64,000 nt of DNA, from contig ONIN01000008.1 of the NCBI GenBank assembly GCA_900317905.1, positions 62,001 through 126,000 of the forward strand. The letters are read 5' to 3'. The notes beneath the pieces were generated by a model, which was not told where the DNA came from, searched no databases, and saw only the letters and a program-made list of their open reading frames with translations. A program made the translations under genes and the position numbers. Every line of letters begins with the position of its first letter. Positions within the stretch are counted from its first letter, which is position 1. The DNA is from an uncultured Eubacteriales bacterium (GTDB lineage Bacteria > Bacillota > Clostridia > Oscillospirales > Oscillospiraceae). Shown piece after piece: positions 1-64,000 of the stretch.

Positions 1-702
1 GGCGTAGAAGGCCTGGCGCTCGATCCGCTCCAGACTGTTGGGGAAGTCGATGACTGTGAGCTTGTCGCAGCTCTTGAAGGCCTTTTCATCGATGACCTTG
101 ACGGTGCCGCCGAGGTACACGGCCCGCAGGGCGTCCAGACCAAAGAAGGCCCGCTTGCCCACGTTGGTGACGCCGGTGTCGATGTATGCGGCGATCAGCT
201 GTTTGTCCATGTTGGCTGCGCCATAACCGGGCACCTCGATTTTGCCGGACCAGGGCGCCTTGGAGGTGAGGGAGTAGTCCTCCATCTCACCGGTGCCGGT
301 GATTTTCACAGCATAATATTCATCAGCGGATAAGTCCAGGTTGAAATCCAGTCCGGTCAGCGCAGTAGTCTCCTCGGCGTCGAGACCGAATTTTGAGGCC
401 AGCTCGCTCAGACCACTTTTCAGATCCCCGATCTTATCCGGGAACTCCATGGAGCGGATCTGATCATCGTCAAGACGGTAGACCTCATATTTCACGCTGG
501 CGGTGCCGCCTTTTCCGCAGGAGCCGGAGTACAGCACATTGTTCGGATCAAACATCTTGTTCAGCGTGTCCTGGTTTTCATTCACCAGCTGCTCAAAGAG
601 ATCCGTCAGCACCGTGGCGGCGCCGGCGTTGGTGGTCAGGCCCGCGAACAGCGAGACCGTCATCACCAGCACGAGCAGCAGGGATAACATGCGTTTTTTC
701 AT
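1..702 (-). CDS. Secreted BspA-type leucine-rich repeat protein (C-terminus beyond window)
   Basis: Reading the minus strand from the ATG at 702 gives an open frame of 234 codons that runs off the left edge. The first ~28 residues are a signal peptide (MKKR, then a hydrophobic run ending near TNAGAA). The middle part has no recognisable motif. From about residue 175 the sequence shows the LRR_5 (BspA) pattern: TNVGKRAFFGLDALRAVYLG, then VKVIDEKAF and LERIERQAF. Such proteins are surface or secreted in gut Clostridia and usually mediate adhesion or wall display; the substrate is unknown. A strong Shine-Dalgarno (GGAGGAAG) precedes the ATG. It may carry SLH or other anchoring domains beyond the edge, as the related protein at 27648 does. 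Confidence 0.8.
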   Translation of the reverse strand, partial: MKKRMLSLLLVLVMTVSLFAGLTTNAGAATVLTDLFEQLVNENQDTLNKMFDPNNVLYSGSCGKGGTASVKYEVYRLDDDQIRSMEFPDKIGDLKSGLSELASKFGLDAEETTALTGLDFNLDLSADEYYAVKITGTGEMEDYSLTSKAPWSGKIEVPGYGAANMDKQLIAAYIDTGVTNVGKRAFFGLDALRAVYLGGTVKVIDEKAFKSCDKLTVIDFPNSLERIERQAFYA

Positions 703-734
703 GTTCCTTCCTCCTTATTTGCATATACACAGTC

Positions 735-763
735 AGTATACCCTTTTTAAAATGTTTTTTCAA
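735..763 (-). promoter_or_regulatory. Promoter of the LRR protein gene
   Basis: On the minus strand TTGAAA (758-763) and TATACT (735-740) are separated by 17 bp, a good sigma-A promoter ending 33 bp before the start codon. No equally good promoter was found for htrA on the other strand of this 249-bp divergent gap. Confidence 0.65.
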
Positions 764-951
764 GTATGCAGACTGCGGAAATTCATACCTGAATTGGACG
801 ATCCGGAGCGCGGGAAGTTCGCAAAAAAATAAAAGTTTATTCGATTTTTTTTCGAAGTTTGTTCATTAAAATGACACAAGTTCGGCTTACAATACAATCA
901 GATTTCAAAGGGAGGCCAAACAGGCGTCCCCGCAGATAAGGAGCGATTTCC

Positions 952-2475
952 ATGTCAGACGAATTCTGGAATGAAACCAACGAGAACCCCGAGAGCAGCT
1001 TCCCGGAGTCCGAGATCCCCGAGACCGAGGCCGTCCCCGTGCCCGAGACGGAGCCGGAGGTGCAGGAGACCAGCTTCTCCGAGGACGGCACCTACCGCAT
1101 CGTCCATCCGGAGGAGACGGAGGAGCGCTCTTACACCGATGCCAACTACCAGCCGGCCTCCGAGGCGGCTGAGATGCCTCCCCGCTACTACACCCCCGAG
1201 ATCCCGAAGCAGAAGGCGCCCCGGGAGGAAAAGAAGCGCGGCGGTTTCGTGAAGGCGGCCTGCCTGGCCCTGGCCTGCGCGGTGCTGGGCGGCGCCGTGG
1301 GCGGCGTCATCGGCAGCCGCGTCACCAAGTCTGCCACTGCCGCTGTGCAGCAGGTGCAGATGGCGGAGTCCAACGGCAGCAGCGACAGCAGCGGCACCGT
1401 GCAGAAGGCCAAGGGCGTCAGCACCGGCACCATGTCCGCCAGCGACATCTACGCCGCCGCCTGCCAGCAGGTGGTGGGCATCACCACCGAGGTGACCACC
1501 CAGAACTTCTTCGGCCAGACCACCTCTGCCGCCGTCTCCGGCTCCGGCTTCATCATCACCTCTGACGGCTATATCCTCACCAACCGCCACGTCATCGCCT
1601 ATGCCGAGCAGTACGGCTACGAGGTCAGCGTCATGACCTACGACGGCACCACCTACAAGGCTGAGATCGTGGGCTCCTACGCCTCCAACGATCTGGCAGT
1701 GCTGAAGATCGACGCCGAGGGCCTCACGCCTGTCACCTTCGGCGACAGCGACAGCATGTCCGTGGGCGACCTGGCCTATGTGGTGGGCAACCCCCTGGGC
1801 GAGCTGCAGTTCAGTATGTCCACCGGCCATATCAGCGCCCTGGACCGCACCATCACCACCGATGAGAGTAACATCGCCATCAATATGTTCCAGGTGGACG
1901 CCGCCGTCAACGAGGGCAACTCCGGCGGCCCGGTGTACAACGCCGCGGGCCAGGTCATCGGTATCTGCTCTGCCAAGTATGAGTCCACCGGCGTGGAGGG
2001 CCTGGGCTTCGCCATCCCGGTGAACGACGCCATCGCCATCGCCAACGAGCTGATGGAAAACGGCGTGGTCGTGAACAAGGTCCAGCTGGGCGTCACCACC
2101 CAGACCATCCCCAGCCAGGTGGCGAAGTATTACAACATGGTGGAGGGCGCCTATATCGTCTCCCTCACCGAGGGCAGCTGCGCCCAGAAGGCGGGCCTGC
2201 AGATCGGCGACATCGTCACTGCCATTGACGGCAAGACCATCTCCTCCTCTGACGGCCTCATCGCCGCCCTGAGAGGCTACGCCCCCGGGGACGAAGCGGA
2301 GCTCACCATCTACCGCGCCGGCGAGACCCAGAACGTCACCGTGACGCTGGACAAAGCCAGCGAAGAGACCATCGAGGCCCAGACCCAGAGTCAGCAGCAG
2401 AGCCAGCAGCAACAGCAGCAGCCCCAGCAGGGTCAGGGGTATATGATCGACCCCTGGAGCGACTTCTTCAACTAA
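952..2475 (+). CDS. htrA: HtrA/DegP-like membrane-anchored serine protease with PDZ domain
   Basis: A 507-residue cell-surface quality-control protease. Residues 1-~95 are an acidic, Pro/Glu-rich cytoplasmic region, followed by one membrane segment (~102-122) with GG motifs. The trypsin-like domain carries the full triad: His213 (TNRHVI), Asp247 (NDLAVLKID) and Ser324 (NEGNSGGPV). A PDZ domain (~385-475) contains AGLQIGDIVTAIDG. The C-terminus is a glutamine-rich tail (about 15 Gln between residues 480 and 500), unusual for the family. The layout (cytoplasmic arm, one TM, protease, single PDZ) matches Firmicutes HtrA. An AAGGAG site lies just upstream of the ATG. It stands alone, with a terminator directly after it. 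Confidence 0.95.
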   Translation: MSDEFWNETNENPESSFPESEIPETEAVPVPETEPEVQETSFSEDGTYRIVHPEETEERSYTDANYQPASEAAEMPPRYYTPEIPKQKAPREEKKRGGFVKAACLALACAVLGGAVGGVIGSRVTKSATAAVQQVQMAESNGSSDSSGTVQKAKGVSTGTMSASDIYAAACQQVVGITTEVTTQNFFGQTTSAAVSGSGFIITSDGYILTNRHVIAYAEQYGYEVSVMTYDGTTYKAEIVGSYASNDLAVLKIDAEGLTPVTFGDSDSMSVGDLAYVVGNPLGELQFSMSTGHISALDRTITTDESNIAINMFQVDAAVNEGNSGGPVYNAAGQVIGICSAKYESTGVEGLGFAIPVNDAIAIANELMENGVVVNKVQLGVTTQTIPSQVAKYYNMVEGAYIVSLTEGSCAQKAGLQIGDIVTAIDGKTISSSDGLIAALRGYAPGDEAELTIYRAGETQNVTVTLDKASEETIEAQTQSQQQSQQQQQQPQQGQGYMIDPWSDFFN

Positions 2476-2518
2476 TACCGATATCATCCATTTTTCTTAT
2501 TCTCCTCTCTTTTTCCAA

Positions 2519-2555
2519 CCCCGGCCGGGATTTCCCGGCCGGGGTACTCTTTTTG
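2519..2555 (+). terminator. Intrinsic terminator of htrA
   Basis: A GC-rich inverted repeat (CCCCGGCCGGG / CCCGGCCGGGG, 2519-2544) is followed by TCTTTTTG. It lies between the converging htrA and glucan synthase genes and may serve both. Confidence 0.85.
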
Positions 2556-5500
2556 TTAAAGTGTTCCGATCACGCCGCCGTGATAAGTTTCTCCGTCCAC
2601 CAGAACGCCGTCGGAGCGGTATTCGATCAGATGGGTTTTTCCGCCGCCGTCCCTCCAGCGGATGGAGGCGGGCAGCAGCGCTTCCGGCAGATTGGGCTGA
2701 AGGGTGACCTGCCCATTTACCGCCGTGAGCCCGAACAGGACCTCCGCCGCGGTTCTGAGATACCAGCCTGCCGCGCCGGTGTACCAGCTCCAGCCCGCCT
2801 GCTCCGGGTGATCCCCGGCGTAGACGTCGGCGGCTAGGACGAAGGGCTCCGCCTCGTAGATTTCCTGGGGATGCCGCGCGGGCAGCAGGGCGCGGAGCAC
2901 CTGCCAGCCGGCGTCGGTCTCACCGACCAACAGCAGCGCCCATGCCTGCCAAATTGCCCCGTGGGTGTACTGGCCGCCGTTTTCCCGGAAGCCGGGGCCG
3001 TAGCTGCGGACATAGCCGGGATCCGGCTTTGCGTTGATAAAGGGCGGATCAAAGAGTTTTACCAGATGGTGCGTCGGATCGTATAAACGCCCTACTGCGC
3101 TTTTCAGCGCTTGCCGCACGTGCTCTGGGTCCGCCTCGGGAGAGAGCACCGCGAAGCTCTGGGCGATGGCGTCGATCTGACAGGCAGCGCTTTCGCTGCT
3201 GCCGAGGGGCATTCCGTCTTTGAAATAGCCTCTGCGGTACCATTTCCCGTCCCAGCTTCGCTCCGCCGCCTCGCCGATCTGCCTGGCTGCCAGATGCATG
3301 GCGTCGGAGCCCTCCAGCCCCAGAGACTCCAGCATCGCCGCCATCCGGTGGGCCGTGTGGGAGAAAAACCAGCTGAGCCACACGCTCTCGCCCTCCATCC
3401 GGTCAAAGCCGTCGTTCCAGTCGCCGCTGCCGATTTTCAAAAGGCTGTGTTCGCCGGTGCCTCTTCGGAGGACGCATTGGATGGCGCGGATAGAGTGTTC
3501 CAGCACCGTGCCGGTCTGCTTCGAGGTTTGGAGCCGGAGATACCGCTCCCGCTCATCATCTCTGAGGAGCTCCGCCTCCAAATAGGGGACGGACTCCGTC
3601 AACAGCGCCGTGTCTCCGGTCTTCTCCACATACTCCAGCACCGCCCAGGGCAGCCACAGCAGATCGTCGCTGATCCGGGTGCGCACCCCGGCACCCTCGT
3701 GCCACCAGTGGCAGACGTCCCCCTCGGGGAACTGTCTTGCGCAGCAGCGGAGGATCTGCCGCCGGGCGGCTGCGCTGTTCCACAGGATGAGATTCACCGC
3801 GTCCTGGAGCTGATCCCGGAACCCGAAGGCCCCGCCGCTCTGATAGATGCTGGTGCGTGCCATCAAACGGCAGGCCATGGCCTGATAGGCGCCCCAGCCG
3901 GACAGATACTGCCCGAAGGCCGCCTCGGTGGTCTCACAGCGGAGTCTTCCGCAAAACCGCTGCCAGGCGGCGAGGGTACGCTTCAAAGCCTCTATGGCCT
4001 TGTCCCAGTCCATGAGATCCGGGGCGTCCTCGGCGCCGACCAGCAGCACTGCGCGGTTTTCCAGCTGGAATTCCGCCGCGAAGCAGCCGGGGACGCCGGC
4101 GCCGATAAAGCTGTCATATTGATTCCGCAGGGCACGCTCCCGGCTGCAGGTGAAGCGCCGGAACGGCACGCTGCACCGGGCATATACCGTGAACGGCTGC
4201 TCCGCTCTCGGATTGGAGGCAGAGAGAACGCCGTCACGGAAGTCTGTGATCACCGCATTTTCGTCCTTCGTCTCCGCTGCCAGCAGCAGATCCAGCTGCC
4301 AGCGGAGGGTGACCGGGGTTTTCGACTCGATCATCAGCACCCGTACGTTGGCTGCGAAGGGCACGAAGGCCGTCACCCGGAGACCGCCGGTCTCCCATTG
4401 GGCGCAGCCGAGACGACAGGTGAAGCGTCCGTCAGAGTCGTAATTACAAAACAGACTGCGTGTCTCTCCGGCATCTATGGCATATAGGGTTTCCGGCCCC
4501 TTCACCACCCAGGGATCGTTCCGCCAGGGGGTGATCCGCCGCTCTCTTGCGTTTTCCAGCCAGAGATCGCCGCAGCCGCTGTCCGCTGCCGTGAAGCCGA
4601 ACCGGCCGTTGGTCAGCGGCAGACTCCAGACGCGCCTCGGCAGGGTGTGGCTGCATTGCACCAGAACGCTGCCGTCGGTGCGCTGGGTGTATCGGACGGG
4701 CCCGCTGTTTTGATCCCGCCGATCTGTTTCTTCCGGCAGGGAAGCGGTGTTCCGATCCGGGGGCAGATACTCGCCCTCCAGCCAGACCGCTGCATTGCAT
4801 CTCACAGCTTCCAAATCGCTCACTAAATGCACCCCGCCGGGGAGGGCGAGGGTGTCCTCCCGGTCGATCCTTCTGAGCACCGCGCGGACAAACCGCGCCT
4901 CCGGCTGCTGATAGTCTCCGGCGTTAGAGGTGCAGAACACCAGATCGAATCGGATGCCCAGCGCATGGAGCAGCGCATGTTCTCGTAACAGCCGCGCCGC
5001 GGTTTTCCGATGCTCCGGCTCCGTCAGCGGCGCCGCCAGGATCGGCAGATCCCCGGAGATACCAAGGCGCCAGAGGGCGTCTTTTTTCAGCAGATTCGGG
5101 TCGCTGACCGCCTCTGGCAGCGTATTGCCGGTGAGGGGTGCGACCAGCGCCATGGCCTCCCGGAGCCCCCGTTCGTGAAGCCCCAGTTGGGCCGCCAGTC
5201 TGGCCGGGAGATCAGAGAAGCTTGCCTCCGGCATGGCCAGGGTCTGCTGGGCGGCGAGAAAGGCGTCCTCGGAGTTTCGTCCCACGCCCACGGCGAAGCG
5301 GAGGGTCTTGATCTCCTCTGCCTCCAACTGAATCGGAAGGCGCACCACGCTTCGCCCGTCGGTGAGCCATTGCTCGCCTTCTTCCGCCGGGAGACAGTCT
5401 CCCGCGAGGCACATCCACCGCTCCGGCGCGTCTCCGCGCTCCAGTCTCCGCCAGAGCCGGGCGCTGCCGCGGTGCTGCTCCTGGATCCCCAATCGCCAGA

Positions 5501-8500
5501 AGGCCGGGTGACTGCTGAGTGCGCGTGCCTCCGCCAGCGCGGGGGAGAGGGTCAGTTCCAGTTCGGCTTCCATCGGCTCCGGACTCCGCAGCTCCAGCAC
5601 CCAGAGGCATCCCGCCTCCGAGGCCGACACCGCCGCCGTGAGCCGCGCAGTTTCGGTGGAGAGCTCCGCATATCGGTCGGTGAACTTCCAATGGGCATTG
5701 TCGCTGCCGGAAATCGGAAACAGCGTCTCACGGTCGAGCCGGAATCTCGGCGGGGCAAAAAACAGCTCCGCGCCCTCGTGCCGCAGCGCCATGGCGCCGG
5801 ACTCCGGGAACTGCAGATGCAGCGACCCGTTGGAGAGCAGACACCTCGCACCGTGGAGCGGATCCACGCCGTCGCCCTCTCTGTGATACCGCAGGGCGGG
5901 CTGCTTTTTTGCAGGTTTCAGGCTCTGCTTCCGCTCCCGTTTCAGCGTAGGGCCGCCCACCGGCACCCGCTCGGAAAGGAGACACCGATGCGCCCGCAGC
6001 GCGGGCTCCGCCATGGTCCAGCGCTGCACCTGCCCGTCCAAAAGAGCGTTGGTGATGGCCGCCATGCTCATGCCCAGATGGTGGGCCATGAAGCTTTTGA
6101 CGATCTCACCGCTGCTGCCGCGGCAGCGGCCGGGGGTCAGATCCACGGCCTCATAGAAACCGTAGGGGCCGCGGAGGCCCATCCGCTCCAGCCGCTTCAG
6201 ATTCCGCACCGCCGCCCTGGGCTCCACCAGCAGCGCCAGAAAGCTGCTGTAAGGGGAGAGCACCAGCTCCTGATCCATGTCTCTTCTCAGGGCCAGCGCG
6301 CCGACGCCGTGGGCCTTGTAGCGGTAGTGCAGCGCGGGATCGAGACTGTAAAACCCGCTTTCGGAGACGCCCCAGGCCCGCCCGGGCAGCACCCGGCTCT
6401 TCTGGGCGTGGAGACAGAATTTTGCGCTCTCCCAGTTAAGCGACTCCCGCTGCAGGGGGAGAAACAGCTCCGGCATCAGATATTCGAACATGGTGCCCGT
6501 CCAGGACACCGTGCCGCGGTAGCCGTGGAGCGACGTCTGCGCCCGGCTGAGACTTCGCCAATGCCGCACCGGCGCCTCGCCTCTGGCCACCGCCAGATAT
6601 CCGGTGAGCCGCGCCTCTCCTGAAAAGAGGTCATACCAGCCGGGGGAGAAGCTGCCGTCGTCGGTGTTCACGCCGATGCGGAAGAGACACCGCTCCTCAT
6701 CGTAGAGCATCCGAAAGTCCATCTGCTCTGCCAGCTTCTCAGCCCGCGCCGCCAGATCCTCCCGGCCAAACTCCAGAAAGGCCGTCTTCGCCGCGATCAG
6801 AGATGCGCAGAGGTTGCCGCTGTCCACCGTGGAGACATAGGCCGGGCGCAGAGGCTTTAAGGTGATGGTTTGATACCAGTTGTAAAAATGCCCGCGCCAT
6901 TTGGGCAGGGCCTCCATGGTCTCCAGCATCCGCTCCGCCAGGGGGAGCCCCTGTTCCTCATCGATGCCCAGCTTCGCGGCGGAGAGAGCGCTCACCAGTC
7001 CAAGCCCCATGTTGGTGGGGGAGGTGCGGTGGGCGGTGCCGGCGGGGGGCTGCTCCTGCCAGTTGTCCGGCGGCAGAAAGTGATCCTCCCTGGTGCAGAA
7101 GGTCTCGAACCAGTGCCAGATCTCTTTGGCGCAATGCAGCAGATAGGCCTTCTCCTTTTCGTGGAGCGGCTGCAGGGGCGGGTTCGGCTTCGACAGCAGC
7201 ATGGCGAGGATGGGGGAGAGCAGCCACAGTGCTCCGGCGGATTTCCCGACGATCGCAGGCGAGAGCAGGAGGGAGGCGGCCCCCAGAATCGCTGCCGGGA
7301 GCATGGCCCGATACCAGCTGAACAGCTTCCCGCGCTTGACGCCCTCGCTCTGGGCGGCGGTTTGCCATTGCAGCAGCCTTTTGTGACTGATGAGCATCCG
7401 CCAGAGAGAACGGCAGATTGCCGAGGCGCAGATCCACGCCTCCATGGGCAGAAAGACCAGCCGCAGCACCGTCTGCAGCAGAGTCGGAACCGTGCCCTGC
7501 AAAACGCCGCTAAAGGTGCGTACCCGCGGTTCTCTGCGCAGCAGTACACCCCGGAGACTCAGGATCAGATCGCTGAGCAGCGCCAGCAGCGCCGCCCAGG
7601 CTGCCAGCCGCAGCCCCGGCCACGGTCGCCAGAGGCCCGCGAGGATCGCCAGCAGGGTCATGGGCGGCACCAGTGAGCGCCGCAGACTGTCCAAAAGCCG
7701 AATCCGATCCGTTGTACGAAACGCCCTCCCGCGCCGAAACAGCCAGGGGAGGTTCTGCCAGTCTCCTCTTGTCCAGCGCTCCAGCCGCGCCCAGAAGCTC
7801 AGGGTCGTAGCGGGAAAGCCGTCCAACAGCTCCGTGTCCCCCACAAAGCCGCCGCGCAGACAGGCGCCCTCCAGCGCGTCGTGACTGAGGACGCGGTTTT
7901 CCGGGATGGCCTTGCCGCAGCAGGTCAGCAGCGCGTCGATGCTGAGAATGCCCTTGCCCGCAAAGCCGCCGCAGTCATACCGATCCATGAACAGCTCCCC
8001 GCCGGCCAGACCGTAGACGTCCATGCCGCCGGCCCCGGCGATGATCCGAGTGAAATCCGTGGCCACGGCGCTTTTCAGATCCGTGGCGATCCTGGGGTGC
8101 ATGAGCCCGTAGCCGGCGATGACCACGCCGCGCTTTTTTTCGATGACCGGGGTGTTCAAGGGATGCAGCATGGCGCCGATGAGGCTCCGCGCCGCCCCGG
8201 GGGTCAAGACTGTGTCAGTGTCCAGGGTCAAAATGAATTGGGTGCTATCCAGCGCCTCACGGTCACCGGCGGCGCAGAGGAGGGTAGTTTTCCTGCCCCG
8301 CAGCAGTCCCGCCAATTCCATCAGCGCGCCGCGCTTTCGCTCCCATCCTCTCCAGATCCCGTCGCCGCGCACATAGCCGCGCTGCCGGGTGAAGAGGTAA
8401 AATCGCCGCTGGGGATCGGAAGCGTTCAGCTTCTCAATAGCGGATTTTGCCGCCTCCAGATTCTTTTCATCGGATTCCAAAGTGCGGTTGTCTGCCTCGG

Positions 8501-9608
8501 GGAGATCGGCCAGGATCCCGAACCGCAGATGCTCCCCGCAGTCCCGGCTGCAAAGGGCAATATCCTCCAGCCTTGCGGCGAGGGCCTCGGCGTCCTCCGG
8601 CTTCGAGAGCAGCGCCGACACCACGCAGAGGGTCTTTCCTGCCTTCGGCACACCGTTTTTCAGTTCCAACCTGGGCACCGGTCTCGGCGGCGTCAGCCTG
8701 AGTAAAACCGCATCCATGAGCTGCTTTACGACTTCCGAGATGGGCAGAATCAGCAAAATCGCGCAGGAAAGGCTGTCCGTTAGAAACCCGAACAGCACCG
8801 CCGCGAACAGGGTCAGCAGCACCAGGGTCGTCAGATACCAGCTGCCGGATGGCGTTTTTGGATCAACTGCGCGAAAAAGCTGCCAGCCAATGTGGCGTTT
8901 TTCCCCAGCGGCGGCGTGACATTTTCGCAGGAGCCCGTCGGCGGCCTCGGCTTCCTCCATGCGGTGCGTCTTCGCGTACTTCGCCAGCTGCTTTCGATAC
9001 TGTGCTCTGGTGGCCTCGTCCATCTTCGGGTAGATCCCGGTGGGGTCCCTGGAGAGCTTTGCCTCGATGGGATCAGCCCGCTCCAACAGCTGCGAGAAGG
9101 CCAGCGCACCCAGCAGCCGGAGGGCGGAGAAGCGCTTGCCGACTTCCTCTGCCTCCGGCTCCTCCTGAGAATAGAGTGCCGAGAGGGACAGGATCGCCGC
9201 CGCCTTCAGGCAGGGGAGTACCGCCGCCCGCTCCGCATAACGCAGGGGATGAAGGCGCTGGAACCCGGTGAGGAACTGCTCAAGTCCCTCCGCGTCCAGC
9301 GCACCGCCGCTCTCTTCGAAATATCCCTCGCAGAGCCGGTAGACCATGGGCGTCCCCTGACAGATCCGGAGCCGCTTCGCAACCCGCAGCTGTGAGATCG
9401 CGCCAAGCCCCTCCTGCCTTGCCAGATAGCCGTTGTCCAGCAGCCATTCCGACGCGCCGGTTTCGGGGGAGAGAGAGGTGCGTTTCTGCTCCAGCTGCTC
9501 CAACGCCTGTTCGATTCTATGACAGAGCGGCCGCGCACCGCCGTCGCCGTCCACACCGAGACTGCGGGCGAATTCCATGCCCCGCGCCTCAAAATCCCGT
9601 TGTTCCAT
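2556..9608 (-). CDS. Cyclic beta-glucan synthase-like protein (GT84 / GH189-like / GH94)
   Basis: A 2350-residue multidomain membrane enzyme of the NdvB/Cgs family, which polymerises UDP-glucose into beta-1,2-glucan, cyclises it and trims it by phosphorolysis. Seen: a TM pair (~258-300); a glycosyltransferase region (~320-640) with the acidic motif LTLDTDT near residue 460; further TM clusters near 645-700 and 765-815; a middle region (~880-1290) resembling the transglycosylase/cyclisation domain; and a GH94 region (~1600-2350) with GSGDWNDGFD (Asp2063/Asp2066, the motif that carries the catalytic acid) and GGQYTHGAIWQAWALL. Proteobacterial homologues are about 2800 residues, so this one is shorter, mainly at the N-terminus. 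GGAGG precedes the ATG. In a monoderm the product would be exported or a wall-associated glucan; that is inference. NagZ lies 75 bp upstream in the same direction. Confidence 0.85.
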   Translation of the reverse strand: MEQRDFEARGMEFARSLGVDGDGGARPLCHRIEQALEQLEQKRTSLSPETGASEWLLDNGYLARQEGLGAISQLRVAKRLRICQGTPMVYRLCEGYFEESGGALDAEGLEQFLTGFQRLHPLRYAERAAVLPCLKAAAILSLSALYSQEEPEAEEVGKRFSALRLLGALAFSQLLERADPIEAKLSRDPTGIYPKMDEATRAQYRKQLAKYAKTHRMEEAEAADGLLRKCHAAAGEKRHIGWQLFRAVDPKTPSGSWYLTTLVLLTLFAAVLFGFLTDSLSCAILLILPISEVVKQLMDAVLLRLTPPRPVPRLELKNGVPKAGKTLCVVSALLSKPEDAEALAARLEDIALCSRDCGEHLRFGILADLPEADNRTLESDEKNLEAAKSAIEKLNASDPQRRFYLFTRQRGYVRGDGIWRGWERKRGALMELAGLLRGRKTTLLCAAGDREALDSTQFILTLDTDTVLTPGAARSLIGAMLHPLNTPVIEKKRGVVIAGYGLMHPRIATDLKSAVATDFTRIIAGAGGMDVYGLAGGELFMDRYDCGGFAGKGILSIDALLTCCGKAIPENRVLSHDALEGACLRGGFVGDTELLDGFPATTLSFWARLERWTRGDWQNLPWLFRRGRAFRTTDRIRLLDSLRRSLVPPMTLLAILAGLWRPWPGLRLAAWAALLALLSDLILSLRGVLLRREPRVRTFSGVLQGTVPTLLQTVLRLVFLPMEAWICASAICRSLWRMLISHKRLLQWQTAAQSEGVKRGKLFSWYRAMLPAAILGAASLLLSPAIVGKSAGALWLLSPILAMLLSKPNPPLQPLHEKEKAYLLHCAKEIWHWFETFCTREDHFLPPDNWQEQPPAGTAHRTSPTNMGLGLVSALSAAKLGIDEEQGLPLAERMLETMEALPKWRGHFYNWYQTITLKPLRPAYVSTVDSGNLCASLIAAKTAFLEFGREDLAARAEKLAEQMDFRMLYDEERCLFRIGVNTDDGSFSPGWYDLFSGEARLTGYLAVARGEAPVRHWRSLSRAQTSLHGYRGTVSWTGTMFEYLMPELFLPLQRESLNWESAKFCLHAQKSRVLPGRAWGVSESGFYSLDPALHYRYKAHGVGALALRRDMDQELVLSPYSSFLALLVEPRAAVRNLKRLERMGLRGPYGFYEAVDLTPGRCRGSSGEIVKSFMAHHLGMSMAAITNALLDGQVQRWTMAEPALRAHRCLLSERVPVGGPTLKRERKQSLKPAKKQPALRYHREGDGVDPLHGARCLLSNGSLHLQFPESGAMALRHEGAELFFAPPRFRLDRETLFPISGSDNAHWKFTDRYAELSTETARLTAAVSASEAGCLWVLELRSPEPMEAELELTLSPALAEARALSSHPAFWRLGIQEQHRGSARLWRRLERGDAPERWMCLAGDCLPAEEGEQWLTDGRSVVRLPIQLEAEEIKTLRFAVGVGRNSEDAFLAAQQTLAMPEASFSDLPARLAAQLGLHERGLREAMALVAPLTGNTLPEAVSDPNLLKKDALWRLGISGDLPILAAPLTEPEHRKTAARLLREHALLHALGIRFDLVFCTSNAGDYQQPEARFVRAVLRRIDREDTLALPGGVHLVSDLEAVRCNAAVWLEGEYLPPDRNTASLPEETDRRDQNSGPVRYTQRTDGSVLVQCSHTLPRRVWSLPLTNGRFGFTAADSGCGDLWLENARERRITPWRNDPWVVKGPETLYAIDAGETRSLFCNYDSDGRFTCRLGCAQWETGGLRVTAFVPFAANVRVLMIESKTPVTLRWQLDLLLAAETKDENAVITDFRDGVLSASNPRAEQPFTVYARCSVPFRRFTCSRERALRNQYDSFIGAGVPGCFAAEFQLENRAVLLVGAEDAPDLMDWDKAIEALKRTLAAWQRFCGRLRCETTEAAFGQYLSGWGAYQAMACRLMARTSIYQSGGAFGFRDQLQDAVNLILWNSAAARRQILRCCARQFPEGDVCHWWHEGAGVRTRISDDLLWLPWAVLEYVEKTGDTALLTESVPYLEAELLRDDERERYLRLQTSKQTGTVLEHSIRAIQCVLRRGTGEHSLLKIGSGDWNDGFDRMEGESVWLSWFFSHTAHRMAAMLESLGLEGSDAMHLAARQIGEAAERSWDGKWYRRGYFKDGMPLGSSESAACQIDAIAQSFAVLSPEADPEHVRQALKSAVGRLYDPTHHLVKLFDPPFINAKPDPGYVRSYGPGFRENGGQYTHGAIWQAWALLLVGETDAGWQVLRALLPARHPQEIYEAEPFVLAADVYAGDHPEQAGWSWYTGAAGWYLRTAAEVLFGLTAVNGQVTLQPNLPEALLPASIRWRDGGGKTHLIEYRSDGVLVDGETYHGGVIGTL

Positions 9609-9683
9609 AAGAAAACCTCCGAGAAAGTTACAGATACTGCAAGCTTTCCCGAAGGTGTTTTCAATTATTCGATTTTCAAACGA

Positions 9684-10865
9684 TCACAGGATCCCGTATG
9701 CCAGCTTCAGCCGCAGGACCCGCAGCACGCTCTCGTCCAGCCGTTTCTGAGTCAGCGTGCCGTCGGCCAGCGCGGCCTCCATGGCCTCCACGGTGCCTTT
9801 CACGTCGTTGACCTCCAGCAGCAGATCGCAGCCGGCCTGAAGGCATTTTACCGCCTTTTCTCCGTCGGAACCGTTCCCGGCGCCGGCCATCTGGAGCCCA
9901 TCGGTGATGATGACGCCGTCGAATCCCAGCTCCTTGCGCAGCAGATTCGTCACCAGCTTTTTGCTCATGCAGGCGGGGACGTCGTCCACCTTGGGCACCG
10001 TCAGATGCCCCACCATGACCAGATCCGCCCCGGCCTCGATGCCGCTGACGAAGGGTTTTAAATCATGGGCGCGGAGCTCCTCCAGAGTCTGGTCGACAAT
10101 CGCCGTCCCCTCATGGGAGTCCGTCAGGGTGCTGCCGTGGCCGGGGAAGTGTTTTAAGCAGCAGATCGCCCCTGCTTCATGAAACCCCTTCACCGCCGCG
10201 GCCACCAGCTTTGCCGCCTCGTCGAAATCGTCGGAGTAGGCCCGGTCGCCGATGACGGTGTTTTTCGGATTCGACCACACGTCCGCCACCGGGGCGAAAT
10301 CCGTGTTGAACCCGCAGGAGATCAGATCCGTTCCGATGGTCAGGGCGTTCTGGTAAGCGGTCTCCGTGCCGCCGTTGCGATAGCTGTACATGCTGCCCAG
10401 CCAGGTGGTGCCCACGCTGGTCATCAGCCGCGCCACCCGGCCGCCCTCCTCGTCCACGGTGATGAGCATGTTGTGCTCCTGCAGGGCGGAGGTCAGTGCG
10501 GAAAGCTGCTCCCGGCTTTTCATGTTGGCGTTGTCCAGCAGCACGCCGCTGACGGGGTAATCCTCCAATGCCGTTTCCAAAACCTCGTCCATCGCCGTGA
10601 CCGTCTTCCCGGTGAGGGCCTCCGGATGGATGACCAGCAGCTGGCAGATCTTCTCCCGCTGGCTGAGGGAATCCAAAAGCTTCTCCGCCGGATCCGGCGT
10701 GGGGGAGGGCGTGGCCGTGGGCACCGGCGTCTCAACCGGCTCCGGCTCCTCCACTGCTGCAAACAGGCGCAGCACAACCAGCCCTGCCAGAATCACCAAC
10801 AGCAGAGCGATCAGCGCCCAGGGAACGGGCGATATGCGGTTTTCATTGGACCGTTTCATATCCAC
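9684..10865 (-). CDS. nagZ: GH3 beta-N-acetylhexosaminidase (NagZ type), membrane-anchored
   Basis: A 393-residue family 3 glycoside hydrolase that removes terminal N-acetylglucosamine from muropeptides or other glycans. An N-terminal hydrophobic segment (~15-37) is followed by a Pro/Thr/Glu linker (PEPVETPVPTATPSPTPDP) and the GH3 barrel. KHFPGHG with His243 followed by DSH is the NagZ-type His/Asp acid-base loop, and Asp322 in GVIITDGLQM is at the nucleophile position. There is no C-terminal GH3 domain, as in NagZ. The listed start is GTG at 10865; an ATG two codons downstream (10857-10859) is equally possible because neither has a strong Shine-Dalgarno. Wall recycling outside the membrane is the likely role. 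Confidence 0.88.
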   Translation of the reverse strand: MDMKRSNENRISPVPWALIALLLVILAGLVVLRLFAAVEEPEPVETPVPTATPSPTPDPAEKLLDSLSQREKICQLLVIHPEALTGKTVTAMDEVLETALEDYPVSGVLLDNANMKSREQLSALTSALQEHNMLITVDEEGGRVARLMTSVGTTWLGSMYSYRNGGTETAYQNALTIGTDLISCGFNTDFAPVADVWSNPKNTVIGDRAYSDDFDEAAKLVAAAVKGFHEAGAICCLKHFPGHGSTLTDSHEGTAIVDQTLEELRAHDLKPFVSGIEAGADLVMVGHLTVPKVDDVPACMSKKLVTNLLRKELGFDGVIITDGLQMAGAGNGSDGEKAVKCLQAGCDLLLEVNDVKGTVEAMEAALADGTLTQKRLDESVLRVLRLKLAYGIL

Positions 10866-10952
10866 AGTTTACCGCGAATCGGCGAAAAACGCAACCAAAA
10901 CCGAATAATGTCTGTGGAAACCTACAAATTCACAATTATTTCATAATTTATA

Positions 10953-10981
10953 TTGACAATTCGGTGCCGTGTTAGTATACT
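10953..10981 (+). promoter_or_regulatory. Promoter of the lysine riboswitch-transporter unit
   Basis: TTGACA (10953-10958), a 17-bp spacer and TATACT (10976-10981), a near-consensus promoter. Transcription should start near 10988, just before the aptamer. Confidence 0.85.
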
Positions 10982-10999
10982 AAAGCAAGCTGAACAAGC

Positions 11000-11162
11000 A
11001 TGATAGAGGCGCAGCCGTCATCAGTACCCGCGCAAAACCGGCAGGAACCGGGCGGGGAAAGGGGCGTTTGCCGAAGGACGCGGTGATATTCCTGCATGCC
11101 GCGGCCCTGGGCCGTCGGAGAACATCCGCCGGACTGTCGCGTTTTACGCGGAGCGCTGTCAT
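11000..11162 (+). promoter_or_regulatory. Lysine riboswitch (L box) aptamer
   Basis: The region carries the conserved lysine-aptamer blocks in order: ATGATAGAGGCGC at the 5' side, an AGTA loop, GGGGCGTTTGCCGAAG, CGGACTGTCGCG, and GGAGCGCTGTCAT at the 3' side. P1 forms between ATGATAG (11000-11006) and CTGTCAT (11156-11162). It sits between a strong promoter and an intrinsic terminator ahead of an NhaC-family transporter, so lysine binding should reduce read-through. The family assignment is from memory of the consensus, not from a covariance search. Confidence 0.9.
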
Positions 11163-11180
11163 TGACATCCGTATTCGTTT

Positions 11181-11223
11181 GTGTCATGAACAGTCTTCTG
11201 CCTGTTCAGGACACAATTTTTTT
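11181..11223 (+). terminator. Riboswitch-controlled terminator
   Basis: GTGTC-AT-GAACAG pairs with CTGTTC-AG-GACAC (11181-11214), followed by seven T residues (11217-11223). It ends just before the Shine-Dalgarno of the transporter, the usual position for a transcription-attenuating L box. Confidence 0.88.
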
Positions 11224-11238
11224 ATGGAGGAATCCGAA

Positions 11239-12888
11239 ATGCAAAACCGCCGCAAGCTCCTGACGATCCTGCTGCTGATCGTCCTGGTCATGTCTCTGCT
11301 GTGCGTGAGCGCCTTCGCCGTCGATGTGGACGACAACGGCGTCTCCACCCAAAGCGGCATGGCTTACACCTTCTGGGCGCTGGTGCCGCCCATCGTCGCC
11401 ATTGTGCTGGCGCTGATCACCAAGGAGGTCTTCTCCTCGCTGTTCATCGGCGTTCTGCTGGGCGCCCTGTTTGCCAACAACTTCGCCCCTGTGGGCACGC
11501 TGGACAGCGTCCTGGGCGAGGCCATCGTCCCGGCCATCACGGATCTGGCGGGCAACTTCATGTTCCTGGTGATCCTGGGCATTCTGGTCGTGCTGATCAA
11601 CCGCTCCGGCGGCAGCGCTGCCTTCGGCCGCTGGGCGGAGAAGAACATCAAGAGCCGCGTGGGCGCCATGTTCGCCAGCTTCCTGCTGGGCGTGTTCATC
11701 TTCGTGGATGACTACTTCAACTGCCTCACCGTGGGCTCCGTCATGCTGCCCATCACCGACCGCCACAACGTCTCCCGCGCGAAGCTGGCCTACCTGATCG
11801 ACGCCACTGCCGCTCCCATCTGCATGATCGCGCCGGTGAGCTCCTGGGCCGCCGCCGTCTCCAGCTACGCCGAGGACGGCCAGGGCTTCGTCCTGTTCGT
11901 GAAGGCCATTCCCTATAACTTCTACTCTCTGCTGTCCATCGTGTTCGTGGTGGCCATCATCTTCATGAAGTTCGACTTCGGTCCCATGCGCCTGCACGAG
12001 ATGAACGCCATCCTCAACGGCGACCTTTACACCACCGGCGACCGCGTGGACAAGGCGCTGGAAGGGGAGAAGTTCAACCCCAACGGCAAGGTCATCGACC
12101 TGCTTCTGCCTGTGATCGCGCTGATCGTCTGCTGCTTCATCGGCCTGCTGTACTCCGGCGGCTTCTATGACGCCGGCGGTGACTTCTACCACCAGTTCCA
12201 GGGCGCCTTCTCCGAGACCGACGCCACCGTGGCTCTGCCCTGGGGCACCCTGATCGCTCTGATCATCACCCTGATCTACTACTGGTGCCGCCGCCTGGTC
12301 TCCTTCAAGGAGTCTATGGAAGCGATCCCCACCGGCTTCATCAACATGGTTCCCGCCATCACGATCCTGACTCTCGCCACCGCGCTGAAGAACGTCACCG
12401 GCCTCCTGGGCGCCAAGTACTTCGTCGCCGGCCTCACCGAAAGCGCCGCTGCCGGTCTCTTCAACCTGCTGCCGGCCATCATCTTCCTGATCGCCTGTGT
12501 GCTCAGCTTCTCCACCGGCACCAGCTGGGGCACCTTCGGCATCCTGATCCCCATCGTGGGCGCCGTCTTTGGCGATCCCAGCACCCAGCTGTACTACATC
12601 GGCATGTCCGCCTGCCTCGCCGGCGCGGTCTTCGGCGACCACTGCTCTCCGATCTCCGATACGACGATCATGGCCTCCGCGGGCGCCATGTGCAACCACG
12701 TGAACCACGTCTCCACGCAGCTGCCCTACGCTGCCACCGTCGGTGTGATCTGCTTCGTGAACTACATCATCGCCGGCTTCGTGCAGAACGCTCTGGTCTG
12801 CATCCTCATCGGCACCGTGCTCACGCTCTGCACGCTGTTCGTCATCCGTTCCGTCGTGAATAAGAAGGGTGCTCCCGCGCAGGCATAA
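11239..12888 (+). CDS. NhaC-family antiporter, probable lysine transporter (LysW type)
   Basis: A 549-residue polytopic membrane protein of the NhaC Na+/H+ antiporter family. The start at 11239 follows GGAGG with proper spacing; a longer in-frame reading from 11068 would run through the riboswitch and is rejected. The N-terminus looks like a signal sequence ending near VSAFA, then come about 11-12 membrane segments. Typical motifs are FIFVDDYFNCLTVGSVMLPITD, quoted here only by its core DDYFNCLTVG, and FGDHCSPISDTTIMASAGA. Comparative genomics has assigned NhaC-type proteins under L boxes (LysW) to lysine uptake; the upstream lysine riboswitch supports the same role here. Direction of transport and coupling ion cannot be read from sequence. 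Confidence 0.85.
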   Translation: MQNRRKLLTILLLIVLVMSLLCVSAFAVDVDDNGVSTQSGMAYTFWALVPPIVAIVLALITKEVFSSLFIGVLLGALFANNFAPVGTLDSVLGEAIVPAITDLAGNFMFLVILGILVVLINRSGGSAAFGRWAEKNIKSRVGAMFASFLLGVFIFVDDYFNCLTVGSVMLPITDRHNVSRAKLAYLIDATAAPICMIAPVSSWAAAVSSYAEDGQGFVLFVKAIPYNFYSLLSIVFVVAIIFMKFDFGPMRLHEMNAILNGDLYTTGDRVDKALEGEKFNPNGKVIDLLLPVIALIVCCFIGLLYSGGFYDAGGDFYHQFQGAFSETDATVALPWGTLIALIITLIYYWCRRLVSFKESMEAIPTGFINMVPAITILTLATALKNVTGLLGAKYFVAGLTESAAAGLFNLLPAIIFLIACVLSFSTGTSWGTFGILIPIVGAVFGDPSTQLYYIGMSACLAGAVFGDHCSPISDTTIMASAGAMCNHVNHVSTQLPYAATVGVICFVNYIIAGFVQNALVCILIGTVLTLCTLFVIRSVVNKKGAPAQA

Positions 12889-12910
12889 GCAAACCGAATC
12901 ACATCTCAAA

Positions 12911-12936
12911 CCTCGCCGCATTTCGCGGCGAGGTTT
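12911..12936 (+). terminator. Terminator of the lysine transporter gene
   Basis: CCTCGCCGC / GCGGCGAGG hairpin (12911-12933) followed by TTTTC. The rest of the 309-bp gap to the next gene is AT-rich and holds only the promoter listed next. Confidence 0.85.
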
Positions 12937-13103
12937 TCTGCGCTTTGAGGGAAGAAACAGATTTCAGAAGATTCACAGGATTTCATTCTGAAATTCAACG
13001 GGATCCGATTCGATTTGTAGACATAATGCAGGAAGTTAAACCAGATAATAAACAAATTTCAAGAATTTTTTTGGAATTTTCCTGAAAATCGATGGTTTTT
13101 CGC

Positions 13104-13132
13104 TTTACGAAAAAAAGAAGGTGTGATATAGT
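13104..13132 (+). promoter_or_regulatory. Candidate promoter of the first PFOR gene
   Basis: TTTACG (13104-13109), a 17-bp spacer and TATAGT (13127-13132), in an AT-rich stretch 66 bp before the start codon. The -35 is imperfect. Confidence 0.45.
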
Positions 13133-13197
13133 ATTGACAAGCGTGTAAAAACGTGAAAAAACATTCAGTCATTCTTATTTTACAGGAGATGAATTGT

Positions 13198-16840
<3,643 letters not shown>

Positions 16841-16853
16841 AAAAACCCCAAAA

Positions 16854-16886
16854 AAGACCGCAGGCAATTTGCCTGCGGTCTTTTCT
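16854..16886 (+). terminator. Terminator of PFOR copy 1
   Basis: AAGACCGCAGGCAA / TTGCCTGCGGTCTT hairpin (16854-16883) with a TTTTC tail, 14 bp after the stop codon. Confidence 0.9.
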
Positions 16887-16902
16887 TGGTTTTTAGCACT
16901 TC

Positions 16903-16992
16903 GAAAGCGGTTTTTGCCGCAAATGTAATTTGCGATAGAAAAACCGCTTTCTCCGTGAGCGGTATTTTGAACGCCGGGGCAAAGCCCCGGCG
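16903..16992 (-). terminator. Two inverted repeats downstream of the histidine kinase gene
   Basis: A 13-bp perfect inverted repeat (GAAAGCGGTTTTT at 16903-16915, AAAAACCGCTTTC at 16939-16951) contains a nested GCAAAT/ATTTGC repeat. A second hairpin, CGCCGGGGC/GCCCCGGCG, spans 16972-16992. The latter is 8 bp past the kinase stop codon and probably ends the two-component operon, although its T tail is poor. Confidence 0.6.
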
Positions 16993-16999
16993 CAAAATA

Positions 17000-18325
17000 T
17001 TATTTAATGATGTCTGATTCATAAAACTCCAGTGTGACTTTGGTTCCGACGCCGGGTTCGCTCTCCAGCTTCACTGCGGCATTATGGAACTGCGCCCCGT
17101 GCTTCACGATGGAGAGGCCGAGACCGGTGCCGCCGATCTCCTTGGAATGGCTCTTGTCCACCCGGTAAAACCGCTCGAAGATCCGCTTCTGGTGCTCCGG
17201 GGCGATGCCGATGCCGGTGTCCGACACCGTGAGCCTGGGGCCGGATTCCGTATCCGAGACCTCCACGGTGACGCTGCCACCGGGGCGGTTATACTTGATG
17301 GCGTTGTCGCAGAGGTTGTAGACCATCTCACTCAAAAGCTGCCATACGCCGTTCACCTGCGCGGACTGACCGGTGAGGGTCAGCCGGATGTCCTGCCGCT
17401 CCGCCACCGGGCGAAGGCTGTCCAGCACCTCACCGCTGAGCTCGTAGAGATCCACCGGCTCTATTTCCGGATCCCCGGCGTCCTCATCCAGTCTGGAGAG
17501 CTTGATGATGTCATCGATCAGCGTCATCAGCCGCTGGGACTCCCGATAGATGTCGTTGGAAAACTCCTGCACCTTGTCGCTTTCCACCACGCCGCTGGCC
17601 ATGAGCTCCGCAAAGCCGGAGATGGAGGTCAGGGGCGTTTTCAGTTCGTGGGAGACGTTGGCGGAAAACTCCCGCCGGAGGGCTTCCCGCTCTTCGTTCT
17701 GCTGGGCGATGGTGTGCTTCTGCTCCTGAATGCGCTCCAGCAGCGGCGTCAGCTCCGGGTAGGGCGCTGCCGCGTCGTCGTGGTCGAGATCCATTTCATT
17801 GATGGGGCGGACGATCCGCTTCGATGCCCGAAAGGCCACCAGCAGCGACAGCAGTGTCGCCAGCAACACGACCCAAAGAACCGGGGAAACGGAGATAAAG
17901 GCCGTGCGCACGGCGGAGAGGGGGCGGCTGAGCCGGAGGACGGTTCCATCGGCACAGAGACGGGCCACATACATGGTCTGGACTCCGCTGCTGCCGCTCT
18001 GCCGGATGCCCTGGCCCACGCCCTCGGTCAGCGCGGTCTGCACCTCGGGGCAGCCCTGCTGGTTGGATTCGTTGGGAAACTCGTTGTCATAGATCACGCT
18101 GCCGTCGGGCCGGATCCAGGTGATGCGGTTGACGCTGCCGAGGCTTTTGAGAAAGTCCTCGCCGCCCTGCAGCATGCCTTGTTCGGCATAGACCGCCTCC
18201 TGCTGGAGGGCGGCATAGGTCTCGTCCTGCGCCTGGGAATAGCGGAGGAAGAAGAACACGGCGGTGGTGAAGATCAGCACCAGCAGCCCCACAAACAGGC
18301 TGGTTCGAAAGATGGCGCGGCTCAT
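17000..18325 (-). CDS. phoR: PhoR-like sensor histidine kinase
   Basis: A 441-residue membrane sensor. Two TM segments (~7-28 and ~150-172) enclose an extracytoplasmic domain of ~120 residues; a short HAMP-like stretch (RASKRIVRPINEMD) follows. The dimerisation/phosphoacceptor motif is FSANVSHELKTPLTSISGF with His226, then the ATPase boxes N (LCDNAIKYN), G1 (VSDTGIGIAPEHQ), F (RFYRVDKSHS) and G2 (GGTGLGLSIV). The ATG at 18325 overlaps the stop of the response regulator (ATGA), so the two are translationally coupled; a longer frame to 18520 only shadows that gene. The phosphate-sensing assignment is inferred from the divergent Na/Pi cotransporter-PhoU gene and from PhoR-like architecture. Confidence 0.85.
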   Translation of the reverse strand: MSRAIFRTSLFVGLLVLIFTTAVFFFLRYSQAQDETYAALQQEAVYAEQGMLQGGEDFLKSLGSVNRITWIRPDGSVIYDNEFPNESNQQGCPEVQTALTEGVGQGIRQSGSSGVQTMYVARLCADGTVLRLSRPLSAVRTAFISVSPVLWVVLLATLLSLLVAFRASKRIVRPINEMDLDHDDAAAPYPELTPLLERIQEQKHTIAQQNEEREALRREFSANVSHELKTPLTSISGFAELMASGVVESDKVQEFSNDIYRESQRLMTLIDDIIKLSRLDEDAGDPEIEPVDLYELSGEVLDSLRPVAERQDIRLTLTGQSAQVNGVWQLLSEMVYNLCDNAIKYNRPGGSVTVEVSDTESGPRLTVSDTGIGIAPEHQKRIFERFYRVDKSHSKEIGGTGLGLSIVKHGAQFHNAAVKLESEPGVGTKVTLEFYESDIIK

Positions 18326-18999
18326 TCCACCCGGTCCTCCAGCCGGTAGCCCACATTCCTTATGGTCTGGATGAAGCTGCCGACGGCTCCGAGCTTCTGC
18401 CGCAGGGTGCGGATGTGCACATCCAGGGTGCGGTTCTCCCGCTCGGCGCCGAGACCCCAGACCTTGTCCAGAAGGATCTCCCGGGTCAGCACCCGCCCTT
18501 GGTTTTCCAAGAGCGTACACAGGAGCAGAAATTCCTTGTAGGTCAGATGCACCGGCTTGTCGCTGACCTTTACCTCATGCCGGTCGGGGCAGACATACAA
18601 GGCGCCCACGCGGTATTCCGTGCTCTCGTTTTTGGGCTCAGTACGCCGAAGCACGGCCCGCACCCGGGCCACCAGTTCCATCATCCCAAAGGGCTTGGAG
18701 ATATAGTCATCGGCGCCGGCGTCCAGCCCCTGCACCCGGTCGTATTCGGTGTTTTTGGCGGTGAGCATGATCACCGGAACGTTGGCCGTAACGGGGTCCG
18801 CCCGGAGACGGCGCAGAACGGAGATCCCGTCCTCCCCGGGGAGCATGATATCCAGAAGCACCAGCGTCGGGATCTGCTTTGCCATGCCCTCCCAGAAGTC
18901 TCCGGCGTTGGAAAACCCCTCGGCGGAGAACTGCTGGCTCTCCAGCGTGTAGATCACAAGCTTGCGGATGCTGTCGTCATCCTCCAGAAGATAGATCAT
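18322..18999 (-). CDS. phoP: PhoP/PhoB-like response regulator (OmpR family)
   Basis: A 225-residue regulator with receiver and winged-helix domains. The receiver shows the acidic pair Asp7-Asp8, the phosphoacceptor Asp50 (LVLLDIMLPG), Thr80 and Lys102 (DYISKPF). The C-terminal half is a Trans_reg_C domain (LTYKEFLLLCTLLENQG ... RTLDVHIRTLRQKLG). The start at 18999 is chosen because GGAGGTG lies 7 bp upstream; the frame extends 16 codons further without a ribosome binding site. First gene of a phoP-phoR-like operon read away from the Na/Pi transporter gene, with direct repeats between the two that could be its own binding sites. Confidence 0.88.
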   Translation of the reverse strand: MIYLLEDDDSIRKLVIYTLESQQFSAEGFSNAGDFWEGMAKQIPTLVLLDIMLPGEDGISVLRRLRADPVTANVPVIMLTAKNTEYDRVQGLDAGADDYISKPFGMMELVARVRAVLRRTEPKNESTEYRVGALYVCPDRHEVKVSDKPVHLTYKEFLLLCTLLENQGRVLTREILLDKVWGLGAERENRTLDVHIRTLRQKLGAVGSFIQTIRNVGYRLEDRVE

Positions 19000-19047
19000 C
19001 TGCTTCACCTCCAAAAAAGAGTAACACAGCTTACGGGATTTTTCCAT

Positions 19048-19091
19048 AGATTTTACATAGATTTAATAAAACACGGTGGCAGATTTTACAT
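19048..19091. promoter_or_regulatory. Direct repeats between the two-component and Na/Pi genes (candidate Pho boxes)
   Basis: AGATTTTACAT occurs at 19048-19058 and again at 19081-19091, start points 33 bp apart (three helical turns). Within the first, TTTACA (19052) is followed 11 bp later by TTAATA (19063), the spacing of Firmicutes PhoP half-sites (TTWACA-N5-TTWACA). The position in the divergent gap fits control of both units. Confidence 0.45.
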
Positions 19092-19141
19092 TGCATAGTT
19101 AGAATTTCAGAGATTGAAGAAAAGGAAAGGAGACTGCCTCT

Positions 19142-20893
19142 ATGGGCGTTTCTGAGATCATTGCGCTGCTCAGTGGTGTGGCGCTGTTTCTCTTCGGCAT
19201 GTCGCTGATGGGCGACGGCCTGAAATCCGTCTCCGGCGACCGGCTGGAGCCGATCCTCTACCGACTTTCCAGCACCCCGATCCGGGGTGTGCTGCTGGGC
19301 ACCGGGGTGACCGCGGTGATCCAGTCCTCCTGCGCCACCAGCGTCATGGCGGTGGGCTTTGTGAACTCCGGCATGATGAAGCTGCGGCAGGCTATCTCCG
19401 TGATCCTGGGCTCCATTTTGGGCACCAGCATCACCGGCTGGGTCATCTGCCTGAGCTACATCGAGGGCGCCGGCGGCCTGCGCAGCGTCCTCTCCACAGC
19501 CACCCTCACCGGCGTGGTTGCGGTGGTGGGCGTCATTCTGCGGATGTTCTCCAAGAGCCAGACCCAAAAGCACGTGGGCGACATTCTCATGGGCTTTGCG
19601 GTTTTGATGTTCGGCATGAGCACCATGTCCGGCGCGGTGGACGGCCTGGGCGATCAGCCCTGGTTCACCAAGACCATGACCAGCATGTCCAACCCTGCCC
19701 TCGGTATCCTGGTGGGCGCGGCCTTCACGGCGCTGCTGCAGTCCGCCAGCGCGGCGGTGGGTATCCTGCAGGCCCTGTCGGTGACGGGCGCGCTGAATCT
19801 GGACGCGGCGCTGCCGCTGTTGTTCGGTATCACCATCGGCGCCGCCTTCCCGGTGCTGCTGTCGGCCATCGGCGCCACGGTGCAGGGCAAGCGGACAGCC
19901 TGGGTCTATCTGGTGGCGTCCTTCCTGGGCGTTCTGGTGATGACCGCGATATTCTACATTGTGAATGCGATTCATCCCTTCTCCTTTATGGATAAGGTCA
20001 TGGATCCCTTCTCTCTGGCAGGCGTGAACTCTTTCTTCCGGTTTATCCTGACGGTACTGCTCATGCCCTTCATTGACGTGATCGAAGCCATCGTGTGCAA
20101 GATCATCCCGGATCAGGGCCCGGCGAGAGACGATCCCGGCCTCCGGCTGGAGGAACGCTTCCTGGAGCACCCGCCTCTGGCCATCGAGCAGAGCAGGCTC
20201 ACCATCAACGCCATGGCGGAGCTCTCCCGCAAGGCGCTGGAGACCTCCTTCGTCCTGCTGCGGGGCTATACCCAGGAGGGCTTTGAGGAAGTCCGGGAGC
20301 TGGAATCGGAGATCGACCGCTATGAAGACGTGCTGGGCACCTATCTGATGAAGCTCACCGGCAGAGAGTTCAACGCCAGACAGAGCGGTGAGGTTTCGAA
20401 GTATCTGCACGTGATCTCCGATTTCGAGCGGCTCAGCGACCACGCTTTGAACATCGCCGAGAGCGCCAAGGAGCTCTATGACAAGAAGCTGGCCTTCTCT
20501 CCGGCGGGCAGCCACGAGCTGGCAGTGATCATTGGCGCCACCTCCGAGGTGACACGCCTGGCGGTCAAGGCCTTTGTGAACGAGGATCTGGCGGAGGCCG
20601 AGAAGGTGGAGCCTCTGGAGGAGGTCATCGACGACCTCTGCGACGAGATGAAGGTCCACCACGTGGAGCGTCTGCAGAACGGCACCTGCACCATTCTGCA
20701 GGGCTACGTGTTCAACGATCTGCTGACCAACTTCGAGCGGGTCAGCGACCACTGCTCCAACATCGCCGTCGCCATGCTGGAGCTCTCCCTGGGCGCCTTT
20801 GACACCCACGAATATCTTGAGCAGCTTCGTCAGAGACGCTCAAAAAACTTCCAGCAGTACTCTGCATGGTATCAGAAGACCTTTGAAATCTAA
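19142..20893 (+). CDS. Na+/phosphate cotransporter fused to PhoU-like domain
   Basis: A 583-residue protein. Residues 1-~320 are the Na_Pi_cotrans domain with two inverted repeats, each with a glutamine-serine motif: QSSCATSVMAVGF near residue 60 and QSASAAVGILQAL near residue 200. Residues ~350-560 form two PhoU-type helical units, each with an acidic motif (FERLSDHALNIAE and FERVSDHCSNIA). The fusion is common in Firmicutes: the membrane part moves phosphate with sodium and the PhoU part regulates it or links it to signalling. GGAG precedes the ATG. It faces the phoPR-like operon across the candidate Pho boxes, which suggests induction on phosphate limitation. Confidence 0.9.
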   Translation: MGVSEIIALLSGVALFLFGMSLMGDGLKSVSGDRLEPILYRLSSTPIRGVLLGTGVTAVIQSSCATSVMAVGFVNSGMMKLRQAISVILGSILGTSITGWVICLSYIEGAGGLRSVLSTATLTGVVAVVGVILRMFSKSQTQKHVGDILMGFAVLMFGMSTMSGAVDGLGDQPWFTKTMTSMSNPALGILVGAAFTALLQSASAAVGILQALSVTGALNLDAALPLLFGITIGAAFPVLLSAIGATVQGKRTAWVYLVASFLGVLVMTAIFYIVNAIHPFSFMDKVMDPFSLAGVNSFFRFILTVLLMPFIDVIEAIVCKIIPDQGPARDDPGLRLEERFLEHPPLAIEQSRLTINAMAELSRKALETSFVLLRGYTQEGFEEVRELESEIDRYEDVLGTYLMKLTGREFNARQSGEVSKYLHVISDFERLSDHALNIAESAKELYDKKLAFSPAGSHELAVIIGATSEVTRLAVKAFVNEDLAEAEKVEPLEEVIDDLCDEMKVHHVERLQNGTCTILQGYVFNDLLTNFERVSDHCSNIAVAMLELSLGAFDTHEYLEQLRQRRSKNFQQYSAWYQKTFEI

Positions 20894-20897
20894 TCCT

Positions 20898-20920
20898 GAG
20901 ACTGTCAGGGGGACAGTCTC
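20898..20920 (+). terminator. Hairpin directly after the Na/Pi gene
   Basis: GAGACTGTC / GACAGTCTC inverted repeat, 5 bp past the stop. It lacks a T run, so alone it is a weak terminator; four more hairpins follow. Confidence 0.5.
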
Positions 20921-20935
20921 TTGGCGGGGGATAAA

Positions 20936-20964
20936 AAAGCACGCTGTTTCATACAGCGTGCTTT
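20936..20964. repeat. Hairpin repeat, copy A
   Basis: AAAGCACGCTGT / ACAGCGTGCTTT with a TTCAT loop. The same hairpin occurs again at 21107-21139 with longer A/T arms. Confidence 0.85.
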
Positions 20965-21012
20965 AGACTGCAGATCATCTATTGCAGAAAGCGAAATGCT
21001 TGCATGGGGAGC

Positions 21013-21043
21013 GCGAGGGGATGGGATTCCCCTCGCTTTTTTT
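21013..21043 (+). terminator. Intrinsic terminator
   Basis: GCGAGGGGA / TCCCCTCGC hairpin (21013-21036) followed by seven T residues. The strongest terminator after the Na/Pi gene. Confidence 0.88.
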
Positions 21044-21051
21044 CAATCATT

Positions 21052-21082
21052 CTCAGACGCCATTTGGCGTCTGAGCTTTTTA
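21052..21082 (+). terminator. Second intrinsic terminator
   Basis: CTCAGACGCCA / TGGCGTCTGAG (21052-21075) followed by CTTTTT. Its T tail is shared with the next inverted repeat, TTTTTAAGTTGTC / GACAACTTAAAAA (21077-21111). Confidence 0.75.
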
Positions 21083-21106
21083 AGTTGTCTTCCGTGATGA
21101 CAACTT

Positions 21107-21139
21107 AAAAAGCACGCTGTTTCATACAGCGTGCTTTTT
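21107..21139 (-). terminator. Hairpin repeat, copy B, likely terminator of rplA
   Basis: AAAAAGCACGCTGT / ACAGCGTGCTTTTT around TTCAT. On the minus strand it ends in a T run 21 bp past the rplA stop, so it can end the ribosomal operon. It shares a 31-nt identical core with copy A at 20936. Confidence 0.8.
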
Positions 21140-21159
21140 CAAATGCAGTTTTCGCTCAA

Positions 21160-21846
21160 TTACACCTTAACAGCGATTTTCACGCCGGGGCCCATGGTGG
21201 ACGCGGTGACGCAGGAGCGGATATACTGGCCCTTGGCAGCGGCGGGCTTGGCCTTGATGATAGCGCCGATGAGAGCCTCGTAGTTCTCGTTCAGCTTATC
21301 AGCACCGAAGCTGACCTTGCCGATGGGGCAGTGGATGATGTTGGTCTTGTCGAGACGATACTCGATCTTACCGGCCTTGGCTTCCTTCACCGCATTGGCG
21401 ATGTTGGGGGTCACGGTGCCGGCCTTGGGGGAGGGCATGAGACCCTTGGGGCCCAGGACCTTACCGAGACGACCGACGGTGCCCATCATGTCGGGAGAAG
21501 CGATGACGGTGTCGAACTCGAACCAGTTCTCGCCCTGGATCTTCTGAACCAGATCCATGCCGCCGGCATAATCGGCGCCGGCGTCGAGGGCTTCCTGAAC
21601 GCGCTCTTCCTTGCAGAACACCAGCACGCGGATGCTCTTGCCGGTGCCGTGGGGCAGGACGATGGCGCCGCGGACCTGCTGGTCAGCGTGACGGGAGTCA
21701 ACGCCCAGCTTCACGTGCAGCTCGACGGTCTCGTCGAACTTCGCCTTGGACGTCTTGGTGACGAGATCGAAGGCTTCCTTCGGCTCGTACTGCATCTGTT
21801 TATCAATGAGCTTAGCGCTCTCTTTATAATTTTTACCTCTGAACAC
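21160..21846 (-). CDS. rplA: 50S ribosomal protein L1
   Basis: A 228-residue L1, full length for the family, which binds 23S rRNA at the L1 stalk and represses its own operon. Recognised by [30 protein letters not shown] and the C-terminal TMGPGVKI. The start is GTG (21844-21846) with AGGAGG nine bases upstream. Last gene of rpmG-secE-nusG-rplK-rplA; rplJ and rplL do not follow, the operon ending at hairpins instead. Confidence 0.97.
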
Positions 21847-21906
21847 TTTGGTTTCCTCCTAATTATGTGGTTCGTCGGATGGATGATCCTCCCACGATAA
21901 GGCGAC

Positions 21907-22332
21907 TCAGTCGCCGACAACAACGCCCATGCTGCGGCAGGTGCCGGCGATCATGCTCATGGCGGATTCGATGTCCGTGCAGTTGAGGTCGGGCATCTTC
22001 TGCTCGGCGATCTTGCGGACGTCTTCCTTGCTGATGGTGGCGACCTTGTCTCTCTGGGGGACGCCGGAAGCGGTCTCGATGCCGCAGGCCTTCTTGATCA
22101 GCAGAGCGGCGGGCGGGGTCTTGGTGATGAAGGAGAAGGAGCGGTCGGCGTAGACGGTGATGACCACGGGGATCATCATGCCCATGTCGTTCTTGGTGCG
22201 CTCGTTAAAGTCCTTCGTGAACTGACCGATATTGATACCGTACTGGCCGAGTGCCGGGCCCACAGGGGGAGCCGGGGTTGCTCTGCCGGCAGGAACCTGG
22301 AATCTGACGTATCCAACTACTTTCTGTGCCAA
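21907..22332 (-). CDS. rplK: 50S ribosomal protein L11
   Basis: A 141-residue L11 of standard length, part of the GTPase-associated centre. Recognised by [19 protein letters not shown] and the C-terminal GTCRSMGV. The start codon is TTG (22330-22332): translation in this frame begins [11 protein letters not shown] and GAGGTG is 8 bp upstream. The rare start may lower its initiation rate. Sixty bp upstream of rplA. Confidence 0.97.
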
Positions 22333-22372
22333 GGATAAGCACCTCTTTCTGAAAAGTGATTAGTTAAGGGAA

Positions 22373-22909
22373 TTACTCTTTGACGGCCTCGACCTGATCC
22401 AGGTCCAGATCCACGGGCGTCTCGCGTCCGAACATGGACACGGCAACGCGCACGCGCTCTTTCTCCACGTCCAGCTCCTCGACTGTGCCGAGATAGCCGC
22501 GCATGGGGCCGTCGGTGATGCTGACCCGATCTCCCACGTGGATGCCCACCACGATCTCGCGGTGTTCCACGCCGAGGGCGTAAACCTCATCCTCCGTCAG
22601 GGGGATGGCCTTGATCTTATCCCCGTCGGCGCCGACGAAGCCGGCCGCGCCGCGCACGTTGTGCACCAGATGCCAGCTGTCATCCGTCAGCACCATCTTC
22701 ACCAGCACGTAGCCGGGGAAAATCTTGCGCTCCACGGTTTTCTTGACGCCGGACTCGGTGATCTCCGTCACGGTCTCCATGGGGATCTTGACCTCGTGGA
22801 TCAGATCCTGCATATGGCGGTTTTCAGCCGCCTTGAGAATTGCTGCTGCTACGCTGTTCTCGTAGCTGGAGTATGTGTGGATCACATACCACTTTGCATT
22901 GTCTGCCAT
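22373..22909 (-). CDS. nusG: Transcription termination/antitermination protein NusG
   Basis: A 178-residue NusG with NGN domain (WYVIHTYSSYENSVA ... FPGYVLVKMVL) and C-terminal KOW domain (GDRVSITDGPMRGYLGTVEEL). It binds RNA polymerase and modulates pausing and Rho or ribosome coupling. The start lies 3 bp after the secE stop, so the two are coupled. Confidence 0.97.
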   Translation of the reverse strand: MADNAKWYVIHTYSSYENSVAAAILKAAENRHMQDLIHEVKIPMETVTEITESGVKKTVERKIFPGYVLVKMVLTDDSWHLVHNVRGAAGFVGADGDKIKAIPLTEDEVYALGVEHREIVVGIHVGDRVSITDGPMRGYLGTVEELDVEKERVRVAVSMFGRETPVDLDLDQVEAVKE

Positions 22910-22912
22910 TGA

Positions 22913-23170
22913 TCAGCCACCAAGTTTCAGCAGCAGCTGAACACCCTGGTCCGCCACAAAGTCAAACGCCCAGAGGACGATGGCGGATCCGGCCATGACC
23001 ACGAGGGACACGCCGGTGTTCTGCGCAAGCTGCTTGGGGGTCGGCCAAACGACCTTTTTCAGCTCGCTCTTCATCTCACGGAACCACTTACCGGTTCTCT
23101 GACCGAAGCCGAGCTTCTGATCGACTTTCTTAACGGCAGCAGTGCTGACTTCCTGTTTTTTCTCAGCCAT
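22913..23170 (-). CDS. secE: Preprotein translocase subunit SecE
   Basis: An 85-residue single-span SecE of the short Gram-positive form. After a charged N-terminus come FREMKSELKKVVWPTPKQL, the conserved cytoplasmic helix, and one TM segment (VSLVVMAGSAIVLWAFDFV). The start at 23170 follows AAGGAGT; the frame remains open farther upstream but that part overlaps rpmG and is spurious. Confidence 0.93.
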   Translation of the reverse strand: MAEKKQEVSTAAVKKVDQKLGFGQRTGKWFREMKSELKKVVWPTPKQLAQNTGVSLVVMAGSAIVLWAFDFVADQGVQLLLKLGG

Positions 23171-23193
23171 GTGACTACTCCTTTCGAAAGTCC

Positions 23194-23358
23194 TTACTTC
23201 GTTTCCGTGTGCTTGGTGTGCTTGCGGCAGAAGGGGCAGTACTTGCTCATTTCGAGTTTTTCCGTGGTGTTCTTTTTGTTCTTCACGGTGTTGTAGTTCC
23301 TCTGCTTGCACTCCGAGCATCTCAGCGTGACCTTCACGCGGGCTCCAGCTTTCGCCAT
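23194..23358 (-). CDS. rpmG: 50S ribosomal protein L33
   Basis: A 54-residue L33 read from the ATG at 23358 to TAA at 23194. It carries both zinc-ribbon pairs, CSEC (residues 14-17) and CPFC (41-44), so it is the zinc-binding C+ form. Sequence landmarks are [12 protein letters not shown] and [19 protein letters not shown] precedes the start. First gene of the operon, behind a good promoter. Confidence 0.95.
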
Positions 23359-23469
23359 GTTTTCGGCACCTCCTTATAGATTTCGCATTGCTGCGATTGC
23401 CTCCCTGAAACAGCCGAGTTTCGGGATTTTTGCGCAACAAAATAAACCTCTCGACTGACAGGTAGAGAT

Positions 23470-23498
23470 ATGATACCACAAACGAAACCAAAGGTCAA
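23470..23498 (-). promoter_or_regulatory. Promoter of rpmG-secE-nusG-rplK-rplA
   Basis: On the minus strand TTGACC (23493-23498), a 17-bp spacer and TATCAT (23470-23475), about 110 bp before rpmG. The leader between shows no recognisable RNA motif. Confidence 0.75.
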
Positions 23499-23541
23499 TG
23501 AAAAAATGTGATTTTTCAATGCAAAAAACGCTGAAAATCCG

Positions 23542-23570
23542 TTGCTGACCCGGTTCCGTTATGGTAAAAT
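23542..23570 (+). promoter_or_regulatory. Candidate promoter of the M3-like peptidase gene
   Basis: TTGCTG (23542-23547), a 17-bp spacer, TAAAAT (23565-23570). The gap to the start codon is short (26 bp). Confidence 0.5.
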
Positions 23571-23596
23571 GGCAAAAAACCACAGGAGGATGGGAT

Positions 23597-25312
23597 ATGA
23601 GACGAGTTTTGACGCTGTTTCTGTGCCTGACGCTGCTGCTGGGGCTGCTCTCCGGCTGCGGCAGCAGGGACGACGGCTATGTGGATATGCAGGTCTTTGA
23701 CGAGCTGGAATACAGCCGCCCGGATCTGGACGCGGCGCTGAAAAACATCGAGGCTGCATCGGACGCGGTGCAGGCCATGGAGGGCGGAAAGCTCAAACAG
23801 CTCTTCAAGCTTCGCGGCGCCAGAGACGCGCTGGATACGGTCTTTGAGGACTATTATCATCTGGAGACCATGATGACCCTCTCCAGGATCCGCTCCGACC
23901 GGGACGTGACCGATGACTACTATGCCGCCGAGACCGCCTGGTGCTCCGACGCCATGGTGACCTATTACGCGGCGCTGGAGGAACTCTTCACCGAATGCGC
24001 CGCTTCCGATGCCTCCGAGATGCTGGAGCGGTTCTGCCTGGGCGAGGGGTTTCTGGACGACTACGACGAAGACTATGTGATCTCCGAAACCCTCACCGAT
24101 CTGCGGCGGCAGGAAAACGACCTGGTGAACCAGTACTATGCCAGGCTCAACAGCGCAACCGTGAACATCGGCGGCACGGACTACACTTGGGACGAGCTCT
24201 ACAACGCCGTGGATGCCGGTTCGCTGAATGTGCCGGAGGAACAGGCCTACGAGCAGTATTATTCCGCCGTGAACGCGGAGCTGGGAGCGCTCTACATCCA
24301 ACTGGTGCGGGTGCGGGAGGCCATGGCCGCGGAGCTGGGATACGACGATTACCGCCAGATGGCCTACGACGAGAACGGCTATGACTACGACCCCGATGAG
24401 GTGGCGGTCTACACCGACGCCATCCAGGCGATCCTGGTGCCGCTGGCAAAGGAAGCTTGGGAAAATGGTCAGCTTCGGGACGCATACTACGGCACCGACG
24501 AGCAGGATGCCGAGGACTCTCTGGAGGCGGTGACCCAGATGGCGGAGACCCTGGGCGGCGACTTTGCCGACGCCATGGACTTCATGCTGGAGTATGACCT
24601 GTTCGACGTGTCCGTCTCCTCGAAAAAGACCCCGGATTCCTACGAGGTCTATCTCTCTGACTGGGAGGCGCCCTATCTTTTCACCGACAGCACCGGCTAC
24701 GCCGAGGATACGCTCACCATCGCCCATGAGTTCGGCCACTACACCGACGATTTCCTCTACTACGGCGCCTACCACGGCACCGACACCAGTGAGGCCCTGT
24801 CCCAGGGCATGGAATATCTGGCGCTGGAGTACCTGCAGGACGATGATCTAAGAGAGAGCCTCACCGCGTGGAAGCTCGCGGATATCCTGCAGCTCTACAC
24901 CCAGCAGGGGAGTTTTAATGCTTTTGAGGAGCAGGTCTACGCGCTTGCTGACGAGGAACTGACGCTGGAAAACGTGAACGCCATCGCTTTGCAGACCACC
25001 AAGGACTTCGGGGTGGAGAGCGGCTACGGGGATATCTGCGACGCCGCCAGCTGGGTCACCATCACCCATTTCTTCGAGGCGCCCTTCTACATCCTCAGCT
25101 ACATGACCAGCGACAGCGCCGCCATCCAGTTCTATGAGCATGAATTGGCAAAGGCAGGGGAGGGGCTGGAGCTCTACAAGCAGATCCAGAACGCCACGGA
25201 CGACTACAGCTTCACGGAATTGATGACCCACCACGGCCTGAGAGATCCCCTCAGCAGAGAACAGGTGCAGGCCATCGCGGAGCTGGTAAGGACGGAGTTG
25301 CTGAATCGATAA
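23597..25312 (+). CDS. M3-like (oligoendopeptidase F related) zinc peptidase, lipoprotein
   Basis: A 571-residue predicted lipoprotein. The ATG at 23597 follows AGGAGG; a 12-codon extension to 23561 lacks a ribosome site. Residues 1-20 are a lipoprotein signal with lipobox LSGC (Cys21). The zinc motif is His377-Glu378-Phe-Gly-His381 in IAHEFGHYTDDF, and a downstream glutamate in TSEALSQGMEYLALEY can be the third ligand, as in M3 peptidases. The helical N-terminal half fits the M3 fold. Typical oligoendopeptidase F is cytoplasmic, so a surface-anchored form suggests trimming of extracellular peptides for uptake; that is inference. Confidence 0.8.
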   Translation: MRRVLTLFLCLTLLLGLLSGCGSRDDGYVDMQVFDELEYSRPDLDAALKNIEAASDAVQAMEGGKLKQLFKLRGARDALDTVFEDYYHLETMMTLSRIRSDRDVTDDYYAAETAWCSDAMVTYYAALEELFTECAASDASEMLERFCLGEGFLDDYDEDYVISETLTDLRRQENDLVNQYYARLNSATVNIGGTDYTWDELYNAVDAGSLNVPEEQAYEQYYSAVNAELGALYIQLVRVREAMAAELGYDDYRQMAYDENGYDYDPDEVAVYTDAIQAILVPLAKEAWENGQLRDAYYGTDEQDAEDSLEAVTQMAETLGGDFADAMDFMLEYDLFDVSVSSKKTPDSYEVYLSDWEAPYLFTDSTGYAEDTLTIAHEFGHYTDDFLYYGAYHGTDTSEALSQGMEYLALEYLQDDDLRESLTAWKLADILQLYTQQGSFNAFEEQVYALADEELTLENVNAIALQTTKDFGVESGYGDICDAASWVTITHFFEAPFYILSYMTSDSAAIQFYEHELAKAGEGLELYKQIQNATDDYSFTELMTHHGLRDPLSREQVQAIAELVRTELLNR

Positions 25313-25317
25313 AATGG

Positions 25318-25460
25318 AGTTTATCGTAATGAGAGTGAAGAGTTGAGAGTGAAGAGTGAAGTGAAGGAGTCACTTCGTGACGATTGAAAACGCGTCTTTT
25401 TCAAGCTTCCTGATCTCCACTCTACACGCTTCACTCTACACTCTCGCTGACAGATAAACT
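25318..25460. repeat. MITE-like imperfect inverted repeat
   Basis: The 143-bp segment begins AGTTTATC and ends GATAAACT (8-bp perfect terminal repeats). Inside, GAGAGTGAAGAGT (25331) mirrors ACTCTACACTCTC (ending 25445), and GAGTGAAG repeats several times. The whole can fold into one long imperfect hairpin. No ORF, transposase or clear target duplication is visible. It fills the gap between the peptidase and tag. Confidence 0.6.
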
Positions 25461-25495
25461 ATATTTTAACAGCTTAAACGATTGGAGGTGCCGTC

Positions 25496-26047
25496 ATGTG
25501 CAAACGCTGCGGCTGGGTGTTTGATTCGGAAAAGATGCTTCGCTACCACGACGAGCGGTGGTGCAAGCCGGTGCACGACGATGATGAGCTCTACGCCATG
25601 CTGATCCTGGAGGGCATGCAGGCGGGCTTAAGCTGGTCGCTGATCATCGAAAGGGAGGCGCAGATCCGCGCGGCCTTCGACGGGCTGGATCCGAAGAAGG
25701 TGGCGGACTACGACGAAAACGAAGAGGCCCGGCTCTTGACCGCTCCCGGCGTCATCCACAACCGGCTGAAGATCCATTCCGCCGTCACCAACGCCCGGGC
25801 ATTTTTGAAGGTGCAGGAAGAATTCGGCAGCTTCGACGCCTATCTTTGGGCATTTGTGGACGGAACTCCCATCGACCACCGGCTGGAGCGGGTGGAGGAC
25901 ATGCCGGCGGAAAACGACCTCTCCCGGCTGGTGAGCAAGGATCTCAAAAAGCGGGGCTTCCGCTTTGTGGGCCCCACCATCGTCTATTCCTATCTGCAGG
26001 GCGTCGGCCTCTTCAACGACCATGTGCTGGACTGTGATTATCGCTGA
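25496..26047 (+). CDS. tag: DNA-3-methyladenine glycosylase I
   Basis: A 183-residue base-excision repair enzyme that removes 3-methyladenine. It matches the family in length and order: N-terminal CKRCGW, YHDERWCKPVHDD, LILEGMQAGLSWSLII, NRLKIHSAVTNA, RGFRFVGPTIVYSYLQGVGL and the C-terminal NDHVLDC. The Cys and His residues at both ends (Cys2, Cys5, His175-type and Cys179-type) form the structural zinc snap. TTGGAGGTG precedes the ATG. Stands alone. Confidence 0.95.
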   Translation: MCKRCGWVFDSEKMLRYHDERWCKPVHDDDELYAMLILEGMQAGLSWSLIIEREAQIRAAFDGLDPKKVADYDENEEARLLTAPGVIHNRLKIHSAVTNARAFLKVQEEFGSFDAYLWAFVDGTPIDHRLERVEDMPAENDLSRLVSKDLKKRGFRFVGPTIVYSYLQGVGLFNDHVLDCDYR

Positions 26048-26052
26048 AACCC

Positions 26053-26081
26053 TTGACAGATCACGGAAAACCGGGTACAAT
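26053..26081 (+). promoter_or_regulatory. Promoter of the Mn2+ riboswitch-transporter unit
   Basis: TTGACA (26053-26058), 17-bp spacer, TACAAT (26076-26081), near consensus. Lies immediately after the tag stop codon. Confidence 0.88.
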
Positions 26082-26087
26082 AGCCGC

Positions 26088-26185
26088 GGCAGAGGGGAGT
26101 AGCCCGCATCCTCGGATGTGACGCGGCGACGTCAACACACGGCCATGGGCCCGTTACCGCGTTGAAACAGTGCAAGACTTTTGCC
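26088..26185 (+). promoter_or_regulatory. yybP-ykoY (manganese) riboswitch aptamer
   Basis: Conserved blocks of the family are present in order: GGCAGAGGGGAGTAGC at the 5' side, CGACGTCAACAC in the middle, and GTGCAAGACTTTTGCC at the 3' side (the GCAAGAC-TTT block). P1 forms between GGCAGAGG and ACTTTTGCC. Its 3' strand is shared with a terminator hairpin, so ligand binding should prevent termination, as known for Mn2+ on-switches of this class. Confidence 0.85.
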
Positions 26186-26226
26186 GTGGGATCACCATGT
26201 CCTGCGGCAGAAGTTTTTCTTTTTTT
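26178..26226 (+). terminator. Mn2+ riboswitch-controlled terminator
   Basis: CTTTTGCCG (26178-26186) pairs with CGGCAGAAG (26205-26213), followed by a T-rich tract to 26226. The 5' arm overlaps P1 of the aptamer, making the two structures mutually exclusive. Confidence 0.8.
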
Positions 26227-26243
26227 ATGGAGTGTGAAGAAAC

Positions 26244-27518
26244 ATGAATCCAATGTATATCGCCCTGGGCCTGTTCGCCCTGACGTACGTTTTGCTGCTG
26301 GCATTGCCGAAATACCGCTGCTGGGTGGCCCTGGCCTCTGCGGTGATCTTCGTGGTCATCGGCATTCTCCCGGCGGGGAACGTTTTGGGCGCAATCGACT
26401 TCAACGTCCTGATGATGATCGCCGGCACCATGGGGCTGGTGAGCCTCTTCATCGAGTCCGGCATGCCGGCGCTGATGGCGGATCTGCTGCTGGATCGGAC
26501 GAAGAACGTCCGCGCCACCATCATCGCCCTGAGCCTGTTCGCTGGCATCGTCTCCGCCTTCGTGGACAACGTGGCGACGGTGCTGATGATCGCCCCGGTG
26601 GCCCTCTCCATCGCGAAGAAGTTCGACATCTCTCCAGTGGCCATGATCATCGCGATCTCGGTGTCCTCGAACCTGCAGGGCGCAGCCACCCTGGTGGGCG
26701 ACACCACCAGCATTCTTCTGGGCGGCTACGCCAACATGGACTTCATGGACTTCTTCTGGTTCATGGGCAGACCCGGCATGTTCTGGGTGGTGGAGATCGG
26801 CGCCGGTCTCACGGTGTTCGTACTGCTGTGGCTGTTCCGCCACGACAAGCAGCCCACCGAGGCCAAGGAGCATACCGTGGTCACGGACTTTCTGCCCTCC
26901 GTCCTGCTGGGCGGCACGGTGCTGCTGCTGATCCTGGTGAGCTTTTTCCCCAACCGGCCCAAGGACACCAACGGCTTCATCTGCATGGGCATGTTCCTGA
27001 TCGGCCTCATCGCCAATATTATCAAAAAGCGAAACGCCAACGCCCTTTTGAAACCCCTGAAGGAGATCGACTATGAGACACTCCTGCTGCTGGCGGGCCT
27101 GTTCGTGGTCATCGGCGGCATCACCGAGGCGGGCGTGATCCGGGAGATCGCGAAGCTCTTCCAGTCTCTCGGCGGCGGCAACCTGTTTTTGATCTACACG
27201 ATCATCGTCTGGGCCAGTGTGGCCTTCTCCGCCTTTATCGACAACATCCCCTATGTGGCCACCATGCTGCCGGTGGTGCAGCAGATCGCGCTGGGCATGG
27301 GCGTGGAGCCGTACCTGCTCTATTTCGGCCTGCTCACCGGCGCCACCTTGGGCGGCAACCTGACCCCCATCGGCGCCAGCGCCAACATCACCTCCATCGG
27401 CCTTTTGAAAAAAGAGGGCTACGAGGTGAAAGGGAAGGACTTCATGCGCATCGGCGTGCCCTTCTCCCTCACCGCCGTCATCTCCGGCTATGTGCTGGTC
27501 TGGGTGCTCTGGCATTAA
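26244..27518 (+). CDS. ArsB/NhaD-type (SLC13-like) ion transporter under Mn2+ riboswitch
   Basis: A 424-residue membrane protein of the ArsB/NhaD/CitM permease superfamily with about 11 TM segments. Repeat-type motifs are SAFVDNVATVLMIAP near residue 110 and SAFIDNIPYVATMLP near residue 335, each containing the conserved Asp-Asn pair, plus GGNLTPIGASANI near residue 375. A GGAG lies 11 bp before the ATG at 26244. The superfamily includes arsenite, Na+/H+ and dicarboxylate carriers. The yybP-ykoY riboswitch directly upstream controls Mn2+ exporters in other bacteria, so Mn2+ efflux is the suggested role; that is inference from context. Confidence 0.8.
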   Translation: MNPMYIALGLFALTYVLLLALPKYRCWVALASAVIFVVIGILPAGNVLGAIDFNVLMMIAGTMGLVSLFIESGMPALMADLLLDRTKNVRATIIALSLFAGIVSAFVDNVATVLMIAPVALSIAKKFDISPVAMIIAISVSSNLQGAATLVGDTTSILLGGYANMDFMDFFWFMGRPGMFWVVEIGAGLTVFVLLWLFRHDKQPTEAKEHTVVTDFLPSVLLGGTVLLLILVSFFPNRPKDTNGFICMGMFLIGLIANIIKKRNANALLKPLKEIDYETLLLLAGLFVVIGGITEAGVIREIAKLFQSLGGGNLFLIYTIIVWASVAFSAFIDNIPYVATMLPVVQQIALGMGVEPYLLYFGLLTGATLGGNLTPIGASANITSIGLLKKEGYEVKGKDFMRIGVPFSLTAVISGYVLVWVLWH

Positions 27519-27522
27519 ATCC

Positions 27523-27566
27523 AACGCTGAATCCATCCAAATTGGGGATGGATTCGGCGTTTTTTG
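27523..27566 (+). terminator. Terminator of the ArsB/NhaD-type gene
   Basis: AACGCTGAATCCATCC / GGATGGATTCGGCGTT long hairpin with T run, 5 bp after the stop. Confidence 0.9.
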
Positions 27567-27584
27567 GTTTCCGCAGAAAACCAC

Positions 27585-27613
27585 TTGTATTTTTTATGGA
27601 AACCAGTTATAAT
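27585..27613 (+). promoter_or_regulatory. Promoter of the SLH/LRR protein gene
   Basis: TTGTAT (27585-27590), 17-bp spacer, TATAAT (27608-27613). Confidence 0.75.
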
Positions 27614-27647
27614 AAAATTTGATTCTGATACATAGGAGGTTTGACCT

Positions 27648-29213
27648 ATGAAAAAACGTTTGTTAAGTCTGCTTCTGGCGCTGACCATGGTCTTGATGCT
27701 GATTCCCTTCGGGGCGTCTGCCATCAGCCTGGAAGATCTCCAGCAGTACCTGGGCGACATTGTGGACGAGGAAGATGAGGATTACAATCCCGAGGCGACC
27801 CCGACGCCCGTAGAGACTGCGAAGCCTGTGGAAACTGCCGTCCCGGCTGAGACTGCCGCTCCCGCAGAGACCGCCGCTCCCGTGGAGACCACGGCCCCGG
27901 TGGAAACGGCTGCTCCCGCTGAGACTGCCGCCCCGGTGGAGTCTGCCGAGCCCACGACCTCTCCGGAGCCTGCGGAGCCCTCTGGCTTCGTGCTGATGGT
28001 CTACAGCGACCACGCCGAGGTCGTCGGCTACATCGGTGATGTGGACGGCGTCCTGACCCTGCCCAGCACCGAAGAGGGACTGCCCGTGACTGTCGTGCGC
28101 AGCGGCGCTTTCATGAATATGGAGGGGATCGAGACCGTCGTCATTCCGGACAGTATTACCGAGATCGGTGACGACGCATTTGCCGGCTGCACCAATCTGA
28201 AGCATGTCCAGCTGAGTGCGAAGCTCACCAAGCTGGGCGAGGGCGCCTTTGCAGGCTGCACCGGCCTCACCGGTATCGTGATCCCCAAGAGTCTCACGGA
28301 GCTCAGCGGCACCTTTGAAGGCTGCACCGGGCTCAAGAGCGTCACCCTCTATCCCGAGCTGAAGACCGTTTATAAAAACACCTTCGCCGGCTGCACCGCC
28401 CTGGTGAACATCCACTACATGGGCAGCAGCGCCGACATCTCCGCCATGCGGGTTTCCACCACCGGCAACGATCCGCTGTTCGTCACCGGCAACTACAAGC
28501 TGACAGAGAAAGCGCCGGATTCCCTGTACTACTTCTTCGACCTGCCTGCCCGCAGCAACTGGGCATGGGATGGCGTCAGCTTCTGCATCTCCAACGGCCT
28601 GATGAACGGCACCAGCTTGACGCTCTTCAATCCCACCGGCACTACCAGCCGCGCTCAGCTGGTCACCATCCTCTGGCGCTGCGCCGGTTCTCCCGAGACC
28701 AAGAAAGTCACTCCCTTCACGGATCTGACCCAGGCCTGGTATCAGGACGCTGTGGCCTGGGCGTCTGCCAACAACATCGTTAAGGGCACCCGCACGACCA
28801 CCTTCTCTCCCAACGACAATGTGACCCGTGAGCAGATGGCTACCATCTTCTACCGCTACTGCACCGAGTATCTCGGCATGAGCGCCGAGACCTCCGTCAA
28901 GCTGGATGACTATGTGGATGCCAGCCGCGTCAGCAACTATGCCAAGGACGCCTTTGCCTGGTGTGTGGATAAGGGCCTGATCAACGGCGTCTCCGACTCC
29001 GTTCCCACCCTGTCCCCGAAGGGCACCGCCAACCGCGCCCAGATCGCCACGGTGATCCATCGCTTCTTCGCTCTGATCGACACCGCCGGCACTGAGCCTG
29101 CGCCCGCTCCGGAAGTAAGCCCGGCCCCGGAGACCTCTCCCGTGGTTGAGGAGAGCCCCGCTCCCGCGGCGGAGCCCGCGGTTTCCGAGGCCCCTGTTGC
29201 TCCCGCTGAATAA
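27648..29213 (+). CDS. SLH-domain surface protein with BspA-type LRRs
   Basis: A 521-residue secreted wall-associated protein. Signal peptide ~1-25 (MKKRLLSLLLALTMVLML ... GASA). An acidic stretch (VDEEDEDYNPEA) leads into a low-complexity Pro/Glu/Thr/Ala repeat (~46-108). Residues ~110-275 contain LRR_5 units (ITEIGDDAFAGCTNLKHVQ, LTKLGEGAFAGCTGL). Three S-layer homology units follow (~300-485; WAWDGVSFCISNGLMNGTS, WYQDAVAWASANNIVKGT, YAKDAFAWCVDKGLINGVS), which bind secondary wall polymers. A second Pro/Glu-rich tail ends the protein. AGGAGG precedes the ATG. Related in LRR type to the truncated gene at 1-702 and in SLH type to the deacetylase at 54419. Confidence 0.9.
   Translation: MKKRLLSLLLALTMVLMLIPFGASAISLEDLQQYLGDIVDEEDEDYNPEATPTPVETAKPVETAVPAETAAPAETAAPVETTAPVETAAPAETAAPVESAEPTTSPEPAEPSGFVLMVYSDHAEVVGYIGDVDGVLTLPSTEEGLPVTVVRSGAFMNMEGIETVVIPDSITEIGDDAFAGCTNLKHVQLSAKLTKLGEGAFAGCTGLTGIVIPKSLTELSGTFEGCTGLKSVTLYPELKTVYKNTFAGCTALVNIHYMGSSADISAMRVSTTGNDPLFVTGNYKLTEKAPDSLYYFFDLPARSNWAWDGVSFCISNGLMNGTSLTLFNPTGTTSRAQLVTILWRCAGSPETKKVTPFTDLTQAWYQDAVAWASANNIVKGTRTTTFSPNDNVTREQMATIFYRYCTEYLGMSAETSVKLDDYVDASRVSNYAKDAFAWCVDKGLINGVSDSVPTLSPKGTANRAQIATVIHRFFALIDTAGTEPAPAPEVSPAPETSPVVEESPAPAAEPAVSEAPVAPAE
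27798..27972 (+). repeat. Pro-Val/Ala-Glu-Thr coding repeat
   Basis: Degenerate tandem repeats encoding units such as PVETAAPAETAAPVE. Likely a flexible spacer lifting the LRR domain from the wall; prone to length change by slippage. Confidence 0.8.
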
Positions 29214-29226
29214 TCCAACCAAAACC

Positions 29227-29258
29227 AAAACCGGTACGCGATCGCGTACCGGTTTTTT
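29227..29258. terminator. Bidirectional terminator between SLH gene and serine acetyltransferase
   Basis: A perfect 30-bp palindrome with arms AAAACCGGTACGCG / CGCGTACCGGTTTT and A/T runs on both sides, between convergent genes. Confidence 0.9.
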
Positions 29259-29270
29259 CTGTCTGAATGC

Positions 29271-30164
29271 TTAGTCCTTTTTGGGTTTCTTGACTCTGTA
29301 GATCATCTTCGGCATGTCGAGGCTGGCCTTGGTGTCCTTCTCAACGGAGGAGGTGATGAAGCTGTTGCCGCCGATGACGGAGTTGGCACCGATGATGGTC
29401 TCGCCGCCGAGGATGGAGGCGTTGGAGTAGATGGTGGCGTTGTCGCCCACGGTGGGGTGGCGCTTGCCCACCACGGCGTGGCCGCCGCGGGGACTCAGAG
29501 CGCCCAGGGTGACGCCCTGGTAGAGCTTCACATGGTTGCCGATGATGGTGGTCTCGCCCACCACGATGCCGGTGCCGTGGTCGATGAAGAAATACTCGCC
29601 GATGGTGGCGCCGGGGTTGATGTCGATGCCGGTCTGGCTGTGGGCAAACTCGGTCATGATTCTGGGGATCATGGGCACGCCGCTCACATAGAGCTGGTGG
29701 GCCATGCGGTAGACGAAGATGGCGTAGAGACCGGGGTAGGAGAAGATGACCTCCTCCTTGCTGCCCGCGGCGGGATCGCCCTCATAGTTGGCGGCCACGT
29801 CCTTCATCAGCAGCTCCTGAATGCGTGGCAGATTGCTGAAAAAGCCGCTGACGGCCTCGTCGGTCTTGTAGGCCAGCTCGGCGGGATCCTTCACCTTGTT
29901 GGAAAAGGCCAGCTCCACCTGCTCCCGAAGATCGGCGAAGATGTCGCCCAGCAGGTATTCCACATAGGTGTTGGCGGTGACCTGAGAGATGGCCGTGCCG
30001 CCGAAGTAGGCGGGGAAGATGATCTTCTGCAGCTTCTCGATGATTTCGATGACGGTGTCCCGGTTGGGCAGCCGCAGCTGGTCGCTGTACATGGGCACTT
30101 CGGCCTTGTCATAATTCTCGGCGATCTGCGCGGCCACGCTGTGCAGCAGGTCTTTCTGGATCAT
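29271..30164 (-). CDS. cysE: Serine O-acetyltransferase (EpsC/CysE type)
   Basis: A 297-residue enzyme making O-acetylserine, the first committed step of cysteine synthesis. The helical N-terminal part (~1-170) is longer than in Bacillus CysE and matches the EpsC form. The left-handed beta-helix (~185-270) shows hexapeptide repeats and the catalytic region FAHSQTGIDINPGATIGEYF, cited by its core TGIDINPGA, with IDHGTGIVVGE downstream. AAGGAG precedes the ATG. Immediately upstream on the same strand are an intrinsic terminator and a Cys-rich leader peptide, forming a candidate cysteine attenuator. No cysK follows; transcription ends at the palindrome at 29227. Confidence 0.92.
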   Translation of the reverse strand: MIQKDLLHSVAAQIAENYDKAEVPMYSDQLRLPNRDTVIEIIEKLQKIIFPAYFGGTAISQVTANTYVEYLLGDIFADLREQVELAFSNKVKDPAELAYKTDEAVSGFFSNLPRIQELLMKDVAANYEGDPAAGSKEEVIFSYPGLYAIFVYRMAHQLYVSGVPMIPRIMTEFAHSQTGIDINPGATIGEYFFIDHGTGIVVGETTIIGNHVKLYQGVTLGALSPRGGHAVVGKRHPTVGDNATIYSNASILGGETIIGANSVIGGNSFITSSVEKDTKASLDMPKMIYRVKKPKKD

Positions 30165-30188
30165 GTTAAAACTCCTTTACAGAAAATG

Positions 30189-30215
30189 AAAAAGCGGGAA
30201 GCACGCACTTCCCGC
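30189..30215 (-). terminator. Attenuator terminator of serine acetyltransferase
   Basis: On the minus strand GCGGGAAG (30215-30208) pairs with CTTCCCGC (30201-30194), followed by TTTTT (30193-30189). It ends 24 bp before the cysE start and just upstream of its Shine-Dalgarno, so it must be bypassed for expression. Confidence 0.88.
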
Positions 30216-30255
30216 CGTATAATTCGGATGAAACTGGAACTCAGAGGCAGAAAGT
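30207..30255 (-). promoter_or_regulatory. Candidate antiterminator overlapping the leader peptide end
   Basis: On the minus strand ACTTTCTGCC (30255-30246), which encodes the last leader codons, pairs over all ten positions with GGCGGGAAGT (30216-30207; eight Watson-Crick, two G-U). The second segment contains the entire 5' arm of the terminator, so the two hairpins exclude each other. A ribosome at the leader stop codon would cover the first segment. Confidence 0.75.
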
Positions 30256-30330
30256 ACATCGTTTTTGCGCGCGACAACAACAGACGCAGACCGCCGCGCC
30301 CGTGACTCTGCCAGCAGCAAAAACCTTCAT
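30241..30330 (-). CDS. Cys-rich leader peptide of serine acetyltransferase (attenuator uORF)
   Basis: Minus strand, ATG at 30330 to TGA at 30241, 29 codons, too short for most gene callers. Cysteine is at positions 15, 17, 18, 19, 25 and 28 (core VCVCCCRAQKRCTFC): six of 29, with three in a row. AAAGGGG lies 8 bp before the ATG. It sits between a promoter and a terminator upstream of a cysteine-biosynthesis gene. By analogy with trp and his leaders and the polycysteine uORFs of mycobacteria, the peptide itself probably has no function; ribosome stalling at UGU/UGC codons 15-19 when Cys-tRNA is scarce would free the antiterminator. A Cys T-box, the usual Firmicutes solution, is not seen here. 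Confidence 0.82.
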   Translation of the reverse strand: MKVFAAGRVTGAAVCVCCCRAQKRCTFCL

Positions 30331-30361
30331 ACCGTGAGCCCCTTTCTTCAGATTCTCCATT

Positions 30362-30390
30362 TATATAACATGATATGCAGAAAATGTCAA
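30362..30390 (-). promoter_or_regulatory. Promoter of the Cys leader-cysE unit
   Basis: On the minus strand TTGACA (30385-30390), 17-bp spacer, TATATA (30362-30367). Initiation is expected near 30355, giving a ~190-nt leader RNA. Confidence 0.85.
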
Positions 30391-30430
30391 GATTGTGACG
30401 CAGAAATCTGGGACAAAAAGGGAAAAGATA

Positions 30431-30460
30431 ATCTCCCCGGTGCCGCAGCACCGGGGAGAT
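30431..30460 (-). terminator. Terminator of PFOR copy 2
   Basis: ATCTCCCCGGTGC / GCACCGGGGAGAT perfect hairpin; on the minus strand a T-rich but interrupted tail (TATCTTTTCCC) follows. It lies 32 bp past the PFOR stop codon and upstream of the Cys leader promoter. Confidence 0.8.
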
Positions 30461-30491
30461 CGTTCTATTCGGTTTCAGCCTTGGAGCGGGA

Positions 30492-34007
<3,516 letters not shown>

Positions 34008-34048
34008 AGCAAGAACCTCCTAAAAAGATTTGAAAATAGCGCACATTC

Positions 34049-34109
34049 TGTGTGCGGATCGCACACACTCTCTGATAAGATTTTAGCACAGTTTTGTAAA
34101 TAATGTCCA
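34049..34109 (-). promoter_or_regulatory. PFOR copy 2 promoter region with palindrome
   Basis: On the minus strand TGGACA (34104-34109), 18-bp spacer and TAAAAT (34080-34085) form a possible promoter. Just downstream lies TGTGTGCG-GAT-CGCACACA (34049-34067), an 8-bp inverted repeat in the 5' leader that could be an operator or an RNA hairpin. Confidence 0.5.
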
Positions 34110-34162
34110 ACTTTAAGGAATGGGAAATGCTTTCAGATTAGATTCATTTTTTAAAAGTTAAA

Positions 34163-34200
34163 AACCCGCAAAAAACTTCAAAAATCGTTTTTTACGGGTT
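34163..34200 (-). terminator. Terminator of the GntR-family regulator
   Basis: AACCCGCAAAAAAC / GTTTTTTACGGGTT hairpin, 25 bp past the regulator stop, with a T run on the minus strand. The 217-bp gap between the regulator and PFOR holds only this and the PFOR promoter region. Confidence 0.8.
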
Positions 34201-34224
34201 GAATTGCAACAAAAACCTATTCAA

Positions 34225-35001
34225 TTACTTCTTTTCGTTGAGCCGGGAAATGGAGCGGTAATTCAGGCAGTTTGCCTCGCAGAAATCCACATGCTCGTCC
34301 ATGACCTGCCTGGCCAGCTGGGGGAAGCCCATGCGGATGGCGTTGATGATGGCGTCGTGCTGGGAGCAGATGCGCAGCAGGTCATCCCGCTTCCTGGCGG
34401 CGGCCAGATACTCGCAGGTGCGCACCGAGAGGTAGTTGAGCTTCTTGTCGATGGAGTGGTACATCTCACTCAAGTACTTGTTCTGGGCGGCGTTGACGAT
34501 TTCCACGTGCAGCGCCCGGTCGGAGGCGGCGTCCAGCCATCCGGCTCTGCCCACCACGTACTCATGCATGGCGGAGCGGAAGCCGGCCGCGTGGCGTTCC
34601 AGCTGCTCGATGTCCACACGCCAGTTCTTTTCTGCACAGATATAGGCCGCAATGCCGTCGATCGCCTTGCGCGCCATGAACAGCTCCGCGATGTCGGTGT
34701 CGTCGATGTCGAAGACGTGGTAGCTTTTGTATTTCTTTCCGTCCACCACCTGCTCCACCACGAGACCCCGGCTGCTGAGCCGCTCGATGGCCTCGCGCAC
34801 CGGAGTTCCGGAGACACCCAGCTGCTCGGCGATGGTGTTGATCTTCAGCTTGCTGCCGGCCTCCAGACGGGAGGAGAGGATGGCCTCTTCCAGAATGTCA
34901 TAGACGGCGTCGCTGATGCGGACGAAGGGATTGTCCTGCTGGATTTGCTGGAGCCTTGCGGGGCTCAGCGTCACCAGATCGGGTTCCTTGTGCTCGTTCA
35001 T
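34225..35001 (-). CDS. GntR-family transcriptional regulator, FadR/FCD subfamily
   Basis: A 258-residue regulator. Residues ~28-95 are the GntR winged helix (AILSSRLEAGSKLKINTIAE, LGVSGTPVREAIERLSSRGL); ~105-240 form the all-helical FCD ligand-binding domain, with helix residues such as Asp, His and His that bind metal in this family. Subfamily members sense organic acids or related metabolites. Start chosen at 35001 because AGAGG lies 7 bp upstream; an alternative ATG is at 35016. Its own promoter is excellent and contains an inverted repeat. It lies upstream of PFOR in the same direction but separated by a terminator, so the target is unknown. Confidence 0.88.
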   Translation of the reverse strand: MNEHKEPDLVTLSPARLQQIQQDNPFVRISDAVYDILEEAILSSRLEAGSKLKINTIAEQLGVSGTPVREAIERLSSRGLVVEQVVDGKKYKSYHVFDIDDTDIAELFMARKAIDGIAAYICAEKNWRVDIEQLERHAAGFRSAMHEYVVGRAGWLDAASDRALHVEIVNAAQNKYLSEMYHSIDKKLNYLSVRTCEYLAAARKRDDLLRICSQHDAIINAIRMGFPQLARQVMDEHVDFCEANCLNYRSISRLNEKK

Positions 35002-35017
35002 AGGAGTACCTCTCATC

Positions 35018-35065
35018 TGTCAAAAACTGTGACACCATTATACAAAAAAATCATTTTTGCGTCAA
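35018..35065 (-). promoter_or_regulatory. GntR gene promoter with inverted-repeat operator candidate
   Basis: Minus strand TTGACG (35060-35065), 17-bp spacer, TATAAT (35037-35042). Downstream, TGTCA (35018-35022) and TGACA (35030-35034) form an inverted repeat spaced by 7 bp between the -10 and the start codon, a plausible autoregulatory site. Confidence 0.7.
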
Positions 35066-35143
35066 CTGGCGAAATTTACATGGAAACAAATCGAATTTGG
35101 TGCAGAAAATACAGATAAATCGATTTTAAAAGGAGAATTTCGC

Positions 35144-36136
35144 ATGAAGGCTGTGATCTTGGCAGGGGGAGAGGGAAAGCGTCTGAAAAGCGTCACCGGG
35201 GAGCTGCCGAAGCCCATGGTGCCGCTGATCGGCATCCCGGTGCTGGAACGGATCGTGAACCATCTGAAGCGGCAGGGCTTCACAGAGCTCTGCTGCGCGC
35301 TGTGCTACCGGCCGGAGGTGATCAAAGACTACTTCGGGGACGGAGCGAGGTTCGGCGTCCATATGGAGTATCGGGAGCAGGAGGCGCCCATCGGCACCGC
35401 CGGCAGCGTGCTCCAGTGCAGAGATTACTACGGGGACGAGGACTTCCTGGTGATGAGCGGCGACGCCATGACGGACTTCGATCTTGCCTCTCTGATGGAG
35501 CGGCACAAAAGCGGCCACGCCGCCGCCACCATCGCCCTCTATCCCAACGCGGAGCCGCTGCAGTACGGTCTGGTGCTGCTGGACCGGGAGAGCCGGGTGC
35601 GGCACTTCGTGGAGAAGCCGGACTGGCCCCAGGTGGTGACGAATCTGGTGAGCACCGGGATCTATGTGCTGTCTCCCAAGGCCATGCGCTACGTGCCCGA
35701 GGGAGAGAACTTCGACTTTGCCAAGAACCTCTTTCCCATGCTGCTCACCGGGGGAGAGAAGATCCTCGGCGTCCCCATGGAGGGCTACTGGTGCGACATC
35801 GGCACCCCGCGGGCGTATTATCAATGCTGTCTGGACGTGCTGGACGGCAAGGTGGGGGATTCCCCGGAACCCCAGCCGGAGCAGTCGATCCCTGCCTCCG
35901 ACAACTGCGTGACGGTGCCCTGCAGAGACCGCGCAAGACTCATGCGGGCGGCTTCCGAGGCCTTTCTGGAATTAGGCGCCGACTTCACCGACGGTCTCCA
36001 CTTCCAGGACGGCAGCTGGGACGTCCGCATCCGCCCGGAGCCGGGGGAGAGCAGCCTCCGCATCGAGACCGACCACCCTGAAGCCGAGCAGGCTACCCAG
36101 CGGCTGCTGGAGCTGATGGAAGAAAAGGAATGCTGA
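35144..36136 (+). CDS. Sugar-1-phosphate nucleotidyltransferase with phosphomannomutase domain IV-like tail
   Basis: A 330-residue protein. Residues 1-~235 are an NTP_transferase domain of the GDP-mannose/heptose pyrophosphorylase type: AVILAGGEGKRLKSVTGELP near the N-terminus with signature Lys in PKPMVPLIG, MSGDAMTDFD for metal binding, and VEKP. Residues ~250-330 resemble the last domain of phosphohexomutases (SWDVRIRPEPGESSLRIETD, starting at Ser291, like the phosphate-binding loop of domain IV). Domains I-III of a mutase are absent. Full-length fusions of both enzymes exist in Firmicutes and archaea, so this may be a shortened fusion. AAGGAG precedes the ATG at 35144; the longer reading from 35057 is unsupported. 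Confidence 0.78.
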   Translation: MKAVILAGGEGKRLKSVTGELPKPMVPLIGIPVLERIVNHLKRQGFTELCCALCYRPEVIKDYFGDGARFGVHMEYREQEAPIGTAGSVLQCRDYYGDEDFLVMSGDAMTDFDLASLMERHKSGHAAATIALYPNAEPLQYGLVLLDRESRVRHFVEKPDWPQVVTNLVSTGIYVLSPKAMRYVPEGENFDFAKNLFPMLLTGGEKILGVPMEGYWCDIGTPRAYYQCCLDVLDGKVGDSPEPQPEQSIPASDNCVTVPCRDRARLMRAASEAFLELGADFTDGLHFQDGSWDVRIRPEPGESSLRIETDHPEAEQATQRLLELMEEKEC

Positions 36137-36138
36137 AA

Positions 36139-36178
36139 AACTGCCGCATGGCTGGAAACCACGCGGCAGTTGTTTTTT
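36139..36178 (+). terminator. Terminator of the nucleotidyltransferase gene
   Basis: AACTGCCGC...GCGGCAGTT hairpin followed by TTTTTT, directly after the stop and abutting the convergent thioesterase. Confidence 0.9.
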
Positions 36179-36587
36179 ATTGGTCTTTTAAATAAAAAGC
36201 GGTGGAGATGCATTTGGCCAGGAGCTTCCCGCTGTCGTCCAGAACCTCGCACTCGCAGACGGCGGTGGTTCTGCCGGGCTTGATGACCTTTCCGACGGCG
36301 GTGAGATACTTCGTATCCTTCCCGGGTCTGAGGAAATTGATGGAGGCGTCCAGGGTGACGGTCATCCTCCCGCAGGTGCGGGCCGCCACGCCGCAGGCCA
36401 CGTCGCAGAGGGAGAAGATCAGTCCGCCATGGGCCATGTCCAGGGGGTTCATGCCCTGCTTGGCCAGCTCCACGCGCACCACGGCGTAGTCGTCGTCCAC
36501 GTCGATCAGGTCGATGCCGTTGTGCTCGTTGTAACCGTGATAGCTGTGAAACTGCTTGTACCAGGCCTGCTTCTGCTCCTGCGTCAT
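36177..36587 (-). CDS. PaaI-family hotdog-fold acyl-CoA thioesterase
   Basis: A 136-residue single hotdog domain. The helix motif GMNPLDMAHGGLIFSLCDVA matches the PaaI signature (HGG with a downstream Asp), and the sheet segments VTLDASINFLRPGK and TTAVCECEVLDDSGKLLA follow in the family order. PaaI enzymes hydrolyse acyl- or aryl-CoA esters; substrate cannot be read. The terminator at 36139 lies just beyond its 3' end. ClpC lies 18 bp away, downstream of its own start, on the same strand. Confidence 0.88.
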   Translation of the reverse strand: MTQEQKQAWYKQFHSYHGYNEHNGIDLIDVDDDYAVVRVELAKQGMNPLDMAHGGLIFSLCDVACGVAARTCGRMTVTLDASINFLRPGKDTKYLTAVGKVIKPGRTTAVCECEVLDDSGKLLAKCISTAFYLKDQ

Positions 36588-36604
36588 TCCTGTACACTCC
36601 CATG

Positions 36605-39091
36605 CTATTTTTTTACAGGGAGTATCCTATCACGATTTTCCGTTTTCGTCAAAACAATTTTCTGCTCCCGAACTTCCGCGGTGAGGGTGTCGCCGCTTTG
36701 CACCGAATTGGAGAGCAGCAGCTCCGCCGCCGGATCCTCGATCTGCGTCTGGATCACCCTTCTCAGCGGCCGCGCGCCGTAGAGTGGATCATACCCCGCC
36801 TCGGCCACCGCCTCCACCGCCGCCTCCGGCACCATGAGATGCACGCCGGCCTGCTCCATCCGGAGCCCCAGGGCGTTGAGCAGCTTTTTCGCGATCAGCC
36901 GCAGCTCCGTCTTCGCCAGACGGCGGAAGACGATGATCTCGTCCACGCGGTTGAGAAACTCCGGCCGGAAGGTCTGCTTCAGCTCTGCCATCACCGTGCG
37001 GCGCACGTCGCTGTCGCTGCGGTCGGCGCCGTCGGGGGAGAGGGTGAAGCCCAGGGGCGTCCGGCTGTCGGTGATGGCCTTGGCCCCGGTGTTGGAGGTC
37101 ATCACCACCACGGTGTTGCGAAAATCCACCGTCCGGCCCAGGGAATCCGTCAGCCGGCCGTCCTCCATCACCTGCAGCAGCAGATTGAACACATCCTCGT
37201 GGGCCTTTTCGATCTCGTCGAACAGCACCACGCTGTAAGGCTTGCGCCGCACCTGCTCCGTGAGCTGGCCGCCCTCCTCGTGGCCCACATAGCCGGGGGG
37301 CGAGCCAATCATTCTGGAGACCGTGTGCCGCTCCATATACTCGGACATGTCCACCCGGATCAGCGCTTTTTCGTCTCCGAACAGCTCCTGGGCCAGCGCC
37401 CTGCAGAGCTCGGTTTTTCCCACGCCGGTGGGGCCGAGAAAGAGGAAGCTTCCGATGGGACGGTTGGGATCGCTGAGCCCCACGCGGCTTCTGCGAACGG
37501 CGCCGGCCACGGCCTTCACCGCCTCTTCCTGACCCACCACCCGGCGGCGGAGAGTCTCCTCCAGACGAAGGAGCCTGCTGCTCTCGTCGTCGGTGATGCC
37601 GGTGACCGGGATGCCGGTCCAGAGGGAGATGATCTCCGCCACATCCTCCGGCTTCACCGGGCGGCGGAGCCCCGAAGAAGTCTGCTCCCAGCTGTCTCTG
37701 GCTTCCTCCATCTGCTGCGTGAGGGCGCGCTCTTTGTTCCGCAGCTCCACCGCCTTTTCAAAGGCCCGGGCGCGGACGGCCTCGTCCAGCTCTCTGCGGC
37801 AGGTGAAGAGCTCCCGCTCTCCCAGCCGCAGCCGTTCCGGCAGCTGCAGCGCCTGGAGCCGCACCCGGCTGGCCGCCTCGTCGATGAGGTCAATGGCCTT
37901 GTCCGGCAGCCAGCGGTCGCTTAAATACCGGACGCTGAGCCGCACCGCCGCCTCGATGGCCTCGTCGGTGATCCGAAGATGGTGGTGCTGCTCCAGTCGC
38001 TCCCGGATGCCCTTGAGGATCGTCACGCTCTCCTCCGCTGTGGGCTCCGCGACCTTGATGGGCTGAAATCTGCGCTCCAGGGCAGCGTCCTTCTCAATGT
38101 GGCGGCGGTATTCTTCCAGGGTGGTGGCGCCCACCACCTGCACCTCGCCGCGGCCCAAAGCGGGTTTTAAGATATTCGCCGCGTCGATGGCCCCTTCGGC
38201 GCTGCCGGCCCCCACGATGGTGTGCAGCTCGTCGATGAAGAGGATCACGTTCCCGGCCCGGTGCACCTCTTTGAGCACGGCCTTCACCCGCTCCTCGAAG
38301 TCGCCGCGGTACTTGGTTCCCGCCAGCATGGCCGTGAGATCCAGACTCACCACCCGCTTGCCCTTGAGCTCCTCGGGCACCGTGCCAGCCTGGATCCGCT
38401 GGGCCAGCCCCTCGGCCACGGCGGTCTTGCCCACGCCGGGCTCCCCGATGAGGACGGGGTTGTTCTTGCTGCGTCTGGAGAGAATCTGCACCGCCCGCTC
38501 GATCTCCCGCTCCCGTCCGATCACCGGGTCCAGCTGGTTTCTCGCCGCCAGCTCCGTCAGATCCCGGCTGTACTGATCCAGAGTCTTGGTCTCGGCTCTG
38601 CGCACCGCGGGGCGGGTGACAGTCTGCTGGCTGCTCTGCCGAGGCTGCTCCGCCCGGCGGCCGAATACATTCAAAATCTCCGTGTAGATCATGTTCAGAT
38701 CCCCGCCGGAGGCCACGATGATCCGCGCTCCGGCACAGTCATATTCCCGCACCAGCCCCATAAGCAGATGCTCGGTTCCCACATAGCAGTGGCCAAGCCG
38801 CTTGGCATCCTCGGCGGCCAGCTCGATGACCCGCCTGGCTCTGGGCGTCAGCCCCTGATCCGGCGCGCCGGGAACCCCTCTGCCCACGGTTTCCACCACC
38901 ATCCGGCTGAGCATCTCCTCATGCAGTCCCTGCCCGGCCAGGATCCTGGCGCCCAGACCGTCCCGCTCCCGCACGATGCCCAGCAGCAGGTGCTCCGTGC
39001 CAACATAGCTGTGGCCAAGAGCGGCGGCCGCCTCGTGAGATTTGGTAATGGCGGTGGAGGCCCGCTCAGTAAATCGGTCGCTGCCTCGCAT
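36605..39091 (-). CDS. clpC: ClpC-type AAA+ unfoldase
   Basis: An 828-residue Hsp100 chaperone that feeds ClpP. Two Clp_N repeats (~1-145), first AAA domain with Walker A GEPGVGKT (216-223) and Walker [10 protein letters not shown], an M-domain/UVR-like helical linker (~420-480), and second AAA domain with Walker A GPTGVGKT (553-560) and Walker [12 protein letters not shown]; an LGF motif (TPLGFTL) that docks ClpP is present near residue 685. GGAGG precedes the ATG. In Bacillus clpC sits with ctsR-mcsA-mcsB; here it is alone, followed 17 bp later by the thioesterase gene. Confidence 0.93.
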
Positions 39092-39413
39092 CCGATCCCT
39101 CCTTCAACTGTCAATGCTTCTATTATCCCCAATCCGGCCAATAGAACCTGCCGAAAATCGGGGTGCTGATAGAATCTTTCCAGTCGGGAACTTTTTTTAT
39201 ACCTGTCTCGTCCAATCCGGTGAAAGCAGAATCCAGACACCTTCATCCGATGAGAAGGGGGTGGGTCCGAAGACTTACTTTAGGCAAAAAGGAGTTAGTC
39301 AACGCTAAGTTGAAAAATTGTCTAATTGGGACTTGATTTTTCAAAAATATGTGTTACAATGCACTCGTCGAAACGTAGTTTCATCATTCTTGCGTAATAG
39401 GAGGTTCATCAAA
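39092..39413. other. 322-bp gap between clpC and ferredoxin genes
   Basis: No ORF, tRNA or known RNA family is recognised. The only supported element is a candidate ferredoxin promoter, TTGATT (39333-39338), 16-bp spacer, TACAAT (39355-39360). A weak hairpin GACTTACT/AGTTAGTC is at 39269-39300. No CtsR-type direct repeat is evident upstream of clpC. Confidence 0.5.
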
Positions 39414-39581
39414 ATGGCATATGTGATTACTGACGATTGCGTCAAGTGCGGCAGCTGCGCTGCTCAGTGTCCCATGGAGGCTATCTCCGAGGGTCCTGAC
39501 AAGTTCGTGATTGATGCTGACGTGTGTGTTGAGTGCGGCGCCTGCGCTGCTCAGTGCCCGGCTGAGGCCATCACCCTCTAA
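39414..39581 (+). CDS. 2[4Fe-4S] ferredoxin, clostridial type
   Basis: A 55-residue ferredoxin with two identical-spacing cluster motifs, CVKCGSCAAQCPMEAI and CVECGACAAQCPAEAI, each CxxCxxCxxxCP. It is the low-potential electron carrier for PFOR, hydrogenases and 2-hydroxyacyl-CoA dehydratase activators. AGGAGG precedes the ATG. A monocistronic unit with its own promoter and terminator, typical of a highly expressed small carrier. Confidence 0.97.
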   Translation: MAYVITDDCVKCGSCAAQCPMEAISEGPDKFVIDADVCVECGACAAQCPAEAITL

Positions 39582-39597
39582 TTTGAAACAAACACGG

Positions 39598-39629
39598 AAC
39601 ACCCTCCGACTTTGGTCGGAGGGTGTTTT
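39598..39629. terminator. Terminator of ferredoxin gene
   Basis: AACACCCTCCGAC / GTCGGAGGGTGTT perfect hairpin followed by TTTTC; convergent with carbonic anhydrase and probably usable both ways. Confidence 0.9.
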
Positions 39630-39648
39630 CGTTGTAGTTGTATTTGGG

Positions 39649-40203
39649 TTAGTTGAGAAACTCGACTTTCCCGGTGTCGATGTGGTAGAGGGCGCCGAGG
39701 ACCCTGAGCCCGTGTTTTTCCTGCTTCTGGATCTCGAGACTGTGCTCGATCTCATTGACGGAATGCCGCACATTCTTGATGCAGGCCTGCGTCTCATCCT
39801 GTTCGTCTCCGATGGCGAGGCTGATCTCGTCGGTGATGAACTTGATGTAGCCGTCGGGATCGTGGTTCATGGCCGCGTCCACCGCGCCGCAGAGGGTGTG
39901 GCCCAGCACCACGATCAGCTCGGTGCCCAGGTGCCCGGCGGCATATTCAATACTGCCCAGCTGGTGGTTGTCGATGACGTTTCCTGCCACCCGGATCACG
40001 AACAGATCCCCGATCCCGGCGGAGAAGATGGCCTCCGGGATCACCCGGCTGTCGGAGCAGGTGATCACGATGGCGTAGGGATATTGCCCGTGGGTTGTTG
40101 TCCGCATGCGGATCTCGCTGCCGGTGTCGCCGATGCTGTGCTCCTGTTCCACATATTTCAGATTTCCGATTTTCAGTTTTTCCAGTGCTTCTTGTGCCTG
40201 CAT
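39649..40203 (-). CDS. Beta-class carbonic anhydrase
   Basis: A 184-residue zinc enzyme interconverting CO2 and bicarbonate. Zinc ligands are visible as Cys49-x-Asp51 (TCSDSRV), His102 and Cys105 (GHTLCGAV). The start at 40203 (MQAQEALEKL) is chosen because GGTGAG precedes it; nine more codons upstream would overlap the neighbouring gene. It begins 4 bp after the stop of the 2-hydroxyacyl-CoA dehydratase subunit, so it belongs to that operon, an unusual partner. Confidence 0.92.
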   Translation of the reverse strand: MQAQEALEKLKIGNLKYVEQEHSIGDTGSEIRMRTTTHGQYPYAIVITCSDSRVIPEAIFSAGIGDLFVIRVAGNVIDNHQLGSIEYAAGHLGTELIVVLGHTLCGAVDAAMNHDPDGYIKFITDEISLAIGDEQDETQACIKNVRHSVNEIEHSLEIQKQEKHGLRVLGALYHIDTGKVEFLN

Positions 40204-40207
40204 CTTC

Positions 40208-41782
40208 TCACCAGGATTTCGAATCGTCAAAGTCCACCAAGTCGGGCCGCACGGGCTCCTCGCCCATGACGGTGGTCATGTACATGTTCACCTGCTGGCG
40301 CATCTCTCTCTTGGAGATGGTTCTGGGATCCAGCAGATCCTGTGCCACCCACAGAAGCCGGATACCGCGCTCGTTGGCCTGATCGTCAAAGAGACCGCGC
40401 AGGCCGTCCATGCCCTTGCAGGAGATCTGGTCGTACATCAGCACGAAGTCGCAGTTATACTGCTCGCAGACGATCCACAGCTCGTTGAGCACGTTCCGAT
40501 AGCCGCCCTTGGTGTGCTTGCGCATGGTGCAGCGCTGATAGGTGAGGGCCAGATCCCGGAGGGCGTTCTCATGGCTGGAGGTGTCGATGATCACGTCGGA
40601 GATCAGGGTCTCCATGGCCGCCACCACGTAGATGCCCCAGCATTCCTGGGCCCAGATGGAGAAGTCGGGATAGAAGTTCGCCGGGCAGGACCACTCCACG
40701 CAGCGGTGGCGCATCTCCTTGACGCAGGGGGCCTTGGCCTGGTAGCCCTTCATCATGATCTCGTTGACCTTTTTGTCGGTCTTGAGGAAGTTTTTGTCCA
40801 TGCCGCCGGAGAGGTGGTAGAAGAACATCCGGTAGATCCAGAAGGTCTCGCCGGTCATCTGGGGATAGGGAGTGCGGTTGACCTCCCATTTCGCCAGCTC
40901 GTAGCGGGTCTCCTGGTTGTAGACCTCCATGGCGCTGAGGAAGGTGTCCCAGTTGAAGGTCTCGCCGCTGACGTCCTCAATGAACTTGATCAGCTCCTTC
41001 ATCTCCTCCACCGCGTAGGGCTGCACCTCCTCCTCGGTGTACCGGATCGGCACGCCGTAGGGGTGGGAGGGGAGCTTAAAATACCGCTCCTGGAAGGCCG
41101 AGGTCATCACGGAGCCGTCGCAGGGCATGTTGCAGCTGATGATGCAGCAGCCGATCTTCGGATAGTCGTCCCGGAGGGCGCAGCCGGTCTCCGCCGAGGG
41201 CAGGGGGCAGACGTCCGCCGGGATGCCGAAGTTCTCCGAGGCGTCCAGATAGGGCGGCACGATGTTCTGGTCCAGAATGCTGGTCAGGAAGATGGGCATG
41301 GTCTGGGCCGGAATGCCGATGAGATTCGGGAAGCCCGCCATGATCTCGCAGGGGATCAGCTCGTCAAAGAGAACGATCTTTTTGGCCTTCTTGTTGCCGG
41401 GGTGGAAGTTTTCGTCGGCGGAGAAGCTGTCATAGAGATACTGCGTAGCCTTCTTCACGATCCGGTCGTACTGGAGCCGCGCCATCCGGAGCTGATTGCC
41501 GCGCATGCCGAGGGTGGCCCGATCCACGAAGGCGGGGTAGGAGAGGTAGGTGGCGAACCACTGGTAGCGGAAGAGGGCCTTGACGATATTCAGGGGGCCT
41601 TTTGCCACCAGCAGCGCCATGTCCTTCCAGACCTTCAGCCACATGTAGAAGTTATAGACGTCATCCTTCAAACCGCGGAACTCCCGATACCGGAAGTTGC
41701 CGGTCTTGGGGTTGAAGCGGTAGGTGTAGTCGTTGATGTGCCGGAAAAACTCCGGGATCTGTTTCGGATTGGGCAGCTTCAT
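40208..41782 (-). CDS. 2-hydroxyacyl-CoA dehydratase / BCR-like subunit, larger
   Basis: A 524-residue member of the HGD-D superfamily (2-hydroxyacyl-CoA dehydratases, benzoyl-CoA reductases, double-cubane cluster proteins). Cysteines that can hold a cluster lie in family-like settings: ELIPCEIMAG, ADVCPLPSAE, CNMPCDGS, WSCPANF and YDQISCKGMDG. It is longer than typical subunits (370-430 residues), with an extra N-terminal helical part of ~120 residues. GGAGTG precedes the ATG, and the partner subunit ends 2 bp upstream. Such enzymes need an ATP-dependent activator (HgdC type), which is not in the window. Substrate unknown. Confidence 0.8.
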   Translation of the reverse strand: MKLPNPKQIPEFFRHINDYTYRFNPKTGNFRYREFRGLKDDVYNFYMWLKVWKDMALLVAKGPLNIVKALFRYQWFATYLSYPAFVDRATLGMRGNQLRMARLQYDRIVKKATQYLYDSFSADENFHPGNKKAKKIVLFDELIPCEIMAGFPNLIGIPAQTMPIFLTSILDQNIVPPYLDASENFGIPADVCPLPSAETGCALRDDYPKIGCCIISCNMPCDGSVMTSAFQERYFKLPSHPYGVPIRYTEEEVQPYAVEEMKELIKFIEDVSGETFNWDTFLSAMEVYNQETRYELAKWEVNRTPYPQMTGETFWIYRMFFYHLSGGMDKNFLKTDKKVNEIMMKGYQAKAPCVKEMRHRCVEWSCPANFYPDFSIWAQECWGIYVVAAMETLISDVIIDTSSHENALRDLALTYQRCTMRKHTKGGYRNVLNELWIVCEQYNCDFVLMYDQISCKGMDGLRGLFDDQANERGIRLLWVAQDLLDPRTISKREMRQQVNMYMTTVMGEEPVRPDLVDFDDSKSW

Positions 41783-41784
41783 GG

Positions 41785-42981
41785 TCAGCGCACTCCTTTC
41801 TCGGCTTGGATCTGCTTGATCTCCAGACTCTCAATGAAGGCCTGCACGCGGGTGCGCAGCTGGCCGCTGGAGCCGGTGGCGTTCTGCCGGTCGATGGCCA
41901 CCGAGGGGATGCCGTAGTCGTGGGTGATGACGTAGCTTCCGAGGGCTCGCTCATAGCCCCAGAACTCGCAGAACTTCAGCTGCTCATACAGGACGCCCTG
42001 GGCGTGATATTCCTTCACCAGATCATAGACCGTCTGGTGCCGCTCGTGAACTTTCTCTTTGGACATGTAGCGGGGACACTGGCTGGTGTTGAGATAATGT
42101 CTTGCAATGGCCTCCAGCACCGGCATGCCCTCCGGCAGCTCGATCTCCTCTCTGCCGGGCTTGGAGCCGAAGCAGAAGCGATCCACCACGATCAGCGCGC
42201 CGGTGTCCTCCACCAGCTTGGTGAAGCCGGGATCGTCGATCTCACTGCCGACGACAGCAATCTTCACGCGCCAGTTCTTTTTGGCGTCGGGCTTGCGGGT
42301 CTTCAGCTCCTCGGCGGTCTCCCGCAGCATGGGGAGGATCAGCGCCTTGGGGCAGGTATAGCTCACCAGATTCAGGATGTGGAACTCATAGCCGGTGATC
42401 CGCGGGTTTTCCTCTTTTCGATACTGGCCGATCTCGGTGATGAGGCGGCATACCTCGTTGTGGAGCTCCACGGCCTTGCGCATGGCGTCCTCGCTGACGT
42501 CCACGCCGTAGACCTCGTGGAGGGGATTGAGAACCTTCGCCTTCAGCTGATCCACGTAGTGCCGTACGGTGTTCTCCGTGACCTTGAAGGGCATGTCCAG
42601 GAAGCTGACGAAGAACTTTTCATTGGGCACCAGCTTCATGATCTCGAAGTGCTCCAGGGTGCGATTCATCTCCGAGCAGGTCTCGGTGCCCATGATGGCG
42701 GAGAGGAAATTGTAGCCTCCTTCGATGCCGCGCTCCAGCAGGGATTTTGCATAGTCGCAGATGAAGTTTGCCATGTAGTAGCCGGCGATGTCCATGGAGC
42801 CGGTCAGCGGCGCCCGGAGCCGGACGGAGAAGCAGCCCGGGAGGTTTAAGAGCACCTCCGGCATGTGGTAGCAGGTATAGCCCAATGCCAGCTGACCGTC
42901 CTCCACCGCCTCGCGCACCAGCGGGTTGTTGGCGCTCTCCAGCAGCTGCTCAAAGGTGTACAGGTGTTTCAAGTCTTTCAT
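41785..42981 (-). CDS. 2-hydroxyacyl-CoA dehydratase / BCR-like subunit, smaller
   Basis: A 398-residue HGD-D family subunit. Family features are GYTCYHMPEVL near residue 35, GTETCSEMNRTLE near 100, KFCEFWGYE near 340 and the C-terminal GSSGQLRTRVQAFIESLE, which aligns with the GQ-RTR-AF-E end of HgdB/HadB/FldC proteins. GAGGTG precedes the ATG. First gene of a three-gene operon with the larger subunit and carbonic anhydrase. The two chains likely form a heterodimer with 4Fe-4S or double-cubane clusters, taking low-potential electrons from ferredoxin through an activator encoded elsewhere. Confidence 0.82.
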   Translation of the reverse strand: MKDLKHLYTFEQLLESANNPLVREAVEDGQLALGYTCYHMPEVLLNLPGCFSVRLRAPLTGSMDIAGYYMANFICDYAKSLLERGIEGGYNFLSAIMGTETCSEMNRTLEHFEIMKLVPNEKFFVSFLDMPFKVTENTVRHYVDQLKAKVLNPLHEVYGVDVSEDAMRKAVELHNEVCRLITEIGQYRKEENPRITGYEFHILNLVSYTCPKALILPMLRETAEELKTRKPDAKKNWRVKIAVVGSEIDDPGFTKLVEDTGALIVVDRFCFGSKPGREEIELPEGMPVLEAIARHYLNTSQCPRYMSKEKVHERHQTVYDLVKEYHAQGVLYEQLKFCEFWGYERALGSYVITHDYGIPSVAIDRQNATGSSGQLRTRVQAFIESLEIKQIQAEKGVR

Positions 42982-43013
42982 AGACGCACCTCAATTCTAG
43001 ATTAGATGTTTCT

Positions 43014-43042
43014 ATTATACAGCCAATTTGACCGCTATGCAA
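43014..43042 (-). promoter_or_regulatory. Promoter of the dehydratase-carbonic anhydrase operon
   Basis: Minus strand TTGCAT (43037-43042), 17-bp spacer, TATAAT (43014-43019). The -35 is weak. Confidence 0.55.
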
Positions 43043-43106
43043 GAATAAATCGGCCACGTGTCTGGAAAAGTGAACAATAAGCAACAATTTCCCACCCAAC
43101 GAGAGA

Positions 43107-43136
43107 TTGACAGACCGCCGACGGATTTGATACAAT
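43107..43136 (+). promoter_or_regulatory. Promoter of the small protein-hypA unit
   Basis: TTGACA (43107-43112), 18-bp spacer, TACAAT (43131-43136), near consensus, divergent from the dehydratase promoter. Confidence 0.8.
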
Positions 43137-43166
43137 AGTCAAAAATCATACTGGGAGGGAATGCCC

Positions 43167-43400
43167 ATGAAGCCGGAGTTTGCGAACGTGTTCAACATCT
43201 CCAGCAACGATTCCAAAAACGAGTGCTCGCTGAGCTTCTACCACATGTACATGAAGCACAACTACACGCCCCAGCAGAAGGGGCTCATCGACATGCCGGA
43301 AAAGAACGTCGATGAGGTTGCCAGCGTCATGCTCACAAGAGAGGGCGCCCTCGCGCTGCTGCGTCTGCTGCAGAAAACTTTTGGCGAAGAATACGAATAA
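43167..43400 (+). CDS. Small uncharacterised protein (DUF3467-like)
   Basis: A 77-residue soluble protein without signal or TM. The start at 43167 is preferred over 43161 because GGGAGGG lies 7 bp before it. The pattern FANVFNISSND, then a hydrophobic strand, then ASVMLTREGALALLRLLQKTF resembles DUF3467 proteins, but this is an impression from spacing only. First gene of the unit with hypA, 12 bp upstream of it. Confidence 0.6.
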   Translation: MKPEFANVFNISSNDSKNECSLSFYHMYMKHNYTPQQKGLIDMPEKNVDEVASVMLTREGALALLRLLQKTFGEEYE

Positions 43401-43412
43401 GGAGATAATACA

Positions 43413-43760
43413 ATGCACGAACTTGGAACTGTTTTTTACGTTCTCGACCGCGTCGAGGAGCTGTGTGACGAGCACGATCTCAAAGAGGTCGGCAGCGTGA
43501 CCCTGGAGGTGGGCGAGGTCAGCGGCATCATCCCCATGTATCTGACCGACTGCTGGGGCTGGGCCACGAAGAAGCGCAGACCCGCACTGCACAACACGGA
43601 GCTGAAGATCGAGACGCTGAAGGCCATCACCTACTGCGAGGCCTGTGGGAAGACCTACGACACCGTGCCCCAGGGAAAAATCTGCCCCCACTGCGGCAGC
43701 GGACAGACCTATCTGCTCACCGGAAACGAATACAACATCAAAGAAATTGAGGCCTGCTGA
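43413..43760 (+). CDS. hypA: HypA-like hydrogenase nickel-insertion protein
   Basis: A 115-residue HypA/HybF protein. It starts with the Ni-binding MHE motif, followed by VTLEVGEVSGIIP, and has the zinc site CEACGKTY ... CPHCGSG. HypA delivers nickel to hydrogenase (or urease) precursors with HypB. None of hypB-F or a hydrogenase gene is nearby. The insertion GWATKKRRPALHNTELKIET replaces the usual FAFEVV region with a short basic segment. The stop codon lies in the loop of an intrinsic terminator. Confidence 0.88.
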   Translation: MHELGTVFYVLDRVEELCDEHDLKEVGSVTLEVGEVSGIIPMYLTDCWGWATKKRRPALHNTELKIETLKAITYCEACGKTYDTVPQGKICPHCGSGQTYLLTGNEYNIKEIEAC

Positions 43761-43776
43761 AACAGGCCTCTTTTTT
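43749..43776 (+). terminator. Terminator wrapped around the hypA stop codon
   Basis: GAGGCCTG (43749-43756) pairs with CAGGCCTC (43763-43770), then TTTTTT. The TGA of hypA (43758-43760) is in the loop. A ribosome at the stop would block folding, so termination may depend on translation. Confidence 0.85.
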
Positions 43777-43790
43777 GAACGGGTGATTAT

Positions 43791-44468
43791 ATGAAATTTA
43801 CTGGAACCTATGCCATGCTGGAGACTGCGGGCCAAAAGCTGGCGCTGGTGATCCCGCCGACGCCCCACGAGGTCTGTGCGGAGATGGATCAGGCGCTGGA
43901 GGCGGATCGGGTGGGATTTCTCTGCAATCCCTCTGGCGGCGGCAGCGTCCGGGTGGAATGCGTCCGGGGCGCTGCGGATACGAATCTGCTGAGAGCGGCG
44001 GGGTATTTCTACGCCAAACAGCAGGGCATGACCGGCATGGCCTTTGTACTCACCGAGGGAAGCGGGATTGACGATCCCAGAGCCGTGGTAGCAAATGTGG
44101 AGCGTGAGACCGCCTCCGCCGTGCTTCCGCTGCCGGAGCGGCTGGAGCTTAGAGAGACCGGCGCGGACGCGGTACTGGACGGGGTATTGTACCACGTGAC
44201 CACGGAAGATGAGACCTTCTCCGACGGCGTCACCGTGCGTTTGGATCCTGCTGACAGCAGCATTGACTGCAATTCCGCCGAGGCTGCCGCAGCGGCCGCG
44301 ATCTGGCTCACCCGCGACCTGATGGACGGCACCATGGAGCTGAACATCGGCGTGAGAGACAAAGTGCTGGAGATCGGCCTCCGGAAGGACGCGGGGGAGG
44401 TTACCGGCCTCAGTGTCGGCGGGGAGCTGCGGCTTCTGGATGTGCGGGTGTGGGAGCTGCGCGTATGA
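43791..44468 (+). CDS. DapF-fold (epimerase-like) protein, catalytic site degenerate
   Basis: A 225-residue protein with two halves resembling diaminopimelate epimerase. ADRVGFLCNPSGGGSVRVEC, then a segment where DapF has CGNG-RC, aligns in order, but here the site reads ADTNLLRAAGYFYAKQQG with Asp63-Thr-Asn and no Cys. The second half, SIDCNSAEAAAAAAIWL, keeps a Cys (Cys160) at the CGSGA position, followed by the typical G-LSVGGELRLL end. DapF is normally ~275 residues, so this is short. One-Cys PhzF/DapF-fold proteins need not be epimerases. It lies behind a terminator and overlaps the next gene by 4 bp. Identity is uncertain. Confidence 0.5.
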   Translation: MKFTGTYAMLETAGQKLALVIPPTPHEVCAEMDQALEADRVGFLCNPSGGGSVRVECVRGAADTNLLRAAGYFYAKQQGMTGMAFVLTEGSGIDDPRAVVANVERETASAVLPLPERLELRETGADAVLDGVLYHVTTEDETFSDGVTVRLDPADSSIDCNSAEAAAAAAIWLTRDLMDGTMELNIGVRDKVLEIGLRKDAGEVTGLSVGGELRLLDVRVWELRV

Positions 44469-45151
44469 TCAAGACCGTACTCCTGGATCTGGACGACACG
44501 ATCCTGGACTTTCACAAGGCCGAGGGCATCGCCCTTCGGAAGGCACTGACCGAGATGGAGGTGCCGGTCTCCGACGAGATCGCAGAGCGTTACAGCGAGA
44601 TCAACGCCGCCCAGTGGCGGGCGCTGGAGCGGGGAGAGATCACCCGCCAGCAGGTGCTTACGCGAAGATTCCAGTTTCTCTATGCCGAGCTGGGCCTGGA
44701 GCGCTCACCTATGGAGACCCAGAAGCGCTATGAGCGCTATCTCAGCCAGGGACACTATTTCCTCCCCGGGGCGGAAGCGCTGCTGGAGACGCTGTACCCG
44801 AAATACGACCTGTACCTGGTTTCCAACGGCAATGCCGTGGTGCAGGAGGGACGGCTCAAAAGCGCGAACATCAGCCACTACTTCCGGGAGATCTTCATCT
44901 CCGAGCACATTGGCGCCGACAAGCCCAGCAAGGTCTATTTCGACCGCTGCTTTGCAAGAATACCGGGTTTCCAAAGAGAGACCGTCATCCTGGTGGGCGA
45001 CAGCCTCACCAGCGACATCCGCGGCGGCATCCATGCCGGCGTCCGCACCTGCTGGTTCAACCCGCATCATAAGCCTAGGAACCCCGAGATCCCGGCGGAC
45101 TATGAGATCGACAAGCTCTCTGACCTCCCGCCGTTATTGGAACAAATTTAA
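44465..45151 (+). CDS. YjjG-like HAD pyrimidine 5'-nucleotidase
   Basis: A 228-residue HAD hydrolase, subfamily IA. Motif I is LLDLDDTILDF (Asp nucleophile and acid), motif II VSNGN, motif III a Lys in ADKPSKVYFD, and motif IV VGDSLTSDIRGG. The helical cap and spacing match YjjG/YfnB, which dephosphorylate non-canonical pyrimidine nucleotides. The ATG overlaps the preceding stop (ATGA). Followed by a strong terminator. Confidence 0.88.
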   Translation: MIKTVLLDLDDTILDFHKAEGIALRKALTEMEVPVSDEIAERYSEINAAQWRALERGEITRQQVLTRRFQFLYAELGLERSPMETQKRYERYLSQGHYFLPGAEALLETLYPKYDLYLVSNGNAVVQEGRLKSANISHYFREIFISEHIGADKPSKVYFDRCFARIPGFQRETVILVGDSLTSDIRGGIHAGVRTCWFNPHHKPRNPEIPADYEIDKLSDLPPLLEQI

Positions 45152-45152
45152 G

Positions 45153-45192
45153 AAACCGCCTGTTTCGAGTGAGATCGAAACAGGCGGTTTTC
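45153..45192. terminator. Bidirectional terminator between nucleotidase and cysteine desulfurase genes
   Basis: AAACCGCCTGTTTCGA / TCGAAACAGGCGGTTT perfect 16-bp stem with T runs on both strands. Confidence 0.93.
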
Positions 45193-46303
45193 ATCTTAAA
45201 ACGCCTTTCAGAATATTCACCGCGGCTTCCAGCTCTCTTGTGGTGTTGAAAGGAGAGAGGCTCAGCCGAACCGTGCCGGTCTGCAGAGTTCCCACTGTCT
45301 CATGGGCCAGAGGGGCGCAGTGGAGCCCGGCTCTGACCGCCACGCCGCGCTCCGAGAGCTTCTGAGCCAGGGTCTCGGCATCCATGGAGCGGCAGCGAAG
45401 GCTCAGCACCCCGGCCTGACTTTCTATCTTTTCATCATAGAACAGCTCCAGATCCGGATTCCGCTTCAGCAGTGTCACCAGCTCCGCCAGCAGCGCCCGC
45501 TCCCGGCGCTCCACCTGGGCTCGGCGGGGCAGCAGGTATTCGATCCCGGCCGCCAGCCCGGAGATGCCCGGCATGTTGTGGGTGCCTGCCTCGTGGCGAT
45601 CCGGCAGCTCCGCGGGCATCTCCTGCAGCTTGCTCTGGGATCCGGTGCCGCCGAAGAGCAGGGGCGCTCCATCCATTCCGCACAGCAGCAGCCCGGTGCC
45701 CTGGGGCCCCAGCAGGCCCTTGTGCCCCGGCATGGCCACGAAGGCCGCGCCCCACTTGGAGGCATCCACCTCCAGCACCCCGGCGCTCTGGGAGGCGTCC
45801 ACGATCAGCGGCACCCCCTCCGCCCGGCAGAGCCGCGCGATCTCCTGAATCGGAAGCACATAGCCGAACACGTTGGATACGTGGGTACAGACCATGGCCT
45901 TCGCGCCCGGCAGCAGCCGCTGCACCTCCTCCAGCAGTGCCTCGGGGCAGAACAGCGGCGACCTCGCCACCCGGAGCTTTGCGCCGATGGCGTGCAGCGG
46001 CCGGGTGACGGCGTTGTGCTCATAGCCGGAGATCACCACCGGGTCGCCGGGCTTCACCAGCGAGCGGATGGCGATGTTCAGACTGTGGGTGGCGTTCATG
46101 GTGAAGATCACCCGCTCCGGCTCCTTCATGTGAAACAGCTCCGCCGCCTCGGCTCTGCAGCGATAGACGGCGTCCGCCGCGTTCATGGCGAGACTGTGGC
46201 CGCCTCTGCCGGGGCTGGTCATGTGGTGGAGGGCGGCGATCATGGCCCGCTCCACGTTTCTGGGCTTCAGATAGCTGGTGGCTGCGCTGTCCAGATAGAT
46301 CAT
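45191..46303 (-). CDS. Cysteine desulfurase family protein (class V aminotransferase)
   Basis: A 370-residue PLP enzyme. Landmarks: IYLDSAATSYLKP at the start, a Thr/His region NATHSLNIAI, VIVDASQSAGV holding the PLP Asp, and the Schiff-base lysine Lys195 in MPGHKGLLGPQGTG. The late motif SGTHNMPGI-type region (RHEAGTHNMPG) is also present. This matches the clostridial desulfurase-like family that is encoded next to DUF3343 proteins rather than IscS or SufS proper. It frees sulfur or selenium from (seleno)cysteine. Its ATG overlaps the DUF3343 stop by 4 bp; divergent from an Rrf2 regulator. Confidence 0.87.
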   Translation of the reverse strand: MIYLDSAATSYLKPRNVERAMIAALHHMTSPGRGGHSLAMNAADAVYRCRAEAAELFHMKEPERVIFTMNATHSLNIAIRSLVKPGDPVVISGYEHNAVTRPLHAIGAKLRVARSPLFCPEALLEEVQRLLPGAKAMVCTHVSNVFGYVLPIQEIARLCRAEGVPLIVDASQSAGVLEVDASKWGAAFVAMPGHKGLLGPQGTGLLLCGMDGAPLLFGGTGSQSKLQEMPAELPDRHEAGTHNMPGISGLAAGIEYLLPRRAQVERRERALLAELVTLLKRNPDLELFYDEKIESQAGVLSLRCRSMDAETLAQKLSERGVAVRAGLHCAPLAHETVGTLQTGTVRLSLSPFNTTRELEAAVNILKGVLR

Positions 46304-46557
46304 GCCCGCACCTCCCGCAGGGTCCCGTCGGACTGGTATTCAAAGACTCTGCCGTGGTCGGCTCCTGCGGATCTCAGTGCGGTCAGCGCCTGGCTCAAAC
46401 GATCGGTGCGCAGCTTGAGCCCGTAGGCGCAGCCCCGGTCGGTGACGGCAGCCGGCGCCTTTCTGACCGTGGCGGTGATCCCCGACCGCTCCAGAACCAG
46501 CCGCCCCCGCTGGGCGTAGGTCAGCGAGCGAAACAGGATCAGGCAACTTCGCTGCAT
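46300..46557 (-). CDS. DUF3343 protein, putative Se/S carrier
   Basis: An 85-residue protein, start at 46557 (MQRSCLILFRSLTYA) chosen for GGGAGG upstream. It has the DUF3343 layout: a strand with FRSLTYAQRGRLVLERSGI, then KAPAAVTDRGCAYGLKL with one conserved Cys in the RGCAYGL context. Pfam annotates this family as a putative selenium/sulfur carrier. The Cys probably takes persulfide or selenide from the desulfurase translated next. No selenophosphate synthetase is in the window. Confidence 0.82.
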   Translation of the reverse strand: MQRSCLILFRSLTYAQRGRLVLERSGITATVRKAPAAVTDRGCAYGLKLRTDRLSQALTALRSAGADHGRVFEYQSDGTLREVRA

Positions 46558-46622
46558 CGGTTCATCCCTCCCCAATTCATCATGCATCGGGGCATCCTAT
46601 GCAAATCGTGGGAAACAGGTGC

Positions 46623-46651
46623 TTGAATTCCAAGCGGATTGGTGGTATATT
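46623..46651 (+). promoter_or_regulatory. Promoter of the Rrf2 regulator
   Basis: TTGAAT (46623-46628), 17-bp spacer, TATATT (46646-46651), 30 bp before the start. It lies in the short gap divergent from DUF3343-desulfurase, so the regulator may control both. Confidence 0.7.
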
Positions 46652-46681
46652 AAAGACACAATAACCTAGGAGGACACGATT

Positions 46682-47092
46682 ATGGTGATCTCGACGAAAG
46701 GGCGCTACGCCCTCAGGATGATGCTGGATCTGGCCGAGCACGCGGGGGAGGGCTTCGTCAGTCTGAAAAGCGTCTCCCAGCGGCAGGAGGTCTCATTAAA
46801 ATATCTGGAAGCCATCACCGCCTCGCTGAACCACGCCGGCCTGCTGCAGAGCCAGCGGGGGAAGGAGGGCGGCTATCGCCTCAGCCGTCCGGCCAGTGAC
46901 ATCACAGTGCTGGAGGTGCTCAAGAGCGCCGAGGGAAATCTCGCGGCGGTCAGCTGCCTCGCCATGGACGACGCCGCCTGCGACCGGGCAGCCCAGTGCA
47001 TGACCCTCCCGCTGTGGAAGAAGCTGGACACCCTCATGGACGACTACCTCGGCGGTGTCACGGTCCAGAACGTCCTGGACGGCGAAGTGTAA
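46682..47092 (+). CDS. Rrf2-family transcriptional regulator (IscR/CymR-like)
   Basis: A 136-residue winged-helix regulator. MVISTKGRYALRMMLDLAEH is the standard Rrf2 start, and GLLQSQRGKEGGYRLSRPASD is the wing. Three cysteines near residue 98-112 (SCLAMDDAACDRAAQC, spacing C-x7-C-x5-C) resemble the Fe-S ligand loop of IscR (C-x5-C-x5-C) though with longer first spacing; CymR lacks them. It probably senses Fe-S status or cysteine and may regulate the divergent desulfurase-DUF3343 pair. AGGAGG precedes the ATG. Confidence 0.9.
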   Translation: MVISTKGRYALRMMLDLAEHAGEGFVSLKSVSQRQEVSLKYLEAITASLNHAGLLQSQRGKEGGYRLSRPASDITVLEVLKSAEGNLAAVSCLAMDDAACDRAAQCMTLPLWKKLDTLMDDYLGGVTVQNVLDGEV

Positions 47093-47107
47093 AAGAATTG
47101 CAGTATG

Positions 47108-47140
47108 AAACCCGTCTCCTGTGTTGGGAGGCGGGTTTTA
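47108..47140 (+). terminator. Terminator of the Rrf2 gene
   Basis: AAACCCGTCTCC / GGGAGGCGGGTTT hairpin followed by TTTTA, 16 bp after the stop. Confidence 0.85.
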
Positions 47141-47257
47141 CTGTCTGAACAGCCGGAGCGGGGGAACAAAGGTCGTTTCCCCAGCGTCTTTTGGTTGTAA
47201 GGTCATAAATTGTTAACATAAAAATATTATGGAAAGCAAAAATTCATGGTTTATAGG

Positions 47258-47286
47258 TTGTAAATACGGTTCATTTATGATATACT
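47258..47286 (+). promoter_or_regulatory. Promoter of the FHA-FtsW operon
   Basis: TTGTAA (47258-47263), 17-bp spacer, TATACT (47281-47286), in an AT-rich 220-bp stretch. GGTTGTAA occurs at 47193 and again overlapping the -35 at 47256. Confidence 0.65.
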
Positions 47287-47360
47287 ACAACCTAATTCTT
47301 CATTATTTATCATAATTTGTTACCGGAAGAATGCAGACCGGAGAAAAGGAGGGCGTGCAT

Positions 47361-49064
47361 ATGGAATCCACCGCAACGCTGTTGGGCACCCTGGCCATGG
47401 TGGCACGGTTTGTGCTGCCGGTTTTCGCGCTGGTGGTGCTCTATCGCTGTGTGCGCTCCATGCTCTCCGGCCGTGCGGATCCGGAGATCTGGGGCTATCT
47501 GGTCACGCCCAAGGGTGAGGTATCGCAGCTGCGCCACTGGGAGTGCATCATCGGCCGCGCCCGCTCCTCGGACGTGCGATTGAATTATGAAGATGTGGCC
47601 AGCGTCCACGCGGTCTTGATGCGCAACGACAAAGGGGAGTGGCACATCCACGACCTCAGCCGCGGCGGCGGGGTCCACCTCAACGGCAAGCAGCTGGAGG
47701 GGCCCGAGCAGCTGGTGGACGGCGACATCATCCGCTGCGGCAAGCATATGCTGAAATTCGCCACCAACACCGAGCAGCACCGGGCGCTCCAGGAGCGCAA
47801 GCGCGAGGTGGCCGGCTGGAAGATCAACGCCGGTACCACCCTGTTTTTCCTGACCCTCTGCCAGCTGCTGCTGATGCTGGAGTTTTACGTCTCGCTGGAC
47901 GATGAATACCGGATCACGGCGCTGCTGGCCTTCTTCGCGCTGATCCTGGTGCAGTGGCTGTGCTATCTGGTCATGCGCACCCTGGACCGCTCCGGTTATG
48001 AGCCGGAGACCCTGGCGTTTTTCCTGTGTACGCTGGGCTTAAGCGTCTGCGCCACCGCCACCCCGGACGAGCTGGTGCGGCAGACCATCCTGCTGATCGC
48101 AGGCGTGGCGCTGTTCTTCGTATTCGGCTGGTGGCTTCGGGACTTAAACCACGTGAAAGCCATGCGCTGGCCGCTGGCGTTTTTGTCGCTGGCGCTGCTG
48201 GTTTTGAACCTTGCGGCGGCTCAGGAGATGTTCGGCGCGAAAAACTGGATCACGGTGGCGGGCTTCAGCCTGCAGCCGTCGGAGCTCATCAAGGTGGCCT
48301 ATATCTATGTTGGCGCCACCACGCTGGATCAGATGTTCCGCAGCAAGAGCATTTTGTATTTCATCGGCTTTTCCGCCATCTGCGTCGGCGGCCTCGCCCT
48401 CATGGGCGACATGGGCGCGGCGCTGGTGTTCTTCGCCACCTTCCTGGTGATCGCGTTCCTGCGCTCCGGCAGCATCGCAACGGTGCTTCTGGCGGTGGGC
48501 GGCGCCGCCATGGCGGGCATGCTGGTTCTGAGCATCAAGCCCTATGTGGCCAGGCGCTTTGCCACCTGGGGCCACGTCTGGGAGGACGTGAACGGCGCCG
48601 GCTACCAGCAGACCCGTGCGCTGAGCGCGGCGGCCTCCGGCGGTCTCTTCGGACAGGGGGCCGGCAACGGCTGGCTGAAGCACATCGTCGCCGCCAACAC
48701 GGACATGGTCTTCGCCATGGTCTGTGAGGAACTGGGACTTATCATCGCAGTGTTCGCCATGCTCAGCATCATTGCCCTTGCGATCTTCACGGTGAAAAAC
48801 GCGGCACGAAACCGCTCTTCCTATTACGTCATCGCCGGCTGCGCCGCCGTCACTATGATGATGGTGCAGATGGCGCTGAACGTCTTCGGCTCTCTGGACA
48901 TCCTGCCCTTCACCGGCGTCACCTTTCCCTTCGTCAGCCGCGGCGGCTCCAGTATGCTCAGCTGTTGGATGCTGCTGGCCTTCATCAAGTCGGCGGACAC
49001 GAGACGGGGCGGCAGCTTCGTGGTGAAAGCCGGCGCCAAGCAGAAGGAGGCGGATGCGGCATGA
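47361..49064 (+). CDS. FHA domain fused to FtsW/RodA/SpoVE-type glycosyltransferase
   Basis: A 567-residue SEDS protein with an N-terminal FHA domain. One TM segment (~8-30) is followed by the cytoplasmic FHA domain (~60-135): Gly65-Arg66 in IIGRARSSDVRL, the Ser-x-x-His core SVHAVLM, and HLNGK. Then come ~10 TM segments of the FTSW_RODA family, including the QPSELIKVAY motif (near residue 310) and SRGGSSMLSCWMLLA. SEDS proteins polymerise lipid II glycan strands with a class B PBP, which is encoded next with a 4-bp overlap. The FHA domain suggests control by Ser/Thr phosphorylation. Start at 47361 follows AAGGAGGG; an earlier in-frame ATG at 47331 is less likely. Confidence 0.92.
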   Translation: MESTATLLGTLAMVARFVLPVFALVVLYRCVRSMLSGRADPEIWGYLVTPKGEVSQLRHWECIIGRARSSDVRLNYEDVASVHAVLMRNDKGEWHIHDLSRGGGVHLNGKQLEGPEQLVDGDIIRCGKHMLKFATNTEQHRALQERKREVAGWKINAGTTLFFLTLCQLLLMLEFYVSLDDEYRITALLAFFALILVQWLCYLVMRTLDRSGYEPETLAFFLCTLGLSVCATATPDELVRQTILLIAGVALFFVFGWWLRDLNHVKAMRWPLAFLSLALLVLNLAAAQEMFGAKNWITVAGFSLQPSELIKVAYIYVGATTLDQMFRSKSILYFIGFSAICVGGLALMGDMGAALVFFATFLVIAFLRSGSIATVLLAVGGAAMAGMLVLSIKPYVARRFATWGHVWEDVNGAGYQQTRALSAAASGGLFGQGAGNGWLKHIVAANTDMVFAMVCEELGLIIAVFAMLSIIALAIFTVKNAARNRSSYYVIAGCAAVTMMMVQMALNVFGSLDILPFTGVTFPFVSRGGSSMLSCWMLLAFIKSADTRRGGSFVVKAGAKQKEADAA

Positions 49065-50368
49065 CCAAGGTACAGCACAGAGCCATGGCGGCACTTCTGG
49101 TGGCAGCCCTGATCCTGGTGGGCCTCGGCGTGTATATCTACCGCTTCATCGTCCACGGGGGCGAGTGGGCCACCTTCGCCGTTGGGGGCAATTACACCAG
49201 CGGCATCATGAGCACCGGCACCATCACCGACCGAAGCGGCGTCGTTCTGGCTCAAGCCGACGGCAGCAGCCGCTATTATGCCGATGACTGGTCGGTGCGC
49301 CGCGCCTGCTACCACGCCGTTGGTGACTATGCCGGCAATGTGGGCACCGGCGCCCTGCGCTCTTTTGCGGCGCAGCTGGCGGGCTACAATCCCATCACCG
49401 GCACCTATGCCTCCGGCGGCAATGAGGTGGCGCTGAGTCTGGACAGCCAGCTCTGCGTCACGGCGCAAAACGCTCTCAACGGACGCAGCGGTGCGGTGTT
49501 GGTATCGAATTATAAGACTGGCGAGATCCTCTGCATGACCTCGAATCCCACCACGGACCCGGCGGACAGCACCCTGGAGATCGCCGACGGCACCTATCTG
49601 AACCGCTGCATCAGCGCGGTCTATACCCCCGGCTCGGTGTTCAAGCTGATCACCACCGCGGCGGCGCTGGAAACCATCCCGGATCTGGCCTCCAGAACCT
49701 ACACCTGCACCGGCAGCATCCAGGTGGGCGGCAGCATCGTCACCTGCTCCGGCACCCACGGGGCCCAGAGCTTCGAGGACGCCCTGGCCAACTCCTGCAA
49801 CGTGGCCTTCGCCCAGATCGCCCTGGAGCTGGGCGGCGATACGCTGGAGAAGTACGCCAACGACCTGGGCTTCACCTCTACCCACAAGCTGGACAGCGTC
49901 ACCACTGCGGCCGGCAGTTTCTTCAAAGACTCCGACGGCTCCCCGGGCCTCGCCTGGTCGGGCATCGGACAGGCGGCGGATCTGATCTGCCCCTATTCCA
50001 TGCTGCGGCTGGTCTCGGCGGTTGCCACCTCCGGCATCCTGCAGGAGCCGACGCTGATCCTCGGCGAGCGGAACAACCAGACCAATCTGCTCCAGAGCAC
50101 CACCGCCAACCGGATGAAGGAGCTCATGAGCTATAACGTCCATGCCCATTACGGCACCTGGAACTTCCCGGGGCTGAACATCTGCGCCAAGACCGGCACC
50201 GCCGAGGTGGGCGACGGCACCAGCCACGCCTGGTTCACCGGCTTCCTGGACGACGAGGCCCACCCCTACGCCTTCGTGGTCATCGTGGAAAATGGCGGAG
50301 GCGGCCTGGAGACAGCCGGCACCCTGGCAAACACCGTGCTGCAGACGGCTGTGGCAAAAGGAATCTGA
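49061..50368 (+). CDS. Class B penicillin-binding protein (transpeptidase, PbpA-like)
   Basis: A 435-residue membrane-anchored D,D-transpeptidase. TM segment ~9-30; a short N-terminal pedestal (~35-150) with ITDRSGVVLAQ; transpeptidase domain with Ser192-x-x-Lys195 (PGSVFKLIT), Ser245-Cys-Asn247 (ANSCNVAFAQ) and Lys377-Thr-Gly (CAKTGTAE). It cross-links the strands made by the FHA-FtsW protein. The start overlaps that gene (ATGA), and GGAGG is 11 bp upstream. Size and motif resemble mycobacterial PbpA, which is likewise encoded beside rodA and FHA genes. Confidence 0.93.
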   Translation: MTKVQHRAMAALLVAALILVGLGVYIYRFIVHGGEWATFAVGGNYTSGIMSTGTITDRSGVVLAQADGSSRYYADDWSVRRACYHAVGDYAGNVGTGALRSFAAQLAGYNPITGTYASGGNEVALSLDSQLCVTAQNALNGRSGAVLVSNYKTGEILCMTSNPTTDPADSTLEIADGTYLNRCISAVYTPGSVFKLITTAAALETIPDLASRTYTCTGSIQVGGSIVTCSGTHGAQSFEDALANSCNVAFAQIALELGGDTLEKYANDLGFTSTHKLDSVTTAAGSFFKDSDGSPGLAWSGIGQAADLICPYSMLRLVSAVATSGILQEPTLILGERNNQTNLLQSTTANRMKELMSYNVHAHYGTWNFPGLNICAKTGTAEVGDGTSHAWFTGFLDDEAHPYAFVVIVENGGGGLETAGTLANTVLQTAVAKGI

Positions 50369-50379
50369 AAGAGAGAACC

Positions 50380-52257
50380 ATGATCGACTTGACCGTAAAA
50401 GACCTCGTCAAGAGCTTTGAGGTGGGAACCAACATCCTTGACGGGGTCAGCTTTGAAGTGAATACCGGCGAGCGCATCGGCATTCTGGGGCGCAACGGCT
50501 GCGGCAAAACCACGCTGTTCCGGCTCCTCTCCGGGGCGCTCTACCCGGACAGCGGGGAGATCTCCATCGCCTCCGGAAGACGTCTTGGGCTGATCTCCCA
50601 GATCCCGGTCTACCCGGAGGGCTACACCACCGAGGACGTGCTCCGGGAGGCCCACCGCCGTCTCTACGATCTGGAGGACCGGATGAACCAGCTGGCGGAG
50701 CGGATGGCCTCGGACGACTCCCCGCAGCTGCTGGCGGAATACGACCGGGTCAGCGAGGATTTTCGCCGACTCGGCGGCTACGACATGGAGCACGAGCGGG
50801 ACCGGGTGGCAAACGGTCTCGACATCAACGCCGCCATGCGCGCCCAGAGCTTTGACTCCCTCTCCGGCGGCGAGAAGACCCGCGTGAACCTTGCCAGACT
50901 CATTCTGGAGGACACGGACATCCTCCTGCTGGACGAGCCCACGAACCATCTGGATCTGCGCAGCACCGAGTGGCTGGAGGACTACCTCCTGCACTTTCGC
51001 GGCAGCGTGCTGGTCATCAGCCATGACCGCTATTTTCTCGACCGGGTGGTGCAGCGAAGCATCGACCTCTCCACCGGAAAGGCGGAGTTTTACAGCGGAA
51101 ACTACAGCTTCTACGTCGTGGAGCGGCAGCGCCGGTTCGACGAGCAGCTCAAGCAATATGAAAAGGATCAGGCCAAGCTCCAGCAGCTCACGGAGGCGGC
51201 GGAGAAGCTCCACCTCTGGGCCTTCATGGGCAACGACAAGCTCCACAAGCGGGCCTTCTCCATGGAAAAGCGCATGGAAAAGCTCCGCCAGACCGAGCGT
51301 CCCACGGAGGATCGGAAGCTGAACGTCCATTTCTCCGAGTCCGTCTTCCGCGCCGACGAGGTTCTGGTGGCGGACAGCGTCACCAAAGGATTCGGTGACC
51401 GGACGCTGTTCCGTGATCTGACCTTGACCGTTACCGGCGGCGAGCGCATCGCCCTGATCGGCGACAACGGCATGGGGAAGACCACCTTCCTGAAGCTTCT
51501 GATGAACGAGGAGACCCCGGACTCCGGCTGGATCCGAAGGGGCCCCACGGTCAGAGTGGCCTATCTGCCGCAGATCGTGACCTTCCAGGATGTGAACCGG
51601 AACATGGTGGACACCATGCTCTACGAGTGCAAGTGTCAGCCTCAGGAGGCGCGAGACCGGCTGGCTGCCTTCGGCTTCCGGGGGGAGGATGTGTTCAAGA
51701 CCGTGGACAGTCTATCCGGCGGCGAGCGGTCACGGCTGAAGCTCTGCATGCTCATGGGCAGCGAGATCAACTTCCTGATCCTCGACGAGCCCACCAACCA
51801 TCTGGACATCGCAAGCCGCGAGTGGATCGAGGACGCCCTCTCGGATTACAGCGAGGCGCTGCTGTTTGTCAGCCACGACCGCTATTTCATCGAGAAATTC
51901 GCCACCCGGATCTGGGCGCTGCGGGACGGCAGCTTCATTGATTTTCGCGGCAGCTTTGAGGAGTACCGCGCCTATATCCAGCGGCAGCAGACCCTGCAGC
52001 AGGTGGTCCGGCAGCAGGAGCGGAAGAAGGACCCGAAGCCGAAAAAACAGCCCAACGCGGCCAAGCAGCTCCAGAAAACCGAGAAGGCCATCGAAAAGGC
52101 CGAGGAGAAAATGGCGGAGCTGGAATCGCAGTGTGAGACCTTCGCCACTGACTATCAGAAGCTCATGGAGCTGGAGACGGAGAAAGCCGCCCTCCAGTCG
52201 GAGCTGGACACGTTGTACGCCGACTGGGAGCGGCTCTCGGAAGAGGCGGAACCATGA
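50380..52257 (+). CDS. ABC-F family ATPase
   Basis: A 625-residue tandem-ABC protein without membrane domain. First cassette: Walker A GRNGCGKTT (~37-45), signature LSGGEKTR, Walker B DILLLDEPTNHLDL. The interdomain linker (~250-310; EKLHLWAFMGNDKLHKRAF) is the P-site tRNA interaction motif region of ABC-F factors. Second cassette: Walker A GDNGMGKTT, LSGGERSR, FLILDEPTNHLD. The C-terminus is a charged coiled coil (~540-625). ABC-F proteins act on the ribosome in translation or antibiotic protection; which applies is unknown. It starts 12 bp after the PBP gene. Confidence 0.92.
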   Translation: MIDLTVKDLVKSFEVGTNILDGVSFEVNTGERIGILGRNGCGKTTLFRLLSGALYPDSGEISIASGRRLGLISQIPVYPEGYTTEDVLREAHRRLYDLEDRMNQLAERMASDDSPQLLAEYDRVSEDFRRLGGYDMEHERDRVANGLDINAAMRAQSFDSLSGGEKTRVNLARLILEDTDILLLDEPTNHLDLRSTEWLEDYLLHFRGSVLVISHDRYFLDRVVQRSIDLSTGKAEFYSGNYSFYVVERQRRFDEQLKQYEKDQAKLQQLTEAAEKLHLWAFMGNDKLHKRAFSMEKRMEKLRQTERPTEDRKLNVHFSESVFRADEVLVADSVTKGFGDRTLFRDLTLTVTGGERIALIGDNGMGKTTFLKLLMNEETPDSGWIRRGPTVRVAYLPQIVTFQDVNRNMVDTMLYECKCQPQEARDRLAAFGFRGEDVFKTVDSLSGGERSRLKLCMLMGSEINFLILDEPTNHLDIASREWIEDALSDYSEALLFVSHDRYFIEKFATRIWALRDGSFIDFRGSFEEYRAYIQRQQTLQQVVRQQERKKDPKPKKQPNAAKQLQKTEKAIEKAEEKMAELESQCETFATDYQKLMELETEKAALQSELDTLYADWERLSEEAEP

Positions 52258-52979
52258 AAAAACGCATGATTTTCATTTTGATCCTGTTCCTGATCGGCGC
52301 GGTACTGCGCTTTGTGTTCCAGGGACATGACTACATTGCCTATGTCCTCTGGGGCGTTGCCCTGCTGATTCTCCTGTTCCCGGTCCTGCCGGGCTGGGGC
52401 CGCTGGGTGCTGGCAGCTTTGCTGGTCATCGGCTGCGCGGTGTTCGTGATCCTGGAGATCCCCATCGTCAAAGAGGCGAAGACCGATGCAACCCCCAAGG
52501 CGGACTATGTGATCGTCCTGGGCGCCGGCATCAACGGCATGAACCCCTCCCGATCCCTGACGGAGCGGCTGGAGGCGGCGCTGGATTATTTGAACGAGTA
52601 TCCCGATTCCGTTGCCATCGTCAGCGGCAGCCAGGGCCCGGATGAGCCGGTGCCGGAGGCGGACGTCATGTACGACTGGCTGATCGGGAAGGGGGTAGAC
52701 CCCGCGCGAGTTATCAAGGAGATCCTTGCCGACAACACCAGACAGAATCTTGAAAACTCTTTCGCCATTATGCGCGATCGCGGCGCCGACCCCAGGGACG
52801 GCGTGGCCATCGTCACCAGTGAGTATCACCTCTACCGGGCGAAGCTGATAGCCGAGGCCCTGGGCGCGAAGCCCTTGGGCGTGGCGGCCAAGACCACCTG
52901 GATCGACCTGCGGGTGAATTACTTTATCCGCGAAGCCTTCGCCGCCGCCTACATGCGCGTGGCGGGCACCCTATATTGA
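52254..52979 (+). CDS. DUF218 (YdcF/ElyC/SanA-type) membrane protein
   Basis: A 241-residue protein. Three hydrophobic segments lie in residues 1-75, then the DUF218 domain: YVIVLGAGINGMNPSRSLTE, VSGSQGPDE, DNTRQNLENSFAIM and VTSEYHLYRAKLIAEALG. Proteins of this family affect envelope integrity and lipid-carrier metabolism in other bacteria. The ATG overlaps the ABC-F stop by 4 bp. Placement in a wall-synthesis operon fits an envelope role. Confidence 0.88.
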   Translation: MKKRMIFILILFLIGAVLRFVFQGHDYIAYVLWGVALLILLFPVLPGWGRWVLAALLVIGCAVFVILEIPIVKEAKTDATPKADYVIVLGAGINGMNPSRSLTERLEAALDYLNEYPDSVAIVSGSQGPDEPVPEADVMYDWLIGKGVDPARVIKEILADNTRQNLENSFAIMRDRGADPRDGVAIVTSEYHLYRAKLIAEALGAKPLGVAAKTTWIDLRVNYFIREAFAAAYMRVAGTLY

Positions 52980-52997
52980 AGAAATGATGTGATCCCC

Positions 52998-53558
52998 ATG
53001 GAAAAAGTGAATGTTTACGACTGGGATAAGACGATTTTCCCCAAGGACAGCACCGTGACCTTCTATTTCTGGTGCATCCTCCGCTATCCGAAGGTCCTGA
53101 AGGCCCTGCCCGCGGCGCTGAAGCTGCTGCCGGCCTATTTCAGAGGGCAGGTCAGCAAAACCCGCATCAAGGAGGCCTTTTACGGTTTTCTGGCGTACGT
53201 GCCGAACATTGACCATGCGGTGAAGCGGTTCTGGAATCAGAAGTTTCCCAAAATCAACCGCTGGTATCTGGAGCATCAGCGCTCGGACGACATCGTGATC
53301 TCTGCCTCTCCGGAGTTTCTGATCTCCGTCCCGGCAGAGCGCCTGGGTGTGCGGCTTTTAGCCTCCAGAGTGGATAAAAAGACCGGCAAAACCGAAGGGG
53401 AGAACTGCTGGGGGCCTGAAAAGGTCCTTCGGCTGCGAGAAGCCTACCCCGAGGTGGAGATCGCTGCCTTCTATTCCGATTCCAGAAGCGACTCGCCTCT
53501 GGCGGAGCTGGCGGATGTGGCCTATCTGGTGAAGGGCGAAAAGCTCTTCCCCTGGTGA
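52998..53558 (+). CDS. HAD-superfamily phosphatase (IB-like)
   Basis: A 186-residue protein with motif I VYDWDKTIFPKDST (Asp nucleophile, D-x-D-x-T), motif II near VISASPEFLIS and motif IV FYSDSRSDSPLAELAD. The order and the helical insert after motif I match HAD-IB enzymes such as phosphoserine or phosphatidylglycerophosphate phosphatases; the substrate is not evident. ATG at 52998 is preferred; an in-frame GTG is at 52989, and no strong Shine-Dalgarno decides. 18 bp after the DUF218 gene. Confidence 0.82.
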   Translation: MEKVNVYDWDKTIFPKDSTVTFYFWCILRYPKVLKALPAALKLLPAYFRGQVSKTRIKEAFYGFLAYVPNIDHAVKRFWNQKFPKINRWYLEHQRSDDIVISASPEFLISVPAERLGVRLLASRVDKKTGKTEGENCWGPEKVLRLREAYPEVEIAAFYSDSRSDSPLAELADVAYLVKGEKLFPW

Positions 53559-53586
53559 TTTTTTTCGTAAGGAGAAAGGAGAACCT

Positions 53587-54342
53587 ATGGACAACTACAA
53601 TTCCTCCGCACCCATGACTTACAGCGAATACCGGGCCGCGGGACGCAGCGCGCTCACCGGCCGCTGGGGCCTCGCCATCGGGGTCATGGTGGTGGCGGCG
53701 CTGCTGGGCGGCATCGGCAGCGGCCTGGGCTTTGACTTCAATCTGGACATCGACGTGAACGACGCGCACTATGTGTTCAACTCGGATCTTCTGGATCGGG
53801 TGCTCCTGTTCCTGCAGCGCTTCAAGCCGCTGTTCGCGTTCCTGGAGCTGCTGGGCCTGGTGCAGTTGATCATCGGCGGTCCTATCATGATCGGCTACGA
53901 CCGCTTCAACCTGCATCTGGTGGATCGGCAGGAGGCCAAATTCGGCGACCTGTTCTCGGCTTTTGACATCTTCGGCCAGGCCTTCTGGCTGCGGCTGAGA
54001 ATGCTGCTGCAGATCATCGGCTGGACGCTGCTGCTGATCGTTCCCGGCATCATCGCCGCCTTGCGATACAGCATGGCCAGCTACATCATGGCGGAGTATC
54101 CCGGCATCTCCGCAGGGGAGGCCATCGAGCGCTCCAAGGCCATGATGGACGGCCACAAGAAGGAGCTGTTCCTGCTGGAGCTGAGCTTCATCGGCTGGAT
54201 TCTGCTCTCGGCGCTGACCCTCGGCATCCTGAGCCTCTGGGTCACCCCCTACCTGCAGGCCACCACTGCGGTGTTTTACCGGAAGCTGGCCGGGAATCAG
54301 GCTGCAGAGCCCCAGCAGGATGACTGGACCTCCAACTACTGA
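53587..54342 (+). CDS. DUF975 family membrane protein
   Basis: A 251-residue protein with about five TM segments. It begins with the DUF975-type R-x-x-GRSALTGRWG motif and carries YDRFNLHLVDRQEAKFGDLF, IPG-like LLLIVPGIIAALRYSMA and EAIERSKAMMDGHKKELF, a layout typical of this uncharacterised Firmicutes family. AAGGAG precedes the ATG. Last gene of the FHA-FtsW operon, closed by two hairpins. Confidence 0.88.
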   Translation: MDNYNSSAPMTYSEYRAAGRSALTGRWGLAIGVMVVAALLGGIGSGLGFDFNLDIDVNDAHYVFNSDLLDRVLLFLQRFKPLFAFLELLGLVQLIIGGPIMIGYDRFNLHLVDRQEAKFGDLFSAFDIFGQAFWLRLRMLLQIIGWTLLLIVPGIIAALRYSMASYIMAEYPGISAGEAIERSKAMMDGHKKELFLLELSFIGWILLSALTLGILSLWVTPYLQATTAVFYRKLAGNQAAEPQQDDWTSNY

Positions 54343-54352
54343 TCATTTTTTC

Positions 54353-54379
54353 TGTGTGTCGGCATTTTGCCGACACACA
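54353..54379 (+). terminator. First hairpin after DUF975
   Basis: TGTGTGTCGGCA / TGCCGACACACA stem with loop TTT; no T run on the plus strand, but the minus strand has one upstream of it. Confidence 0.65.
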
Positions 54380-54385
54380 AAAAAA

Positions 54386-54410
54386 CCTCCCGATTTCGGG
54401 AGGATTTTTT
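54386..54410 (+). terminator. Intrinsic terminator of the FHA-FtsW operon
   Basis: CCTCCCGA / TCGGGAGG followed by ATTTTTT. Convergent with the deacetylase gene. Confidence 0.85.
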
Positions 54411-54418
54411 GTTGGGAT

Positions 54419-56359
54419 TCAAGGCTTTACGATGACGACCCTTCCGGGCTCCTCAGTGGGAGCGGGGGTCTCGGCAGGCTCCTGAGAGGGCGCCGGGGTC
54501 TCACTGGGTTCCGGAGATTCAGCCGGTTCCTCGGTGGGAGCAGGCATTTCCGTGGGGGCCGGGGTCTCGGCAGGTGCCTCGGTGGGAGCGGGCGTCACCT
54601 CTGGGGTAGGCTCCGGCGTCGGTTCCGGTTCCGGAGCGGGCAGAGCCAGCGCACGCATCAGCATGGTCACGGCCTCGGCTCTGCTGGCGCCGCGCATGGG
54701 TCCGAAGGTGCCGTCACTGTAACCGGTCACCACGCCCAGCTCAGCGAGGGCGGCGACATATTCTCTCGCCCAGCCGCCGATGGAGCGGATGTCCTGGAAA
54801 CGGGCAGCGCCAGCCTCACCCTCAGGCAGATCATAGCCCTTCAGATGCAGATAGCGGTAGATCATGGCGCACAGCTCCTGACGGGTGATGTCGGCGTTGG
54901 GCAGGAAGGTGCCGTCCTTATGGCCATTGACGATGCCGTTGGCGGTGGCCCAGCACAGGGCCTGATAGTAGTAGGCGTTGGCACTGACGTCAGAGTAATT
55001 CACCGGTGCAGCGGACTCCTGGTTGCCGCCCATGCGGTAGAGCATGGTCACCAGCATGCCGCGGGTCAGAGACTTGTTGGGGCTCATGATCTCGGGAGAA
55101 GTGCCGTTGATGATGCCCTGATCCACTGCGGCGGAGAAGTTGGCATAATGCCAGTCCTTCACGCTCACATCCCGCATGAGGTTGCCGCCGGCAGTGAGCG
55201 TCAGCAGGCTGACGGCGCTGGGGCCGAAGCCCTTGGCTTCTGCAATGGCGCGGATGGTGGAGCCGGGATTCATGGCAACAGGAGAGGAATAAACAGCACT
55301 GTTCAGCGTGGGCGCGCTGCCGTCGGTGGTGTAGTGTACCACGGCGTTGGGGTTGCTGTCGGTGATGGTGACAACCCCGTTGGCGTACTGAAGCGCCGGC
55401 GCGGGAGCGGGGATGTACTCAATGGTCTCAGAAGCCACCTTGGAGCGGATGCTGTTCCAGTGGATCACGCTGACGGCCTTGATGGTGCAGGAGCCGCTGA
55501 CTGTGAAGGGGCCGGTGTACTTCTGGGCGTTGGCAGGCGTGGGCGTCTCGCCGTTGGTGGTGTAGTAGACGCTGCCGCGGCTGTCACCGCTGATGGTGAT
55601 CTGCAGACCGCCGCTGGGGCTTTCGGTCTTGCTGATGCCGGGGGTCTGGATGCCGCTGGCGGTGCCGGCGGCGCCGGGATAAGCGTCAAAATAGATCTTC
55701 GCGTTCTGCATGGTGATGCCGCGGCGGTAGAACATCTCGTCCACGGTGACGAACTCAAAGCCCCGGCTTTGCAGGGTGTCGATGGCACGCAGGGCGCCGG
55801 TGACCGAGGTGGGGTAGAGGTCATGGAGCAGGATGATGGAGCCGTCTCTGGCGCTTCTGAGAAACTCATTGTAAACGCTGTCGGCGTTGCGGCTCTTCCA
55901 GTCCAGGGTGTCAACAGACCAGTAGAGGCAGGGGACGCCTGCGGTGTTCAGCACGCCCTGGTTATAGCTGCCGTAGGGCGGACGGAGCATGTAGGTCAGA
56001 TCCAGCCCGATGGCGTTGTCCAGGATGCTGTCGGTGCGGGTCAGCTGGCTGCGGACGTTGTCCAGGCTCAGGGTGGTGAGCTGGGGGTGGTTGTAGGTGT
56101 GGCTGCAGATCTGATGGCCCTCCAGCCATGCCCGCTTGACCACAGCGGGGTAGCTGGCGGCGTTGATGCCCTGCATGAAGAACGTGGCCTTGGCGCCGCG
56201 CTGCTTCAAGCCGTCCAGCAGGGTGGAGGTGTACTGGCTGGGGCCGTCGTCAAAGGTGACGGCGATCAGCTTCTCTCCTGCGGCCTGGGAGGTGACCGTC
56301 GGCAGCAGCGCCGCGACCATCACCAGAGCCAGCAGAAGACTCAATAGCTTCTTTCTCAT
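54419..56359 (-). CDS. SLH-anchored polysaccharide deacetylase (CE4)
   Basis: A 646-residue secreted enzyme. Signal peptide ~1-27 (start at 56359 after AGGAGG; the frame is open to 56452 without support). NodB domain ~28-225 with Thr35-Phe-Asp37-Asp38-Gly-Pro, the metal-binding HTYNHPQL and RPPYGSY, and a late HDLYPTS. It removes acetyl groups from peptidoglycan or another N-acetylated glycan. Two chitobiase/FN3-like beta domains follow (~250-410; VYYTTNGETPT, VHYTTDGSAPT). Three SLH units (~415-600) anchor it to wall polymer (WHYANFSAAVDQGIINGTS and similar). A Pro/Thr/Glu tail of ~75 residues closes it. Confidence 0.93.
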   Translation of the reverse strand: MRKKLLSLLLALVMVAALLPTVTSQAAGEKLIAVTFDDGPSQYTSTLLDGLKQRGAKATFFMQGINAASYPAVVKRAWLEGHQICSHTYNHPQLTTLSLDNVRSQLTRTDSILDNAIGLDLTYMLRPPYGSYNQGVLNTAGVPCLYWSVDTLDWKSRNADSVYNEFLRSARDGSIILLHDLYPTSVTGALRAIDTLQSRGFEFVTVDEMFYRRGITMQNAKIYFDAYPGAAGTASGIQTPGISKTESPSGGLQITISGDSRGSVYYTTNGETPTPANAQKYTGPFTVSGSCTIKAVSVIHWNSIRSKVASETIEYIPAPAPALQYANGVVTITDSNPNAVVHYTTDGSAPTLNSAVYSSPVAMNPGSTIRAIAEAKGFGPSAVSLLTLTAGGNLMRDVSVKDWHYANFSAAVDQGIINGTSPEIMSPNKSLTRGMLVTMLYRMGGNQESAAPVNYSDVSANAYYYQALCWATANGIVNGHKDGTFLPNADITRQELCAMIYRYLHLKGYDLPEGEAGAARFQDIRSIGGWAREYVAALAELGVVTGYSDGTFGPMRGASRAEAVTMLMRALALPAPEPEPTPEPTPEVTPAPTEAPAETPAPTEMPAPTEEPAESPEPSETPAPSQEPAETPAPTEEPGRVVIVKP

Positions 56360-56410
56360 TCGGGATATTCCTCCTTCTCTGTCTCGCGTAACGCGGTTAT
56401 TTACGATCCC

Positions 56411-56440
56411 ATTATAAGGTCGAATTGTGTCGTATTGCAA
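56411..56440 (-). promoter_or_regulatory. Promoter of the deacetylase gene
   Basis: Minus strand TTGCAA (56435-56440), 18-bp spacer, TATAAT (56411-56416). Confidence 0.6.
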
Positions 56441-56488
56441 TCCTTTTTTCATCCCAAATCAGAAACTTTTTTTCGAAGGCACCGGGCA

Positions 56489-56517
56489 TTGACGAACTGT
56501 ATAAAATATGGTATATT
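56489..56517 (+). promoter_or_regulatory. Promoter of the CNNM pair
   Basis: TTGACG (56489-56494), 17-bp spacer, TATATT (56512-56517), 27 bp before the first gene. Confidence 0.75.
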
Positions 56518-56544
56518 TATTTCTATCTATGTCACAGGAGTGTG

Positions 56545-57840
56545 ATGATCCGAATGGATGAGGGCAGTCGATCGTTTGCCCCGATCTTCATCATAGCGCT
56601 GCTTTTGCTTGGCGCTGTTTATTTTGCACTGGCGGAGACGGCCTTTGCTTCCGTCAGCCGGACACGTTTGAAGATGCGCGCCGACCGGGGGGAGAAATCC
56701 GCCGAGAGGGCGCTGTATATTTTAGACCATTTTGACAAGGCGATCACGACCATCCTGATCGGCACGAACATCCTCCATCTGACCACCGCGGCCTATGTCA
56801 CGGTGCTGGTCACCAGAAGATGGGGCGTCAGCGCCGTCACGGTGGGTACCTTAGTGACCACCGTGGTCGTGTTCTTTATAGGCGAGATGCTGCCGAAAAG
56901 CATCGCAAAGAAATACAGCGAGCGGTTGTCCATGGCAACTGCTGGATCGCTGTACTTTTTTATGGGTTTGTTTACCCCGTTTTCCTGGATTTTGACCAAG
57001 ATTGGGAACTTTGCGTCGAAGCTCTCTCCCAGTGATCCGGAGCTGACGGTCACGGAGGATGAGCTCTACGACATCATCGAAAACCTCACCGACGAGGGCA
57101 GTCTCAGCGAGGAGCGGGGCGAGCTGGTGAGCTCTGCGCTGGAGTTTGCGGACATCCCGGTGGAGAGCGTCCTGACCCCCAGAGTGGACGTGGCCGCCAT
57201 CGACGTGGACGACAGCCCCGAGGAGATCCTCGCTGTGATCGCCTCCCAGCGGCACAGCAGGCTCCCGGTGTATGAAAACAGCATCGACAACGTCATCGGC
57301 GTCCTGCAGCTGCGCAGATACATCCGCGCCTGCGCCGCCCAGAACGGCCCGGTGAAGGACATCCGGCCGCTGCTGGATGAGGCCATGTTCGTTCACCACA
57401 GCAAGGCCATCGACGACCTGCTGCCGGAAATGAGCCGCAGAAAGATGAACCTCGCCGTGGTCACCGACAACTACGGCGGCATGCTGGGCATCGTCACCAT
57501 CGAGGACATCCTCGAGGAGCTGGTGGGCGAGATCTGGGACGAGGAGGACATCGTGGAGGAGGCCTTCGTGCCCCTAGGCGGAAACCGGTATCAGGTGGAC
57601 GCGGAGATGACCGTGGGCGAGCTCTTCGACCGGCTGGATTACGAGGATCCGGAGGACGACGAGGATCTGCAGTATAAACTTTTGAGCGAGTGGACCTACG
57701 AGCAGTTCTCCGACATCCCGAAGGAGCGGGAGAGCTTCACCTACCACGATCTCACCGTGCGGATCCAGAACATGCGCCAGCAGCGGATCGTCACCCTTGT
57801 GGTGCAGCTGCAGCTCCCGGAAGGGGGTGCTGAGGCATGA
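56545..57840 (+). CDS. CNNM/CorC-type transporter (DUF21-CBS-CorC), copy 1
   Basis: A 431-residue protein: DUF21 membrane domain (~10-175, four TM segments; ALAETAFASVSRTRLKM), CBS pair (~205-330; VESVLTPRVDVAAID, SRLPVYENSIDNVIGVL) and CorC/HlyC C-terminal domain (~340-425; YQVDAEMTVGELFDRLDY). Family members export Mg2+ or other divalent ions with ATP-Mg sensing by CBS. The start at 56545 is chosen for CAGGAG just upstream; ATG at 56554 is an alternative. It overlaps its paralogue by 4 bp. Confidence 0.9.
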   Translation: MIRMDEGSRSFAPIFIIALLLLGAVYFALAETAFASVSRTRLKMRADRGEKSAERALYILDHFDKAITTILIGTNILHLTTAAYVTVLVTRRWGVSAVTVGTLVTTVVVFFIGEMLPKSIAKKYSERLSMATAGSLYFFMGLFTPFSWILTKIGNFASKLSPSDPELTVTEDELYDIIENLTDEGSLSEERGELVSSALEFADIPVESVLTPRVDVAAIDVDDSPEEILAVIASQRHSRLPVYENSIDNVIGVLQLRRYIRACAAQNGPVKDIRPLLDEAMFVHHSKAIDDLLPEMSRRKMNLAVVTDNYGGMLGIVTIEDILEELVGEIWDEEDIVEEAFVPLGGNRYQVDAEMTVGELFDRLDYEDPEDDEDLQYKLLSEWTYEQFSDIPKERESFTYHDLTVRIQNMRQQRIVTLVVQLQLPEGGAEA

Positions 57841-59132
57841 TCTGGTATATCCTTGCCATCGTGGTGCTGATCGGCCTTTCGGCCTTCTGCTCCTCGGCGG
57901 AGATGGCCTATTCTTCCGCCAACCGGCTGAGACTGGAAAACCTCATGGAGGACGGCTCCAGAAGGGCGAAGGTGGCCCACTATATCACCGAGCACTTCGA
58001 CCACGCCCTCAGCGCCATCCTCATCGGCAACAATCTGGTGAACATCGGGGCCTCGTCTCTGGCCTCGGTCACTGCCATCCTGCTCTCCGGCACCGACCGG
58101 TGGTCGTGGCTGGCGACGCTGATTTTGACCATCCTGGTGATCATCTTCGGTGAGACGATCCCGAAGATCCTCGCCAAGCAGAACGCCAACCGTGTGAGCC
58201 TGCGGTTTGCCTACATCGTCAGAGTTATGATGGTGATTCTGGCTCCGGTGGTGCTGCTGGTGGTGGGACTGGTCAAGCTCATCACCCTGCCCATGAAGGG
58301 GGAGAAGGTGGAGTCTGAGGACGAGGAAGCCGCCTCCCAGGAGCTGCAGAGCATCATCGAGACCGCCGAGGACGAGGACGTCATCGACGAGGATCGCTCC
58401 GAGCTGGTGCAGGCCGCATTGGAGTTCAACGACGTCTCCGCCAGCGACGCCATGACCGCCAGAGTGGACGTCACCGCCATCGACATCGACGACGACTGGA
58501 GCGAGATCCGCGCCCTGCTGGAGGATACGCCCTATTCCCGCATCCCGGTCTACGAGGGCAGCATCGACAACATCATCGGCGTGCTGTATTTGAACCGCCT
58601 CTACCGCAGCGAGATCGAGGATCTCATGCGCCTGGGTCGCATCCGGCCGCCGAAGGATCTCAGAGATATGCTCATGGAGCCCTGCTTCGTCTATAAGACC
58701 ACGAAGCTGCCGAAGGTTCTGGAGCAGCTGAGACGGGAAAAGAAGCATTTGGCCGTGGTCACCGACGAGTACGGCGGCACCCTGGGTCTCATCACCATGG
58801 AGGACGTGCTGGAGCAGATCGTGGGCGAGATCTGGGACGAGACCGACGAGGTGGAGCCCGAGGAGGTCATCCCGGTCTCCGACGGCGTCTACGACGTGGA
58901 CGGCGATCTGATCATGGACGATTTCCTGGAGCTGCTGGAGTGGCCGGAGAACGCCATCGAGACGGAGAGCGCCACCGTGGGCGGCTGGACCCTGGAGCAG
59001 TTCGACGGCTTCCCGGAGCCCGGCGACAGCTTTGACTTTGAAAATCTCCACGTTACCGTCCAGTCCATGGACAACATGCGTGTGGAGCGGCTGAAAATCG
59101 AGATCCGGCCGAAAGAAAACGAAGACGAATAA
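57837..59132 (+). CDS. CNNM/CorC-type transporter (DUF21-CBS-CorC), copy 2
   Basis: A 431-residue paralogue of the preceding gene with the same domains: DUF21 (LSAFCSSAEMAYSSANRLRL), CBS pair (ASDAMTARVDVTAIDIDD, SRIPVYEGSIDNIIGVL) and CorC (YDVDGDLIMDDFLELL). The start overlaps the upstream stop (ATGA). Translational coupling and shared length suggest a heterodimer, since CNNM proteins dimerise through their CBS domains. Confidence 0.92.
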   Translation: MIWYILAIVVLIGLSAFCSSAEMAYSSANRLRLENLMEDGSRRAKVAHYITEHFDHALSAILIGNNLVNIGASSLASVTAILLSGTDRWSWLATLILTILVIIFGETIPKILAKQNANRVSLRFAYIVRVMMVILAPVVLLVVGLVKLITLPMKGEKVESEDEEAASQELQSIIETAEDEDVIDEDRSELVQAALEFNDVSASDAMTARVDVTAIDIDDDWSEIRALLEDTPYSRIPVYEGSIDNIIGVLYLNRLYRSEIEDLMRLGRIRPPKDLRDMLMEPCFVYKTTKLPKVLEQLRREKKHLAVVTDEYGGTLGLITMEDVLEQIVGEIWDETDEVEPEEVIPVSDGVYDVDGDLIMDDFLELLEWPENAIETESATVGGWTLEQFDGFPEPGDSFDFENLHVTVQSMDNMRVERLKIEIRPKENEDE

Positions 59133-59136
59133 AAAC

Positions 59137-59166
59137 TCCCTGTACCTCGGTACAGGGAATTTTTTT
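59137..59166 (+). terminator. Terminator of the CNNM pair
   Basis: TCCCTGTAC / GTACAGGGA with a TTTTTTT tail, overlapping the last codon of convergent recG. Confidence 0.9.
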
Positions 59167-61243
59167 AGTTAAACTGTCCGGCGTTGACTTCAAACAGCCG
59201 GTCACACTGTTTTCTGAGCTTTTCGTGCTGTGGCAGCTCCAGCTTGGGGTCTGACTGCAGTAAATCCTGCGCCGCGTCTCTGGCCTCCTCCAGCACATTC
59301 ATGTCCGTCATCAGGTCGGCTACGTGCATCTCCGGCAGACCGTGCTGGCGGCTGCCGAAGAAGTCGCCGGGGCCTCTGGCTCTCAAATCCGCCTCCGCGA
59401 TCTTGAAGCCGTCGGTGGTGTCATGCATGACCTTCAGTCGCGCCTTGGCCTCCTCCGTGTCGGAGTCCGAGACCAGAATGCAGTAGGACTGGAAGGCGCC
59501 GCGGCCGATGCGTCCGCGAAGCTGGTGGAGCTGCGAAAGACCGAACCGCTCGGCGTTCTCCACGATCATCAGAGCGGCATTGGGCACGTCCACGCCCACC
59601 TCAATCACGGTGGTGGCCACCAGAATGTCCGTCTCCCCGGCGGCAAAGGCGGCCATGATGGCCTCCTTGTCCTTGGCCTTCATCTTTCCGTGGATGCAGG
59701 CCACCTTCCGGTGGGGCAGGAGTCTTTGAACGTTCACCGCGTGCTCCTCGGCGCTCTTCAGATCCCCGGGGACCTCGTCGTTTTCCTCCACCATGGGGCA
59801 GACCACGAATACCTGCCGCCCCTCTTCGATCAGCTTGTCCATGAAGGCTGTGAGCCGCGCCCGGTATCGCTCGTCCACCACATAGGTCTCCACCGGGTGC
59901 CGGCCCGGCGGCAGCTCGTCGATGATGGACATGTCCAGATCGCCGTAGATCATCAATGCCAGCGTCCGCGGGATGGGCGTGGCGCTCATGACCAGGGTGT
60001 GGGGGTGGTCGCCCTTCTCGGTGAGGGCGGAGCGCTGCTTCACGCCGAAACGGTGCTGCTCGTCGGTAATGACCAGCGCCAGATCGTGAAACTGCACCGC
60101 CTCCTGGATCAGCGCGTGGGTGCCCACCGCCACGTCGATGGAGCCGTCGGCCAGGTGGGTGTAGACCTCCCGCTTCTGCTTCACGGTCATGGAGCCGGTG
60201 AGCCGTCCCACCCGGATGCCCAAAGGCTCCAGCAGGGAGATCAGCGTTTTTTCGTGCTGTTCCGCCAAGATCTCAGTCGGCGCCATGAAGGCGCTCTGGC
60301 AGCCGTTTTTCCAGGCGTACCAGATACAGCCAGCAGCCACCAGCGTCTTGCCGCTGCCCACGTCGCCCTGAATCAATCGATTCATGGGCGCCCCGGAGCA
60401 GAGATCACGGACGGCGTCCTGAATAGCCCGCTGCTGGGCACCTGTCGGAGTGAAGGGCAGGGCCTGATAAAACTCTTTGATAGGGTAAGGTTTCAGCTTC
60501 CTTCCGCCGGTCTTTTCTCTCCCGGAGCGCATCCGCTGCATGGCGCAGGCGAGGACGAAGAGCTCCTCGAAGATCAGCCGTCTTCTGGCCAGCTCCAGCG
60601 CCCCCATGTCGGCGGGAAAGTGGATGTTTTCATAGGCAAACCCCGCCTGGGCGAGGCCGTATTTCGTCACCACCGCCTCCGGCAGCGCGTCCGGCAGCAC
60701 CCCGCTGCAGGCGTCCAAAGCCGTGCGCATGGCGTCCAGCATGACTCGCTGGGTCAGCCCGGCGGAGAGCGGGTACACCGGCATGATCCGCCCGGTGATG
60801 CTTCCGGGGGTGCCGGCGCGGCTCTCCGGCTCGCAGATCGGGTTCGTCAGCGTCTTGCGCTGTCCCATGACGCCCACTTTCCCGTAGAAAATGTAGCTCT
60901 CGCCCTTTTTCAGCTGATCCTTCCGGTAGCTCTGGTTGAAGAAGGTCACGTCGATGGCCCCGGTGTCGTCCACGGCCCGGAGCTTCACCAGCTCCATGCC
61001 TCTGCGGATCCGGTTGAGCCGCGGCTCCTGGGCCACCATGGCGCGGATGCAGACCGTGTCCCCCGGCACCGCCAGATAGATCGGCGTGAATCGGCTGCGA
61101 TCTTCATACCGACGCGGAAACAGCGTCACCAGCTCTCGCAGCGTGGTGACGCCTAATTTTTCAAATGCCTCGACCTTCTTCGGCCCCACCCCGGGGAGGG
61201 CGGAGACCGGGGAATCCGGCCCGGAGATCTGTTTTCGGTTCAT
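59165..61243 (-). CDS. recG: ATP-dependent DNA helicase RecG
   Basis: A 692-residue branch-migration helicase for stalled forks. Wedge/OB domain at the N-terminus (LPGVGPKKVEAFEKLGV, GKVGVMGQRKTLTNP), Walker A GDVGSGKT (293-300), DEQH box (VITDEQHRFGVKQR), motif III MSATPIPRTLAL and C-terminal motifs VATTVIEVGVDVPNA and QLRGRIGRG. Length is typical. Its ATG overlaps the apbE stop by 4 bp, an unrelated operon partner. Confidence 0.97.
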   Translation of the reverse strand: MNRKQISGPDSPVSALPGVGPKKVEAFEKLGVTTLRELVTLFPRRYEDRSRFTPIYLAVPGDTVCIRAMVAQEPRLNRIRRGMELVKLRAVDDTGAIDVTFFNQSYRKDQLKKGESYIFYGKVGVMGQRKTLTNPICEPESRAGTPGSITGRIMPVYPLSAGLTQRVMLDAMRTALDACSGVLPDALPEAVVTKYGLAQAGFAYENIHFPADMGALELARRRLIFEELFVLACAMQRMRSGREKTGGRKLKPYPIKEFYQALPFTPTGAQQRAIQDAVRDLCSGAPMNRLIQGDVGSGKTLVAAGCIWYAWKNGCQSAFMAPTEILAEQHEKTLISLLEPLGIRVGRLTGSMTVKQKREVYTHLADGSIDVAVGTHALIQEAVQFHDLALVITDEQHRFGVKQRSALTEKGDHPHTLVMSATPIPRTLALMIYGDLDMSIIDELPPGRHPVETYVVDERYRARLTAFMDKLIEEGRQVFVVCPMVEENDEVPGDLKSAEEHAVNVQRLLPHRKVACIHGKMKAKDKEAIMAAFAAGETDILVATTVIEVGVDVPNAALMIVENAERFGLSQLHQLRGRIGRGAFQSYCILVSDSDTEEAKARLKVMHDTTDGFKIAEADLRARGPGDFFGSRQHGLPEMHVADLMTDMNVLEEARDAAQDLLQSDPKLELPQHEKLRKQCDRLFEVNAGQFN

Positions 61244-62274
61244 TTTACGTAGCTCACCGTGTATTCCTTCACGTCGGGGGTGAAGACGCCGTAAAGGCCG
61301 TCTGTGCAGACGATCCGCCAGTCACTGGTGACCAGCAGCATCTCAAAGCCGCCATAGGTGCGCCAGTAGTTCAGCGCGGCTCGCTCGCCCTTCACGAACA
61401 GGGCGGTGGAGAGGCAGTCCGCCAGCTGACCGTCGTTGCAGACGATGGTGACGGAGCGCAGACCGCTGTTGGCAGGCTCGCCGTTTTCGGGGTTCAGAAT
61501 GTGGTGATAGAGCGCGCCGCGGGTGGTGAAGCTCACGTCCGTGCTGGCGCTGGTGACCACGGCGGTCTCGCCGAGGGTCAGATAGCCGATGTAGTCGGTG
61601 TTGTCGTTGGGATCCATGACGGCGATGTTCCACTTGGTGCCGTCGGGCTTGAGCCCCAGGGTCTGCACGTTGCCGCCCATGGAGACATAGGCGCTGTCCA
61701 CGCCAGCGGCTCTCAAAGCGCTGATGGCGTAGCCGGTGGCGGCGCCCTTGGCAACGGCGGCCAGGGTGATCTGGGTGCCCGCCGGCATGGTCAGCAGATA
61801 GCCGCTGTTCTCCTGGTCTGGGGAGAGGCTGATCCGGTCCATGCCCGTGTTCTCCAGCAGGGGGGCGATGGTGGCCTCGTCGGGGACATTGAACTGCTCG
61901 TCGATAAAGCCCCAGGCCTTCACCAGCGGATAGATGGTGAGATCCAGCGCCCCGTCGGTGCGCTCCGAGACCGTCTGAGCGGTCTGGATCATGCCGGCCA
62001 GCTGGGCGTTGACCACGGTAGCGGCGCCCTCGGCGTGGTTGATGGCGTAGACCTTGCTGCTCTCCAGCTCCGGATCCAGCAGCGCCTCCATGCTGGTGTA
62101 GACCGCTCTGGCATCGGAGATGCCCTGATCGGCGTGGGCGCCGTAAGCCACGATGTCGATGAGGGCATTCATGGCAAAGATCTCCTCTTTGGATTCTTTA
62201 TCCGCCGCGCAGCCGGAAAGGGACAGCGTCAGCAAAAGCGCCAGCAGCAGCGCGATGAATTGATGTTTCCGCAT
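61240..62274 (-). CDS. apbE: FAD:protein FMN transferase, lipoprotein
   Basis: A 344-residue ApbE. Lipoprotein signal with lipobox LSGC (Cys22). The enzyme attaches FMN to Thr residues of Rnf/Nqr-type proteins outside the membrane, using FAD and Mg2+. Seen motifs: FAMNALIDIVAYG near the N-terminus, LDLTIYPLVKAWGF, AKGAATGYAISAL, VSMGGNVQTLGLKPDG and the late TSDWR region. AAGGA precedes the ATG. No RnfG/NqrC substrate gene is in the window. Confidence 0.93.
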   Translation of the reverse strand: MRKHQFIALLLALLLTLSLSGCAADKESKEEIFAMNALIDIVAYGAHADQGISDARAVYTSMEALLDPELESSKVYAINHAEGAATVVNAQLAGMIQTAQTVSERTDGALDLTIYPLVKAWGFIDEQFNVPDEATIAPLLENTGMDRISLSPDQENSGYLLTMPAGTQITLAAVAKGAATGYAISALRAAGVDSAYVSMGGNVQTLGLKPDGTKWNIAVMDPNDNTDYIGYLTLGETAVVTSASTDVSFTTRGALYHHILNPENGEPANSGLRSVTIVCNDGQLADCLSTALFVKGERAALNYWRTYGGFEMLLVTSDWRIVCTDGLYGVFTPDVKEYTVSYVK

Positions 62275-62340
62275 ATTGATGATCCTTCTCTGTTTCGAAT
62301 GGTTCCTAAAATAATAATGTACATGATTCTGCGGGCTTTG

Positions 62341-63219
62341 TCAATTCGAAGCCTCGGGCAGCCGCGCCATGGCGAACTGCAAAAATGCCTCGGCGGCGGG
62401 GGAGCGGTCGCCCTGTTTCGGCATGGCGGCGCCGATGTCCACATAGCAGGCGGGCTCCGTGGGGAGGACGGCGATGTTCTTTAAGGTAAGCCCGTGGGAG
62501 AGAACGCCGTTGTTCAGACTGACCCCCAGCCCCGCCGACACCATGGCCTGGGTGGAGCGAACGTCCAGAGAACTGTACCGGATCTGCGGCTCCAGCCCAT
62601 TGGCCGCAAAGGCCCGGCTGTTGTCCGTGACCTGATCCGGATAGGTGCTGATGTAGGGATCCTTGAGGAAATCCGAGAGAGGGTAGACCCCGTCTTTCGC
62701 CCTCGGATGGTTCGCAGGAACCCAGGCCAGCAGCGGATCCTTCCGCAGGGGCAGAAAGTCGAAGCTGCCCTCCCGGAAGCTCACCAGGGCAAAATCCGCC
62801 TCGTGGCTGTCGATCAGAGCGCAGAGCTCGCTGCTGGCACCCTGGAGAAACTCCACCTCGATGCCGGGGTGGGCTTTGGAGAAGGCGGCGATGGTCTCCG
62901 AGAGCCAGTCGTAATAGATGCTGTAGGCGCTGCCCACCCGCACCTTGCCGGTCTCCAAACCTCTGAGCGCCGCAGTCTGTTCCTGAAACAGGGTGCCAAG
63001 CCTAGCCAGTTCCTTGATACTGGGTAAGAGTGACACACATTCCCAGGTGGGATCCACGCCATTGCGGCTGCGAACCAGAAGGGGAAAGCCCGTCTCCGCC
63101 TCCAGCGCCGCCATCATCCTGCTGATCCCGGAGGGGGTGTAGCCCAGCTGCTCCGCTGCGGCAGAGAGACTGCCGGTTTTCAGAACCTCCAGCAGGGCCG
63201 CGCATTTTTCCGTATCCAT
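62341..63219 (-). CDS. LysR-family transcriptional regulator
   Basis: A 292-residue LTTR: N-terminal HTH (CAALLEVLKTGSLSAAAEQL, GYTPSGISRMMAALE, GFPLLVRS) and two-lobed effector domain (~90-290). The start at 63219 follows CAGGAG; the frame is open upstream to 63414 but that part spans the MITE and promoter. It is divergent from an EamA transporter, the usual arrangement for a regulator and its target; the effector is not evident. Confidence 0.92.
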   Translation of the reverse strand: MDTEKCAALLEVLKTGSLSAAAEQLGYTPSGISRMMAALEAETGFPLLVRSRNGVDPTWECVSLLPSIKELARLGTLFQEQTAALRGLETGKVRVGSAYSIYYDWLSETIAAFSKAHPGIEVEFLQGASSELCALIDSHEADFALVSFREGSFDFLPLRKDPLLAWVPANHPRAKDGVYPLSDFLKDPYISTYPDQVTDNSRAFAANGLEPQIRYSSLDVRSTQAMVSAGLGVSLNNGVLSHGLTLKNIAVLPTEPACYVDIGAAMPKQGDRSPAAEAFLQFAMARLPEASN

Positions 63220-63270
63220 AAGCTGCTCCTGATTTGATAAAATGTCAAAGAAAATTTGAAAAACTATCGC

Positions 63271-63299
63271 TTTACGCAAATATACACCCGTGGTATACT
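63271..63299 (+). promoter_or_regulatory. Promoter of the EamA transporter gene
   Basis: TTTACG (63271-63276), 17-bp spacer, TATACT (63294-63299). Transcription would start at about 63306, immediately before the MITE, placing it wholly in the 5' leader. Confidence 0.65.
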
Positions 63300-63307
63300 C
63301 CCAGTCA

Positions 63308-63470
63308 AGTAACCGCTGAATAAATCGAGGTGCGCAGATTGTCGTGCAGATTTTTCGTCTGGTGAAGGCGAAAAATCGCAGGAATACTTTGTGTATTTCA
63401 AGATTTTGAGACAAAATCAGACGGAAAAGATGCCGACAAGATGCGTGCAGCGATTTGTTAAGCGGTTACT
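63308..63470. mobile_element. 163-bp MITE-like element
   Basis: Termini are a perfect 10-bp inverted repeat, AGTAACCGCT (63308-63317) and AGCGGTTACT (63461-63470). Similarity extends inward about 55 bp with few mismatches (AAATCG, TTGTCG and CGTCTG blocks mirrored). No coding capacity. A possible CA duplication flanks it. It separates the EamA promoter from its gene. Confidence 0.78.
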
Positions 63471-63495
63471 CAAGAGAAAAAATCAGAGGTGCGCC

Positions 63496-64000
63496 ATGAA
63501 AAACAAAGCCCTCTCCCGCCGCGGCGCTGAGCTGCTTCTGGCCGGGGTCATCATCGCGAGAGCCACCAGCTACCTGTTTTCCAAGCTGATCATGGAGGGC
63601 ATGGGGCTGTTCAATCTGCTGGGCGTCCGGTTTCTGCTGAGCTTCCTTCTGCTGTCACTGCTGTTTTTCAAAAAGCTGCGGCACATCGACCGCAAGACCC
63701 TGCTCGCCGGCGTCATCATGGGCACCCTGTATTTCCTCGTGATGACCGCGGAGCTCAGCGGCCTCAAGCGCACGGCCAGCAGCACGGTGTCCTTTCTGGA
63801 AAACACCGCCATCGTGCTGGTGCCGCTGCTCCAGGCGGTTTTGAGCCGCAGACGGCCGAAGAAAAAGGCGGTGCTTTCCGCTGCCATCAGCCTCGCGGGG
63901 GTGGCGCTGCTGACCCTCGGCGGCAGCGTGAGATTCGGCCTTGGTGAGGTGTTCAGCATCCTGGCGGCGCTCCTGTACGCCAGCGCGATCCTGGTCACTG
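63496..64000 (+). CDS. EamA/DMT-family transporter (cut by window end)
   Basis: The ATG at 63496 after AGAGGTG opens a frame of 168 codons that runs off the right edge. It shows at least five hydrophobic segments and the EamA pattern: an N-terminal TM, FNLLGVRFLLSFLLLSLLF, then GTLYFLVMTAELSGLKRTAS, TVSFLENTAIVLVPLLQAVL and SLAGVALLTLGGS. Members export or import amino acids and other metabolites. Probably controlled by the divergent LysR regulator. Confidence 0.9.
   Translation, partial: MKNKALSRRGAELLLAGVIIARATSYLFSKLIMEGMGLFNLLGVRFLLSFLLLSLLFFKKLRHIDRKTLLAGVIMGTLYFLVMTAELSGLKRTASSTVSFLENTAIVLVPLLQAVLSRRRPKKKAVLSAAISLAGVALLTLGGSVRFGLGEVFSILAALLYASAILVT

Follow-up and report, generated by a model that had tools for sequence, protein, structure and literature searches.

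Sequence comparison with related genomes indicates that the serine O-acetyltransferase gene cysE, on the minus strand of the 64,000-nt stretch of Oscillospiraceae DNA that we analysed (hereafter, the window), is very probably preceded by a ribosome-mediated transcription attenuator, which would switch on cysE under a shortage of charged tRNA-Cys. This element seems to belong to one attenuator family that uses Cys codons in front of cys genes and mainly Met codons in front of met genes. At the cysteine and methionine genes of these bacteria one would rather anticipate T-boxes, SAM riboswitches or CymR, and at the methionine genes in particular a SAM riboswitch or a T-box.

Read along the minus strand from 30390 to 30183, the region carries a promoter, a ribosome-binding site, a Cys-rich leader, an antiterminator and an intrinsic terminator, followed by cysE. 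The promoter, already recognised in a preliminary description of this DNA, lies at 30390-30362 and consists of a -35 hexamer, TTGACA (30385..30390; present too in the relatives G007 and G005), and a -10 hexamer, TATATA (30362..30367), with a spacer of 17 nt; the pair was absent from the output of a simple promoter scan. The ribosome site reported there is present as well, its sequence and position now being refined to AAAGGGG at 30345-30339, within a segment comprising this site and the start codon (strand 1, 30325..30348) that can pair with strand 2 (see the swap tests below). The leader peptide ORF of 29 codons (MKVFAAGRVTGAAVCVCCCRAQKRCTFCL; 30241..30330, with ATG at 30330 and the stop ending at 30241) contains six Cys codons, at positions 15, 17, 18, 19, 25 and 28, and thus agrees with the earlier claim of six, including three in a row. 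The likely sensing codons are Cys15 and Cys17-Cys19 (TGC GTC TGT TGT TGT, 30274..30288); codons 20-22 (30265..30273) encode Arg-Ala-Gln, which recurs 3' of the sensing codons in both the Cys and the Met types. Strand 2, the putative antiterminator (ACTTTCTGCC, 30246..30255), starts 18 nt past codon 19 and pairs at 10/10 positions, two of them G-U, with strand 3, the 5' arm of the terminator (GGCGGGAAGT, 30207..30216); this pairing, already noticed in the preliminary description, beats shuffles (p=0.006). Strands 3 and 4 (GCTTCCCGCT, 30193..30202) form the 10-pair terminator stem (30216-30207 / 30202-30193), followed by a T-rich tract at 30183..30192. The terminator had been placed 24 bp before cysE; it is indeed there, its arm ending 28 nt from the cysE ATG (30164) and its first T run lying ~24 nt before the gene.

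The cysE gene, which is the regulated gene in our proposal, occupies 29271..30164 of the minus strand behind its own ribosome-binding site (TAAAGGAG, 30172..30179). The best NCBIfam model for its 297-aa product is serine O-acetyltransferase: the cysE model matched at E=8.4e-47, under that model's curated cut-off, and the EpsC-type model slightly over its cut-off. Since the gene upstream of the promoter (30492-34007), which we take from its sequence to be pyruvate:ferredoxin oxidoreductase, has a terminator of its own at 30461-30430, the leader and cysE are probably a separate transcription unit. The element matched no known Rfam, Pfam or NCBIfam family, and 20 relatives likewise gave no match to Rfam. 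A T-box was rejected, there being no Rfam T-box at the locus and all six T-box matches of the genome (two above the cut-off) lying on other contigs; a lysine riboswitch (RF00168, 10996-11166, plus strand) is the sole Rfam match in the window at gathering score. The source genome (G000) is 80% complete and comprises 38 contigs; in this assembly cysE is present, cysK was not found at E<=1e-60, and there are four other PLP-fold genes.

Of the 10 genomes in the genus set, seven have enough DNA before cysE to be assessed (G006 ends 37 nt before cysE, G008 ends inside it, and G009 has no clear cysE). The leader was found before cysE in six of these seven (G000, G001, G002, G004, G005 and G007), and in the seventh, G003, there is a promoter before cysE and neither leader nor terminator was found. 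The preliminary description had predicted that relatives would retain the Cys codons together with a covarying terminator and antiterminator, which was the case in the six genomes and also, with greater variation, in another genus; it had also named as counter-evidence a relative with cysE that lacks the Cys codons or the hairpins, and of this G003, which lacks both, is a partial instance. The six leaders are 24-30 codons long and have CCCRA in common, TGTTGTTGTCG being invariant across all six and the N-terminal half showing no conservation. Cys25 is present in only two of the six, and the codon for Cys28 falls within the antiterminator TTTCTGC. In G005 (L005), the stop of the ORF precedes the antiterminator and CTTTCTGC is still kept, suggesting that it is the RNA rather than the last Cys codons that is preserved. 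Consequently, the claim that the Cys codons act as a sensor is narrowed to codons 15-19; Cys25 and Cys28 do not look like part of it.

Upstream DNA was also read in a second genus, g37, where a leader and terminator occur in 18 of 32 genomes, 17 before cysK and one before cysE. Two of the 18 loci are weak (G409, with three Cys codons and no CC, and G406, with a poor T run), and in an additional genome, G404, the terminator alone is visible where the contig ends. The g37 leaders vary, most of them showing CC followed by Arg or Cys and next by Ala, and the antiterminator TTTCTGC is read in a different frame from that of Cys28 in the window. In a third genus, g104, shorter CC-bearing leaders precede cysK (L095) and cysE (L100), with antiterminator pairing that was not significant. 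The pattern TGTTGTTGTCGNGCNC occurred at 16 places in 15 of 400 genomes of the family, six of them being the genus cysE leaders, one a cysK leader (G396) and nine being without such a leader. A scan for four Cys codons, CC and a terminator in front of 40 more cysE genes of the family (a few of the regions being short) found none, and no such attenuator was seen in 30 cysK upstream regions of the order, a two-Cys ORF with a terminator (L233) not being counted. Cys-rich short ORFs such as MTNCSHCNKIITKCGCLPCG, before cysE in Blautia (L037, L042), were left out of the counts. At other cysK promoters (L199, L201, L216), inverted repeats such as CCTACTCGGTTGGTAG adjoin the promoter and resemble an Rrf2-type operator. 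Short terminator-less ORFs whose last residues are Arg-Cys-Cys or the like were observed 33-83 nt before cysK (L198, L205, L216, L227, L234, L241 and others); ORFs of this type precede 9 of 46 attenuator-less cysK genes (3 of the 9 doubtful) vs. 13 of 920 mononucleotide-shuffled upstream regions. They look like the polycysteine leaders of Actinobacteria.

To compare strand 2 with its partners across loci, the DNA after the last CC was set against the terminator 5' arm in a duplex test with shuffled controls at 25 loci (L186 not included). After exclusion of six near-duplicates, the 19 distinct loci gave a Fisher p=8e-8, with p<0.05 in 10 of the 19. In an alignment of 17 loci (without L183, L184, L192-L195, L197 and two g104 loci), 86.6% of the cells of the 2:3 helix were paired vs. 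31-56% when it was slid, and its covariation score was attained by one shuffle in 500; in pairs with changes on both sides, however, the helix (6) was equalled by a slid version (7), and further pair types were not above shuffles. For the terminator (3:4, 15 loci), 90.5% of the cells were paired, 8 of 10 pairs had changed on both sides, and the covariation score was attained by 0 of 500 shuffles. Swap tests on 10 g37 loci (without L183, L184, L189, L192-L195 and L197) showed that the locus's own strand 3 is the better partner for strand 2 (p=6e-4), as is its own leader ribosome site (1:2, p=5e-5; control 1:3, p=0.36). The genus Cys loci alone gave a weak signal for 2:3 (p=0.12 with four loci, 0.045 with six) and none of significance for 1:2 (p=0.08 or 0.06). 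When Cys and Met loci of the genus were pooled (12 loci, without the Met loci L300 and L350), the p values were 0.002 for 1:2, 0.014 for 2:3 and 0.66 for the control; keeping a single locus from each close pair (8 loci) gave 1.5e-4, 0.02 and 0.72, respectively. The 1:2 covariation score on the 17-row alignment was not significant (66 of 500 shuffles reach it). When all DNA 5' of CCC was tested for a duplex with strand 2, the window leader gave no significant result (p=0.67) and 13 loci together gave p=4e-7. By these comparisons, 2:3 and 3:4 covary in the Cys type and 1:2 covaries in the family. The preliminary description had missed both the covariation of strand 2 with the leader ribosome site and the wider Cys/Met family.

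These data bear on an alternative that we consider unlikely, namely that the Cys-rich ORF controls cysE at the level of translation or through Rho, in the mycobacterial style, and that the hairpin is a mere structure of the 5' UTR. It could draw on the terminator-less short ORFs ending in RCC that precede other cysK genes of this order, and on the terminator-less polycysteine leaders reported in Actinobacteria: the available part of that report describes leader ORFs with runs of Cys codons before cysteine genes, as in our element, in Mycobacterium, Propionibacterium and Bifidobacterium, with no conserved terminator (PMC1262725). Here, however, what separates the ORF from the gene is a covarying hairpin with its T run, together with an alternative pairing that covaries as well, and the cysE ribosome site takes no part in the 2:3 or 3:4 pairings. 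Membership of the mycobacterial class itself, whose ORFs are leaderless, lack a terminator and act by translation attenuation according to the portion of the literature at hand, was rejected because our element has a ribosome site and a terminator, together with an antiterminator.

From the parts of the cysE element and their conservation, both established by sequence comparison, we infer the following course of events, including translation of the leader, ribosome stalling and the signal that is sensed. A ribosome would translate the leader as RNA polymerase transcribes it. When Cys-tRNA is short, the ribosome would stall at codons 15-19 and strand 2 would stay open, so that it could pair with strand 3, prevent the 3:4 terminator and allow cysE to be transcribed. 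When Cys-tRNA is plentiful, the ribosome would reach the stop codon and cover strand 2, whereupon 3:4 would form and transcription would end before cysE. With no ribosome, strand 2 may pair with strand 1, closing the leader and tipping the balance towards the terminator, this being the least certain step. Such a logic, in which stalling at codons 15-19 decides between antiterminator and terminator, had been put forward in the preliminary description; conservation and covariation argue for it, and a response of the element to cysteine would be its expected outcome.

In trp-type attenuators the outcome is decided during transcription, and therefore the states before strand 4 is made are likely to matter most. 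In those states, the window leader with a ribosome masked at CCC folded with strand 3 wholly paired to strand 2, and with the ribosome masked at the stop codon strand 3 was almost free (3 nt paired). In equilibrium folds of the full leader, the terminator was still favoured with one stalled ribosome, and 2:3 won when ribosomes were queued back to the start; 2:3 must therefore form first, or ribosomes must queue. Among three relatives folded, L182 and L187 gave a clean 2:3 only with queued ribosomes, 2:3 being absent from L187 with one stalled ribosome. Since strand 3 of the ribosome-free window leader pairs with strand 2 before strand 4 exists, and with strand 4 afterwards, a default-off state set by 1:2 was not borne out; the 1:2 hairpin is supported for the family and the pooled genus, and not for the genus Cys type alone or in the naked fold of the window leader. 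Of the features that define an attenuator, a leader ORF (of predicted translation) with a ribosome site and a Cys run is present here, as is an intrinsic terminator before the gene. A suitably placed antiterminator exclusive with the terminator is indicated for the Cys type by sequence and folding, and was not supported in the Met-type relatives.

These relatives were identified with covariance models. The first (R1), built on 15 Cys-type loci only, had the cysE element as its sole match above noise in the source genome and matched 27 places in the 400 family genomes, of which nine were of Cys type, four were of Met type and 14 were not accepted. The four Met-type leaders are rich in Met as well as Cys and precede metQ or metN. 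Among the 14, the best place, L262 (E=1.6e-7), carries within the end of another frame a Cys-rich ORF of 13 codons, and L275 has a longer Met-rich ORF. A second model (R3) was built on the four Met-type leaders and three Cys leaders of g37, the window's genus not being represented in it. At E<=0.001 it had matches in 148 of the 400 genomes of the family, although the weaker ones, most of which are short, may be bare terminators. It recovered the window element at E=7e-7 (searching the window) and 2.5e-5 (searching the genome), which the stricter filters of the 400-genome search had missed. We read 70 R3 places: 30 that were listed, a further 39 of lower rank as far as E=5e-7, and the match of the source genome at 8e-5, which was false; the place on contig 19 of G340 and three Cys-type places already known were left out. 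A met or cys gene was called if its motif lay <=1600 nt downstream on the same strand, examples being checked with NCBIfam. By this measure, 66 of the 70 loci precede metN (36), metQ (19), metY (6) or metA (5), one precedes cysK and three precede none; without five training loci, 62 of 65 precede metN, metQ, metA or metY. Within the genus, met-gene elements matching R3 occur in eight of 10 genomes (G001-G005 and G007-G009); G000 has none, and the weak match of G006 was left unread. As the leader of each locus we chose, among ORFs of 15-60 codons, the one with the most Met plus Cys, a choice that biases the averages upward; they came to 8.1 internal Met and 2.9 Cys in ~34 codons; the genus cysE leaders have no internal Met and 4-7 Cys. 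Thus the codons match the downstream genes, Cys going with cysE or cysK and Met with met genes.

For pairing in the Met type, 24 of the 70 loci were dropped (no motif, no scannable terminator, duplicate or false), as were six that were near-identical. In the remaining 40, 2:3 was unsupported (Fisher p=0.28; swap p=0.15) and 1:2 was supported (p=5e-5). In a window-by-window scan, the signal came from pairing of the ribosome site (-18 to +4 relative to the start) with a segment ~4-22 nt after the Ala codon (z ~-9); among the structural features of the family, we regard this pairing of ribosome site and post-sensor segment as the most robust. The Met type may be without a classical antiterminator, and since 2:3 is unsupported there, the Met branch may work mainly through opening and closing of the leader ribosome site. 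We regard it as reasonably likely that one homologous scaffold, made up of a leader ribosome site able to pair with the post-sensor segment, a motif like Arg/Cys-Ala-Gln and a terminator, serves the sulfur amino acids as a whole and has moved between met and cys genes, its sensing codons being switched between Met and Cys to match, and that the Met branch is a codon-sensing methionine attenuator. At three loci (L265, L266, L279), an extra short ORF with Arg-Met-Cys-Pro (e.g., MKKLYRLFATGHRMCPPGTIR) lies between the terminator and metQ, as if there were a second control layer 3' of the terminator.

In 42 of the 70 R3 loci, as in the Cys leaders of the genus, the sensing codons are followed by a motif like Arg/Cys/His-Ala-Gln/His with varying Ala codons (the search required Ala). 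Such a motif could point to an arrest peptide, whose nascent chain would sense a compound (cysteine, sulfide or an antibiotic) instead of a scarcity of charged tRNA. Considering that the motif sits beyond the expected stall site, that the peptide lacks conservation in its N-terminal half and that the downstream gene goes along with a change of the sensing codons from Cys to Met, as codon sensing predicts, this explanation is less likely still than translational control. Chance juxtaposition of a TGT-repeat Cys-rich ORF and an ordinary terminator is scarcely credible: the loose arrangement of Cys-rich short ORF, terminator and gene has three matches in the window, those besides the cysE element having gaps of 161 and 165 nt, but the upstream gene already has its own terminator and conservation with covariation in other species refutes chance.

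Codon-sensing attenuation as such is old. The trp and his attenuators of enterobacteria consist of a leader peptide with regulatory codons and mutually exclusive 2:3 and 3:4 hairpins, all of which the cysE element resembles; it differs from them in that the 5' strand covarying with strand 2 is the leader ribosome site. In Firmicutes, the same leader-peptide principle, set beside ours by description only, is used for branched-chain amino acids in the ilv-leu attenuator of Staphylococcus aureus (PMC5794164) and for histidine in the his attenuators of Bacillus (PMC2965389), as far as the accessible parts of these papers go. In the portion available of PMC8632094, attenuation at Cys codons with a terminator is proposed for the uORFC-8-2 motif before cysS in Rhodobacterales, which shares with our element a tandem-Cys leader ORF, an intrinsic terminator and a proposal made from comparative sequence. 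It differs in phylum, in its gene (cysteinyl-tRNA synthetase) and in having two Cys codons inside the first stem, and no Met-type relatives are described in that portion, whereas the window's family has them. The fthC motif (uORFC-39-1) of Streptococcus is likewise a Firmicutes leader ORF with a terminator, on which its authors suggest that methionine supply may act; in the section of that paper at our disposal, methionine acts via initiation (fMet-tRNA) and not via runs of Met codons, and the gene is fthC (PMC11109978). Among the matches listed for the open-licence PMC literature, we recognised no Cys- or Met-codon attenuators in Firmicutes.

The cysE element and its relatives would give largely uncultured bacteria of the gut and rumen a switch that controls cysteine and methionine genes by reading codons. 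If true, the finding adds short genes and predicts regulation in many genomes, as the R3 matches across the family suggest. Moreover, if the switch between Met and Cys codons is real, it would constitute a natural experiment in which one RNA scaffold has been re-tuned between amino acids.
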